Of a stretch of DNA of 45,268 nucleotides, positions 1 through 45,268 are shown piece after piece. Both the position numbers and the translations under genes were made by a program. Source of the stretch: Anaerolineae bacterium (GTDB lineage Bacteria; Chloroflexota; Anaerolineae; Anaerolineales; Anaerolineaceae); NCBI GenBank assembly GCA_013177815.1, contig JABLXM010000025.1, forward strand, positions 1-45,268. Direction: 5' to 3'. A model generated the notes under the pieces. That model made no database searches. It worked only from the letters and a program-made list of their open reading frames with translations, and was not told where the DNA came from. Each line of letters opens with the position of its first letter. Within the stretch, counting starts at the first letter, position 1.

Positions 1-335
1 GCATCAGCCCTCCCAACTTCGCGAGCGCAGCGAAGCGATCTCCATCCACCACCTTTTGAGGTCGCCTCATCGGACTTTGCCCTCCTCGCGAAGTGAACCT
101 GCCAACTTCGCGCGCATCAGCCCTCCCAACTTCGCGAGCGCAGCGAAGCGATCTCCATCCACCACCTTTCGAGGTCGCCTCGTCGGGCTTGCCCTCCTCG
201 CGAAATGAACCTGCCAACTTCGCGAGCGCAGCGAAGCGATCTCCATCCACCACCTTTCGAGGTCGCCTCATCGGACTTTGCCCTCCTCGCGAAGTGAACC
301 TGCCAACTTCGCGAGCGCAGCGAAGCGATCTCCAT
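1..335. repeat. Degenerate ~89-bp tandem repeat array, truncated by the window edge
   Basis: The core GCGAAGCGATCTCCAT recurs with its CGAAG starting at 31, 144, 232 and 321, so the spacing is 113, 88 and 89 nt. The longer first spacing comes from an extra ~25-nt block (starting GCATCAGCCCTCCCAAC, at 1 and again at 114). Each unit has a short inverted repeat, CTTCGC then GCGAAG, around GAGCGCA, and a CACCTTTCGAGGTCGCCTC segment. The array starts before base 1 and stops 15 nt from the end of the GH13 gene. Short open frames inside it are low-complexity and look spurious. The units are adjacent and imperfect with no unique spacers, so this is not CRISPR. Confidence 0.9.
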
Positions 336-349
336 AGTGTCGTGGGGGC

Positions 350-1708
350 TTAGCTTTCCAGGCGCAGCACCCGCCCCCAGTCCGGCGCGGTATCCGTGAT
401 GCGGCAGCGACCATCCACCATCGGGTAACTGCTGCCCGGGTTCAGCCGATCCACCAGGCTGCCCTGCGCGCCTGGCAGATCGATATCGACCTGCGCCGGT
501 GCGCTGCCGGCGTTGACGACCACCACTGCCATTTCATCACCCCATGTCCGCAGGAACGCCAACTGCTCGCTGGCGACCAGTAGCTCGCGGTAGCCGCCCA
601 GCCGCAAGGCGGGCAGCTCCCGGCGCAGCGCCGCCATCCGCCGGATGGTTTCCGCCAGTTCGGGGTGCGGCAGGCTGCCGGGGCTGCGGATATCGATCGC
701 CGGGCGCAGCTCCTGGTCGCTGTGGGGCGTGCGTTTCCCCTGCCAGCCCCATTCGCTGCCGTAATAGATCGATGGGATGCCGGGCATACTGAACAGCAGC
801 AGGTGCAGCGGGTGCAGGTGCGCCGGCTCACGCAGGCTGGCAGCCACCCGGTCGACGTCGTGGTTGTCGGCGAAGTTGTAGAGCCGCAGGCGCTGGTAGG
901 GCGCGCCCTCGCCGAAATACGTGCGCAGCGTGTGGGCGATTTCGAACAGGTTGTGGTCGTTGAAACTGGAATACAGCCCTTTGTAGGTGATATAGTTGGT
1001 GCACGAATCCAATGTGTCGCTGTTGACCAGGCGGGTGTAATCGCCTTGCACCAACTCACCCATCAGCCACAGGTCGGGTTTCAGGTCGTGGCAGTGCTGC
1101 GCCAGCGCGCTCAGGAACGCTGGTGCCATCACGTCTGCCGCATCCAGCCGCAAACCGTCGATGTCGTAGGTGTTCACCCAATCCTTCACTGCCTCGAAGA
1201 GATGCTGCCGCACGCCCGGGTGGCTGGTGTTCAGTTTGACCAGCGAGTAGTGCCCGTCCCAACTCTGGTAGGTGAACGGGTCGTGGTAGGGGCTTTGGCG
1301 GCTGAAATCCAGGTGGAACCAACCCGCGTAGGGTGAATTTGCCCCGTGCGCCAGCACGTCCCGGAATGCCCAATGCTCGCGGCTGACATGGTTGAAGACC
1401 GCATCCAACACCAGCCGCATCCCGCGCCGGTGCAGTTCGGCGGAGAGCGCCGCCAGCGTTTCACGGCTGCCCAGCCGTCGGTCGACCTGGAAGTAATCCA
1501 GCGTGTCGTAGCCGTGGCTTTTCGATTCGAACAGCGGCCCCAAATAGAGCGCGTTGGCTCCCAGCGATTGGATGTGATCCAGCCAGCCGTAAAGCTGTTC
1601 CAGCCGTGCTGTGACGGGTGCTTCAGCATCGTTGCTGCGCGGCGCGCCGGTCGAACCGAGCGGGTAGATATGGTAGAAGATGGCGCCCTCGCTCCAATGG
1701 TTTTTCAT
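350..1708 (-). CDS. GH13 family alpha-glucanase (alpha-amylase-like)
   Basis: A 452-residue protein with the four conserved regions of the GH13 TIM barrel: DAVFNHV (102-108), GLRLDAADV (185-193, nucleophile D189), the general acid in LMGELVQGD (E218), and FADNHDVDR (279-287, transition-state stabiliser D284). GH13 enzymes act on alpha-1,4/1,6 glucans. This one lacks an N-terminal starch-binding or neopullulanase N domain and has no signal peptide, so a cytoplasmic maltodextrin-degrading role is likely; the exact substrate cannot be read. A small all-beta C domain follows the barrel (~370-452). An AGGAGA ribosome site lies ~12 nt before the ATG. A TetR-type palindrome sits just upstream (1739-1752), and the tetR gene lies immediately upstream on the same strand, suggesting local control. 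Confidence 0.93.
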   Translation of the reverse strand: MKNHWSEGAIFYHIYPLGSTGAPRSNDAEAPVTARLEQLYGWLDHIQSLGANALYLGPLFESKSHGYDTLDYFQVDRRLGSRETLAALSAELHRRGMRLVLDAVFNHVSREHWAFRDVLAHGANSPYAGWFHLDFSRQSPYHDPFTYQSWDGHYSLVKLNTSHPGVRQHLFEAVKDWVNTYDIDGLRLDAADVMAPAFLSALAQHCHDLKPDLWLMGELVQGDYTRLVNSDTLDSCTNYITYKGLYSSFNDHNLFEIAHTLRTYFGEGAPYQRLRLYNFADNHDVDRVAASLREPAHLHPLHLLLFSMPGIPSIYYGSEWGWQGKRTPHSDQELRPAIDIRSPGSLPHPELAETIRRMAALRRELPALRLGGYRELLVASEQLAFLRTWGDEMAVVVVNAGSAPAQVDIDLPGAQGSLVDRLNPGSSYPMVDGRCRITDTAPDWGRVLRLES

Positions 1709-1738
1709 AGCTTCGGTGAGTCTCCTTTGCGTGTGTAC

Positions 1739-1752
1739 ATACCGTTAGGTAT
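1739..1752. promoter_or_regulatory. TetR-type operator upstream of the GH13 gene
   Basis: ATACCGTTAGGTAT has perfect 5-bp inverted half-sites (ATACC/GGTAT) around 4 nt. It lies ~12 nt upstream of the GH13 ribosome site. On the minus strand it reads ATACCTAACGGTAT, sharing ATACCTA-CG with the spacer of the tetR promoter (2395-2423). This suggests that one regulator binds both. Confidence 0.6.
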
Positions 1753-1820
1753 AGATTTGATCCAATTGATCGACCGCAGACAAGGTTGATGCAGCGGTTC
1801 GGCGCGTCATCGCGCGGTCG

Positions 1821-2387
1821 TTATGAGTAGATTCCGTGCTGGAACTGCTTCGCAACCCGCTGCACCAGTGCATCGTCCAGTTCGAGATGACCGTTCAGCC
1901 ACAAGCCGATGCAGGTGTTCAACTGACCGATATAACTGGCGGCGTAGAAGCGCTGCCGCCCGCGCATGTTGCCGTGGTATTGGCTGGCGCGTTCGAACAT
2001 CGCCTCCACCTGGTCGTGGATGCGCTGGTTGCGTTCGGCGACCGCCTGGCGGGCTTCCGAATCGCGCGGTGCAAACACCATGGCGAGCTGCATACGGTAG
2101 TATTGCGGGTGCCGGCGGGCAAAGTCGAAGAACGCCGCTGCCAGCCGTTCCATCGTCAGCGGCAGGTCTTGCGATTGCGCAGCGGCTTGCGTCACGCTGC
2201 TCTCCAACTCATGGGAAAAGCGGTCCAGCACTGCTTCCAACAAGCCCCGTTTGCTGCCAAAATAATGGTAAAGCGTGGGTTTGGTCACATGCGCGGCTTG
2301 GCAGATCTCTTGCACGCCGCTGGCATCGTAGCCGCGGTCGGCGAAGATCGCCATGGCTTGTTCCAGAATGTGGGTGCGGTTATCCAT
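1821..2387 (-). CDS. TetR/AcrR family transcriptional regulator
   Basis: A 188-residue regulator with the typical N-terminal helix-turn-helix: ILEQAMAIFADRGYDASGV, then ICQAAHVTKPTLYHYFGSK (~25-45). The C-terminal ligand domain is all-helical and its ligand cannot be predicted. I chose the start at 2387 (MDNRTH) because an upstream start at 2423 would lie inside the TTGACA promoter and would add a non-family stretch (MTIYLPFSILLF). It is transcribed toward the GH13 gene 113 nt away. Operator-like sequences in its own promoter and before the GH13 gene point to autoregulation plus GH13 control. Confidence 0.92.
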   Translation of the reverse strand: MDNRTHILEQAMAIFADRGYDASGVQEICQAAHVTKPTLYHYFGSKRGLLEAVLDRFSHELESSVTQAAAQSQDLPLTMERLAAAFFDFARRHPQYYRMQLAMVFAPRDSEARQAVAERNQRIHDQVEAMFERASQYHGNMRGRQRFYAASYIGQLNTCIGLWLNGHLELDDALVQRVAKQFQHGIYS

Positions 2388-2394
2388 AAAGAGT

Positions 2395-2423
2395 AGTATA
2401 CTGAACGGTAGGTATATTGTCAA
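2395..2423 (-). promoter_or_regulatory. tetR promoter with embedded operator
   Basis: On the minus strand TTGACA (2423-2418), a 17-nt spacer, then TATACT (2400-2395) form a near-consensus sigma-70 promoter. The spacer contains ATACCTACCG, matching 9 of 10 positions of ATACCTAACG in the GH13 operator, and TATAC/GTATA arms flank it. Repressor binding here would block RNA polymerase. Confidence 0.75.
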
Positions 2424-2433
2424 GGGGACCGCA

Positions 2434-4428
2434 TCAATCTTCCGCCAGCCGGCTCCATTCCTCCATCAGGTCGTCCAATTCTGCCTGCACCTTGACCGTT
2501 TTCTGTCCCAGGTCTTGCGCTTGTGCATAAGATTGTTTCTGGCTGGCGCGTTCCAACTCTTTATAAAGGCGCTGTAGCGCCTGTTCGTGCTCATGAATAC
2601 GCGCTTCCAGTCGTTCCAATGCCTGCGAGCGTTGGCGCGCTTGCTTGCCATCTATTTTCACCAGCACTTTGTTGCGCGGGGGCGCTTTGCCTGCCAACAG
2701 CGATGGTGAGTTGCCTGCCTGCCGTAGCGAGAATTCGCGATAGTTGCCCTGGAACACCGCCAGCCGCCCGTCGCGCAGGTCCCAGATCTGGGTTGCCAGC
2801 CGGTCGATCAGGAAGCGGTCATGTGAAACCAGCAGGATGGTGCCCTTGAATGCCTCCAGCACCTCTTGCAGCGCCTCGCGCGCCGGGATATCCAGGTGGT
2901 TGGTGGGCTCGTCCAACACCAGGAAGTTGGAGCCTTCCAGCGCCAGTATTGCCAATGCCAGGCGCGCCCGCTCGCCGCCGCTGAGTGCGCTCAACGGCTT
3001 GAACACATCCTCGCCGCGGAACAGGTAGGCTGCCAGGTGGCTGCGCGCGGCGCCCTGATCCAGCGATTTGTGCTGCTGTAGTTCTTCCAGGATGTTGCGT
3101 TCGCCGCTCAGGCTGTCGTGCGCCTGGGCAAAGTAGCCGACTTTGAAACTGTTGCCGATCTCCACCTCGCCCGCCAGCGGTTCCAATTGCCCCAGCAAGG
3201 TTTTGATGAAGCTGGTCTTGCCGCTGCCGTTGGGTCCGATCAAAGCTACACACGCCCCCTGCCGCAGTTCCAGGTTCTGCACCTGGAACAGTTCGCTGCC
3301 GGGATAGCCGACCGTCAGCTCCCGCGCCCGCAGCGCGAACGTGCCGCCGCGCGCTTGCGGTTGCAGCCGCGGTTTCATCATCGGCGGGCGCGGGTTGTCC
3401 AGCGTGATGGCGTTCACCTTGCGGATGGCTTCGATCACATCCAGGTGCCGCTCCACATGCAGGTCGAACTCGGACCACTGTTTGCCGCTGCGTAACGCCA
3501 TGATGCCGAAATTCTCCACGATCGCCAGCTCCCGGCTGATTTGCCGCAGTTTGCCCAGCGCGCGGGCATGGGTGCTGTCGCGCACCCAGTTGCGCTGGAT
3601 GAAATCGACCGTTTTCAGCAGACGCGCTTTTTCCTCTTCGTACACCCGCTCGGTATACTCCCAGCGCTCTTGCCGATGCTGCAGGTAGGCGCTGTAGTTG
3701 CCGCTGTAGCTCTCCAGACCGTTGCGATTCATCTCCCACAGCGTGTTGACGGTGTTGTCCAGGAAGTACCGGTCGTGGCTGACGATCAGGAAGGCGCCTT
3801 CCCAGTTCGCCAGCGTGTGCTCCAGCCATTCCACCGCTTCCAGGTCCAGGTGATTGGTGGGTTCGTCCAGCATCAGCAGGTCGGGCTTTTCCAGCAGCAG
3901 CCGCGCCAGCAGCGCGCGCGTCTTTTGCCCGCCGCTCAGGTGATTGACCGGCATCTCCCAGGTCTCTTTGCCCAGCCCCAACCCTTGCAACGTTTGTTGG
4001 ATGCGCTGTTCGTAATCGTAACCGCCGGCGTGCTCGAAGTCGCTTTGCGCCTGACCGTAGCTTTGCAGCAGCGCCTCATCGTAATCACCGGATGCCATCT
4101 TCGCTTCGAGGTCGTGCAGGCGTTTTTGTTGTTTTTGCAGGTGGGCGAAAGCCGTCAACATCTCGGCGTGGACGCTGTTCAGGCGGTCGCCGAAGGCGTC
4201 CACGGCTTCCTGGCGCAGGTAGCCCAGCCGGGTGTTCTTGGCTTTCTGGATGTGCCCGGTGGTGGGCTGGTTGATGCCCGCCAGGATCAGCAGCAGCGAG
4301 GTCTTGCCGATCCCGTTTGGTCCGATCAAGCCCACCTTGCCGTCGCGCGGGATCGACAGGTTCACGCCTTTGAAGACGTCGAACGCGCCGTAGGATAGGC
4401 TGACATTCTTTGCGGTCAGTATGGACAT
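2434..4428 (-). CDS. ABC-F family ATPase (duplicated ATP-binding protein, no membrane domain)
   Basis: A 664-residue protein with two ABC ATPase domains. The first has Walker A GPNGIGKT (36-43), signature LSGGQ (~165) and Walker B LDEPTNHLD (~188); the second has GPNGSGKT (~397-404), LSGGE (~484) and LDEPTNHLD (~510). The interdomain linker (~240-330) is charged and helical, and residues ~600-660 form a C-terminal coiled coil (ALERLEARIHEHEQALQRLY). This is the ABC-F layout of translation factors acting at the ribosome (EttA, Uup and antibiotic-resistance members); no transmembrane segments are present. The coiled-coil tail recalls Uup, but the subfamily is not certain. It ends 10 nt from the tetR -35 box, so some read-through into tetR is possible. 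Confidence 0.95.
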   Translation of the reverse strand: MSILTAKNVSLSYGAFDVFKGVNLSIPRDGKVGLIGPNGIGKTSLLLILAGINQPTTGHIQKAKNTRLGYLRQEAVDAFGDRLNSVHAEMLTAFAHLQKQQKRLHDLEAKMASGDYDEALLQSYGQAQSDFEHAGGYDYEQRIQQTLQGLGLGKETWEMPVNHLSGGQKTRALLARLLLEKPDLLMLDEPTNHLDLEAVEWLEHTLANWEGAFLIVSHDRYFLDNTVNTLWEMNRNGLESYSGNYSAYLQHRQERWEYTERVYEEEKARLLKTVDFIQRNWVRDSTHARALGKLRQISRELAIVENFGIMALRSGKQWSEFDLHVERHLDVIEAIRKVNAITLDNPRPPMMKPRLQPQARGGTFALRARELTVGYPGSELFQVQNLELRQGACVALIGPNGSGKTSFIKTLLGQLEPLAGEVEIGNSFKVGYFAQAHDSLSGERNILEELQQHKSLDQGAARSHLAAYLFRGEDVFKPLSALSGGERARLALAILALEGSNFLVLDEPTNHLDIPAREALQEVLEAFKGTILLVSHDRFLIDRLATQIWDLRDGRLAVFQGNYREFSLRQAGNSPSLLAGKAPPRNKVLVKIDGKQARQRSQALERLEARIHEHEQALQRLYKELERASQKQSYAQAQDLGQKTVKVQAELDDLMEEWSRLAED

Positions 4429-4497
4429 AGCGTCCCAATTATAATCGCGGCGCGCCGCGCCCTGCTTCCCTCAAGCCATCACTTGCGCAAATCCGAC

Positions 4498-4526
4498 TTG
4501 ACAAAATCGAACAAATATTCTATAAT
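4498..4526 (+). promoter_or_regulatory. Perfect consensus sigma-70 promoter
   Basis: TTGACA (4498-4503), exactly 17 nt, then TATAAT (4521-4526). Both hexamers are perfect. The predicted start site is ~4533, about 270 nt before the nearest plus-strand start codon. Confidence 0.85.
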
Positions 4527-4532
4527 GGATGA

Positions 4533-4720
4533 ACGGCGGACTTTCGCTGGCTGTCACAACGGTGTGACCTCGTCCATGCCGTGCACTTTAACATCCCTGT
4601 AGTCCATATCGCCTTGCCTATTCGTTTCATTCGTTCCCTATACCGGCACCCCTGAAACGAATACGCACCCACCCGTCTAGGACTCTCATCACCAGTCGCC
4701 TTGTCCCTTTTCACTTTTTA
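4533..4720 (+). ncRNA. Candidate small RNA or long structured 5' leader
   Basis: Downstream of the perfect promoter there is no open frame with a ribosome site before 4802. The segment holds GTCACA-ACGG-TGTGAC (4553-4568) and an 11-bp perfect stem, TATTCGTTTCA (4619-4629) with TGAAACGAATA (4653-4663). A T-rich stretch (TTTTCACTTTTTA) near 4707-4719 could be the 3' end. I could not match it to SRP RNA, RNase P RNA, tmRNA or a known riboswitch. It may be a stand-alone sRNA (6S-like size) or a leader of the 4802 gene. Confidence 0.35.
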
Positions 4721-4801
4721 CGCCGGTGGGCGCGCATCGCCGGGAAATGTGCCTTTTCTCAGGCGGGATGATATAATCCAATTTCTACGACCGGGAGAAA
4801 G

Positions 4802-5239
4802 ATGCAAGCTAGAAAAAGGTTTCTGTTCCTCTCGCTGGGCTGGTTGTTCGTTGTCATTGCTTCGATTGGCGTGATTCTGCCGATCCTGCCCACCACTCCA
4901 TTCCTGTTGCTGGCGGCGTTCTTCTTCGCGCGCAGTTCAGAGAAGTTCCATCGCTGGCTGCTGGAGAATCGCTGGTTTGGATCCTACATCCGCAACTACT
5001 ACGAGGGGCGCGGCATGCTGATGCGCGATAAACTTATCACCATGAACCTGGAATGGCTGACCATCGGCGCCACCATCCATTTCGCCCGCCTGCCCTTCTG
5101 GCTGGACTTGCTGTTGTTCGCAATCGCCGTTGGCGTCAGCGTTCACATCTTGTGGATTCCTGTTGCCAAGCCGGGCGCGCCGGCGCCCAAACCGGCTGCC
5201 GGATTTTTGTTGAACGGCAGAAACGACCTCGCTGACTGA
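4802..5239 (+). CDS. DUF454 (YbaN-type) small inner-membrane protein
   Basis: A 145-residue protein whose N-terminal half carries the hallmark of the DUF454 family: LGWLFVVIASIGVILPILP, then TTPFLLLAAFFFARSS and FHRWLLENRWFGSYIRNY. Three hydrophobic segments are visible (about 8-28, 32-46 and 95-120), so it is an integral membrane protein. The family has no firmly established biochemical role. The start is supported by GGGAGAAAG before the ATG and a TATAAT at 4772-4777. The MFS gene begins 21 nt after its stop, so the two are probably co-transcribed. Confidence 0.88.
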   Translation: MQARKRFLFLSLGWLFVVIASIGVILPILPTTPFLLLAAFFFARSSEKFHRWLLENRWFGSYIRNYYEGRGMLMRDKLITMNLEWLTIGATIHFARLPFWLDLLLFAIAVGVSVHILWIPVAKPGAPAPKPAAGFLLNGRNDLAD

Positions 5240-5260
5240 CCCGACGCGGAGATCATCCCT

Positions 5261-6907
5261 ATGAACCAGGGCACCACTCCAGCCAAGCCGCGCGGTCTCG
5301 CCGGTTTACGCGCTTTGTATCACGAATACCCGCGCCAGTATTGGATTCTGGTCGGCAGTAGTTTCATCGATCGCTTGGGCGGCGCGCTGCTGTTCCCGTT
5401 TTTCACGCTCTACATCACCCGCAAGTTCGACGTTGGTATGACCCAGGCGGGGGTCATCCTGGGCATTTTCTCGATTTCGGGTTTGTTCAGCAGCCTGTTG
5501 GGCGGCGCGCTGGCGGATCGCCTGGGGCGCAAGGGGCTGATGATCTTCGGTCTGGTGATGAGCGCGTCATCCACGTTGGTGATGGGTTTCATCGACCGCT
5601 ATGAAGTCTTCATGGTCGCTGCCGTCTTCATCGGGCTGCTTTCGGATGTTGGCTCGCCCGCGCAGGCAGCCATGATCGCCGATCTGTTGCCGGAGAAGAA
5701 GCGCGCCCAAGGTTACGGCATTTTTCGCGTGGTCTTCAACCTGGCAGTGGTCATCGGTCCGATGCTGGGCGGCTTTCTGGCGGCACGCTCATATTTGCTG
5801 CTCTTCATCATCGATGCCGTCGCTTCCACCATCACCGCCATCATCTTTGCCCTCACCATCAAAGAGACCATGAAACCAAAAGTCGAGGGCGAGCCGCAGG
5901 AATCGCTGCGGCAGTCGTTTTCGGGCTATTTGCATGTCCTGCGCGATTCTCTCTTCACCTGGTTCCTCGCCGCTACCCTCATCAGCGTTCTGGTCTATAT
6001 GCAGATGAACACCACCCTGGCGGTTTTCCTGCGCGATACCTATCAGGTCAACGAGCAGATGTTCGGTTATATCCTCAGCCTGAACGCTATCATGGTGGTG
6101 CTCTTTCAGTTCCCCATCACCCGTTGGATCGAAAAGTTCCGTCCCATGCTCGTCATGGTGTGGGGCACCCTGTTGTATGCCATTGGCTTTGGTCTGTACG
6201 GTTTCGTCGATACCTACCCATTCTTCCTCTTTGCCATGGTGATCATCACCATCGGCGAGATGCTGGTCAGTCCGGTATCGCAATCCATTGTCTCCACCAT
6301 GGCGCCGGAGGACATGCGTGGGCGTTACATGGCGACCTTTGGGTTTAGCTGGAATTTCCCTTACATCTTTGGCGGCGTTGTCTCCGGCTTGGTGCTCGAT
6401 AACATGGACCCGCGCCTGTTGTGGTATTTCGCCGGCGGTTTGGGGTTGGTCGCCACCCTGATGTTCTACCTGCTGGGACGGCGTATAGATCGGGCGAGGT
6501 TTGATTCCGCAGATGCCCGTTTGGATATTATCGAAAACCTGGAACTCGGTCGCATCACTGCTGAAGAAGCTGCCAGCCAATTCAAGAAGATCAAAGAAAA
6601 CCGCTGGTCCGCGTTGGCTAAGCCGATCGTTAAGGGCGCCGGCAGCGAGGTGCATATCCGTGTCAGCGATCAACCCGCCAATATCACCCGTAAAGAACTG
6701 GTATTGCCGATGGGGTTGGTCTCTACCATCCTGAACACCGATTGTCGCCTTACGGTCGACCTGGAAGCCGGTCTATATGACCATCGCATCCGGCAGATGA
6801 TTACGCAAAGCCTGGGGGGCGCAGATACGGTCAGCCGGGATGAAACCGCCGGCAGCCAGGTGGAAGTCGTGACCCGCGCCATCGAACCCCCATCCGATGA
6901 TGAATGA
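5261..6907 (+). CDS. MFS transporter with a C-terminal cytoplasmic extension
   Basis: A 548-residue protein. Residues ~28-410 form a 12-helix major facilitator core with motif A (GGALADRLGRKG) after helix 2, so it is a proton-linked uniporter, symporter or antiporter of unknown substrate. Residues ~415-548 are an unusual soluble tail. The first part, IIENLELGRITAEEAASQF, resembles the short helical hairpin found in SHOCT-like and YvlB/LiaX N-terminal domains; the rest (~450-548) is mixed and acidic at the end. GGAG lies 9 nt before the ATG. The stop overlaps the start of the next gene, suggesting coupled translation with the B3/B4 protein. Confidence 0.9.
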   Translation: MNQGTTPAKPRGLAGLRALYHEYPRQYWILVGSSFIDRLGGALLFPFFTLYITRKFDVGMTQAGVILGIFSISGLFSSLLGGALADRLGRKGLMIFGLVMSASSTLVMGFIDRYEVFMVAAVFIGLLSDVGSPAQAAMIADLLPEKKRAQGYGIFRVVFNLAVVIGPMLGGFLAARSYLLLFIIDAVASTITAIIFALTIKETMKPKVEGEPQESLRQSFSGYLHVLRDSLFTWFLAATLISVLVYMQMNTTLAVFLRDTYQVNEQMFGYILSLNAIMVVLFQFPITRWIEKFRPMLVMVWGTLLYAIGFGLYGFVDTYPFFLFAMVIITIGEMLVSPVSQSIVSTMAPEDMRGRYMATFGFSWNFPYIFGGVVSGLVLDNMDPRLLWYFAGGLGLVATLMFYLLGRRIDRARFDSADARLDIIENLELGRITAEEAASQFKKIKENRWSALAKPIVKGAGSEVHIRVSDQPANITRKELVLPMGLVSTILNTDCRLTVDLEAGLYDHRIRQMITQSLGGADTVSRDETAGSQVEVVTRAIEPPSDDE

Positions 6908-7598
6908 ACTTGCCGCCATACCCTTTCGCTATCACCCGCAGATCCTGGCGCGCTTTCCGCAAGTTGCTGGCGCTGCCATGTTGGGCAGTGGGCTTGCCAA
7001 CCAGCCTGCGTCATCAGGATTGGCGGCTGCCTATCGCGAAGAACAGCAGCGCGTCCTGACTGCCATTGGCGCCACTCCCCTGAGCGAACTGGAAACCCTT
7101 GCCGGATGGCGGGCGGCTTTTCGCCAATTCGGCGTCGATCCCACCCAGTACCGCAGCGCAGCCGAAGCGTTACTGCGGCGTTTGACCAAGAAGGGCGATA
7201 TCCCTTCCATCAGTGCCGTTGTGGATGCCTGCAACCTCGTCAGCATTCGTTATGCCCTGCCGGTTGCCGCCTTCGACCTGCGCCAGGTGGCGCCGCCCAT
7301 CACCGTGAAGTTCGCCGGTGGCGAGGAAATTTTCCAACTCTTGGGGCAGGAACAGCCCGAGCATCCCCAGCCGGGTGAGGTCATTTTCATCGATGAAAAC
7401 GGGCATGTAGTGGCGCGCCGCTGGTGTTGGCGCCAGAGTCAGGGCTCCGCTGCCAGCCTGGAGTCGCGGCAGGTGCTCTTCACCATCGAGGCGCAGCACC
7501 CCGCTGGTCGTGACCTGGTCGCGCGCGCGATCGCAGACCTGCAGGCGTTGTTGCAGCGCGATTGCGGGGGCGACTACATGCACTGTCTGCTGCCCTGA
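6897..7598 (+). CDS. B3/B4 tRNA-binding-domain protein (PheT editing-domain relative)
   Basis: A 233-residue stand-alone protein resembling the B3/B4 domain of the phenylalanyl-tRNA synthetase beta subunit. Visible family stretches are GWRAAFRQFGVDPTQYRSAAE, LLRRLTKKGDIPSISAVVD, CNLVSIRYALPVAAFDL and PGEVIFIDENGHVVARRW. In PheT this fold edits mischarged tRNA; free-standing copies are widespread, and editing is assumed rather than proven for them. The start (ATG at 6897 or 6900) overlaps the end of the MFS gene (TGA at 6905-6907), so translation is probably coupled. No membrane segment or signal peptide is visible. Confidence 0.88.
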   Translation: MMNELAAIPFRYHPQILARFPQVAGAAMLGSGLANQPASSGLAAAYREEQQRVLTAIGATPLSELETLAGWRAAFRQFGVDPTQYRSAAEALLRRLTKKGDIPSISAVVDACNLVSIRYALPVAAFDLRQVAPPITVKFAGGEEIFQLLGQEQPEHPQPGEVIFIDENGHVVARRWCWRQSQGSAASLESRQVLFTIEAQHPAGRDLVARAIADLQALLQRDCGGDYMHCLLP

Positions 7599-7723
7599 CC
7601 TTCGGCGTGCAGCCCGGCGCGGGAGGCGGACTGTCAGCGTCGGCATTCGCAACCCGCATCCCTGGCATGCGGTATTTGCCTGGTTGGCGCTGCAAGAACG
7701 GGGCAAGATTTTCGGTTTTTTCC

Positions 7724-7752
7724 TTGACAAAATAAACTAAACACCGTATATT
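7724..7752 (+). promoter_or_regulatory. Promoter of the tetR-MBL-reductase operon
   Basis: TTGACA (7724-7729), 17 nt, TATATT (7747-7752). The left arm of the operator inverted repeat lies inside the spacer. Further upstream, CCGCAT (7654-7659) and ATGCGG (7667-7672) could form a weak terminator hairpin for the preceding operon. Confidence 0.8.
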
Positions 7753-7780
7753 ACTTACAATAAATATACATTGTTTAGTT
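7735..7780. promoter_or_regulatory. Inverted-repeat operator flanking the start site
   Basis: AACTAAACA (7735-7743) and TGTTTAGTT (7772-7780) are a perfect 9-bp inverted repeat separated by 28 nt. One arm is between -35 and -10, the other is just before the ribosome site. This fits autorepression by the downstream TetR protein, bound either as two half-sites or as two separate operators. Confidence 0.6.
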
Positions 7781-7792
7781 ATAGGAATGATC

Positions 7793-8479
7793 ATGGTACG
7801 ACCAATCCGTGGAACACACATCGATCTCGAAAAAGCCATCCGCCAAACTGCTTGGCGGCAGATTGCGGAGAAAGGCGCGGCGGCACTCTCGCTGCGCGCC
7901 ATCGCCCGCGATTTGCACATCACCGCGCCTGCCATCTACAATTATTTTCCCAGCCGCGACGACCTGGTCACTGCTTTGATCGTCGAAGCCTTCACCGCGC
8001 TGGCTGATGCCCAATTCGCTGCATTGGAAGGGGTGGCAGAACGGGATCACGCGGCGCGCCTGACCGCCCTCGGCATGGCGTACCGCCGCTGGGCGGTGAC
8101 GTATCCGCAGCGCTACCAGTTGATTTTTGGCACACCCATTCCTGGCTATCATGCGCCTGGCGAGATCACGGCGCCGGCGGCGGCGCGCAGCCTGACCGCG
8201 TTGGTTGGTTGCCTGGAGGCTGCCCGTCGGGATGGAAAGTTGAACATGGTGCCTGCCTCTCACCTGGCAGAATCTCTCACCAACCAGTTGGTCACATGGC
8301 AGCAGGCTGTGGCTGCCGAACATCCCTATATCCTCTATCTGGCTTTGATCATCTGGAGCCGTGTTCATGGCATGGTATCGCTTGAATGTGGCAATCAATA
8401 CCCATCATTCATCGAGACGCCCGAGGCGGTTTTCGATGCGCAGGTGCACTCGCTGGTGGCGGAATATATTACAGCATAG
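7793..8479 (+). CDS. TetR family regulator with WHG-type C-terminal domain
   Basis: A 228-residue regulator. The N-terminal DNA-binding domain reads LEKAIRQTAWRQIAEKGAAA, then LRAIARDLHITAPAIYNYFP (helix-turn-helix about 32-52). The C-terminal half (YRRWAVTYPQRYQLIFGTPIPGY and IIWSRVHGMVSLE) matches the TetR C-terminal domain class named for its WHG motif, here in the form RVHG. I prefer ATG 7793 over 7787 because AGGA at 7783-7786 is then 6 nt upstream instead of touching the start. It leads an operon with the MBL-fold and reductase genes and probably represses its own promoter through the inverted repeat at 7735-7780. Confidence 0.9.
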   Translation: MVRPIRGTHIDLEKAIRQTAWRQIAEKGAAALSLRAIARDLHITAPAIYNYFPSRDDLVTALIVEAFTALADAQFAALEGVAERDHAARLTALGMAYRRWAVTYPQRYQLIFGTPIPGYHAPGEITAPAAARSLTALVGCLEAARRDGKLNMVPASHLAESLTNQLVTWQQAVAAEHPYILYLALIIWSRVHGMVSLECGNQYPSFIETPEAVFDAQVHSLVAEYITA

Positions 8480-8507
8480 ATCGAGATTATTGGGAGATAG
8501 ACACAAT

Positions 8508-9203
8508 ATGAAGATGGTTCAGATCAAACTTGGTTTCTCGAATGCCTGCCTCATCATAGGTGATAAGCCCATCCTGGTGGATACCGGCGTGCCGGGTGAG
8601 GAGGATAAGATCCTGCGGGCTGTCGAAGCAGCCGGCGTCCAGCCGGGCGATATTTCGCTTATCCTGCACACCCACGGGCATGCCGATCACGTCGGCAGCA
8701 CCGCCGCCCTGCGGTCCCGCCTGGGTGTGCCGGTTGCCATCCACCGTGCGGATGAAGCCATGCTGCGCGGGGAAGGCGCGACGAACCGGCTTGAACCGTT
8801 GCGCCTCGAATCGCGCTTGATGCTCCCCTTCATCCACCTCCTGGTGAACAAACCACTCACGCCGATCGCCCCGGATCTATTGATCGATGAGGGGACAGAC
8901 CTGTCAGCCTATGGCGTGGACGTGCGCGTGCTGCATACCCCCGGTCACACCGCCGGTTCGCTCTCGTTCCTGTTGCCGAAAGGCGATGCCATCGTCGGTG
9001 ATCTCATGATGGGGGGCATCTTGGGCGGTTATCTGGGTAGCGCTCGCCCCAATTACCCCTACTATGCGGACGACCTGGAGGCTCTCCGGCGCAGTATTCG
9101 CAAGGTCTGCAATTTGTCGCCCAATCTGCTCTATGTTGGTCATGGCGGTCCGCTGCCTGGCGCGCCCGTTGGGGCTTATTTCTCGAAGATAATTCGATCA
9201 TAG
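8508..9203 (+). CDS. Metallo-beta-lactamase-fold hydrolase (glyoxalase II-like)
   Basis: A 231-residue protein with the metal-binding motif HTHGHADH (54-61; ligands H56, H58, D60, H61), a later HTPGHTAGSLSF containing the third metal histidine, the bridging GDLMMGG aspartate, and a terminal YVGHGG. These are the signature motifs of dinuclear-zinc MBL hydrolases; the substrate (thioester, lactone or other) is unknown. An upstream extension of the frame (from 8361) overlaps the tetR gene out of frame and lacks a ribosome site, whereas ATG 8508 has GGGAGA ~10 nt before it. It is the second gene of a regulator-hydrolase-reductase operon. Cytoplasmic. Confidence 0.92.
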   Translation: MKMVQIKLGFSNACLIIGDKPILVDTGVPGEEDKILRAVEAAGVQPGDISLILHTHGHADHVGSTAALRSRLGVPVAIHRADEAMLRGEGATNRLEPLRLESRLMLPFIHLLVNKPLTPIAPDLLIDEGTDLSAYGVDVRVLHTPGHTAGSLSFLLPKGDAIVGDLMMGGILGGYLGSARPNYPYYADDLEALRRSIRKVCNLSPNLLYVGHGGPLPGAPVGAYFSKIIRS

Positions 9204-9212
9204 GAGTTGATC

Positions 9213-10181
9213 ATGTCAGAAACACACGTTATCCTTGGTACCGGAGCGCTGGCTCAGTCCGTCATGCGCGCTTTGCTGAAGCGCGGCAAACCCGTCAAAA
9301 TGGTCAATCGTTCGGGGCAACGCCCGGCAGATATCTCTGAAGATGTCGTTATCGTGGCTGGTGATGCCTATAATGCCGATTTCGTCCGCACCGTCACCCA
9401 GGGCGCTGCGGTCGTCTACCAGTGTGCCCAGCCTGCATATCATGAGTGGCAAACCAGGTTTCTGCCGCTGCAAGCCGCCATACTGGAGGGCGTTGTTACT
9501 GGCAGCGCCAAGTTGGTGGTGGGCGAAAACCTCTATATGTACGGCGATACCAACGGGCAGCCGATCCATGATGACCTGCCCTACAGCGCTCGAACCCGCA
9601 AGGGCAAGGTGCGCGCAGAAATGGCAAATGCCTTGCTGGAAGCCCACCGCGCCGGCAAGATCAAGGTCGCCATCGCACGCGGTTCGGATTTCTATGGTCC
9701 GGTCGTGTTGAATTCTTCACTGAGCGAGCGCACGATCGTGCCGCTGTTGCAGGGCAAACCCGCCGAGGTGGTTGGCGCGCTGGACCTGCCGCACACCTAT
9801 ACCTTCATTAGCGATTTTGGTGAAGCTATGGCGATCCTGGGCGAGCGCGACCAGGCTCTGGGACAGACCTGGCACGTGCCCAACCCGCCCACCCTCACCC
9901 AGCGCCAGTTGCTGACGCTCTTCTTCGAAGAAGCCGCTTTGCCCCCCAGGTTTTCCGTCATGGGGCGCTTCATGCTGATGTTTGGCGGTCTTTTCATCCC
10001 GGCGGCGCGGGAATCGCTCGAAATGCTGTACGAGTTCGAGCAACCCTTCGTGGTGGATAGCAGCAAGTTCACCCGGGCGTTCGGCGATATCGCCACCCCA
10101 CACCAGGCGGCTGTCCGTCAGACCATCGCCTGGTACCGCCAGCACCTGCCCGCGTTGTCTGGAAAACAGGGGAGATCATGA
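9213..10181 (+). CDS. NAD(P)-dependent epimerase/reductase (extended SDR)
   Basis: A 322-residue protein with an N-terminal dinucleotide-binding loop, VILGTGALAQSVMRALL (GxGxxA form), a positively charged strand end (MVNRSGQ) suggesting NADP preference, and family-typical VYQCAQPAYHEW, VVGENLYMYGD and ARGSDFYGP. The usual YxxxK is not clear: the region after LPYSART carries KGKVRAEM, so activity may be atypical. I chose ATG 9213, which has AGGAG (9202-9206) 6 nt upstream, over a TTG at 9207. It follows the MBL gene by 9 nt and completes the operon; the regulator, hydrolase and reductase may jointly handle a small reactive metabolite (inference). Confidence 0.88.
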   Translation: MSETHVILGTGALAQSVMRALLKRGKPVKMVNRSGQRPADISEDVVIVAGDAYNADFVRTVTQGAAVVYQCAQPAYHEWQTRFLPLQAAILEGVVTGSAKLVVGENLYMYGDTNGQPIHDDLPYSARTRKGKVRAEMANALLEAHRAGKIKVAIARGSDFYGPVVLNSSLSERTIVPLLQGKPAEVVGALDLPHTYTFISDFGEAMAILGERDQALGQTWHVPNPPTLTQRQLLTLFFEEAALPPRFSVMGRFMLMFGGLFIPAARESLEMLYEFEQPFVVDSSKFTRAFGDIATPHQAAVRQTIAWYRQHLPALSGKQGRS

Positions 10182-10278
10182 CCTTCGCACCCGCTCGAAC
10201 TGGTGGTTTGCTCCGATATTCCCCAGCCAGGCGTTATTTGGGTACAATCACCACCAGTCTGGCAATTTGGAGCATACC

Positions 10279-10749
10279 ATGATAACCATGCCCGATTTTG
10301 ACCCGCGGCAAGCCCACCGCTTTTACTCCGCCCACTGTTACAACGAGACCTGGCGCTTGCTGAGCCTCCCGAACCGCTCTCGTGAACAGCAGGATGAAAT
10401 GCTGGCGCTGGCGTATGCCTCCTCCTGGCATTGGTCGCAGCGTGAGGATATCCAACCTGTCAACCGCTCGATCGCTTTGTGGCTGCTCTCGCGGGTGCAC
10501 GCTGTGCTTGGCGATGCGCCGCAAGCCCGCGCCTACGCCGAAAAATGCCTGCAACTGAGCCGGGAAGCCAGCCTTTCGCCTTTTTATATCGGTTACGCCC
10601 ACGAAGCCCTGGCGCGCGCTCACAGGCTGTCAGGCGACCAGTCCGGGTTCCAGTTACATCTGGCATCTGCCCGGGAGTGCTTGGCGCGCATTGCCGATGA
10701 TGAGGAGCGCGACCTGCTTGCGCCTGACCTGGACGCGCTCGCCGGCTAG
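10279..10749 (+). CDS. Small TPR-like helical protein of unknown function
   Basis: A 156-residue all-helical protein. The pattern NETWRLLSLPNRSREQQDEML, LALAYASSWHW, VNRSIALWLLSRVHAVLG, ARAYAEKCLQLSRE and GYAHEALARAHRLSGD resembles a widespread family of short tetratricopeptide-like proteins with no assigned role. The long frame starting at 9982 overlaps the reductase gene; the start at 10279 (MITMPDFD) begins where family-like sequence begins, after TTTGGAGC. A TACAAT (10243-10248) could be its -10 box, but no good -35 is visible. The gene faces the aldolase gene tail-to-tail. Confidence 0.7.
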   Translation: MITMPDFDPRQAHRFYSAHCYNETWRLLSLPNRSREQQDEMLALAYASSWHWSQREDIQPVNRSIALWLLSRVHAVLGDAPQARAYAEKCLQLSREASLSPFYIGYAHEALARAHRLSGDQSGFQLHLASARECLARIADDEERDLLAPDLDALAG

Positions 10750-10798
10750 TTTTTGATTGTGTTGCTGATGTCCCCTAATTTGCCGCCTTTTCCCGTCG

Positions 10799-11476
10799 TC
10801 AGACCGCTATTGATCCCGTTTCCCCCAACTGCTTGGCGAGATCTTCCGGGATGGTCACAGGGTCGATGCCCATTTGCCGGCACAGGATCAACTTGTGCGC
10901 TGCCACCTCGATCATCTCGGTCAAATTTGCCGCGCGCCGCAGGTCCGAGCCTGCCACTACCAGCCCGTGATTCTGCATGATGGCGGCGAAACCTTTCTCG
11001 CCCATCGCTTGTACCACCGCTTCGCCCAGTTCCGCTGTGCCCGGCGGGATGAACGGCGTCACCGGCACCTCGCCGAAGAAGCACGCATCTGCCGAGATCG
11101 GCTGCCAGCGGGTGCCGGTCAGCGCCATCAAGGTCGCGTAGACGGCATGCGTGTGCACCACCGCCTTGACCTCCGGTCGCGCGCGATAGATGGCGCAGTG
11201 CATCCGCCACTCGCTCGAGGGTTCGAATTGCGAACCGCTGGCTTTGTTGCCTTGCAGGTCGATGCACGCCATCATGTCCGCCAGCAGGCAGGCTTTGCTC
11301 AATCCGGCGGGTGTGATCCACACCTGGTTGGGGTCGCCCGCCACGCGGGCGCTGATGTTGCCGCCCGTGAACGTGATCAGCCCCCTGGCGTAAAGCTCGT
11401 TGTTGATTGCCAGCATGTCGTCGCGCACGTCGCCGACCTTGTGTGTCATTGTCCCATCCGTCATCTTTATATTCAT
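10799..11476 (-). CDS. Class II aldolase/adducin family protein
   Basis: A 225-residue protein with the zinc-site pattern of the L-fuculose-phosphate aldolase / ribulose-phosphate 4-epimerase superfamily: a glutamate in EPSSEW (E89), the pair HTH (H108, H110) in VVHTHAVY, and H170 in QNHGLVVAG. The TGGNIS phosphate-binding loop (37-42) is also present. Such enzymes cleave or epimerise sugar phosphates or act as methylthioribulose-phosphate dehydratases; which applies here cannot be read. Several ATGs lie near the start (11476, 11464, 11449), so the first ~10 residues are uncertain. It lies 11 nt behind the ICMT-like gene in one transcription unit. Confidence 0.9.
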
Positions 11477-11487
11477 ATGCTTGCGTT

Positions 11488-12033
11488 TTACCGTAACCTC
11501 GGGATGATGAAAGGAGTCTCCTGTTTGTAAACCAGGTATGGCTCTCCAAAGCGTGCCGCCAGTTCCTTCTCCTCGATGAACTTAAGGTAAACCACCAATA
11601 GCAAACCGAAAGTCGTCACCAGCAATAGCGCCGACAGCGAACCCAACCACACCGCCATCCCCAGGTATACCAGCACTGTGCCCAGCGTCATTGGGTTGCG
11701 ACACAAGCGAAACGGACCGCTCGCCAGCAGTCGCCCCGTCGGCACCATCGGCAGTGGTGTCCCATTGGCATGTGCGTGTTGCGTCCACACCGACCACAGC
11801 GCGAACACCAGCCCTGGTACAAATAGTGCCGCCCCCACCACTGCCTGCCAAAAGTCACCTGCCAGGCGCGGCAGTCCGAGCCACCCGTCCAGGGTCCGTG
11901 CGCCGAACACGATCAGCAGCGGCATACCCACTACGAATAGCAATGCTCCCACCACCAATGCCAGCGTCCGCCGCGCCGCGGTGTTCTTTACCTTGGACCA
12001 TCCTACGACCCGCTCGATCATCCCTGCATCCAT
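11488..12033 (-). CDS. Isoprenylcysteine carboxyl methyltransferase-like membrane protein
   Basis: A 181-residue membrane protein with about four hydrophobic helices (roughly 25-45, 62-80, 115-135 and 135-152). The C-terminal part carries the S-adenosylmethionine-binding signature of the ICMT/PEMT class: [20 protein letters not shown], then the [17 protein letters not shown] segment. Bacterial members methylate lipids or other small hydrophobic substrates; the substrate here is unknown. It is the first gene of a two-gene unit with the class II aldolase. The first ATG (12033) has a weak ribosome site, and ATG 12021 is an alternative. A TATGAT-like -10 is visible near 12049-12054 on the minus strand. 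Confidence 0.87.
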
Positions 12034-12210
12034 TTTCTATGTATCCATCATAGCATAACTCTCACTTTGGTGTCGATGGCTGCGCTGCATGTTGGTGCCT
12101 TGATAATCTGTCCCGCGTCATCGTTCGACCGGTCGTTTGTATGGAATGTTGTCTTGCCAAAGAATATCCAGTCAAAACAAATCATCCCACTGCGTCATAG
12201 CATTCGAACT

Positions 12211-12248
12211 AAAAAAAGAATGCCTTATGGCATCAACCAGGGGCATTC
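12211..12248 (-). terminator. Rho-independent terminator-like hairpin, minus strand
   Basis: Read on the minus strand, GAATGCC (12248-12242) pairs with GGCATTC (12224-12218), followed directly by seven T residues (12217-12211). An alternative tighter stem, ATGCC-ATAA-GGCAT, uses the same 3' half. No annotated minus-strand gene lies upstream of it (see findings). Confidence 0.6.
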
Positions 12249-12306
12249 GTTCTCACGTTGCCAAACGGACTGGATGGCTTTGCCATGTGCAACCCACTTT
12301 TTTCAT

Positions 12307-12336
12307 TTGACTAGTCACCCGGAATCCGGTTATAGT
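12307..12336 (+). promoter_or_regulatory. ppk promoter
   Basis: TTGACT (12307-12312), 18 nt, TATAGT (12331-12336). The start codon follows at 12372 with a GAGG ribosome site ~7 nt before it. Confidence 0.75.
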
Positions 12337-12371
12337 ATGGAGATACTGCCATGAACACCACGAGGTAAGCC

Positions 12372-14519
12372 ATGCCGATGACCGACCCCGCAGCCTACGA
12401 CCCTGAGAACATCACCAACCCCAACAACTACATCAACCGTGAACTGGCGCTGCTTGCCTTCCAATACCGTGTGCTGGAAGAAGCCATGGACCCTGCCAAC
12501 CCGCTGCTCGAACGGGTCAAATTCCTTGCCATCGTTGGCGCCAACCTGGATGAATTCTTCATGGTGCGCGTCGGCGGGCTAGAACTCCAGCAGATGGAAG
12601 GCGTTACCGACCTCTCCATCGACGGCATGACCGCCGCCGAGCAGCTCGCTGCCATCCGCCGCGAATCCTACAAGCTCATGAAGGAAGCCCGCCGCTGCTT
12701 CCACGAGGTGCTCATCCCTGAACTTGATAACGCCGGCATCCACGTGCGTGACTATGCCGACCTGCCCGAAAAGCAGAAAGCCGTTGCCGACGAGTATTTC
12801 CATCAGGTGGTTTATCCCGTGCTCACCCCGCTCGCCTTCGACCCCGGACACCCCTTTCCCCACATATCCAACCTCTCCCTCAACCTGGCGGTTGCCATTG
12901 AAGATCCTCAACATAACCGCCGCTTCGCCCGCGTCAAAGTGCCGGATTCATTCCCTATCCTTATCCCGCTCAAAGCCTCCTCCGGTTCAGTGCGCAAGGA
13001 CGGCACCGTTCCTTACAATCACTACTTCGTCTGGAACAGCCATGTCATCAAAGCCAACCTCGCCAGCCTTTTCCCGGGCATGAAGGTGGTCGAAGCCCAT
13101 GCCTTCCATGTTACCCGCAACGCCGATCTTGAGATCCAGGATCTGGAATCCGATGACCTGCTTGAGACGATGGAAGAGAACGTCCGCAAGCGCCGCTTTG
13201 GGCACGTCGTCCGCCTGATGGTGCAAACCGACATGCCGGAATTCATCCGCCAGACGCTGGTCGAGAACCTACTCATGGATCCCAAGGATGTCTATATCAT
13301 GGAACCGCCGCTTTCGCTCGGCGCCATCATGCAGATGACCCGTATCGAACGCTTGGACCTCAAATACCGCTCCTTCCAGCCCGCCATCCCTGAACCGCTC
13401 AGACCCAGCCTCATCGAGCGCACTGCCCCCATCTTCGACGCCATCCGCACCCAGGATATCCTCCTCCACCAGCCCTATGACTCCTTCTCGCCGGTGGTCG
13501 AGTTCTTGCGCGCTGCCTCGCGTGATCCCAAGGTGCTTGCCATCAAGATGACCCTCTATCGCGTGGGCAGCAACTCGCCCGTTGTGCAAACGCTGTTGGA
13601 AGCCCGCCGCGATTATGGAAAGCAGGTCGCCGTCCTGGTCGAATTGAAAGCCCGCTTCGACGAAGAATCCAACATCAGTTGGGCGAAGATGCTAGAGCAG
13701 GAAGGCGTCCACGTGACTTACGGTTTGGTCGGCTTGAAGACCCACTGTAAGATCGCCCTGGTCGTGCGCCAGGAGGGGGAAGGCATTCGCCGTTACATCC
13801 ACCTCGGCACCGGCAACTACAATCACATCACCGCCAGCATGTACGAGGATTTGGGACTTTTCACCGTGGATGACGACATCGGCGCCGATGCCTCGGACCT
13901 CTTCAACTATCTCACCGGCTACTCCCTCAAGCAGGATTATCGCAAATTGTTGGTGGCGCCCATCAACTTGCGCCAGGGCATCAGCCAATTGATCCAGGAC
14001 GAGATCGACCTGCACAAGCGCAACGGACACGGTCACCTCATCTTCAAGTTCAACTCGCTCTCGGATGCCGGATTGATCCGTCAGCTCTACCAGGCGTCGC
14101 AAGCTGGCGTCAAGGTTGACCTGCTGGTGCGCGGGCTGTGCTGCCTGCGCCCCGGCATCCCCGGGCTCAGTGAGAACATCCGCGTCATCAGCATCGTGGG
14201 GCGTTTCCTGGAGCACAGCCGTGTCTACTACTTCCGCAACGGCGGCTCGCCGCGCGTTTACATGGGCAGCGCCGACCTGATGCCGCGCAACCTGGATCGC
14301 CGGGTGGAGGTGCTCTTCCCGGTCGAGGATCCCAACCTGGCGCAGCATGTCCATAGCAAGATCCTGCGGGTTTACCTCTCGGATAACGTCAAATCCCGCC
14401 TCATGCAGCCGGATGGCGCTTATGAGCGTATCCAACCGCGTTCCCGCCGTTACCTGCGCAACGTGCAGGAGATGTTGATCAAACACGAATCGCTGCCGGC
14501 GGATGAGGAAGACGCCTGA
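12372..14519 (+). CDS. ppk1: Polyphosphate kinase 1
   Basis: A 715-residue PPK1, which reversibly polymerises the gamma phosphate of ATP into polyphosphate. The N domain begins YINRELALLAFQYRVLEEA; the middle reads SPVVEFLRAASRDPKVLAIKM and TLYRVGSNSPVV. The two histidines of the phosphohistidine/catalytic pair are in GLKTHCK (H458) and LEHSRVYYF (H615); their 157-residue spacing equals that of H435 and H592 in the E. coli enzyme. The C-terminal phospholipase-D-like domains contain GTGNYN and MGSADLMPRNLDRR. Full family length. It is monocistronic, with its own promoter and a large inverted repeat after the stop. No exopolyphosphatase gene is adjacent. Confidence 0.97.
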   Translation: MPMTDPAAYDPENITNPNNYINRELALLAFQYRVLEEAMDPANPLLERVKFLAIVGANLDEFFMVRVGGLELQQMEGVTDLSIDGMTAAEQLAAIRRESYKLMKEARRCFHEVLIPELDNAGIHVRDYADLPEKQKAVADEYFHQVVYPVLTPLAFDPGHPFPHISNLSLNLAVAIEDPQHNRRFARVKVPDSFPILIPLKASSGSVRKDGTVPYNHYFVWNSHVIKANLASLFPGMKVVEAHAFHVTRNADLEIQDLESDDLLETMEENVRKRRFGHVVRLMVQTDMPEFIRQTLVENLLMDPKDVYIMEPPLSLGAIMQMTRIERLDLKYRSFQPAIPEPLRPSLIERTAPIFDAIRTQDILLHQPYDSFSPVVEFLRAASRDPKVLAIKMTLYRVGSNSPVVQTLLEARRDYGKQVAVLVELKARFDEESNISWAKMLEQEGVHVTYGLVGLKTHCKIALVVRQEGEGIRRYIHLGTGNYNHITASMYEDLGLFTVDDDIGADASDLFNYLTGYSLKQDYRKLLVAPINLRQGISQLIQDEIDLHKRNGHGHLIFKFNSLSDAGLIRQLYQASQAGVKVDLLVRGLCCLRPGIPGLSENIRVISIVGRFLEHSRVYYFRNGGSPRVYMGSADLMPRNLDRRVEVLFPVEDPNLAQHVHSKILRVYLSDNVKSRLMQPDGAYERIQPRSRRYLRNVQEMLIKHESLPADEEDA

Positions 14520-14530
14520 TCCCCGGTCAG

Positions 14531-14595
14531 GGTGAAAATATCACCCGCCGCGAAACGCCCGAGAACATGCTCGCGGACAGGACGCGGCGGGTGAT
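14531..14595. terminator. Large inverted repeat between convergent genes, with nested alternative hairpin
   Basis: ATCACCCGCCGCG (14540-14552) and CGCGGCGGGTGAT (14583-14595) form a perfect 13-bp stem with a 30-nt loop, 21 nt after ppk and 26 nt from the gamma-subunit stop. A second hairpin, GGTGA-AAATA-TCACC (14531-14545), shares the TCACC arm and is mutually exclusive with it. No strong U tract follows on either strand, so termination efficiency is uncertain. Confidence 0.6.
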
Positions 14596-14620
14596 CATAA
14601 CGATGGTTGTTGTTCTGGGT

Positions 14621-15163
14621 CTAGACCCGCGCCGGCTGGCTGGCGCCCTCCTGCATTGCCTGCCGGTTGAGCGGCAGCAACTTTTGATGGCGCTCCGGCA
14701 GGTGCTCTTTCAGCGCCTTGTCTACCGCTTCCATTGAAACCACCGGCAACTGCGCCAGCAGCCCACCCAGCAGCACCATGTTGGTCATGCGGCGGTCGCC
14801 CAACCGTTCGGCGATCTCGTTGGCGGGGATCTCCACCACGGTGATGTCCGGGCGCTGGCAAGGGCGGTCCACCATCGAGGTGTTCACCACCAGCACCCCG
14901 CCCGGCGCAACCAGGGCTTCATACTTGTCCAATGAAGGCAGGTTCATCACGATGGCAGCTTGCGGGTGTTTGACGAATGGCGAACCGATCTCCTCGTCTG
15001 CCACCACCACCGCGCAGTTCGCCGTGCCGCCGCGCATTTCCGGTCCGTAGGACGGGATCCAGGTGACCGCTTTGTCCTCTTCCATGGCAGCGTACGCCAG
15101 CAACTGTCCGGCGAAGAGCACGCCCTGCCCGCCAAATCCTGCGATGATGATCTCGGTTTGCAT
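14621..15163 (-). CDS. 2-oxoacid:ferredoxin oxidoreductase, gamma subunit
   Basis: A 180-residue gamma subunit with the typical opening IIIAGFGGQGVLFAGQLLA, then SYGPEMRGGTANC and VMNLPSLDKYE. In these enzymes the gamma domain helps form the CoA/2-oxoacid binding interface. The start is placed at ATG 15163 because AGGAGG then lies 9 nt upstream; a GTG at 15169 would leave only 3 nt. The ribosome site overlaps the beta-subunit stop codon. It is the last gene of the ferredoxin-alpha-beta-gamma operon. Confidence 0.94.
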   Translation of the reverse strand: MQTEIIIAGFGGQGVLFAGQLLAYAAMEEDKAVTWIPSYGPEMRGGTANCAVVVADEEIGSPFVKHPQAAIVMNLPSLDKYEALVAPGGVLVVNTSMVDRPCQRPDITVVEIPANEIAERLGDRRMTNMVLLGGLLAQLPVVSMEAVDKALKEHLPERHQKLLPLNRQAMQEGASQPARV

Positions 15164-15176
15164 GTTCACCTTCCTC

Positions 15177-15959
15177 CTAGAAGCGTAATCCAGCCAGCGC
15201 CGGGTTGACTTTGTAGTCCCCGATTGGGTAGAATGGGATCATCGCTTCCTCCAGCCACTTCAGCGATTGCAGCGGTGTCATCCCCCAGTTGGTTGGGCAC
15301 ACCGAGAGCAATTCCACAATCGAGAAGCCCATCCCGCGTGCCTGCACCTCGAAGGCGGTGCGCAGCGCTTTCTTTGCCATGCGCACGTTCTTGGGATCGT
15401 GTAGGCTCCGGCGCACCGAATAAGAGGTACCTTCCAACGTTGCCAGCAGTTCCGCCGCCTGCATCGGGAAGCCCTGTGTTTCCACATCGCGCCCGTTGGG
15501 GGAGGAGGTGGTTTTCTGCCCCGGCAGCGTGGTGGGCGCCATCTGACCGCCGGTCATGCCGTAGTTGGCGTTGTTGATGAAGACGACGGTGATGTTCTCG
15601 CCGCGGGCGGCGGCAGCCACCACCTCGCCCATCCCGATCGATGCCATGTCGCCGTCGCCCTGGTAGGTGAACACGATCCGGTCGGGCAGGCAGCGCTTGA
15701 TGCCGGTCGCCATCGCCGGCGCGCGCCCGTGCGGCGCCTGAACGAAGTCGGTGTTGAAGTAGTTGTACGCGAACACCGAGCAGCCCACCGATGCCACCCC
15801 GATGGTGCGTTGCCGCACTTGCATCTCATCCAGCACTTCAGCCACCAGCCGGTGCGCCACCCCGTGGGTGCAGCCCGGGCAGTAGTGGGTATCGACTTCC
15901 ATCAGCGATTCCGGTCGCTGGTAGACGACCTGTTCCAGTTCATGTTGTGCGGTATCCAT
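15177..15959 (-). CDS. 2-oxoacid:ferredoxin oxidoreductase, beta (ThPP-binding) subunit
   Basis: A 260-residue beta subunit that binds thiamine pyrophosphate and a [4Fe-4S] cluster. Visible are HYCPGCTHG (cluster/ThPP region near the N-terminus), the ThPP motif GDGDMASIG ending at the [16 protein letters not shown] loop, and [14 protein letters not shown] prefer ATG 15959 (MDTAQHE) to 15965 because GGAG then has 6-nt spacing. It follows the alpha gene by 10 nt. Together the four subunits decarboxylate a 2-oxoacid with CoA and pass electrons to ferredoxin in the cytoplasm. Confidence 0.95.
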
Positions 15960-15969
15960 TGTCATCTCC

Positions 15970-17082
15970 TCAGTTCGCGCGCGGCATGCGTTCCAGCCAC
16001 CGGTCGCGCGGATGCCCGCTCATCGGCACCTGACCATTGACCATGCGTTTGATCTCGCCCAGGATCTCATCCGGGAAGGGCACTACCCCGCCCATGCGTC
16101 CATAGAACTCCACCGGTTTTCTGCCTGCTACGGCTGCCATCACGTCATCCAGCATCTGACCGGCGTTCATCTCGGTCACCAGGAAGCCCTCCACTCGCTC
16201 GCTCAAGTCTGCGATCACCTGCCGCGGGAATGGGTTCAGGCTGATGGGGCGCAACAGCCCCACGGGGATGCCCTCGGCGCGCGCAGCCCGAACCGCCGAA
16301 AGCGCGATGCGCCCCGCCGAGCCGAAGCCGGTCACCACGTACCTGGCATCTTCCAGGTAATATTCCTTGTAGCGTACTTCGTTCGCCTGCACTTCCTGCC
16401 AACGCCGCTCCAGGCGCAAATTGGTCACTTCTTCATCCGGCGGGTTCAGGTAGATTGAAGATAGGGTACGCCGTTTGCCGTCATCCCCGCCGCGCACTGC
16501 CCAATCCGGGATGGCGGTCTTCAGCGGCGCCATTGGCGGCAGTTCCCCTGGTTCCATCATCTGCCCCAGGCTGCCGTCGATCAGCACCACTACGATGGCG
16601 CGGTACTTCTCCGCCAGGTCGAACGCCAGCACCGTCAGATCGATTGCCTCTTGCACGCTGGCAGGCGCCAGCACGATCGGGTGCATGTCGCCGTGCCCGC
16701 CCCCATGCACGATCTGGTTGTAGTCCGCCTGCGCCGGGGCAATGTTGCCCAAGCCCGGTCCGCCGCGCATCACGTTCACCAACACCATCGGTACTTCGGT
16801 GCCGGCGATGTAGGAGAGACCTTCCATCATCAGGCTGATGCCGGGACTGGAGGACGAGGTCATCACGCGCTTGCCGGTGCAGGCTGCACCATAGACCATG
16901 TTGATGGCGCCCAGTTCGCTTTCCGCTTGCACGAACGCCCGACCCAGTTCCGGCATGCGCACAGACATCCACTCCAGTAACTCCGTCTGCGGTGTAATCG
17001 GGTAGCCGAAATAAGCATCCAAACCCGCCCGGATGGCGGCTTCGGCGATGGCGGTGTTGCCTTTCATCATCTCTTTTGCCAT
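15970..17082 (-). CDS. vorB: 2-oxoacid:ferredoxin oxidoreductase, alpha subunit (VorB-like)
   Basis: A 370-residue alpha subunit starting [20 protein letters not shown], with [35 protein letters not shown] and [20 protein letters not shown]. These stretches recall VorB, the 2-ketoisovalerate (branched-chain 2-oxoacid) enzyme subunit, more than the 2-oxoglutarate KorA type. The frame is open further upstream to 17283, but that part runs through the ferredoxin gene; GGAGAGG before 17082 marks the real start. It follows the ferredoxin gene by 11 nt. Likely role: converting branched-chain 2-oxoacids to acyl-CoA while reducing ferredoxin. Substrate preference is inference. Confidence 0.9.
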
Positions 17083-17093
17083 CTTGTCCTCTC

Positions 17094-17339
17094 CTACGCT
17101 TCTGCGCTCGCCGCCCGCTGGCTGACCTCGCGGTAGACCGTGATGGCAGCTTCCGGGCAGACGATGGCGCAAATGCCGCAGCCGGTGCACCCGGCTTCGA
17201 TCAACTCTGCCGGGTGATAACCTTTGGTGTTCAACCGTTCTGCTGCCATCGAGATGACGTCCTGCGGGCAGGCGTCGGTGCATAGTTCACACCCTTTGCA
17301 GCGGTTTTCATTGACTTCGATTCGACCCTTTGGGGGCAT
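17094..17339 (-). CDS. 2-oxoacid:ferredoxin oxidoreductase, delta (2x[4Fe-4S] ferredoxin) subunit
   Basis: An 81-residue ferredoxin-like subunit with two CxxCxxCxxxC motifs, [12 protein letters not shown] (C14, C17, C20, C24) and [12 protein letters not shown] (C51, C54, C57, C61), which bind two [4Fe-4S] clusters. It passes electrons from the alpha/beta core to free ferredoxin. The start is ATG 17339 (MPPKGRIEV), preceded by GGAGG 8-9 nt upstream; the longer frame to 17405 lacks a ribosome site. It is the first gene of the operon, with a promoter at 17426-17454. Confidence 0.93.
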
Positions 17340-17425
17340 GCACAACCTCCTTTTGAGTGAGTTGTGAAAGTGTAATTCCGAGATTTTGGACAAAAACAGG
17401 CGCAATCCACCTGCTTTGATTATCC

Positions 17426-17454
17426 ATTTAATATCCTTTTTCGTTTAGTGTCAA
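17426..17454 (-). promoter_or_regulatory. Promoter of the 2-oxoacid:ferredoxin oxidoreductase operon
   Basis: On the minus strand TTGACA (17454-17449), 17 nt, TTAAAT (17431-17426). The -10 is imperfect. The predicted leader is ~80 nt. Confidence 0.6.
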
Positions 17455-17545
17455 GCGTCCTCACTGCTTGATACAAAGATAATCATCTTGATTTGCACTA
17501 TAATTGATGTAATTAACGCAAGTTGCTGCTTATTGGAAAAGTAGC

Positions 17546-17585
17546 GTCATTCTGAGCCGAAACGGAGCGAAGGCGAAGAATCTCA
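17546..17585. repeat. Interspersed repeat with GAGCG-AAG-GCGAAG-AATCTC core
   Basis: The sequence begins GTCATTCTGAGCC and runs through GGAGCGAAGGCGAAGAATCT. This resembles the short GTCATTCTGAGCGAAGCGAAGAATCT-type dispersed repeats of several bacterial phyla and shares its core with the left-edge array and the element at 22664-22800. Confidence 0.65.
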
Positions 17586-17697
17586 TTATTTCCTTACCAT
17601 GCATCCATGTTACGGAGAGCCGCCAATCCAAAAGCAGTGTCTCAGAATGGCAAGGCGGCAACCTGGGTTAATTAAACCGAAAGTGAGGTTTTCCTCC

Positions 17698-19623
17698 ATG
17701 TTCATTCTGCCGACTTCTGACCGCGAATCCAAACGAGCCAAAGGGAAGGATAAGAAAAAAACGTCGCCGTGGGTGATCGTCACTGCCATTGTTGGCGTCG
17801 TGTTGATCGTTGGCGTGGTCGCGCAGGCGTTGTTCCCCAACCCCGCCATTGGCAACTTGTTCGGCGGTGTCAACGCCGATGAACTTTACCAACAGGCGCA
17901 GGATCAAATCGAAGCCGGCGAGTCGGATGCCGCCCTGCAAACGCTGGCGCAGCTCATCGCCAGCGACCCGGAATACACCGAGGCTTACCTGGCGCGCGCC
18001 GGGCTGCTGCTGGATCTCGAGAGTGAGGATGCTGATGAAGTCAAAGCCAACCGCCAGCAGGCTCAGGATGATTTGGGGGTCGTGATCGAAGCGCAGCCCG
18101 GCAACGCCGAAGCCTATTTTTTGCGCGGCAAAGCCGCACTGTTGCTCGGGCAGGTCAACAATGCCATTGTCGATTTCAACAAGTCCACCGAACTCGACCC
18201 GCGCGACTTGGAGGTGTATAAATTGCGCGGTCAGGCGTACCTGTTGACCTCGCTCATCCCGCAAGCCCTCAACGACTTCAACTACATCCTCAGCCAGGAA
18301 CCGGACAACGCCGAAGCGCTGTTGCTGCGGGCGCAGACCAACGGGGTCAACGGCGACCTGGAGGCTGCCCTGAAGGACATCAACAAAGTGCTGGCTGCGG
18401 ATCCGCAGTCCATCAATGCGCTGGCATTGCGCGCCGAGGTCTACTTCAACCAACGGGAATATGAAAAAGCCCTGGCGGATTATGACAGCCTGGCGCAGTT
18501 GCAGCCGGATAACGCCGGTGTCTACTTCAGCCGTGGCAACACCCGGTTCGCGCTCAACGAACTGGAGGAAGCTATCGCCGATTGGGATAAATCTATCGAA
18601 CTGGACCCCACCAGCTCGGAAGCCTTCGGCAATCGCGGCGTAGCATTGACCAGCCTGGAGCGTTACGCCGAAGCCATTGCTGATTTCGAGAAAGCCATTG
18701 AACTCAACCCGGAGGATGCCAAAGCCTATAATGACATGGGCATGGCTTATTATGCGCAGGAGAAACGGGAGGATGCCCTCGCCGCCTTCGATAAAGCCAT
18801 CGAGTTGAACCCCAGGTTTGCCGATGCTTACTTCAACCGCGGCAACGTCCGCCGTGACTCTGAGCTTTATGACGATGCCCTGGTGGATTTCGATAAAGCC
18901 ATCGAGAACAACCCCCAATTCATCAACGCATACAATAACCGCGGCAACCTGTACCTTTCCGCCGGCGCGTATGCCGAAGCCCAGGCGGATTTTGCGGCGG
19001 CGCTTGAACTGGCGCCCAACTACAACCTGCTGCATTTCAACCTCGGTCTTGCGAACATGGGTCTGGGCAACCTGGAGGATGCCATCAAGAACTTTGACCG
19101 GGCGGAGCAATTGGGTTTGGACCTCCCGGATATATCCTTTCAGCGCGGGGTGGTTTATTACGCGCTGGGCGACCGCGCCAATGCCATTGCCAACTGGGAG
19201 AAAGTGATTGAAGCCGCGCCCGAATCGGTCGAGACGCTTTTCAACCTGGGCGTGGTTTGGTTCGAGGTGGGCGAGTTCGATAAATCGCTGGCATACATCG
19301 ATAAAGCCATCGAATTGGCGCCGGACTACGGGCAGGCGTATTACACCCGTGCCAATACCCTGGCGCAGTCCGGAAAGTACCTGGCATCGATCCCGGATTA
19401 CACCAAAGCCATCGAACTCGAAGCGCAACTGCCGCTGGCGTATTTCAACCGTGGGGTTGCCTACTACAATACGCAGCAGTTGAAGCTTGCCACTGCCGAT
19501 TTCCAGATGGCATACCAATTGACAGATGATGAGAGCCTGAAACAATTGGCGGCGGGTAATCTTCGTCGCCTGGGAGCCAAACCCTTGGAGGAATCTGCGT
19601 CAACCCCCACCCCCACACCTTGA
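17698..19623 (+). CDS. Membrane-anchored tetratricopeptide-repeat protein
   Basis: A 641-residue protein: a basic cytoplasmic N-terminus (KRAKGKDKKK), one membrane segment (~24-46), then about fifteen TPR units to residue ~620 and a PTPTP tail. The units follow the AYxxRGxxxxxxxxYxxAxxDFxKAIELxP pattern, for example AIADFEKAIELNPEDAKAYN and ALAAFDKAIELNPRFADAYF. By the positive-inside rule the TPR array faces outside, so it probably scaffolds envelope protein complexes; no partner can be named. I start at ATG 17698 rather than 17599 because the intervening 33 codons cover the leader hairpin and read like non-coding sequence. It is transcribed alone; the next promoter begins at 19683. Confidence 0.93.
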   Translation: MFILPTSDRESKRAKGKDKKKTSPWVIVTAIVGVVLIVGVVAQALFPNPAIGNLFGGVNADELYQQAQDQIEAGESDAALQTLAQLIASDPEYTEAYLARAGLLLDLESEDADEVKANRQQAQDDLGVVIEAQPGNAEAYFLRGKAALLLGQVNNAIVDFNKSTELDPRDLEVYKLRGQAYLLTSLIPQALNDFNYILSQEPDNAEALLLRAQTNGVNGDLEAALKDINKVLAADPQSINALALRAEVYFNQREYEKALADYDSLAQLQPDNAGVYFSRGNTRFALNELEEAIADWDKSIELDPTSSEAFGNRGVALTSLERYAEAIADFEKAIELNPEDAKAYNDMGMAYYAQEKREDALAAFDKAIELNPRFADAYFNRGNVRRDSELYDDALVDFDKAIENNPQFINAYNNRGNLYLSAGAYAEAQADFAAALELAPNYNLLHFNLGLANMGLGNLEDAIKNFDRAEQLGLDLPDISFQRGVVYYALGDRANAIANWEKVIEAAPESVETLFNLGVVWFEVGEFDKSLAYIDKAIELAPDYGQAYYTRANTLAQSGKYLASIPDYTKAIELEAQLPLAYFNRGVAYYNTQQLKLATADFQMAYQLTDDESLKQLAAGNLRRLGAKPLEESASTPTPTP

Positions 19624-19682
19624 TCTACTTGAAAACTGTACAAAGGATGAGGAAACTAACTAAGATAGGAACTAGGATAGGA

Positions 19683-19711
19683 TTGACAAACCTGGGTGGT
19701 TTGGCTATAGT
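19683..19711 (+). promoter_or_regulatory. Promoter of the Mn2+ riboswitch/P-type ATPase unit
   Basis: TTGACA (19683-19688), 17 nt, TATAGT (19706-19711). The predicted start site (~19718) coincides with the 5' strand of riboswitch helix P1. Confidence 0.88.
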
Positions 19712-19716
19712 AAACA

Positions 19717-19810
19717 TGGTTGGGGAGTAGCTTCCTTCCAAAAGGCGGGCTGTCGTCAAGACGGATTGAACATCCCGGTAGCCCGGCGCACACCTGTGAT
19801 AGCAAGACCA
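19717..19810 (+). ncRNA. yybP-ykoY (Mn2+-sensing) riboswitch aptamer
   Basis: The 5' side has GGGGAGTAGC (19721-19730), the middle GTCGTCAA (19752-19759), and the 3' side AGCAAGACC (19801-19809). These are the conserved L1, internal and L3/P1 elements of the yybP-ykoY class, in the right order and at the usual total length. Helix P1 can form between TGGTT (19717-19721) and GACCA (19806-19810). The class is an established Mn2+ sensor and often precedes metal-transport P-type ATPases, as here. By comparison with known members, Mn2+ stabilises P1 and keeps GACCA out of the terminator, turning expression on. Confidence 0.93.
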
Positions 19811-19831
19811 CCACAATCGTGGCGGTCTTTT
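19806..19831 (+). terminator. Riboswitch-controlled intrinsic terminator
   Basis: GACC-A-CCAC (19806-19814), loop AATC, GTGG-C-GGTC (19819-19827), then TTTT. The 5' arm begins with the same GACCA that closes riboswitch helix P1, so the two structures exclude each other: a transcription-attenuation switch. Confidence 0.88.
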
Positions 19832-19882
19832 CCATTAACCCTCCACGGATTGAATATAATTAGATCGTTGGGAGAAAACATC

Positions 19883-20044
19883 GTGGACGAATGGTACCAG
19901 CTTGATGTGGAACAAAATCTAAAGAAATTGGATGTGGACCTCAGCGTTGGTCTGGATGCGGCGGAGGCGCAGCGACGCCTGGAAAGATACGGCGCCAATG
20001 AACTGGTTGAACGAGATCAGAAAAGATTCTGTGGGAACAGTTGA
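19883..20044 (+). pseudogene. N-terminal fragment of the P-type ATPase, frame-disrupted
   Basis: A GTG start with GGAGA 8 nt upstream opens a 53-codon frame: [40 protein letters not shown]. This is the cytoplasmic N-terminal segment that precedes M1 in P2-type ATPases (the GLxxxEAxxRLxxYGxNEL motif). After ELVERD it runs out of frame and stops at 20042-20044. The -1 frame continues with [16 protein letters not shown], the expected next part. Compared with the family, about four residues are also missing at the junction, which fits a short deletion (~10-14 nt) near 20015-20025 rather than one base change. It may be a true mutation or an assembly error. Confidence 0.85.
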
Positions 20045-22623
20045 CCGGATTCATGGTGCTGATCTTGCTGGCATCGGCGATCATTTCGGCGTTCCTGCAT
20101 GAATACACCGAAGCCATTACCATCCTGGTCATTGTGGTACTGAACGCCATCCTGGGTTTTACCCAGGAGTATAACGCCGAGAAAGCCATGTTGGCGCTCA
20201 AACGCATGGCAGCGCCGCTGGTGCGCGTGCGGCGCGGTGGACACTTGGTGGAACTCGATTCGCGCCTGGTGGTACCGGGCGATATTGTCCTGCTGGAAGC
20301 CGGCAGCGCTGTACCGGCTGACTGCCGGGTGGTCGAATCGGTCAACCTGCGCGCGCAAGAGTCGGTGCTGACGGGCGAATCCGAACCGGTTAGCAAAATC
20401 ACCACCCCGCTCATGGGTGAGAACATCCCGCTGGGTGACCAGAAGAACCGCTTGTTCATGGGCACCGTCATCACCTTCGGTCGCGGCGTGGCGGTCATCA
20501 CCGAAACGGGTATGCAGACCCAATTGGGTCGCATCGCCGACCTGATCCAAACCGTGGGCGTTGAATTGACCCCGCTGCAGCGACGGCTTGATAAGCTCGG
20601 CAAAAGCCTGGCTATCGTGGCGCTGGGGATCGTGGCGGTCGTTTTTACGCTTGGGTTGTTGCGTGGTGAGGATATCCGTGTGATGTTCCAGACCGCTATC
20701 AGCATGGCGGTTGCCGCCATCCCGGAAGGGTTGGTGGCGGTGGTGACCATCGCGCTGGCGCTCGGCGCGCAGCGCATGTTGCAGCGCCGTGCCCTCATCC
20801 GCAAACTACCGGCGGTCGAAACGCTCGGGTCGGTCACCGTCATCTGTTCCGATAAGACCGGCACCCTGACCGAGAACCGCATGACCGTCACGGTGGCGGA
20901 TGTTGCCAATCACACGCTCGACTTGCAGGAACGTGTGCACGAATACAGCCCGCGTATCTCGTCCGAAGAAGTGAATCACCCGGTGGTGATCGATTATCCC
21001 GCCATCGCCATGTTGCTGACCGGTGCGGCGTTGTGCAATGATGCCGTGCTGGAAGCCAATACGGCGCAGGGCGAAGGCTTCTCCGCCGTGGGTGACCCAA
21101 CCGAGGGGGCGTTGGTGGTGGCGGCAGCGCGCGCTGGCTTGTGGAAGGACAAACTGGAGCGGGGTCTGCCGCGCGTCAGCGAGCTGCCCTTCGACTCTCA
21201 GCGCAAGCGTATGACGACCGTCCACCAGATGCAGCCGGATCGATTCCCGACGGTGCTCAAGCACATCTTCGATCAGCACCCGCGCGATCGCATGGAGGAT
21301 TATCTCACCATCACCAAGGGCTCGGTCGATGGCATGCTTGCCATATCGAACCGCGTTTGGGATAACGGACGGGTGGAGCCGATGGACGATGCCTGGCGCG
21401 AGCGCATCAGCAGCGCCAATGATCGCCTGGCTCAGAATGGCATGCGCGTTTTGGGTGTGGGCTTCCGTATGCGTGGCAACTCCGAAGTGGATGACGCCGC
21501 CAACCCGCTCGAGAGCGACCTGGTTTTCGTTGGTATGGTCGCCATGATCGACCCGGCGCGCAAGGAAGCAGAAGCTGCTGTCCGGATTGCCAAATCCGCC
21601 GGTGTGCGCTCGATCATGATCACTGGCGACCATCCGCTGACGGCGCTTTACATCGCGCGGCAGCTTGGCATCACTGATGGGAACAAAGCCATCACCGGAC
21701 AGCAACTGGAGGATATCTCGCTTGAGGACTTACGCCAACTGGTGGAGGACGTGCCGGTTTATGCGCGTGTCTCACCCGAACACAAACTCAAGATTGTCCA
21801 GGCGCTGCAGGAAAACGGTCATATCGTCGCCATGACCGGTGATGGCGTCAACGATGCACCAGCGCTCAAGCGCGCCGATATCGGTGTGGCGATGGGTATC
21901 ACTGGCACCGATGTCAGCAAGGAAGCCTCGGACATGGTGCTGCTGGACGATAATTTCGCCACCATCGTCGCCGCGGTGGAAGAAGGGCGTCGCATCTATG
22001 ACAACATCCGCAAGTTCATCCGCTACACCATGACCTCCAACGCCGGCGAGATCTGGGCGGTGTTGCTGGCGCCCTTCTTTGGGATGCCGCTGCCACTCTC
22101 GCCGCTGCAGATCCTGTGGGTCAACCTGGTGACCGATGGCGTGCCGGGTTTGGCGCTGACGGTGGAACCGGCGGAGAAGGATACCATGCAGCGCCCGCCC
22201 TATTCGCCCAAGGAAAATTTCTTCGGGCGCGGTATGCTGCGTGAGATCATGTGGATTGGTTTGTTGATCGGCGTGGTCTCGTTCGGGGTTGGCTTCTGGG
22301 CATTCCGCGCCGGCATGCCTTCCTGGCAAACGCTGGTGTTCACCACCCTCACTTTCGCCCAGATGGGCAATGTGCTGGCGCTGCGCTCGGAGCGCTATTC
22401 GCTGCTCAAGATCGGATTGCTGAGCAACAAGCCGATGCTGGGTGCGGTCCTGATGACCTTCCTGCTGCAATTGGCAGTGATCTATGTGCCTTTCCTGCAG
22501 AGTGTCTTCGAAACTGTACCGCTGACGCTGATGGAATTGGGGTTGTGCATCGGTTTGGCAATCCTGGTATTCCTGACGATCGAAATGGTCAAGCTCATCC
22601 GGCTCAAGACCAGCAAGGTCTGA
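20041..22623 (+). CDS. P2-type cation-transporting ATPase (probable Mn2+/Ca2+ efflux), main part
   Basis: An 860-residue frame covering M1 to M10. Motifs: LTGESEPV (actuator dephosphorylation loop), [20 protein letters not shown] (M4 ion-binding segment), [13 protein letters not shown] with phosphorylated aspartate D271 (numbered from TTG 20041), [10 protein letters not shown], and [17 protein letters not shown] in the hinge. Six C-terminal helices complete the PacL/SERCA-like P2 layout. The upstream Mn2+ riboswitch suggests Mn2+ export, as for riboswitch-controlled relatives such as YoaB. Only the N-terminal ~50 residues are cut off (see 19883-20044). TTG 20041 overlaps the TGA of the fragment (TTGA) and has GGGA 4 nt before it, so re-initiation could still give a near-complete pump. 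Confidence 0.92.
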
Positions 22624-22639
22624 TTAGCGCCACATCCAT

Positions 22640-22656
22640 GGCATCCCAGGGATGCC
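22640..22656. other. 17-nt perfect palindromic hairpin after the P-type ATPase
   Basis: GGCATCCC-A-GGGATGCC, beginning 17 nt after the ATPase stop. No U tract follows, so it is at best a weak terminator or an RNA 3'-end stabiliser. Confidence 0.4.
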
Positions 22657-22663
22657 TCAAAAG

Positions 22664-22800
22664 AAGATTGTCACTCTGCCTGCCCTCCTGAAGGACATCG
22701 GCACCATGTGCCGGTCAGGCAGGGAGCGCAGCGCAGAGTCTTTCATTACCGAACGAGGTGCTTTTCCCGGCGGGGACTTCGCGCTTCGTTCAGCATGACC
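22664..22800. repeat. Interspersed non-coding repeat element
   Basis: The element reads TTGTCACTCTGCCTG at one end and ends CGTTCAGCATGACC, so both ends carry outward GTCA.CTG/CAG.TGAC-type termini. It contains GGGAGCGCAGCGCAGAGTCT, similar to GAGCGCAGCGAAGCGATCTC in the left-edge array, and an internal TGCC/GGCA-rich inverted repeat (GCCTGCCCTCCTGA with TCAGGCAGGGAG). No coding frame is credible. Confidence 0.65.
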
Positions 22801-22835
22801 ATCGCGACTTTTTAGACCACCCCAAAAGGTTGCGC

Positions 22836-25451
22836 CTATCGGTAATCTGCGCCGATCACCACCGCCGCATCCACCGGCAGCGAGCCGGTCTTGACGATCA
22901 GCACCGCCCCGTCCATCGTCCAGCCGCGCGGCGCTAAACCAAGCGCATCCAGGTTGGCGGCCTTCGTCAGCGTTTCGCCGTCGAGCGTCACACTGGCGGG
23001 TGCGGCGCCGGTGGGCGTGTGGACTTCGACCTGCCAGCCGCGCACTGCCGGCGCACCGTCATAATCGCCCACGGCGCCGCCGATCATCACCCTGACTTGC
23101 CCATCCTGCATCTGTTGCGAGAACGGCGTCCTTCGTAGCGCGCCGCGCTGGTAGGCGGTGGTCAGTCCGTCGTCCTCGTACAGCGTGAAAGTGGTGCCTT
23201 CTTCCGAGGCGTAGACCCGCAGGATCAGGTCATCCACCTGCGAGCCGTCGCGCCGCATGCCCATCAGGTTCATGCTTTGCTCGTCCACCGGCATCAGTGG
23301 CAGGATGGCGCCGGCGCGCACATATAACGGTAGGCGGAATACCTCACCATCCATGACGCTGACCGGTCCGATCTCCTGACCGACGCTTTCGATCCAGGTA
23401 TGCGCATAGAAATCGATCCATGACCCTGCTGGCAGATAACCGCGGGCAGTGGTGGCAGCCAGGTTGGTGGCGGTGATCGCCATCAGGTCGCGCCCGATCA
23501 TCTTCTGAGCGCCCATCTCGCGTAGATTGGCATCTTGTGGGTAATACAGCACCGGCGGCGCGATGACCGCTTCGCCTGCCAGCCAGGCGCGGTGCGCCAG
23601 CGAATAATAATAAGGCGAGAGCGCGTAACGCAGGCGCAGGTTTGCCAGGTTGCTGGCAGTATTCCCAATGCGGTCGGGCGCGGTCTCCTCGTTGTTATCC
23701 AGGTTGATGGTGTGCGGGCGGATGGGTACGTCCAGCAGCGCCGAGTGCGCAAACCAGCGCGTATAGACTTCGTCGAAATAAGCGTCAGCTACCAACCCGG
23801 TATTGCCGCCTTCGCCCTTGCGGTAGAAGCCGCCGATATCCGAGCCGTAATAATCGATGCCTGAAAGTGAGAGATGCATCTGGGTGTTCATCCACGCCGC
23901 CTGAGTGGTCATGGTGGAGCACACATCGCCGGACCACATTGCCACACCGTAGCGCTGGCTGCCGGCAGTGCCAGAGCGCGTAAGGATGAACGGTCGCTGC
24001 GCCACGTTGTTGCGTTGGTATCCCTCGTAGATGCTCTGGCTCCAAAGCAGGTTATAGAGATTGTGAACATCATCTTCGAAGCGCAGCGTCTCATCGCCAA
24101 AGGGTATGCCGTGGTACCAGCCGATCGGGCTAAACAGTTCTGGTTCACCCAGGTCGGTCCAGTGCGCGAAGACGCCGGCATCGATCAACGGCTGGCGTTT
24201 GTTATCGTGCCACCAGGCAGCCGCTTGCGGGTTGCTCCAATCGATCATGCCGCCCTTGCCCCACCACGGATTGTCGGTCAGGTAGACCGGCTCGCAGTCT
24301 TCGCAGGTTTTCACCAGGAAGCCCGCCTCCGCCATTGCCTGGTGCTCCGGCAGGTTTTTCCCGATATAGGATTGCTCGATCGTCATGATGCGCACGCCCT
24401 CGTCATCCAACAGGCGCGCCAGGGTATCCGCAGCGTTCGGGAAGGCGTTTTCGTCCCAGTCCAGCGTGCCCATGCGCGTATCGTCCGAATTGGACTGGAT
24501 GCCGCCGTACCATTGCAGGTCGAGCACGAAACCGTCCACCGGGAAGCCGTTCTGGCGCAGGCTGCGTAGCTTGTCCTCCAGTTCGTCCCAACTGTCATAG
24601 CCGTACTCCGAAACCCACAGCCCGAATGCGGGTTTCGGGGGCACGGGCGGGTGACCGGTCAAATCGAGGTAATCCTGGCGCAGGTCGTTCAAGTCGGGAC
24701 CACTCATCACATATAGCCTCACCGGGCTGCTGCCGTCGATGTTGACCAGCCAGGGTTCCTTGCTGAAGTTCCAGTACTGGGCGTGTGGGTTATCCAGGAA
24801 CAGCGCGTAAGCCTGGTCGCCTGCACCCAGGAAATAAGCCACCGGCATCTGGGTGTTGCCGGCGAAGCAGTAATTGAAAGGCTCCATGATGTTCCCGAAC
24901 TCGCCGGGGATGCGGGTATCACCGTTCCAGTCGCTCGCCGTCTCGCCTGGCTGGCGAAATTTTTGTCCCAAGCCATAGACGTGCGTGAAGGACTCTCGTG
25001 TCAGCTTGATGGACTTGATCTTTGCGACGAGTTTATCCGGGCACAGCGTTGTCAGCGTCAGCGCCGGGTTGCGCTCGCTGTCGATCAGCGTGACGCACAG
25101 ACTGGCAGTGTCCACCTGAACGGTCAGGGCGGGCGTGAGGAGCGTGTTGTCCTCGATGCGATAGGCGCTGGGACCGGTGAAATCGGTTTTGGCAACCATC
25201 ACTGTGGTCGCAATGGTGTCGGTATCCACCGGTGCGGGATCACCATATGAGAATTCCAGGTGCGCCAGGTCATCCGCCAGCAGTTCCACCACCAAGTGCG
25301 CCTCCCCACTGCTGAAGACCGCCCGCACTGGCGCCCCGTTGCCCGGCAGCAGGTCGGCGGTGGGTGCGGCAGGTTGGCGGGTGACCGCCGTGGGCAGCGG
25401 GCTGGTGCAGGCAGTCAACACGAGCAGGGAAAGGATCAGCAACTTCTTCAT
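22836..25451 (-). CDS. GH31 family alpha-glycosidase, secreted lipoprotein
   Basis: An 871-residue protein with a lipoprotein signal peptide (MKKLLILSLLVLTAC; lipidated C15), so it is exported and anchored outside the membrane. The GH31 barrel shows YGLGQKF in the N-terminal beta domain, the nucleophile region HWTDLGEPELF (D433) and the acid/base region MWSGDVCST (D509). After the barrel come beta domains, including FTLYEDDGLT. GH31 enzymes hydrolyse alpha-glucosides or alpha-xylosides from the non-reducing end; the exact sugar is not determined. It is transcribed alone from a promoter at 25481-25509, with GAGG 7 nt before the ATG. The cytoplasmic GH13 enzyme at 350 could act on its products (inference). 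Confidence 0.95.
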   Translation of the reverse strand: MKKLLILSLLVLTACTSPLPTAVTRQPAAPTADLLPGNGAPVRAVFSSGEAHLVVELLADDLAHLEFSYGDPAPVDTDTIATTVMVAKTDFTGPSAYRIEDNTLLTPALTVQVDTASLCVTLIDSERNPALTLTTLCPDKLVAKIKSIKLTRESFTHVYGLGQKFRQPGETASDWNGDTRIPGEFGNIMEPFNYCFAGNTQMPVAYFLGAGDQAYALFLDNPHAQYWNFSKEPWLVNIDGSSPVRLYVMSGPDLNDLRQDYLDLTGHPPVPPKPAFGLWVSEYGYDSWDELEDKLRSLRQNGFPVDGFVLDLQWYGGIQSNSDDTRMGTLDWDENAFPNAADTLARLLDDEGVRIMTIEQSYIGKNLPEHQAMAEAGFLVKTCEDCEPVYLTDNPWWGKGGMIDWSNPQAAAWWHDNKRQPLIDAGVFAHWTDLGEPELFSPIGWYHGIPFGDETLRFEDDVHNLYNLLWSQSIYEGYQRNNVAQRPFILTRSGTAGSQRYGVAMWSGDVCSTMTTQAAWMNTQMHLSLSGIDYYGSDIGGFYRKGEGGNTGLVADAYFDEVYTRWFAHSALLDVPIRPHTINLDNNEETAPDRIGNTASNLANLRLRYALSPYYYSLAHRAWLAGEAVIAPPVLYYPQDANLREMGAQKMIGRDLMAITATNLAATTARGYLPAGSWIDFYAHTWIESVGQEIGPVSVMDGEVFRLPLYVRAGAILPLMPVDEQSMNLMGMRRDGSQVDDLILRVYASEEGTTFTLYEDDGLTTAYQRGALRRTPFSQQMQDGQVRVMIGGAVGDYDGAPAVRGWQVEVHTPTGAAPASVTLDGETLTKAANLDALGLAPRGWTMDGAVLIVKTGSLPVDAAVVIGADYR

Positions 25452-25480
25452 GGCACACCTCGCAACTTGGATGTACCATC

Positions 25481-25509
25481 ACTATAGCCGATTGGGGCGG
25501 GGGAGGCAA
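25481..25509 (-). promoter_or_regulatory. Promoter of the GH31 gene
   Basis: On the minus strand TTGCCT (25509-25504), 17 nt, TATAGT (25486-25481). The -35 matches the consensus at four of six positions. Confidence 0.55.
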
Positions 25510-25548
25510 GGTAAAGACAATTGATGATCGTAAGCCTATACGTACATC

Positions 25549-25576
25549 TTGATAAACTCTAGACGACGGTTAAAAT
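25549..25576 (+). promoter_or_regulatory. Promoter of the DHA2 efflux pump/tetR unit
   Basis: TTGATA (25549-25554), 16 nt, TAAAAT (25571-25576). The operator follows immediately at 25585. Confidence 0.6.
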
Positions 25577-25584
25577 TCACCTGC

Positions 25585-25614
25585 TTACCGGACGGTCGGT
25601 AAATTACCTGGTAA
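25585..25614. promoter_or_regulatory. Two adjacent TetR-type palindromes before the efflux gene
   Basis: TTACCG-GACGGT-CGGTAA (25585-25602) is a 6-bp inverted repeat, followed directly by TTACC-T-GGTAA (25604-25614). They sit between the -10 box and the ribosome site, where a repressor would block transcription. The obvious candidate is the TetR protein encoded at 27068. Confidence 0.7.
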
Positions 25615-25626
25615 AGGATTATCGAA

Positions 25627-27003
25627 ATGGAACAACGCAAGCGCAATCAGATCATGGTTCTCCTGTTTTTTGGTGTGTTGATGGGCGCGTTGGATATCGC
25701 CATCGTTGGACCGGCGTTGCCCGCTATTCGCAATGAGTTCACGTCCATCAATGAACGCATGTTGGCATGGATGTTCTCGATTTATGTCCTTTTTAATTTG
25801 ATCGGGACGCCGTTGATGGCGAAATTATCGGACCTTTACGGAAGAAGATGGATCTATATCCTCGATATCTTTTTGTTCGCCATTGGCTCGCTGGTTGTGG
25901 CGTTATCGCCCACATTCACGGTGGTGTTGGTGGGGCGCGCCATCCAGGGTTTCGGCGCCGGGGGTATTTTCCCGGTCGCGAGTGCCGTCATTGGTGATAC
26001 CTTCCCGCCGGAAAAACGGGGTGGCGCGCTGGGATTGATCGGGGCGGTGTTTGGGCTGGCTTTTATCATCGGTCCAATTCTTGGCGGCGTTATTCTCTCC
26101 CAGGCGACCTGGCATTGGCTGTTCCTGATCAATTTGCCGGTCGCGCTGATCTTGATCGTCTTTAGCTTCAGTCTGTTGCCATCACAGAAACAAACCGATG
26201 TCCCGCCGTTCGATTGGGTCGGCATGCTGCTGCTTTCCGGGGCGCTTGCAGCCCTGGCGTTTGGCTTGGGCAATATCGATACCACAGCATTTTTCACCAG
26301 TTTGCTCAGCAGCGATGTGCTGCCGTTCTTGATCGCCGCTGTGGCGCTGGGGCTGGCTTTGATCCGGGCAGAAAAGAGGGCAGCTTACCCAATTTTGAAA
26401 CCGGATCTGTTCAAAAGCCGCCAGCTTCAATTGGGGTATGTCATAGCTGCCGGTTCTGGTCTGGGTGAAGCCAGCCTGGTTTTCCTGCCGCTTTTGGCAG
26501 TCGCCGCATTGGGGGTGAAAGAATCCCAGGCAAGTTTCTTGTTGATGCCGGTCGTGCTTGCCATGGCGGTTGGCTCTCCCCTGGTCGGCAGGCTGCTGGA
26601 TAAAGTGGGATCGAAACGTGTCATTCTGGTTGGCGCGGTCGTTCTGGCGACCGGTATGTTCCTGGTCTCCCGCTTCGCTTCCGGGATGTTCACTTTCATC
26701 CTCTCAGGTGCTTTGATCGGATTTGGATTGGCAGCGTTGCTAGGTGCTCCCGTCCGCTATATCATGTTGAATGAGGTCAAAGCCACGGAAAGATCGATGG
26801 CGCAAGGTGTGGTGACTGTGTTCACCAGTATTGGTCAATTGGTCGGCAGTGCAGTGGTTGGCGCAGTTGCGAACTCATTGGGTGGCGGCATCCCCGGATA
26901 TTCCGCGTCGTACCTTGTGATCGGTATTGTGTCAGCGTTCCTGATTGTTGCAGCGCTTGGGTTGAAGTCGCGCTCAGAGGAGTTGAACTCCATCGCGGTT
27001 TAG
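25627..27003 (+). CDS. DHA2 family (EmrB/QacA-like) drug:proton antiporter
   Basis: A 458-residue membrane protein with 14 predicted helices, the number typical of DHA2 multidrug pumps. Motif A after helix 2 is LSDLYGRRWIY; the antiporter motif C in helix 5 reads GAVFGLAFIIGPILGG; an acidic residue is present in helix 1 (GALDIAIVGPALP), as in other DHA2 pumps. It probably exports hydrophobic compounds; the substrate is unknown. AAAGGA precedes the ATG. TetR-type operators lie just upstream, and a tetR gene follows after 64 nt, so this is a ligand-inducible efflux cassette. Confidence 0.94.
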   Translation: MEQRKRNQIMVLLFFGVLMGALDIAIVGPALPAIRNEFTSINERMLAWMFSIYVLFNLIGTPLMAKLSDLYGRRWIYILDIFLFAIGSLVVALSPTFTVVLVGRAIQGFGAGGIFPVASAVIGDTFPPEKRGGALGLIGAVFGLAFIIGPILGGVILSQATWHWLFLINLPVALILIVFSFSLLPSQKQTDVPPFDWVGMLLLSGALAALAFGLGNIDTTAFFTSLLSSDVLPFLIAAVALGLALIRAEKRAAYPILKPDLFKSRQLQLGYVIAAGSGLGEASLVFLPLLAVAALGVKESQASFLLMPVVLAMAVGSPLVGRLLDKVGSKRVILVGAVVLATGMFLVSRFASGMFTFILSGALIGFGLAALLGAPVRYIMLNEVKATERSMAQGVVTVFTSIGQLVGSAVVGAVANSLGGGIPGYSASYLVIGIVSAFLIVAALGLKSRSEELNSIAV

Positions 27004-27067
27004 TGGATCATGGTATTTATTAGATGATAGTGAACGTGACCGGCATTGGGATATCCAATACCTTGAT

Positions 27068-27664
27068 ATGATGGAACATTCGGCGGATGACACTCTCGAT
27101 GTGCGCGACCGGATTCTTCATGCTGCGGTGCGCCTGTTTGCTGCCAGGGGCTATCATGGCGTCTCGATGCGTGAAATAGCAGACGCATGTGGTATATCCA
27201 AAGCCGCGCTGTACTATCACTTTCAAGACAAACAAGCATTGTTTTTAGACATCCTTAACGGAAATCTCCGGATCATGATCGACTTGATCGATTCGATCGA
27301 CCAACCCGGACGTAAGACCGAGGTTGTTTTGAGAGCGCTTGGCGATGCCATCATTTCCCTGCCGGCAGAGCAACGGGCTGTCATCCGCCTGGGTTCGCAG
27401 GAGGTATCCAACCTGGAGGATGGCGCCCGTGAGCAGTTCACAGAAATATATCATCTCCACTTCATCTCGCGCATCGCCAAGATCATCGCCGCTGGGATCT
27501 CTTCAGGAGAATTCCGCCCGGTTGAACCGCAAATAGCGGCTTGGGTTTGGCTGGGCATGATGTATCCGTTCCTTTATGCCGGCGGAGAACACATCACCAT
27601 GGCGCCCGAAAAAGCCGGGCAGATTTTCGCGATCTTTTTCGATGGGATCAAAAAGGGTGGCTAG
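27068..27664 (+). CDS. TetR/AcrR family regulator of the efflux cassette
   Basis: A 198-residue regulator with the N-terminal TetR fold: VRDRILHAAVRLFAARGYHG, then MREIADACGISKAALYYHFQ (helix-turn-helix about 34-54). The C-terminal helices form the ligand and dimer domain. It lies directly downstream of the DHA2 pump on the same strand, so pump and regulator are probably co-transcribed and both controlled by the operators at 25585-25614. ATG 27068 and 27071 are both possible starts. An intrinsic terminator follows at 27724. Confidence 0.93.
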   Translation: MMEHSADDTLDVRDRILHAAVRLFAARGYHGVSMREIADACGISKAALYYHFQDKQALFLDILNGNLRIMIDLIDSIDQPGRKTEVVLRALGDAIISLPAEQRAVIRLGSQEVSNLEDGAREQFTEIYHLHFISRIAKIIAAGISSGEFRPVEPQIAAWVWLGMMYPFLYAGGEHITMAPEKAGQIFAIFFDGIKKGG

Positions 27665-27723
27665 TCGCCGGCGCATTTTCATTCAATGCTGTCAACGCAG
27701 CTATGAATGGTTGGCGCCGCCTG

Positions 27724-27761
27724 GCAGGATGATCAGTATCGTTTTATCCTGCTGACTTTTT
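27724..27761 (+). terminator. Intrinsic terminator after the efflux cassette
   Basis: GCAGGAT (27724-27730) pairs with ATCCTGC (27746-27752) across a 15-nt loop, followed by TGACTTTTTAA. Confidence 0.7.
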
Positions 27762-27806
27762 AATGTTAATGGCAAGTGATGGTTATCGCTTGAAGCGCTG
27801 AATCTT

Positions 27807-27835
27807 TTGTAATCCATTCCCCTTTCGTGTAAAAT
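27807..27835 (+). promoter_or_regulatory. Probable promoter of the kinase gene at 27867
   Basis: TTGTAA (27807-27812), 17 nt, TAAAAT (27830-27835); start codon 32 nt downstream. Confidence 0.5.
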
Positions 27836-27866
27836 AATGGAATAGATTAAAAGCACCTGAGGGATC

Positions 27867-29432
27867 ATGCTTCAACAGGGAGAAGTTGTCAACAACCGCT
27901 ACCGCATTGCCAGGACGATCGCGCAAGGGGGATATGGCGTCGTCTATCGCGCCTGGGATATGAACCTCAACTGTCCCTGTGCCCTGAAAGAGAACCTGGA
28001 AACATCCATCCCCGCCCAGGCGCAATTCGAACAGGAAGCTGTTTTCCTTTCACGGCTGCGCCATCCGAACTTGCCGCGCGTCAGCGATTACTTCTTTATA
28101 TCCGGGCGCGGGCAATACCTGGTGATGGACTTCGTCGAGGGTGAGGATTTGCAGACCCGCCTGCTCAAAGCCAACGCACCGCTGCCGGAATCCGAGGTGA
28201 TGCCGTGGGTTCTTCAGGTATGTGACGCGCTTCTCTACATGCATAGCCAATCGCCGCCCATCATCCACCGCGATATCAAACCCGCCAATATCCGCATCAC
28301 GCCTGAGGGCAATGCCATGTTGGTGGATTTCGGCGTCTCCAAAGCCTTCGACCCCGGTCGTCGCACTGCTGCGGTTGCTCGCGCAGTCAGTTCAGGTTTT
28401 TCACCGTATGAACAGGATAGTTATGGGTTGACGGATGCCCGTTCGGATGTCTATGCCCTGGCTGCTACTGCATACGCGCTGCTGACCGGCGAAGAGCCAT
28501 GTGGAAGTCTGGCGCGCAAGATGGGAACCGCTACGCTCAAAGAACCGCGTGCTCTCAACCCGTCCATTTCGCCCGCAGTGGAGACCGCCTTGCTCGAAGC
28601 GATGGCGATCGAACCGGAGGATCGCGTTCAGAGCGTGTCGGAATTCCGCCATTTGCTCACCCAGCAGCCGGTTGACCTTCAGACGATGCCGGATACCGTT
28701 ACAGTGCCACATATTGGAGCGTCGCCCATCGCCACCCTGCCGGCGCAGCCTTTCGATGCCTCGCAGCCGCAGCCGGTCGAAAAATCGCACCGCACCGGCT
28801 ACATTATCGCCGCCATCGCGGCTGCCGGGTTGCTGTTGTTGGCGCTGTTAGGCGGGTTTGTTGTTCTCACTCAATTCGACCTTTTCCCGTCCATCGTCAC
28901 GCAGGGGCGCACGCCCACGGTGGCGCTGGCGGTGTCCGCCAGCCCTGCGTCCGTGATCAGCGCCACCGCCGAGCGACCGCAATTTTCGATGACCCTCATC
29001 CCGGCAGCCTCTGGCACGCCGGACCCCTCTTCCAACTTTGCTTATCTTTCGAGCTTGGTTTATGAGGACAGCGAGGATGTGCTTACACCGGGGTACTATC
29101 TTGATCGCGCCAGGGGTCGCAATGACCAGGCGATCATTCTCAGCCTGGGATGGTGCGCTACGACGGTGGAGATCCTGAATGACAACTGGACGAAGATGGC
29201 GTACCGCCTGACCATCGATGGTCGCGAAATCGATCTTGCAACGCAGGCTTATCTAAATTCCTGGGATGGCAGTATTGGACCTTGCTACGGGCGCAACATG
29301 CTGGTCAGCAATTGGTCGTCTGGTGAACACAGCATCATCTGGACTCACATCATCATGGAAGACCTCAATGATGGTCAGGATGCCTACCGGGCGGGCGATT
29401 ACATCATGGAGACCCTGTTGAGCATCCCTTGA
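27867..29432 (+). CDS. Transmembrane Ser/Thr protein kinase
   Basis: A 521-residue Hanks-type kinase. The kinase domain (about 12-265) has a glycine loop AQGGYGVVY (19-27), the ATP lysine K41 in CALKE, catalytic HRDIKPANI (HRD 134-136) and DFG (154-156), so it should be active. A Pro-rich stretch leads to one membrane helix (311-335). The extracellular part (~340-521) has a low-complexity linker and a ~130-residue domain with cysteines (SLGWCATTVEIL, GSIGPCYGRN) that I do not recognise; it may sense an envelope signal. GAGGG precedes the ATG. The membrane subtilase gene follows after 87 nt in the same direction, so the two may act together. Confidence 0.94.
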   Translation: MLQQGEVVNNRYRIARTIAQGGYGVVYRAWDMNLNCPCALKENLETSIPAQAQFEQEAVFLSRLRHPNLPRVSDYFFISGRGQYLVMDFVEGEDLQTRLLKANAPLPESEVMPWVLQVCDALLYMHSQSPPIIHRDIKPANIRITPEGNAMLVDFGVSKAFDPGRRTAAVARAVSSGFSPYEQDSYGLTDARSDVYALAATAYALLTGEEPCGSLARKMGTATLKEPRALNPSISPAVETALLEAMAIEPEDRVQSVSEFRHLLTQQPVDLQTMPDTVTVPHIGASPIATLPAQPFDASQPQPVEKSHRTGYIIAAIAAAGLLLLALLGGFVVLTQFDLFPSIVTQGRTPTVALAVSASPASVISATAERPQFSMTLIPAASGTPDPSSNFAYLSSLVYEDSEDVLTPGYYLDRARGRNDQAIILSLGWCATTVEILNDNWTKMAYRLTIDGREIDLATQAYLNSWDGSIGPCYGRNMLVSNWSSGEHSIIWTHIIMEDLNDGQDAYRAGDYIMETLLSIP

Positions 29433-29519
29433 CCCATTCCACCCCCATATTTTCGCGGCAGATGGATTCGCACTCGTGCCGCCAATGCTCCATGAACTTT
29501 GCCACAGGAGGTAAATGAA

Positions 29520-31859
29520 ATGAGCGACAATCCCATAGCTGAAGAAACACCTGAACCGATCCAACCGGTTGAAGATCCCGGCCATACCGCTCCGCCACCA
29601 CCGGCAGAGGGGGAAGCACCGCCGGAACCACCGCGCTGGTACGAACGCATGGCATCCCGCCGGGGCATTCTGCTGATCGGCGCTATCGTGGTCGTGCTGC
29701 TGGCGTTGGCGGCGATTGGGGGTTACTTCGCCCTCAACAATCAGCCGACCCCCACCCCGCCGACGTTCAACTTCACCCCGCCCCCTTCGCTGGAGGAACT
29801 TGCCGCCGAGTATCCTGAGTATGCCGATATCCTGCTGGACCCTGCGTTGGATAGCGTCTATAAGGATTTCCTGCTCGAATATGAGCGTGGGGGGACGGAT
29901 GCCGCCATCGAACTGGCTAAGATGCGCGGCATTCTCAACCGGGAGGGGCAGGTGGTCGTTACGCTGGTGCTGGATACCGAGGATACCGCCCCGCTGATCG
30001 AAGAATTGGAGGGCATGGGCATCATCGTCACCACCGTCGCCGGCAACCAGGTTGATATCGCCATCCCATCTGAATTGATCGAAGAAGAGATCGACAAAGA
30101 TAAACCTGGCGAGACATTCAAGGACCTCATCACGCTGGAGCATGTCGTGCGTGTCAAACTGCCCACCACCGGATTGCCGGACCAGGAGGGCATTGGCGGC
30201 GAATCTCTGCCGGTTATCAATGCAATCGCCTGGCACAACGCTGGCGTGACCGGCGCGGGCGTCAAGGTCGGCATCCTGGATATGGGCTTCGATGGTTACC
30301 GTGACTTGCTCGGTTCGGACCTGCCTGCCAGTGTGACCGCCCAATCTTTTATCTCTGGCGTCGAGATCGATGATACCGGCATCGTCCACGGCGCCGCAGT
30401 CGCAGAGATCATCCATGATATTGCCCCGGATGCCGAGTTATACCTGGCTGCTTACCAGACCGATACCGAACGAGAAACTGCTGTTCAATGGTTGCTCAGC
30501 AACAACGTTGACCTGATCCAGCATTCCTGCAACTCGATCTATGGACCGATGGATGGAACCAGCCGCATCTCACGGATGATCGACGATATCTATGACAGTG
30601 GCATCCTATGGATCAACTCAGCCGGTAACCAGGCTGAGCGTCACTATCGCGGCACGTTCACCGATAGCGACAATGACGGCTTCCATGAGTTCTCACCGGG
30701 CAATGAGGGCTATCCGATCTACCCCTTCGGCTGGACTCGCATTTCGTTGCTGTGGGATGATTGGGCAAGCGGTTCTGAGGATTACGCCCTGGTGATCTTC
30801 GACAATGACGGCAATGTTGTCACCGCGAGTGACAATACCCAGGATGGGGGGGATGATGCTGCCGAATTCATCGCCTATGAATTTCCGGATAATGGTCCCT
30901 ACCAACTCGCGGTTTATGCCAACAACATCACCCACCCCGCCACTTTTGATATCTTCGGCTTCTACGTCGACTTTGACTATCCGGTGGCGGCTTATAGCGT
31001 GACCATTCCCGCGGATTCTCGCGGTGCGTTGACGGTTGGCGCAGTCTACTGGGAAAACGACGCGCTGGAGGATTATTCATCGGAAGGACCCACCTGGGAC
31101 GGTCGATTGAAACCCGAGATCTCCGCCCCCAGCGTGGTCGAGAGCGCTTCGTATGCGCCTTTTGACCAACGCTTCAATGGCACCTCTGCCGCGGCGCCGC
31201 ACGTCTCCGGCTCGGCTGCCCTGGTGATGGAAGCTTTCCCCGATATGACCGCCGCGGAAGTGCGCCAGTTCCTGCTGGACCGCAGCCAGGACCTGGGGAA
31301 TGCCGGACCGGACCCGGCTTTTGGCATGGGGCGGCTCTTCTTGGGATCGCCGCCAGGTGTTGGCGATGCGCCCACGCCGGTCGTATCCCCGCCGGATGTC
31401 CCAACTGTGACGCCGATGGTTGTCACGCCCCTCGCGCCGGTGCTGACGCCGATACCGCCGGCTGGCGGCGATGGTGGTGGGGGCATCAGCCTGTCGGCAA
31501 TCCTGATCGTCGTTGCCTGTCTTGTCATGTTGGCGGTTGGTTTCCTGGTGCTGTTGGTGATCGTCATCCTGCTCGCGCGCCGGCGCAAACCCAAGCGACC
31601 CACCTCCCCGCCGCGTCCGCCTTACCCACCGCCGCCTGCGCCTCCCGCGCCGCAGCAGATGCGGCGTCCAACACCGCCGCCACCCCCGCCGCCGGTGCAA
31701 CGCATACAGGTGCCGCCAACCCCGAACCCGGTGCCCCCGCCTGTGCTGCAGCCACCCCCAGCGCCGCCGCAGCCTAAACCGGCTTTCTGCCGCTACTGTG
31801 GCAAACCGGTCAAGCCGGGCGCCAGGTTCTGCAATAATTGTGGCAAGCAACTGGGATAA
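29520..31859 (+). CDS. Membrane-anchored subtilisin-like (S8) protease with cytoplasmic zinc ribbon
   Basis: A 779-residue protein. A short acidic Pro-rich cytoplasmic N-terminus leads to TM1 (~49-71). The exported region contains the S8 triad: D254 in VGILDMGFDG, H290 in IVHGAAVAEII and S556 in FNGTSAAAPHVSG, with the oxyanion asparagine in NSAGNQAE. A large insertion (~360-500) includes beta-rich PPC-like sequence. TM2 lies at ~655-688, followed by a basic stop (ARRRKPKR), a long proline-rich stretch, and a C-terminal zinc ribbon with CRYCGK and CNNCGK. The protease domain is therefore outside and the zinc ribbon inside. AGGAGG precedes ATG 29520. It is preceded by a kinase gene and followed by a strong terminator. 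Confidence 0.93.
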   Translation: MSDNPIAEETPEPIQPVEDPGHTAPPPPAEGEAPPEPPRWYERMASRRGILLIGAIVVVLLALAAIGGYFALNNQPTPTPPTFNFTPPPSLEELAAEYPEYADILLDPALDSVYKDFLLEYERGGTDAAIELAKMRGILNREGQVVVTLVLDTEDTAPLIEELEGMGIIVTTVAGNQVDIAIPSELIEEEIDKDKPGETFKDLITLEHVVRVKLPTTGLPDQEGIGGESLPVINAIAWHNAGVTGAGVKVGILDMGFDGYRDLLGSDLPASVTAQSFISGVEIDDTGIVHGAAVAEIIHDIAPDAELYLAAYQTDTERETAVQWLLSNNVDLIQHSCNSIYGPMDGTSRISRMIDDIYDSGILWINSAGNQAERHYRGTFTDSDNDGFHEFSPGNEGYPIYPFGWTRISLLWDDWASGSEDYALVIFDNDGNVVTASDNTQDGGDDAAEFIAYEFPDNGPYQLAVYANNITHPATFDIFGFYVDFDYPVAAYSVTIPADSRGALTVGAVYWENDALEDYSSEGPTWDGRLKPEISAPSVVESASYAPFDQRFNGTSAAAPHVSGSAALVMEAFPDMTAAEVRQFLLDRSQDLGNAGPDPAFGMGRLFLGSPPGVGDAPTPVVSPPDVPTVTPMVVTPLAPVLTPIPPAGGDGGGGISLSAILIVVACLVMLAVGFLVLLVIVILLARRRKPKRPTSPPRPPYPPPPAPPAPQQMRRPTPPPPPPPVQRIQVPPTPNPVPPPVLQPPPAPPQPKPAFCRYCGKPVKPGARFCNNCGKQLG

Positions 31860-31882
31860 TCTACCCAGCTCGAAAACATAAT

Positions 31883-31924
31883 CCGGGCGGCTGCTACAAA
31901 GCAACCGCCCGGTCGTATTATTTT
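31883..31924 (+). terminator. Intrinsic terminator after the subtilase
   Basis: CCGGGCGGCTGC (31883-31894) pairs with GCAACCGCCCGG (31901-31912), one mismatch, 6-nt loop, followed by a T-rich run ending TATTATTTT. The kinase-protease unit ends here, so the next large gene has its own promoter. Confidence 0.85.
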
Positions 31925-32091
31925 GCTGTATTATTTATCAGCTCACTTAAGCTTCACAAGCTTGAAATAGCCATCCTCGATTTAGATGGTAAAATGGAAC
32001 AATTCTGCGCCCGGAATAAACGCCGTGGTTACCGGTAGTCTCCAATTATGTACGCTGATTTATATCCTGTCATTTTGAATGAGAGCGATTG

Positions 32092-35000
32092 ATGCCCGCC
32101 TCGCCATCCGACAAACCGGAATGGTATTGCCGGGCGATTGACGCGTTGCGCCGGGGAGACAAACGGCGCGCCTATGACCTTGCCGGCGCGGCGCTCGAAG
32201 AGGGCATCCACGCCGAATTGCCTTTTTTGATCCTTGCGGCTGCCAGTGATGATCCACAGGAGAGTATACGATTTCTGGACCAGGCTTTGAAAATCAATCC
32301 TGCCAGCCATGCTGCGCAGGAAGGGTTGGTCTGGGCACGCGAGCGCCTGGCGAAGCAAACCGGGTCGAGGATGCCTCAACCTATCTCCGATCTTTGCACA
32401 GAAACTACGCCGGCGCCATCCCTGGATCTGCCTGAACCGCCACCGGAAGCTGAGGATACCTTTCCTGTCCGCACCCAACCCATGCGGGTGCATCAGACGG
32501 TGCATGCGACCGGCAGAAAAGCTGAACCGAGTCCCAAACCCGAAGCTAAATACCCCTGGCTGCCCGTGGTGGTGCGCAGGCTGCTCTATAGCCTGCTGAT
32601 CTTGCTTTGCATCGCTTACATCACGATATTCAGCCAGGACCTGGCGCTTGCAGGTCGCAAGGGCATTGCCATCAACCTGGGTCAGTCTGCGTTGAATGCG
32701 CTGCAGGGATTGTTCGATTACATTTTCCACCACCCGCCCACCTACCTTTGGCACCACGAGGTCAAATCGGCATTATCGGTCATCTGGACCTTATTCCTCA
32801 ACAGCGCCGGGCTTTTGGGAGTATCGTTGCTGCTGGCGACAGCGCTGGGTGTGCTGCTTGGCACCATTGCTGCGCTCTATCGCCGCCAGAACGTCGCTCC
32901 GTTGATGATCATGCTGTCCATCCTGGGCGTCTCGGTCCCATCCTTCCTGTTGGCGATGTTGTTATGGGTTGCGAACACCAAAATCTACCAGTTGCTGCAA
33001 ACGCCCACCGCCCCGCTGCCGCCGACCGGTTTTGGCTGGGACCTGCACCTGGTGATGCCCGCCATTGTCCTGGCTGCCCGCCCGCTCGCCCAGATCATGC
33101 AGGTCACTTATGTCAGCCTGCAGGATGTCTTCAATCAAGAGTACCTGCGCTCGGCGCGCGCTCGTGGCGCCAGTGAGCGCTATATCCTCTTCGAGCATGC
33201 TTACCGCAATATCCTTATCCCTGTCCTGACGACGCTGGGCACCTCGCTGCGCTTTTCGCTCGCCAGTTTGCCAGTGGTCGAGACCTTTTTCCTCTGGCCC
33301 GGTCTCGGTTCCGCGCTGCTGGATGCACTGGATAAGAACATGGGCACACTGGTGACCGATATTATCCTCTCGCTGGGCTTGCTGTTCTTGTTGTTGAACT
33401 TTCTCCTGGATGTGCTTTACCCGCGCCTTGACCCTCGGCTACAGGGCAATGGCTCGTCGAATATGCAAGATGAAAGGCAGTGGGGAGGGGCAGGCAGCAG
33501 TTTTGGCGCAACGATCCAAGCCTTTTTCAGAGGGCTGCGCCGGCGCTCGCCCCCTCATACAGACAAGCGATCCAGCCAAAAACCAGCGCCGGATTCACGC
33601 TCCCCGCAACCGCATGGCGCGACCGTTACCCTGGCAGAGGCGCGCCTGGAGGATGCCTCATACGCAACCGGCAGGAATTACACCCTGCGAGCGATCTTCA
33701 CCAACCCCGCCCTTATGCTGGGCACTTTGATGGTGATCGGACTGGTGTTTTTGGTGCTGTTCGGTTCGCAGTTGTCCCCTGCCAACCCCTACCAGGTCAA
33801 CGATATCATCAGCATCAACGGTTCGATCAAAAGTCCACCCTTTGAACCCTCGCCCGAATTCCCTTGGGGCTCGGATATCATTGGACGGGATATCCAGGCG
33901 CTGGTGCTTACTGGTGCGCGGCAGACGCTCGCCATGGGTTTGTTCACTACCATTGCCCGGGTGGCGCTGGGTGTGCTGTTGGGCATGCTGGCTGGCTGGT
34001 GGGTCAATAGTTGGCTCGACCGTGCGGTGCAATCCGCCATATCCATTATGGCAGCCTTCCCGGTGACTATCTTTGCCATGTTGCTGATCCTGGGCATTGG
34101 TATTCAAAAGGGTATGAGCGTTTTCATCATCGCGTTATGCGTGGTTGGTTGGGGAGAGATCGCCCAGTTCGTGCGCGCCCAGGTGATCTCCCAAAAACCG
34201 TTGTTGTATATCGAATCTGCCCATGCGGTCGGCGCCAAGCCCGGAAGGATCCTGTTGCGCCACATCATGCCGCACCTGTTGCCCGGCATCATGGTGATGG
34301 CAGTGTTGGAAATGGGTGGTGTGCTGACATTGTTGGCAGAACTTGGATTTTTGAACATCTTTCTGGGGGGCGGTTTTCAATTGATGATCGGCGAGATTGG
34401 GCGCATGCAGCCTGTGTTCTTTTTCTTCTCCGATGTTCCCGAATGGGGTGCCTTGCTCGCCAACATCCGCAACTGGTGGCGCTCCTATCCGTGGGTTGCC
34501 TGGTATCCTGGTTTATTCTTCTTCCTTGCCATTCTGACCTTCAACCTGTGGGGTGAAGGATTGCGCCGCTTCATCGAGGAAACCCGCTTCAACGTCAGCA
34601 AACTGTTCAACCGCCACACCCTGGTGCTGGGGCTTGTAGTCGTCATTGGTGTTGGTTCTTTACTGCGTTCCAGTTCGCCCATCGAGCAATATCGACCGCA
34701 AGCGAAATTATTCGATGCCAATAAAGCCATGCCGCATATCGCTGCGCTCGCCTCGCCGGAGTTCGCCGGACGCGAAAGCGGCACTGAAGGCGGTCGCCTG
34801 GCTGCCGAATATATCGCTGCGCAGATGGAAGCCATTGGGCTTTTCCCAGCCGGCGGTAACGATACCTTCATTCAATCCATAGCCAACCCCCGCGCACATC
34901 TTGGGGGCGTTCCCACACTTGAGATCGTTGATGGCGCCGGGCAGGTGTTGGAAGCCCTGACCTACCGCCAGGACTTCGTCGAATATATCCAGAGTTACCC

Positions 35001-36075
35001 GTTGATGGGTGAGGCTTCGGCTCCGGTCGTTGGAGTCGTTTTGGGCGCCACTACCGGAGATTCACTTGACGAGGCGGTGAAGATCATCGATGACAATCTC
35101 AACGAGAAGATCCTGGTCATATCGGAAGCGGACCTTGCCCGCATGGATGTGCGCCGCGGCATCGGCTACCTGGTCATCGCCGAGGATGCGGATTTCGCCA
35201 TTGAACGTTTCGTCTATCCACAGGGTGATCTTTTCAGTAATGTCGAAACCCCCATCGCCTATATTTCACCGGCGTTGGCAGACCGTTTGCTGGCGCCGCA
35301 GGGCGGTTTGGAAGGGCTGCAAATGCTGGCAGAAAGCCTACCGCCGGGTAGCTACGGTTCGACCGCCGATGGGCTTGCCGTACGCCTGAACATACCGCAG
35401 CAGGAACTCGATAAGGACGAAGTTTACTATAACGTCATCGGCTATATTCCGGGTTTCGATGCCATTTCCGGTCTCGATAAGCAAGTCATCATCGTCAGCG
35501 CTTATTATGATGGTCTTGGGACGGGTCCGGAAGGCACACTCTACCCCGGCGCCAATGACAATGCCAGCGGAGTCGCCGCCATGCTGGAGATTGCCCGAGT
35601 CTTGAAGCAGGAGGCGCTCTTCGATCCGGATAAGACCGTCGTCTTCATTGCCTGGAGCGGCGGTGAGCGTCGGGAAGCCTTGAGCGATTCTGAGGTGATG
35701 AATGCCAAGGGTGGTTTTGGCTTGCTCAATGTCGAGGTGATCCTGGAGTTGAGCGGCGTGGGCGCCGGCACCGGCGAGGGCATCGCCATCGGTCAGGGCA
35801 CCTCTTACCGCCTGGCGACGCTGGTCAGCGATGCTGCCGGGCGGCTTAACATCCCGGTCACACAACGGGGGCGCGGTCCGCATTTTGGGCAGTTCACCAA
35901 CCTGGCGTTCGGTGGGCGCGATGCGCTTTCCGCCTATATTCACTGGGATGGTTCGGATTGGCTGGCGCACACCCCCCAGGATACCTACGACATCATCGAC
36001 CCGCAAAAAATGCAGCAGGTCGGTGAAACCACCATGTTGGTGCTCACCGTCATCAGCCGTGAGGTTAATTATTGA
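32092..36075 (+). CDS. Fusion: TPR-like region + DppB-like permease + DppC-like permease + degenerate M28 peptidase
   Basis: One uninterrupted 1,327-residue frame. Residues ~10-85 are TPR-like (RRGDKRRAYDLAGAALEEG, FLDQALKINPASHAAQEG). A Pro-rich linker leads to a first permease (~160-460) with the ABC permease coupling loop EYLRSARARGASERYILFEH. A second permease (~528-875) contains PWGSDIIGRDIQALVLTGAR and the loop YIESAHAVGAKPGRILLRH. These match the two membrane subunits of dipeptide/oligopeptide ABC importers, normally separate proteins. Residues ~880-1327 resemble an M28 aminopeptidase, but its first zinc histidine is Y1138 (AYYDG), the catalytic glutamate is G1191 (AWSGGER), and a later metal aspartate is S1221; D1156, E1192 and H1293 remain. 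It is probably not catalytic. No ATPase or binding-protein gene is nearby. Confidence 0.9.
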   Translation: MPASPSDKPEWYCRAIDALRRGDKRRAYDLAGAALEEGIHAELPFLILAAASDDPQESIRFLDQALKINPASHAAQEGLVWARERLAKQTGSRMPQPISDLCTETTPAPSLDLPEPPPEAEDTFPVRTQPMRVHQTVHATGRKAEPSPKPEAKYPWLPVVVRRLLYSLLILLCIAYITIFSQDLALAGRKGIAINLGQSALNALQGLFDYIFHHPPTYLWHHEVKSALSVIWTLFLNSAGLLGVSLLLATALGVLLGTIAALYRRQNVAPLMIMLSILGVSVPSFLLAMLLWVANTKIYQLLQTPTAPLPPTGFGWDLHLVMPAIVLAARPLAQIMQVTYVSLQDVFNQEYLRSARARGASERYILFEHAYRNILIPVLTTLGTSLRFSLASLPVVETFFLWPGLGSALLDALDKNMGTLVTDIILSLGLLFLLLNFLLDVLYPRLDPRLQGNGSSNMQDERQWGGAGSSFGATIQAFFRGLRRRSPPHTDKRSSQKPAPDSRSPQPHGATVTLAEARLEDASYATGRNYTLRAIFTNPALMLGTLMVIGLVFLVLFGSQLSPANPYQVNDIISINGSIKSPPFEPSPEFPWGSDIIGRDIQALVLTGARQTLAMGLFTTIARVALGVLLGMLAGWWVNSWLDRAVQSAISIMAAFPVTIFAMLLILGIGIQKGMSVFIIALCVVGWGEIAQFVRAQVISQKPLLYIESAHAVGAKPGRILLRHIMPHLLPGIMVMAVLEMGGVLTLLAELGFLNIFLGGGFQLMIGEIGRMQPVFFFFSDVPEWGALLANIRNWWRSYPWVAWYPGLFFFLAILTFNLWGEGLRRFIEETRFNVSKLFNRHTLVLGLVVVIGVGSLLRSSSPIEQYRPQAKLFDANKAMPHIAALASPEFAGRESGTEGGRLAAEYIAAQMEAIGLFPAGGNDTFIQSIANPRAHLGGVPTLEIVDGAGQVLEALTYRQDFVEYIQSYPLMGEASAPVVGVVLGATTGDSLDEAVKIIDDNLNEKILVISEADLARMDVRRGIGYLVIAEDADFAIERFVYPQGDLFSNVETPIAYISPALADRLLAPQGGLEGLQMLAESLPPGSYGSTADGLAVRLNIPQQELDKDEVYYNVIGYIPGFDAISGLDKQVIIVSAYYDGLGTGPEGTLYPGANDNASGVAAMLEIARVLKQEALFDPDKTVVFIAWSGGERREALSDSEVMNAKGGFGLLNVEVILELSGVGAGTGEGIAIGQGTSYRLATLVSDAAGRLNIPVTQRGRGPHFGQFTNLAFGGRDALSAYIHWDGSDWLAHTPQDTYDIIDPQKMQQVGETTMLVLTVISREVNY

Positions 36076-37034
36076 TGGAAACTAAACGCTTAGGTCGTCG
36101 CGAATGGCGTTACTTCCTGCCCGCCACCGCAGGGCGCAATGAGTTCTGGCGCTACCTGGTGGTCTGCCTGGCTGCAATCTTCATCAGCATTGGCGTCAGC
36201 GTCTTCTTGGTCGTGTTTGCCATGCTGGTGGAAGGCAATATGGATCTCACCCGTTGGTCCGAGATCACGCTGTTGATCGTCGGGATGGTGCCCTTCCCAT
36301 TCGTTTTGCTCACATTGTGGCTGGGGCAGCGTTTTCTCCACCAGCGACCGTTCCAGACGCTCATCACGCCCTTCCGGCGCATTGCCTGGAGGCGGGTGCT
36401 GGTTTCGGGCGCGCTGTGGTTTGCCCTTGCGGGTCTTTCGGATATCATCCTGTCCTTCATGCAGCCGGGGAACTACGCCTGGGCGCTCGATTTGCGCCGC
36501 TTTGTCCCCTATGCCCTGCTCTCGCTGGTGTTGATTCCCATCCAGACCAGCACCGAAGAACTGCTGTTTCGTGCGTATTTGCCGCAGGGACTCAGTCGGC
36601 TGGCGCGCGGCATCTGGCTGCCGGTGATCATCTCATCGTTGGTGTTTGGGCTGCTTCATGGCGTCAACCCGGAGGTCGACCTGTATGGCATGTTATACAC
36701 CATGCCGTTCTACATCGGCATTGGCGCCCTGTTGATGCTCGTAACGCTGTTCTCTGAAAGCCTGGAGCTGGCGCTCGGTCTGCACGCTGCCAACAACCTC
36801 TATGCCGCCACCATGGTGACCTTTCCCGGTTCGGCGCTTGCTTCGCCAACTTTGTTCGCCATCAAGGAGTATGATGCCGGTTTGGCGCTGGCGATCTTTT
36901 TTATCATGGCGTTGGTCTACGTGCTCATCCTGGCAGCGCTGGGGTTCTTCAAACCGCGTCAGCAAGCGATTGTCTACCCCCCGTCGCCAGTCGCGTCATC
37001 TCTCGAACCCGACCCCGTGTCTGAGTTGGGTTGA
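36075..37034 (+). CDS. CPBP family intramembrane metalloprotease
   Basis: A 319-residue membrane protein with about eight hydrophobic helices. It has the CPBP (Abi/CaaX protease and bacteriocin-processing) motifs: EExxxR as STEELLFR (E161, E162, R166), FGLLHG (H195) and HAANN (H237, N241). Members are intramembrane metalloproteases related to Rce1; the bacterial substrate is unknown. Its ATG shares one base with the TGA of the permease-M28 fusion gene (TGATG), so translation is coupled and the two proteins probably act together. Its last 61 bp overlap the convergent SDR gene on the other strand. Confidence 0.93.
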   Translation: METKRLGRREWRYFLPATAGRNEFWRYLVVCLAAIFISIGVSVFLVVFAMLVEGNMDLTRWSEITLLIVGMVPFPFVLLTLWLGQRFLHQRPFQTLITPFRRIAWRRVLVSGALWFALAGLSDIILSFMQPGNYAWALDLRRFVPYALLSLVLIPIQTSTEELLFRAYLPQGLSRLARGIWLPVIISSLVFGLLHGVNPEVDLYGMLYTMPFYIGIGALLMLVTLFSESLELALGLHAANNLYAATMVTFPGSALASPTLFAIKEYDAGLALAIFFIMALVYVLILAALGFFKPRQQAIVYPPSPVASSLEPDPVSELG

Positions 37035-37840
37035 TCCGTCCGCCGCAGCAGCAGTGGACCGATCCGGTCCATTAACCACCCCAACGACAATTCCACCCAC
37101 GGCGCAAGGGCAAAGATGCCGGGCACATACGCCCGCCGGCGTGGGCGCTGCAAAGTGCGCCACGCCTTTTCCGCCACCCGATTTGCCGGTACCGCAAACT
37201 GTTCCACCGGGATATGGCGGCTGCCTTCTGCGTTGCGCACGTTGGGGAAGAACTCGCTGTGCACCGGTCCGGGTTTGATGTTGCTGACCCACACGCCGCT
37301 GCCGGCGCACTCGCGCTGCAGGGCAGTCGACAGTGTATCCAGGAAGCCCTTGCTGGCTGAATACAGCGCAATCCCCTGGCTGGGCACATCGCCGGCGATC
37401 GAACCGATCATCAAGATGTGTCCTTGCTGGCGCGCCAGCATGCTTGGCAGCGCCAGGTGCGATAGGTGCGCCGCCGCCTCCATGTTGACCCGCATCATCT
37501 CAACTGCGATCTGCCACGGCATCCGGGAATAGTAACCGTACCAGCCAAAGCCGGCGTTGTTGATCAGGATATCCACCTGCCCGAAATGCGCTTCGGCTTC
37601 TGCCAGCATCCGGACGCGCTCCGTCGGCTGGCTCAGGTCGGCTGGTATGACCAATGTGCGTGCGCCATTCTTCCCTGCTTCAGCGGCAACTTCGCGCAGG
37701 CGCTCCTCGCGCCGGGCAGTTAGCACCAGGGTCATGCCCTCCCGTCCTAGCCGCAGGGCGATGGCGGCGCCGATGCCGCTGGAAGCGCCTGTGATGACCG
37801 CCACGTTCTCCCGCAGCGGTTTACGGTGCTTTGAACTCAT
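36974..37840 (-). CDS. Short-chain dehydrogenase/reductase (classical SDR)
   Basis: A 288-residue SDR with nucleotide-binding loop TGASSGIGAAIALRLG (~17-32), a basic strand end TARREERL suggesting NADP(H), the NNAGFG motif, and catalytic S-Y-K in GSIAG and YSASKGFL. The C-terminal extension (PWVELSLGWLMDRIGPLLLR) resembles the hydrophobic tail of DltE/YqjQ-like SDRs that act on lipid-like substrates; the substrate is unknown. The frame extends upstream to 38041 inside the epimerase gene; ATG 37840 overlaps that gene's TGA (ATGA), which fixes the start and suggests coupled translation. Its 3' end overlaps the CPBP gene by 61 bp. Confidence 0.92.
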   Translation of the reverse strand: MSSKHRKPLRENVAVITGASSGIGAAIALRLGREGMTLVLTARREERLREVAAEAGKNGARTLVIPADLSQPTERVRMLAEAEAHFGQVDILINNAGFGWYGYYSRMPWQIAVEMMRVNMEAAAHLSHLALPSMLARQQGHILMIGSIAGDVPSQGIALYSASKGFLDTLSTALQRECAGSGVWVSNIKPGPVHSEFFPNVRNAEGSRHIPVEQFAVPANRVAEKAWRTLQRPRRRAYVPGIFALAPWVELSLGWLMDRIGPLLLRRTDQPNSDTGSGSRDDATGDGG

Positions 37841-38844
37841 CGTGAAGCGGTGGGTTTCTTGTTGACCCGCAGTCCGATCTCGCGCCACCATCGGATGGTA
37901 TCCGACAGCGAATCGCGCAGCGAGCGCGCCCGGTAGCCCAATTCGCGCCCCGCCTTGTCGTACGAGATGACCGAGTTGCTGATGATGGTTTCCAGCGCAT
38001 AACTGGTGAATCGCGGGCGTGTGCGTGTCAGCCGGTACCACAGCGGCGTAAAGTTAGTGAAGAAACGCGCCAGGGTGTAGGGTAGTTGCAGCGAGGGTGA
38101 GTGGATGCCAACCAGCTCCTGCACCAGCTCCTTGATCTTGAGGATGGTGATGCGCTCGCCGGAGAGGATGTAGACCTCTCCGGTGCGACCGTGTTGTGCT
38201 GCCAGCACATGTCCCCAGGCGACATCGCGCACATCGACGAAGTCGAAGGCGCCGTCGATCATAACGTGCAGGCGGTGGCTCATCCAATCCAGGACCATAT
38301 GACCCATCTCGGACCAGCGGTAATCGTGCGGACCAACCACCCCGGTGGGGCAGACGATGACGGCATCCAAGCCTTTGCGAATGGCAGCCAGCACCTCCAG
38401 TGAAGCTGCCGCTTTGGAACGGTCATAATCGCCGGCGGGGTTGTTGGTGTCGAAAGGCAGGCTTTCGTCGATGGTGACACCTTCGGGCGGTCGCGCCAGT
38501 GCGTGAATCGATGAGGTGTACACCAGCCGGCGCACGCCCTTCTCCAGGCAAGCCTGGATGACGTTGCGTGTGCCGTCCACGTTGACCTGCCACAAACGCG
38601 CTTCCTGCCCGGGCGTAATGGCGACGATCGCCGCCATGTGATAGACTAGGTCAACGCCGTCCATTGCCCGCCGTAACGATTCAAGATCCAGCACATTGCC
38701 ATCCACCCGTTCGATTGCCAGCCCGTCGATCGCGGTGGTGTCCTCGCCAGGTAGTACCAGCGCCCGCACCTTTTCGCCGCGATCCAGCAATTCGCGCACC
38801 AGCACATTGCCGAGATGCCCCGCAGCCCCAGTCACCAGGATCAT
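37837..38844 (-). CDS. NAD(P)-dependent sugar/steroid-type epimerase (extended SDR)
   Basis: A 335-residue extended SDR. N-terminal ILVTGAAGHLGNVLVRELL has the GxxGxxG nucleotide loop; further motifs are VYHMAAIV, a serine-containing VYTSSIHALA, and the catalytic YDRSK (Y-xxx-K). CPTGVVGPHDY and GAFDFVDVRDVAWGHVLA are typical of the dihydroflavonol reductase / 3-beta-hydroxysteroid-like branch. The substrate is unknown. It sits between tetR and the SDR with 4-nt overlaps on both sides (ATGA at 38841-38844 and 37837-37840), so the three proteins are made from one message under the TetR regulator. Confidence 0.92.
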   Translation of the reverse strand: MILVTGAAGHLGNVLVRELLDRGEKVRALVLPGEDTTAIDGLAIERVDGNVLDLESLRRAMDGVDLVYHMAAIVAITPGQEARLWQVNVDGTRNVIQACLEKGVRRLVYTSSIHALARPPEGVTIDESLPFDTNNPAGDYDRSKAAASLEVLAAIRKGLDAVIVCPTGVVGPHDYRWSEMGHMVLDWMSHRLHVMIDGAFDFVDVRDVAWGHVLAAQHGRTGEVYILSGERITILKIKELVQELVGIHSPSLQLPYTLARFFTNFTPLWYRLTRTRPRFTSYALETIISNSVISYDKAGRELGYRARSLRDSLSDTIRWWREIGLRVNKKPTASR

Positions 38845-39440
38845 GTTTTCCTCCTGCGAATACCCTCAAGGTAGATATAGATCGATTGTTGCAGTTCGTT
38901 ACCCCAATCGGCGCTCTGTGGGTCCAGCAGACCTTGCAGCAGCATACCGACGGCTAATCCAACCAGTCCGCGCGCCGCCATGTTGGTGTCGATCGTTTCC
39001 AAACTGCCCTCTGCCACCCCGCGCTCCAATAGGTCGGCGAACATGCGTTGGTAACGGCGGTAAGGTGCGATGACCTTGGCGCCGATGAGCGGGTCGCGCA
39101 TCGATTGCGCCCAAAATTCCAGGAACATTGGCAGCCAGCCGCCTGCCACCTGGTAAACGCTCGGCGCCACCTGTGCCATCTCGGTCAAGGTTTCCGGCAC
39201 AGGCTTGCCAGAGTTGAGCGCTTGATTGAAAGCCAGGTCGAGCGTCGCCAGCCAGGATTCCAACAGGTCGACGAAGATGGCTTGTTTACTGGGGAAGTGG
39301 TGGTAGAAGGCGCCTTTGGAGATATTGGCAGCCTGGCAGATCTCTGCCACGCCGGTTGCGTCGTAGCCGTGGCGTGAGAAGCAATCGAGTGCGGCTTGCA
39401 GGATCTTTTGACGGGTGGTTTCACTGCGGGATTGGTTCAT
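38841..39440 (-). CDS. TetR/AcrR family regulator of the epimerase-SDR operon
   Basis: A 199-residue regulator starting MNQSRSETTRQKILQAALDC, then FSRHGYDATGVAEICQAANI and SKGAFYHHFPSK (helix-turn-helix about 32-50). The C-terminal domain contains FLEFWAQSMRDP, a pattern seen in many TetR C-terminal domains. The frame is open upstream to 39755, but that part crosses the promoter and the neighbouring kinase gene; ATG 39440 lies just after a perfect operator palindrome. It leads a three-gene operon and very probably represses it. Confidence 0.94.
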   Translation of the reverse strand: MNQSRSETTRQKILQAALDCFSRHGYDATGVAEICQAANISKGAFYHHFPSKQAIFVDLLESWLATLDLAFNQALNSGKPVPETLTEMAQVAPSVYQVAGGWLPMFLEFWAQSMRDPLIGAKVIAPYRRYQRMFADLLERGVAEGSLETIDTNMAARGLVGLAVGMLLQGLLDPQSADWGNELQQSIYIYLEGIRRRKT

Positions 39441-39457
39441 AGGATAAAATTGACCAT

Positions 39458-39471
39458 ACCGACCGGTCGGT
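39458..39471. promoter_or_regulatory. Perfect TetR operator palindrome
   Basis: ACCGACCGGTCGGT is a perfect 14-bp palindrome directly downstream of the -10 box of the operon promoter and 17 nt before the tetR start codon. Its GGTCGGT half resembles the one before the efflux gene (25585-25602). Confidence 0.85.
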
Positions 39472-39474
39472 TTC

Positions 39475-39503
39475 ATTATCACATGTTTCGGAAAAGATGT
39501 CAA
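39475..39503 (-). promoter_or_regulatory. Promoter of the tetR-epimerase-SDR operon
   Basis: On the minus strand TTGACA (39503-39498), 17 nt, GATAAT (39480-39475), with the operator immediately downstream. The promoter lies close to the 3' end of the upstream kinase gene (stop at 39514). Confidence 0.85.
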
Positions 39504-39513
39504 GAGGGAGACA

Positions 39514-40986
39514 TCAGGGCAACGGCACCAGCCAATGATCCTCGAAATCGCCCTCGGCGGTCCAGCCTTCCAGTCCGCTCGACTCGGAGCGAATGCGCCA
39601 CCAAACCCAGGTGTCGGCGCAGTCTGGTCCATTGACGATTCTGACGGTTTCACCCGGCTGTATCTTGCCCAGTAGTTGGAAGGATTTGCCGGCGCTGGCG
39701 CGTACGTTGTTCGCCAACGCTGGATCGAGGGAGACGTGGGCGCGCATGCCGACATTCAATTGGCTGGGCGGCGCATCTGCGCATGGATACCAGGTGGGCT
39801 GGGCGGTTGCTGTTGCCGTGAAGACGGGTGTCGGCGTCAGGGTTCTTGCCTTTGTGGGCGTTCGTGTTGGCGCGGCGGCGGTAGCGCTGGCGGGGAGCGG
39901 GCTGCTGGTTGCCTGCCGTGTGGGGGTGGAGTGATCCATCGGGACCGAAGCCGGTCTATTGATCAGCAACATACCAGTCACCACTGCGGCAGCCAGGAGC
40001 AGCAGCACGGCTGTCGCCACGGGGCGTGATAATACCAGCTTGGGCGGGCTGCCCCGTTCCGCTGCGTCCGGCTTGCCTGACGCAACCGCATGGGAGGGAC
40101 CGTCCGTCGATTGTGGGATTATTGCATCCGCTGGCACCGGGGGTACCTCAGCCAGGTGAGGCGTTCGTGCGGCAGCGTGGTGGTCAGCGGTCACCGCCGC
40201 CAACGAGAGCAGGGCTTGCTTCATTTCCAGTGCATGCTGGAACCGTTTGTCCGGCGCCATTTGCATGGCTTTGACGAGGGCGGCATCGATTCGCGGACTG
40301 ATGCTGCCGTTGAGCGAGCGCGGCGACGGCAGCGGTTGACCGCTTTGACGCTTGACCGCCTCCGGCGGCTCGATCCCGGTCAGCAGGGTGTACAGCGTGG
40401 CGCCGAGGGCATAGATGTCACTGCGAGCGTCGATGCGCCCTTTCCCCCCTTGTTCGGGTGGCTGGAAGCAGTTTTTATCGGCATTGCGCCCCGGGGCTGG
40501 GTCGGCGCACTTCCCAGCTTCGAAACCTACCAGGATGACATTCCCGCGCGGGTCGATCTTGATGTTGGCGGGCTTGATATCGCGGTGGATGACCGGCGGT
40601 TGCTGGTTGTGCATGTATTCGAGCGCGTTCAATACCTGGATGCTCCAGGGGATCAACTGGTTTTCGGGTAGCACGCCGCCCCGCGCCAGCATCGCGTCCA
40701 GGTCATCGCCCTGGATATATGCCATCACCAGGTATTGCCCCTCGTTTGGAATGCTGAAGTAATCGGTGACGCGTGCCAGGTTGGGGTGGTTGAGTTTGGT
40801 CAGCATCAGTGCTTCGCTGCGGAAGGCATCCTGCGCTTCCAATCCAGATACTGAAGTCTCCTTGAGAATGACTGCAATGTTCAGGCTGAGATCCCAGGCG
40901 CGGTAAACCGCGCCGGGCGCTCCTTGCTTGAGCAGTTTGGCGACCTGGTAGCGGTTGATGAGAACGGTTCCCTGGGTGAGCGACAT
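39514..40986 (-). CDS. Transmembrane Ser/Thr kinase-like protein lacking DFG (predicted pseudokinase), SH3-like C-terminus
   Basis: A 490-residue protein with a Hanks kinase fold (about 10-265). The ATP lysine (K42 in VILKE), the helix-C glutamate (E58) and HRDIKPANI (HRD 134-136) are kept, but the Mg2+-binding DFG reads GFE (154-156, in LVGFEAGK) and the glycine loop is KQGAPGAVY. Loss of the DFG aspartate predicts weak or no catalysis. A membrane helix follows (~308-330), then a Thr/Pro-rich linker and an SH3b-like extracellular domain (~405-490: VRASAGKSFQLLGKIQPGE, WWRIRSESSGLEGWTAE). It lies 81 nt behind an intact kinase gene and is probably the last gene of that operon. Confidence 0.9.
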   Translation of the reverse strand: MSLTQGTVLINRYQVAKLLKQGAPGAVYRAWDLSLNIAVILKETSVSGLEAQDAFRSEALMLTKLNHPNLARVTDYFSIPNEGQYLVMAYIQGDDLDAMLARGGVLPENQLIPWSIQVLNALEYMHNQQPPVIHRDIKPANIKIDPRGNVILVGFEAGKCADPAPGRNADKNCFQPPEQGGKGRIDARSDIYALGATLYTLLTGIEPPEAVKRQSGQPLPSPRSLNGSISPRIDAALVKAMQMAPDKRFQHALEMKQALLSLAAVTADHHAAARTPHLAEVPPVPADAIIPQSTDGPSHAVASGKPDAAERGSPPKLVLSRPVATAVLLLLAAAVVTGMLLINRPASVPMDHSTPTRQATSSPLPASATAAAPTRTPTKARTLTPTPVFTATATAQPTWYPCADAPPSQLNVGMRAHVSLDPALANNVRASAGKSFQLLGKIQPGETVRIVNGPDCADTWVWWRIRSESSGLEGWTAEGDFEDHWLVPLP

Positions 40987-41067
40987 GGTGACCCTGCCTG
41001 GCGGCGTGTACGAATGGGGTTGGGGGTTGCGGCTGCGGTAATTATACAGCCAGCCGGTGATGGGGAA

Positions 41068-42417
41068 TCAATCGCGCACGATCACGAAGGGATCGGGAAG
41101 CGTGCCTGTTTGAAGATTGCGTTCCAGGGAGGCTGCGAAGGCGACCGGCAGGATGCGCACCTGTATTTGAACTTGTTCGCCCGGCAGCAGGCTGAAGCGC
41201 GGCAGTGGGATCTCGATCCAATCGACGATCGGCTGCAATGTGCCGCTGACCAGACCAGATGAGTTGGTGTTGGTCAGGAGCACAGCCACATTTTCCCCGT
41301 TTCGCAGCTTCGGAAACACCTGTGCGCGCCCGAAGTCCACTTGCGCTTCTGCCCGTGGTCTTCCCAGCCTGCGCAGCAGCCGTTCCAACCATTGGTCCGG
41401 GTCGGGATGTTTTGCCTGGTTGATGATTGCCGTGTCACTGCCAAGATATTTCAGGCAGGCTGCCATGCGCCCGCTGGATAGCGCTTTGCGTGCCGTTTCC
41501 CAACCTGTGCGCGATGAATCGCACAGGTCGAACAATTCCTTGAGGGTGTGGATCTCGCTGGCGGGGTCTTTTGGATTCAGGCGAAAACCGTGGTGGCTTT
41601 GTAGCGCCTGTTCGAATGCCTTGCCAAATTCCGCCACGCTCGGATAACGGTCGGCGGGGTCGATGGACAGGGCGCGCACCAGGATGGCATCCACGGCTGG
41701 CGGCAGCATTGGCTGGAAGTGGCTGGCTGGCTTGAGCGGGTTGGTCGCGGCGAAACGCAGCGGGCTTTCGGGGGGCACGACGGCGGTCAACAAGGTGTAA
41801 AGCGTGGCAGCCAGGGCATATTGATCGCTCGCGGGGGTGGTGCCGGTGCGGGTGTACTGTTCCGGCGGGGAATACCCTTCGCTTACACCCAGCGCGCCCG
41901 CCTGGGTTGGAATGCGCGGCTGGCTCACCTTGGCGATACCGAAATCGATCAGGTAGAGCGCGTCTGTTGGCGTCAGGATGAAATTGGCTGGTTTGATATC
42001 GCGGTGGATGACGGGGTGGGGGGTCTGGTCGTGCAGGTGTTGCACAGCGGAGATCATTTGCGGCAGCCATTCCAGCACCTGTTCGGTCGAAAATGGCGCT
42101 CCGGCGTCATCCATCATCTCTTGCAGGTTGGTGCCGGCGATGTAGTCCATGACGAAGAATTGCCCGGCGGGGTCATCGAAAAGGTCGCTGACGCCGGGCA
42201 GGTTTGGATGCGACAGCCCGGATAGGATGCGGGCTTCCTGCAGGAATTGGGCACCGCCTTCATTCGAGCTATCCAGGTTCTGCTTTACAGCGCACCTGCG
42301 CTGGAGTTGCTCGTCCTGGCACAGGTAGATGATGCCAAACCCGCCTTCCCGCAAGTGTTGCCGTACACGGTAGCGGTTGTGAAGCAGCGTTCCGGGGACC
42401 AATCGATGCGGTGGCAT
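41068..42417 (-). CDS. Ser/Thr protein kinase, soluble, with C-terminal beta-rich domain
   Basis: A 449-residue Hanks-type kinase with all key elements: REGGFGIIY (23-31), K45 in CAVKQ, HRDIKPANF (HRD 138-140), DFG (158-160) and YSPPEQY in the activation/P+1 region. It should be active. Unlike the neighbouring kinase-like proteins it has no membrane helix. Residues ~290-350 are helical (LKELFDLCDSSRTGWETAR), and ~355-449 look like a beta-sandwich (VAVLLTNTNSSGLVSGTLQP, FSLLPGEQVQIQVRIL) that may dock to a partner. It starts 12 nt after the coiled-coil membrane protein gene, so it probably phosphorylates or is recruited by that complex. Confidence 0.93.
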   Translation of the reverse strand: MPPHRLVPGTLLHNRYRVRQHLREGGFGIIYLCQDEQLQRRCAVKQNLDSSNEGGAQFLQEARILSGLSHPNLPGVSDLFDDPAGQFFVMDYIAGTNLQEMMDDAGAPFSTEQVLEWLPQMISAVQHLHDQTPHPVIHRDIKPANFILTPTDALYLIDFGIAKVSQPRIPTQAGALGVSEGYSPPEQYTRTGTTPASDQYALAATLYTLLTAVVPPESPLRFAATNPLKPASHFQPMLPPAVDAILVRALSIDPADRYPSVAEFGKAFEQALQSHHGFRLNPKDPASEIHTLKELFDLCDSSRTGWETARKALSSGRMAACLKYLGSDTAIINQAKHPDPDQWLERLLRRLGRPRAEAQVDFGRAQVFPKLRNGENVAVLLTNTNSSGLVSGTLQPIVDWIEIPLPRFSLLPGEQVQIQVRILPVAFAASLERNLQTGTLPDPFVIVRD

Positions 42418-42429
42418 GGGCGATGTGAA

Positions 42430-43698
42430 TCAAGGAGTCAGGTAGGCGATGGCGATCACACCCAGGAGGATCAGTTGGATGAAGGAGAATATCGCCAGCA
42501 GCGTCAACGGCAGGCTGGTGGATCGCCCACTCTGTCCGATGCGTTGGGCGGAGGCTTTGAGGTCCTTGGCGACCTGGCTGAGCAGCCCCTGGGCGTTCAC
42601 CAGTTGCTGGTTGAACTTACCCTGCATGTCGTCCAGGTGCTGCTGGTTATCGGCGATGGCTTGGGCGGCGCTTTCCACCTTGTCGGCGATGTTGGTTTGC
42701 GCCTGGGCGGACTGGCTGATCGCCTGGGTGAGCGGCGAGATGCTTTGCATCGCACCCAGAGCCGTGTTCAATTGTGCCATGCTGGCGCGCAGGTCGGTCA
42801 GTGCGCTCTGGGTGGTGGTTTGGGTGGCTTGAGCCGACTGGTCCAGCCGCACGGAGGCATCCGCGATGCCCCGGCTGGCTTGCTCGATGCCGGTCTGGAT
42901 GCTCTGCATGTTGGCTTGCAGGCTGGCTGCGGCAGTTTCCAACCCGGATACGGCTGTATTCAGGCGGCTGGTCTGGGCTTGCAGGTTTGTGACGATATCG
43001 TTGGCGGTCTTTTGCTGGTTGAGCAAAGCCATGCTGGCGTTGAGCAACTGACTGTTATCGATTGTTGCCGCGCCGGCGGGAGCGCTGAGTGGGACTTGCC
43101 AAAGCAGCGCCTCCAGCCGGGTGCGCAGCGAAAGCGCTCCCCGCCGTTTGACGTTCTCCACCAGGTCGTGTCCCAAATTGACGAACAGCGTTGTGATGAA
43201 AATGACCAACAGGATGGTGAAATCGATGGCGGCGATCGAGGTAAGCGTGAACGAAGTCGAATTAGCCAGCGGACCAGAGTAGACGGTCTCCCCCAGCACC
43301 AGGAAGGTATCGAACCGTAGGTTGGGGTTTGATTGGATGGCGACGGTGTAGTTCTCGGAGACCACCCGCAAGGCGTACCAGGTGAACAGGATCGGCGCAA
43401 CCACCAGCACGTTGCGCATCCATTCCAGCACATTCAAGAGGTTTGCAGCCCAGGGCGGCGATTGGCTGGAGGACCGTTCCAGTGTGTCCAGACCCAGAAA
43501 GTCAGTCAGGCTGGCTTGGAACCACTGGGCAGCCTGAGGTTTGCCGACCTGCTGGATGACATATTCCAGGCGTTGACCGGCGTTCGGATCATACTCGTTC
43601 AGCTCGCGCCGCAGCGCGTCCAGGTTGTCCTTCAGGCTGGCAGGGTCCACCAGCGGCGGGGTTGGGGGGATGGGAAGGTTTTGCGAGGTGTTGGTCAT
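42430..43698 (-). CDS. Membrane protein with long cytoplasmic coiled coil, unknown family
   Basis: A 422-residue protein I cannot assign. Layout: Pro-rich and helical N-terminus (1-90), membrane helices at ~96-113 and ~151-175, a basic turn (ENVKRRG), then a ~175-residue Ala/Gln/Ser-rich coiled-coil region (~215-390; e.g. TSRLNTAVSGLETAAASLQA), and a third membrane helix at the extreme C-terminus (~396-420). The coil resembles regions of chemotaxis receptors and the tail of ZorA-type proteins, but I see no TolQ/MotA signature. It starts 18 nt after the MotB-like gene and ends 12 nt before the kinase gene. AGGGAG precedes its ATG. It may be the partner subunit of the MotB-like protein. Confidence 0.85.
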   Translation of the reverse strand: MTNTSQNLPIPPTPPLVDPASLKDNLDALRRELNEYDPNAGQRLEYVIQQVGKPQAAQWFQASLTDFLGLDTLERSSSQSPPWAANLLNVLEWMRNVLVVAPILFTWYALRVVSENYTVAIQSNPNLRFDTFLVLGETVYSGPLANSTSFTLTSIAAIDFTILLVIFITTLFVNLGHDLVENVKRRGALSLRTRLEALLWQVPLSAPAGAATIDNSQLLNASMALLNQQKTANDIVTNLQAQTSRLNTAVSGLETAAASLQANMQSIQTGIEQASRGIADASVRLDQSAQATQTTTQSALTDLRASMAQLNTALGAMQSISPLTQAISQSAQAQTNIADKVESAAQAIADNQQHLDDMQGKFNQQLVNAQGLLSQVAKDLKASAQRIGQSGRSTSLPLTLLAIFSFIQLILLGVIAIAYLTP

Positions 43699-43716
43699 GG
43701 CATGCTCCCTTGGTGG

Positions 43717-44280
43717 TCAATCCAACTGGCTGATGAAGAAAATCTCCAGCCGTATGGTTCCGCCGACCCCCGAGTCGTCCGGTGCCCACCACAGCGGTTT
43801 GTTCGCCATACCGGGTGGGAAGATGGTGGGAAACTCGGTCGTCAGTTTGTCGAAAGCCTGGCGCGCGCGTCCAATACCGGTTCCAACGTCGTTGGCGTAG
43901 CCGAAGACCAACACGAAGCCAGCCACCCTTCCCGGGTGCTTCGCCAGTTCGGTTGCCATTTTTGTTGCAAGGTCTTCAGTGGGGTAGATGTAGATGATGG
44001 CGGGGCGGGTTTCCAGACCCACCTCGGCGGTGGGGTAGAGCGTCGCGATGGCGGCTTGGGTGGGGGACAGGGTGAGCGTGGCGACCGGAGTAGCAGTCGT
44101 GGCGCTGGTCGGGTAGGGCGTGTAGGTTGGATAAGGCGTATAGGTCGGCTGCGGCGTGGCGGGCAGCCCTGAACCATTGCTTGGCGATTGGGCGTTCATC
44201 ACCAGGAATAATACTGCCAGTACCAGCAGCAGGTCGGCGAACAACCAGCCCGCGGTGGCAAAGATGTTGTTATCCTTCAA
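43717..44280 (-). CDS. Single-pass membrane protein with MotB-like anchor and OmpA-like C-terminus
   Basis: A 187-residue protein. The N-terminal helix GWLFADLLLVLAVLFLVM (11-28) resembles the MotB/ExbD/TolR anchor, in which an acidic residue at the membrane entry carries ions; here it is D16 in the FAD triplet, comparable to the YADFM of MotB. A Thr/Pro/Tyr-rich linker (~37-80, TPYPTYTPYPT) crosses the envelope. The distal domain (~88-187) contains GFVLVFGYANDVGTGIGRAR followed by QAFDKL, similar to the OmpA/MotB peptidoglycan-binding core (xGHTDNxGxxxxNxxLSxxRA) but altered. It is the first gene of the presumed operon with the coiled-coil protein and two kinase-like proteins. Assignment is by motif reading only. 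Confidence 0.75.
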   Translation of the reverse strand: MKDNNIFATAGWLFADLLLVLAVLFLVMNAQSPSNGSGLPATPQPTYTPYPTYTPYPTSATTATPVATLTLSPTQAAIATLYPTAEVGLETRPAIIYIYPTEDLATKMATELAKHPGRVAGFVLVFGYANDVGTGIGRARQAFDKLTTEFPTIFPPGMANKPLWWAPDDSGVGGTIRLEIFFISQLD

Positions 44281-44371
44281 TCGAATGTCTCCACAGACGT
44301 GTGGCGCGCCGCCGGATATTCTCGAGCGCGCTTCTTTCTCCCGGCACGATTATCCGAATGGTTATTATAGT

Positions 44372-45268
44372 CTATGGCAGAGGGATGACGGTGAAATCTT
44401 CGAACGCTGTGGCATAGCCGACCACTTCGTCATTCGTGTAGATACCGGTGGCGATCGAGATATCGCCAGACTGACGGCGACCGCTCAGGTCGAGTTCGGC
44501 GGTCAAGTTGTCATTGATGTACAACCAACCGATATCATACAGCGCGACCAGCGTGATGCGGTTGCGCTGCCCGGCACCGCTATTGAAATTGCCAGCCGTA
44601 TCATTTGCGATCCAGGTGCCGTCGGCGCTGCCGTCATTTTGCATCAATCCCCACTTGCCATTGCCGCTGATGATCATGCGATATTGCTGTTCACCGCTGG
44701 TATAGCGGAAGAGAAAACCGACATCGAAGGTGTGAAATGAGAAATCGTATGGGTTGACGAAAACGCCGGTGGCGATGAAGTTATCAAGGTCGACGTCTGC
44801 CTCGAATTCCTCGATCGCGCTATCGTCATCGTGGGGCAGTTCCCCACTGACGCCCTCAGCGTCGATCTCCCAGACCGAGAAATCGTCATACCCGGTTTCA
44901 TATCCGGTCTTTTCATTGCCGGTATAGAAACCCGTGCCCAGGTTGACCTTGCCGGCGGCTTGGCGGGCGGCGAGGTCAACCTGCCCCACCAGTTGATCGT
45001 TGATGAAGAACCACCCGCGCTCCTCGTACGCCACCACGCGCATGAAATTCGAGTCTGATGCACCGGTGCTCATGAAAGATGTCACCCCTTCATTGATCAA
45101 GTTGCCATCCGGGGTGTTAATATTGTTCATGAGTTTCCAACTGCCATCGGAAAAGGTCATCAGGCGGTACTGGTTGTCGTCTGTTGTCTGCCGGAAGAGA
45201 AAGCCATAATCCCATTTTCCTTCGTCGCTGCCGTAGGGGTTGGTGAAGATGACCTGGGCAATGAAATT
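44372..45268 (-). CDS. Partial protein with two tandem beta-sandwich-like repeats (5' end outside the window)
   Basis: The frame is open to the right edge, so the 298 visible residues are a C-terminal part. Two homologous ~135-residue repeats are seen: the first from NFIAQVIFTNPYG (residues 1-~137), the second from NFIATGVFVNPYD (163-298). Shared landmarks are GFLFR, QYR, a GxWxLM/GKWGLM strand, the GWFFIND/GWLYIND turn, GTGFYTGN/ATGIYTND, and YDDFSV/FEDFTV at the end. The pattern suggests a jelly-roll (LamG/concanavalin-like) binding fold. In genomes of this kind such domains can be the extracellular part of Ser/Thr kinases, so the missing N-terminus may be a kinase (inference). The MotB-like gene begins 91 nt downstream on the same strand. 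Confidence 0.85.
   Translation of the reverse strand, partial: NFIAQVIFTNPYGSDEGKWDYGFLFRQTTDDNQYRLMTFSDGSWKLMNNINTPDGNLINEGVTSFMSTGASDSNFMRVVAYEERGWFFINDQLVGQVDLAARQAAGKVNLGTGFYTGNEKTGYETGYDDFSVWEIDAEGVSGELPHDDDSAIEEFEADVDLDNFIATGVFVNPYDFSFHTFDVGFLFRYTSGEQQYRMIISGNGKWGLMQNDGSADGTWIANDTAGNFNSGAGQRNRITLVALYDIGWLYINDNLTAELDLSGRRQSGDISIATGIYTNDEVVGYATAFEDFTVIPLP

Follow-up and report, generated by a model that had tools for sequence, protein, structure and literature searches.

What could a protein do in which two permease domains of a peptide-type ABC importer and an M28 peptidase domain lie in one reading frame? To our knowledge, Dpp/Opp-type importers are thought to require a protein of the substrate-binding protein (SBP) fold together with a matching ATPase pair. 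The frame in question lies in DNA from an Anaerolineae bacterium (GCA_013177815.1, contig JABLXM010000025.1, positions 1 to 45,268, forward strand; this whole stretch of 45,268 nt is called the window). On inspection, the frame at 32092-36075 on the + strand is uninterrupted, with no stop inside 1,327 codons. The features of the locus, with the evidence for each, are as follows.

32092..36075, +, fused DppB-DppC-pseudoM28 protein, 1,327 aa (open frame, Pfam, homologues, alignment)
32092..32361, +, TPR-like N-terminus, cytoplasmic, optional, residues 1-90 (alignment)
32554..33447, +, DppB-like permease half, residues 155-452 (Pfam, DppB comparison)
33139..33210, +, ATPase-docking (EAA) loop 1, residues 350-373 (alignment to E. 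coli DppB)
33682..34578, +, DppC-like permease half, residues 531-829 (Pfam, NCBIfam, DppC structure match)
34207..34275, +, ATPase-docking (EAA) loop 2, residues 706-728 (alignment, DppC structure match)
34618..34674, +, additional C-terminal TM helix, residues 843-861 (hydropathy; positive residues ahead of the helix)
34687..36072, +, pseudo-M28 ectodomain, residues 866-1327 (Pfam, structures, model)
35500..35511, +, A-Y1138-Y-D1140, residues 1137-1140, Tyr at the metal His position and D1140 retained (alignment)
35551..35568, +, ANDNAS motif, residues 1154-1159, with the bridging Asp D1156 (alignment)
35662..35667, +, G1191-E1192, catalytic Glu gone and metal Glu retained (alignment)
35752..35754, +, S1221 at the late metal Asp position (alignment)
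35968..35970, +, H1293, the last metal His, retained (alignment)
36075..37034, +, CPBP (Rce1-like) protein, overlapping the fusion stop codon (Pfam, sequence)

Pfam returned BPD_transp_1 twice (8.9e-47) and Peptidase_M28 (PF04389, residues 1114-1315, 4.1e-20) in the 1,327-residue protein, and the NCBIfam matches listed were all to permease models, each far under its own cut-off. The paired DppB and DppC permease domains that characterize Dpp/Opp-type ABC importers are present, and the E. coli DppB and DppC structures (8z1v) match the two halves. The single frame with two permeases and an M28 domain that the first-pass annotation had described was thus confirmed by the ORF, by Pfam and by homologues.

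The ORF is genuine and not an assembly accident. The source assembly is fragmented (261 contigs), which could speak for an assembly or reading-frame artefact, an explanation with practically no chance of being right, since it is refuted by independent genomes that share the fusion, the one-contig genome G307 among them. Because many independent genomes carry the same open frame, a missed frameshift or stop between the domains, which the first-pass annotation had named as fatal to its reading, is excluded. About 40 further genomes, nearly all within one class, carry the DppB–DppC–M28 fusion. As a triple fusion or in a two-gene form (see below), homologues were found in 74 of 396 genomes sampled from that class, belonging to 57 genera, and in five of 400 genomes sampled phylum-wide, three of the five within the class. 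The domain order recurs both across the class and among closer relatives, where 12 of 61 genomes (the source genome counted) hold homologues covering the DppB, DppC and M28 parts, divided over contigs or over hits in two of the 12. Identity with the domain order kept is 45-54% in related genomes and about 35-54% class-wide, and the permease core is well conserved in an alignment of 13 sequences from the relatives' genomes. One relative is an Anaerolineaceae MAG. No fusion relative was found in the viral contigs searched, which supplied M28 rows for the structure-prediction alignment only, and our literature searches found no paper describing such a fusion.

The M28 domain is predicted to lie outside the cell because an extra, seventh TM helix (residues 843-861) follows the DppC half. 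We read its active site from a local-pair alignment in which 61 fused domains stood beside 16 taken from neighboring proteins with two M28 domains, and verified the residue register against two solved aminopeptidases plus intact relatives. The full H/D/D/E/E/D/H peptidase site is found in none of the 61 fused domains and in all eight first domains of the two-M28 proteins. At these positions the window clade reads Y-D-D-G-E-S-H, with two Zn2 ligands and the catalytic Glu missing. The window protein has no complete dinuclear metal site with catalytic Glu (Y1138, G1191, S1221) and retains D1140, D1156, E1192 and H1293, and the losses and retentions in the first-pass annotation proved correct against structures and intact relatives. 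E1219 as the late metal ligand appeared in one profile alignment only, with which closer relatives disagree, and S1221 was preferred because of the ungapped match between LELSGVGAG and LQLDMVGAG of a close intact domain. Judged from its sequence, the fused M28 part is a pseudo-peptidase, predicted to be catalytically dead.

The earlier description of this domain as degenerate holds for the incomplete peptidase site and overlooked a single-zinc ligand set that is complete in the window clade. Human glutaminyl cyclase (hQC) holds a single zinc by Asp159, Glu202 and His330 (PMC11312887), with which D1156, E1192 and H1293 align as predicted ligands, from alignment alone. This triad is kept in 17 of 19 window-clade rows, the clade being taken from the DppC tree. 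Since the triad corresponds to the cyclase zinc ligands, "degenerate" here means that one of two metal sites remains and that the catalytic base is lost: the catalytic Glu of the cyclase, the first of the EE pair, and the counterpart of hQC Asp248 are both absent (G1191, S1221). GPAA1, an M28-type protein argued to be single-zinc, is likewise without the first His (PMC7522609). Other clades read Q-D-D-E-G...R and have lost the triad, the QDDEG clade having no counterparts of E1192 and H1293, and a metal is therefore not required family-wide. The RGRGPH and WDGSD motifs are strongly conserved in the 13-member alignment. Erosion of the ectodomain has gone so far in the two-gene clade that a conserved pocket there is doubtful.

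The AlphaFold model of the ectodomain has a mean pLDDT of 68, mostly >75 in the core and poor in a PA-like insertion at about residues 930-1105, where model confidence is low. The model matched the Vibrio aminopeptidase 3b3v (Z 31.8), the aminopeptidase 6hc6 (Z 29.9), the bacterial glutaminyl cyclase 7d1d (Z 29.5) and the transferrin receptor 7zqs (Z 27.9), and the best of these scores agrees with the Pfam match in assigning an M28 fold.

The permease halves bear on both partners that an importer of this type would need. E. coli DppB has a scoop motif, between TM1 and the α-3 helix, that plugs into DppA, and touches DppD via D235, T239, K243, H254 and N258 (PMC12136057). We scored the scoop-opening turn as [PS]G[DNGE][PIV] after TM1, at the scoop start. 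Of 20 ordinary DppB proteins, paralogs from fusion-bearing genomes, 19 have this turn, but it is missing from all DppB parts scored in the lineage of the fusion (0/64: 0/42 triple fusions, 0/18 two-gene DppB, 0/4 PQQ-type DppB); the TM1-TM2 segment of the window DppB half has no PG[D/N/G]P-like turn. The TM1-TM2 stretch is shortened, with medians of 59-63 (59 in triple fusions) versus 78 in ordinary DppB, in an alignment that is loose across distant DppB proteins. Taken with the lack of full peptidase sites and the extra TM helix, the missing turn supports the earlier proposal that the M28 part could be an extracytoplasmic, non-catalytic substitute for the SBP.

EAA loops with ATPase-contact residues, a further trait of Dpp/Opp importers, are kept in both halves. 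E350, S354, R358, H369 and N373 of the window protein align with the five DppD-contact residues of E. coli DppB. Across the 42 triple fusions, D/E, K/R and N are found at their positions in all 42 and H in 41, the T239 position is variable (T in 27), and the contact positions are likewise kept in two-gene DppB. Four PQQ-type relatives have mostly lost these contacts, so their retention in the fusions is not automatic. In a DppC tree, quickly built and with a root that is not independently fixed, the DppC proteins that bear an ectodomain, of the M28 and the PQQ/DUF885 types alike, cluster together and separately from 17 ordinary DppC (SH-aLRT 100).

In the second arrangement of the family, a DppB gene lies beside a gene for a DppC-M28 fusion. 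Eight such two-gene loci have nearby a complete two-M28 protein of about 1,600-2,050 residues, with an intact first and a degenerate second domain, and in some loci a beta-propeller gene lies between. No two-M28 protein was found next to the triple fusions that were examined, among them that of the window. A sister lineage in the tree (L052-L056) also has a C-terminal ectodomain on DppC, of a different kind, namely PQQ propellers or, in one case, DUF885.

The window contains no oligo_HPY ATPase or SBP_bac_5 gene, and its sole ABC-ATPase-like ORF (2434-4428) lies about 28 kb from the fusion, in agreement with the earlier remark that neither partner is encoded nearby. Across 34 fusion loci totaling 528 kb, eight ORFs gave ABC-ATPase matches, none adjoining the fusion, and the contigs with those ORFs in the window's genome, G004, G031 and G013 are absent from the oligo_HPY list; no fusion locus examined has a DppD/F ATPase of its own. 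SBP homologues were found in one of the 34 loci, that of G307: the fusion there is flanked by two SBP_bac_5 genes, of which one is truncated. With the exception of these SBPs, the loci do not show the SBP and DppD/DppF genes of a Dpp/Opp operon. The window's genome holds several SBPs. Oligo_HPY (DppD/F-type) ATPases are encoded in all 57 fusion genomes tested and in 395 of the 396 genomes of the class sample, and being near-universal in the class, their presence in fusion genomes is no positive signal of co-occurrence. The oligo_HPY pairs examined in six genomes (G000, G030, G031, G011, G018, G042) adjoin ordinary DppB/DppC, as do fused DppD-DppF proteins in other fusion genomes, except at a few loci where the contig ends or the ORF calls are unclear; G112 and G077 have one pair each, within an operon having its own DppB and DppC. 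Among the loci examined, no orphan DppD/F was found as a dedicated partner. The earlier suggestion of an ATPase from elsewhere is thus supported in outline but not in the form of an orphan OppD/OppF, and since the examined ones adjoin ordinary permeases, ATPase sharing would be needed. Such sharing among importers has precedent, for example MsmK (PMC4519317).

Two parts that had been given roles are not conserved. The TPR-like region ahead of the permeases is real and weak, with no Pfam match in the window protein and weak TPR matches in relatives, and shares homology with the N-terminal part of a YkuD protein of the same genome (G000:C4). It is missing in five of the 13 aligned members and was rejected as an essential part; its supposed recruitment of the ATPase is not supported, given this absence and the ordinary docking loops kept in both halves. 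The CPBP ORF does overlap the fusion stop codon (TGATG). Its proposed role as a partner did not hold up, as no CPBP homologue lies beside any other fusion copy examined, and it is therefore probably outside the system. This ORF weakly matches NF041647, an ABC permease / CPBP fusion family that is absent among the matches listed for the fusion itself. As a whole, the first-pass interpretation is partly supported.

We propose that the fusion is the core of a peptide (Dpp/Opp) ABC importer in one chain, with a pseudo-peptidase ectodomain in place of the SBP and an ATPase shared in trans, a reading that we consider to have an even chance of being correct. The ectodomain, which the seventh membrane helix links to the C-terminal end of the DppC half, would capture the N-termini of peptides, or ligands like them, at the former active-site cleft, in the window clade probably with one metal on D1156, E1192 and H1293, and would pass them to the channel beneath, doing the job of DppA/OppA. 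ATPases of the DppD/DppF type, encoded in complete Dpp/Opp operons of the cell, would dock on both conserved loops and power transport. In the two-gene relatives, the adjacent two-M28 protein with its one intact site may make peptides outside for uptake by the permease. The broader claim, of an importer class in which a permease-fused, inactivated peptidase took the SBP role, the SBP-docking element was lost and the ATPase is shared, we hold at slightly less than an even chance.

The same loci could be read differently. The permease might use ordinary SBPs from elsewhere, with the pseudo-M28 domain as an adaptor through which active peptidases outside the cell are docked at the channel; the one intact and one degenerate domain of the two-M28 protein, the SBP genes flanking the G307 fusion and the several SBPs of the window's genome fit this, but the scoop-opening turn is missing from all 64 DppB parts of the lineage and the triple fusions examined have no two-M28 protein beside them, and we regard it as unlikely. 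Slightly less likely still is that the protein is an ex-transporter acting as a sensor or scaffold, in which the pseudo-peptidase would be the receptor outside the cell and the TPR region, in members that have one, the output in the cytoplasm. The lack of a DppD/F ATPase in all loci examined and the optional cytoplasmic TPR region would suit such a role, and a non-enzymatic M28-fold receptor, the transferrin receptor, is known (PMC10794815) and matches the model fold; however, a non-transporting scaffold would have no need of the two docking loops, and the permease core is well conserved. The ectodomain could also be an enzyme whose chemistry has changed, acting with D1156/E1192/H1293 as a mono-zinc hydrolase or cyclase that processes peptides during uptake. 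The triad, near-constant in the window clade and the same as the glutaminyl cyclase site, and the conserved RGRGPH and WDGSD motifs argue for it, whereas the change of the general-base Glu to Gly and of the hQC Asp248 counterpart to Ser, and a related clade without E1192 and H1293, make it very improbable.

If the importer reading is true, a peptidase fold can stand in for an SBP, Dpp/Opp ATPases can serve several permeases, and a peptide-uptake route can be named for uncultured bacteria of the Anaerolineae type, abundant inhabitants of sludge and sediments.

Among known systems, DppBCDF and OppBCDF (8z1v, 8z21; PMC12136057) have in common with the fusion both permease folds, the B-then-C order and the EAA loops with DppD-contact residues, whereas the fusion has B and C joined, no SBP or ATPase of its own, no scoop-opening turn, and an extra TM helix and ectodomain on DppC. 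The ectodomain has the fold of the PA-insertion M28 aminopeptidases (BSAP 6hc6, 2ek8) without one metal His, the catalytic Glu and the late metal Asp. It has the fold and the Asp/Glu/His ligand set of glutaminyl cyclase (M28-type, single zinc; PMC11312887), but the cyclase keeps the catalytic Glu and Asp248, both lost in the ectodomain, which is permease-fused. Like the ectodomain, the transferrin receptor (PMC10794815) is a membrane-tethered M28 fold, and one that binds without catalysis; it is eukaryotic, binds transferrin and has an unrelated membrane part. In GlnPQ and OpuA (PMC8025302, PMC11065425), as in the fusion, an extracytoplasmic module is covalently joined to the membrane domain; theirs is a classical substrate-binding domain of the SBP fold, whereas that of the fusion is an M28 peptidase fold with a presumed role in substrate binding.

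The TPR-like N-terminal region of the DppB–DppC–pseudo-M28 fusion is shared, at 36% identity, with a YkuD protein encoded on contig C4 of the same genome. In G011, which holds a tandem pair of triple fusions, one copy carries a TPR-like N-terminus and the other lacks it.

L057:6165-7541, YkuD (L,D-transpeptidase) protein
L040:7731-15286, tandem pair of triple fusions in a single genome (G011)

In the window, the fusion is directly preceded by a subtilase with a C-terminal TM segment, a proline-rich stretch and a zinc ribbon, and three Ser/Thr protein kinase-like genes were called, one with Pfam confirmation and the others only by looking at the sequence.

27867-29432, Ser/Thr protein kinase-like gene
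29499-31859, subtilase
39514-40986, Ser/Thr protein kinase-like gene
41068-42417, Ser/Thr protein kinase-like gene

One of the two SBP_bac_5 genes flanking the fusion of G307, a one-contig genome, lacks its N-terminal third.

L256:3776-5728, SBP_bac_5 gene, one flank
L256:12486-13697, SBP_bac_5 gene, opposite flank

Near the two-gene loci (DppB beside DppC–M28), we found proteins that carry an intact M28 domain followed by a degenerate one; they are 1,600-2,050 aa long, and some have an additional DUF418 or Peptidase_MA region.

L238:10985-17122, two-M28 protein
L244:2152-7029, two-M28 protein
L237, L239, L240, L249, L253 and L254, similar two-M28 proteins

In a sister lineage, DppC is fused to PQQ/beta-propeller domains, in one case also with DUF885, and the DppD-docking residues are mostly gone from the adjoining DppB (four DppB checked).

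L052:2417-6418, DppC–PQQ/beta-propeller fusion
L053:4370-9109, same
L054:9769-13314, same
L055:8866-11625, same
L056:7798-10041, same

Fusion also occurs within ordinary Dpp operons, where several genomes of the class encode joined ATPases; at L277, DppC is also joined to ATPase domains (990 aa).

L261-L277, fused DppD-DppF ATPases, about 690-740 aa
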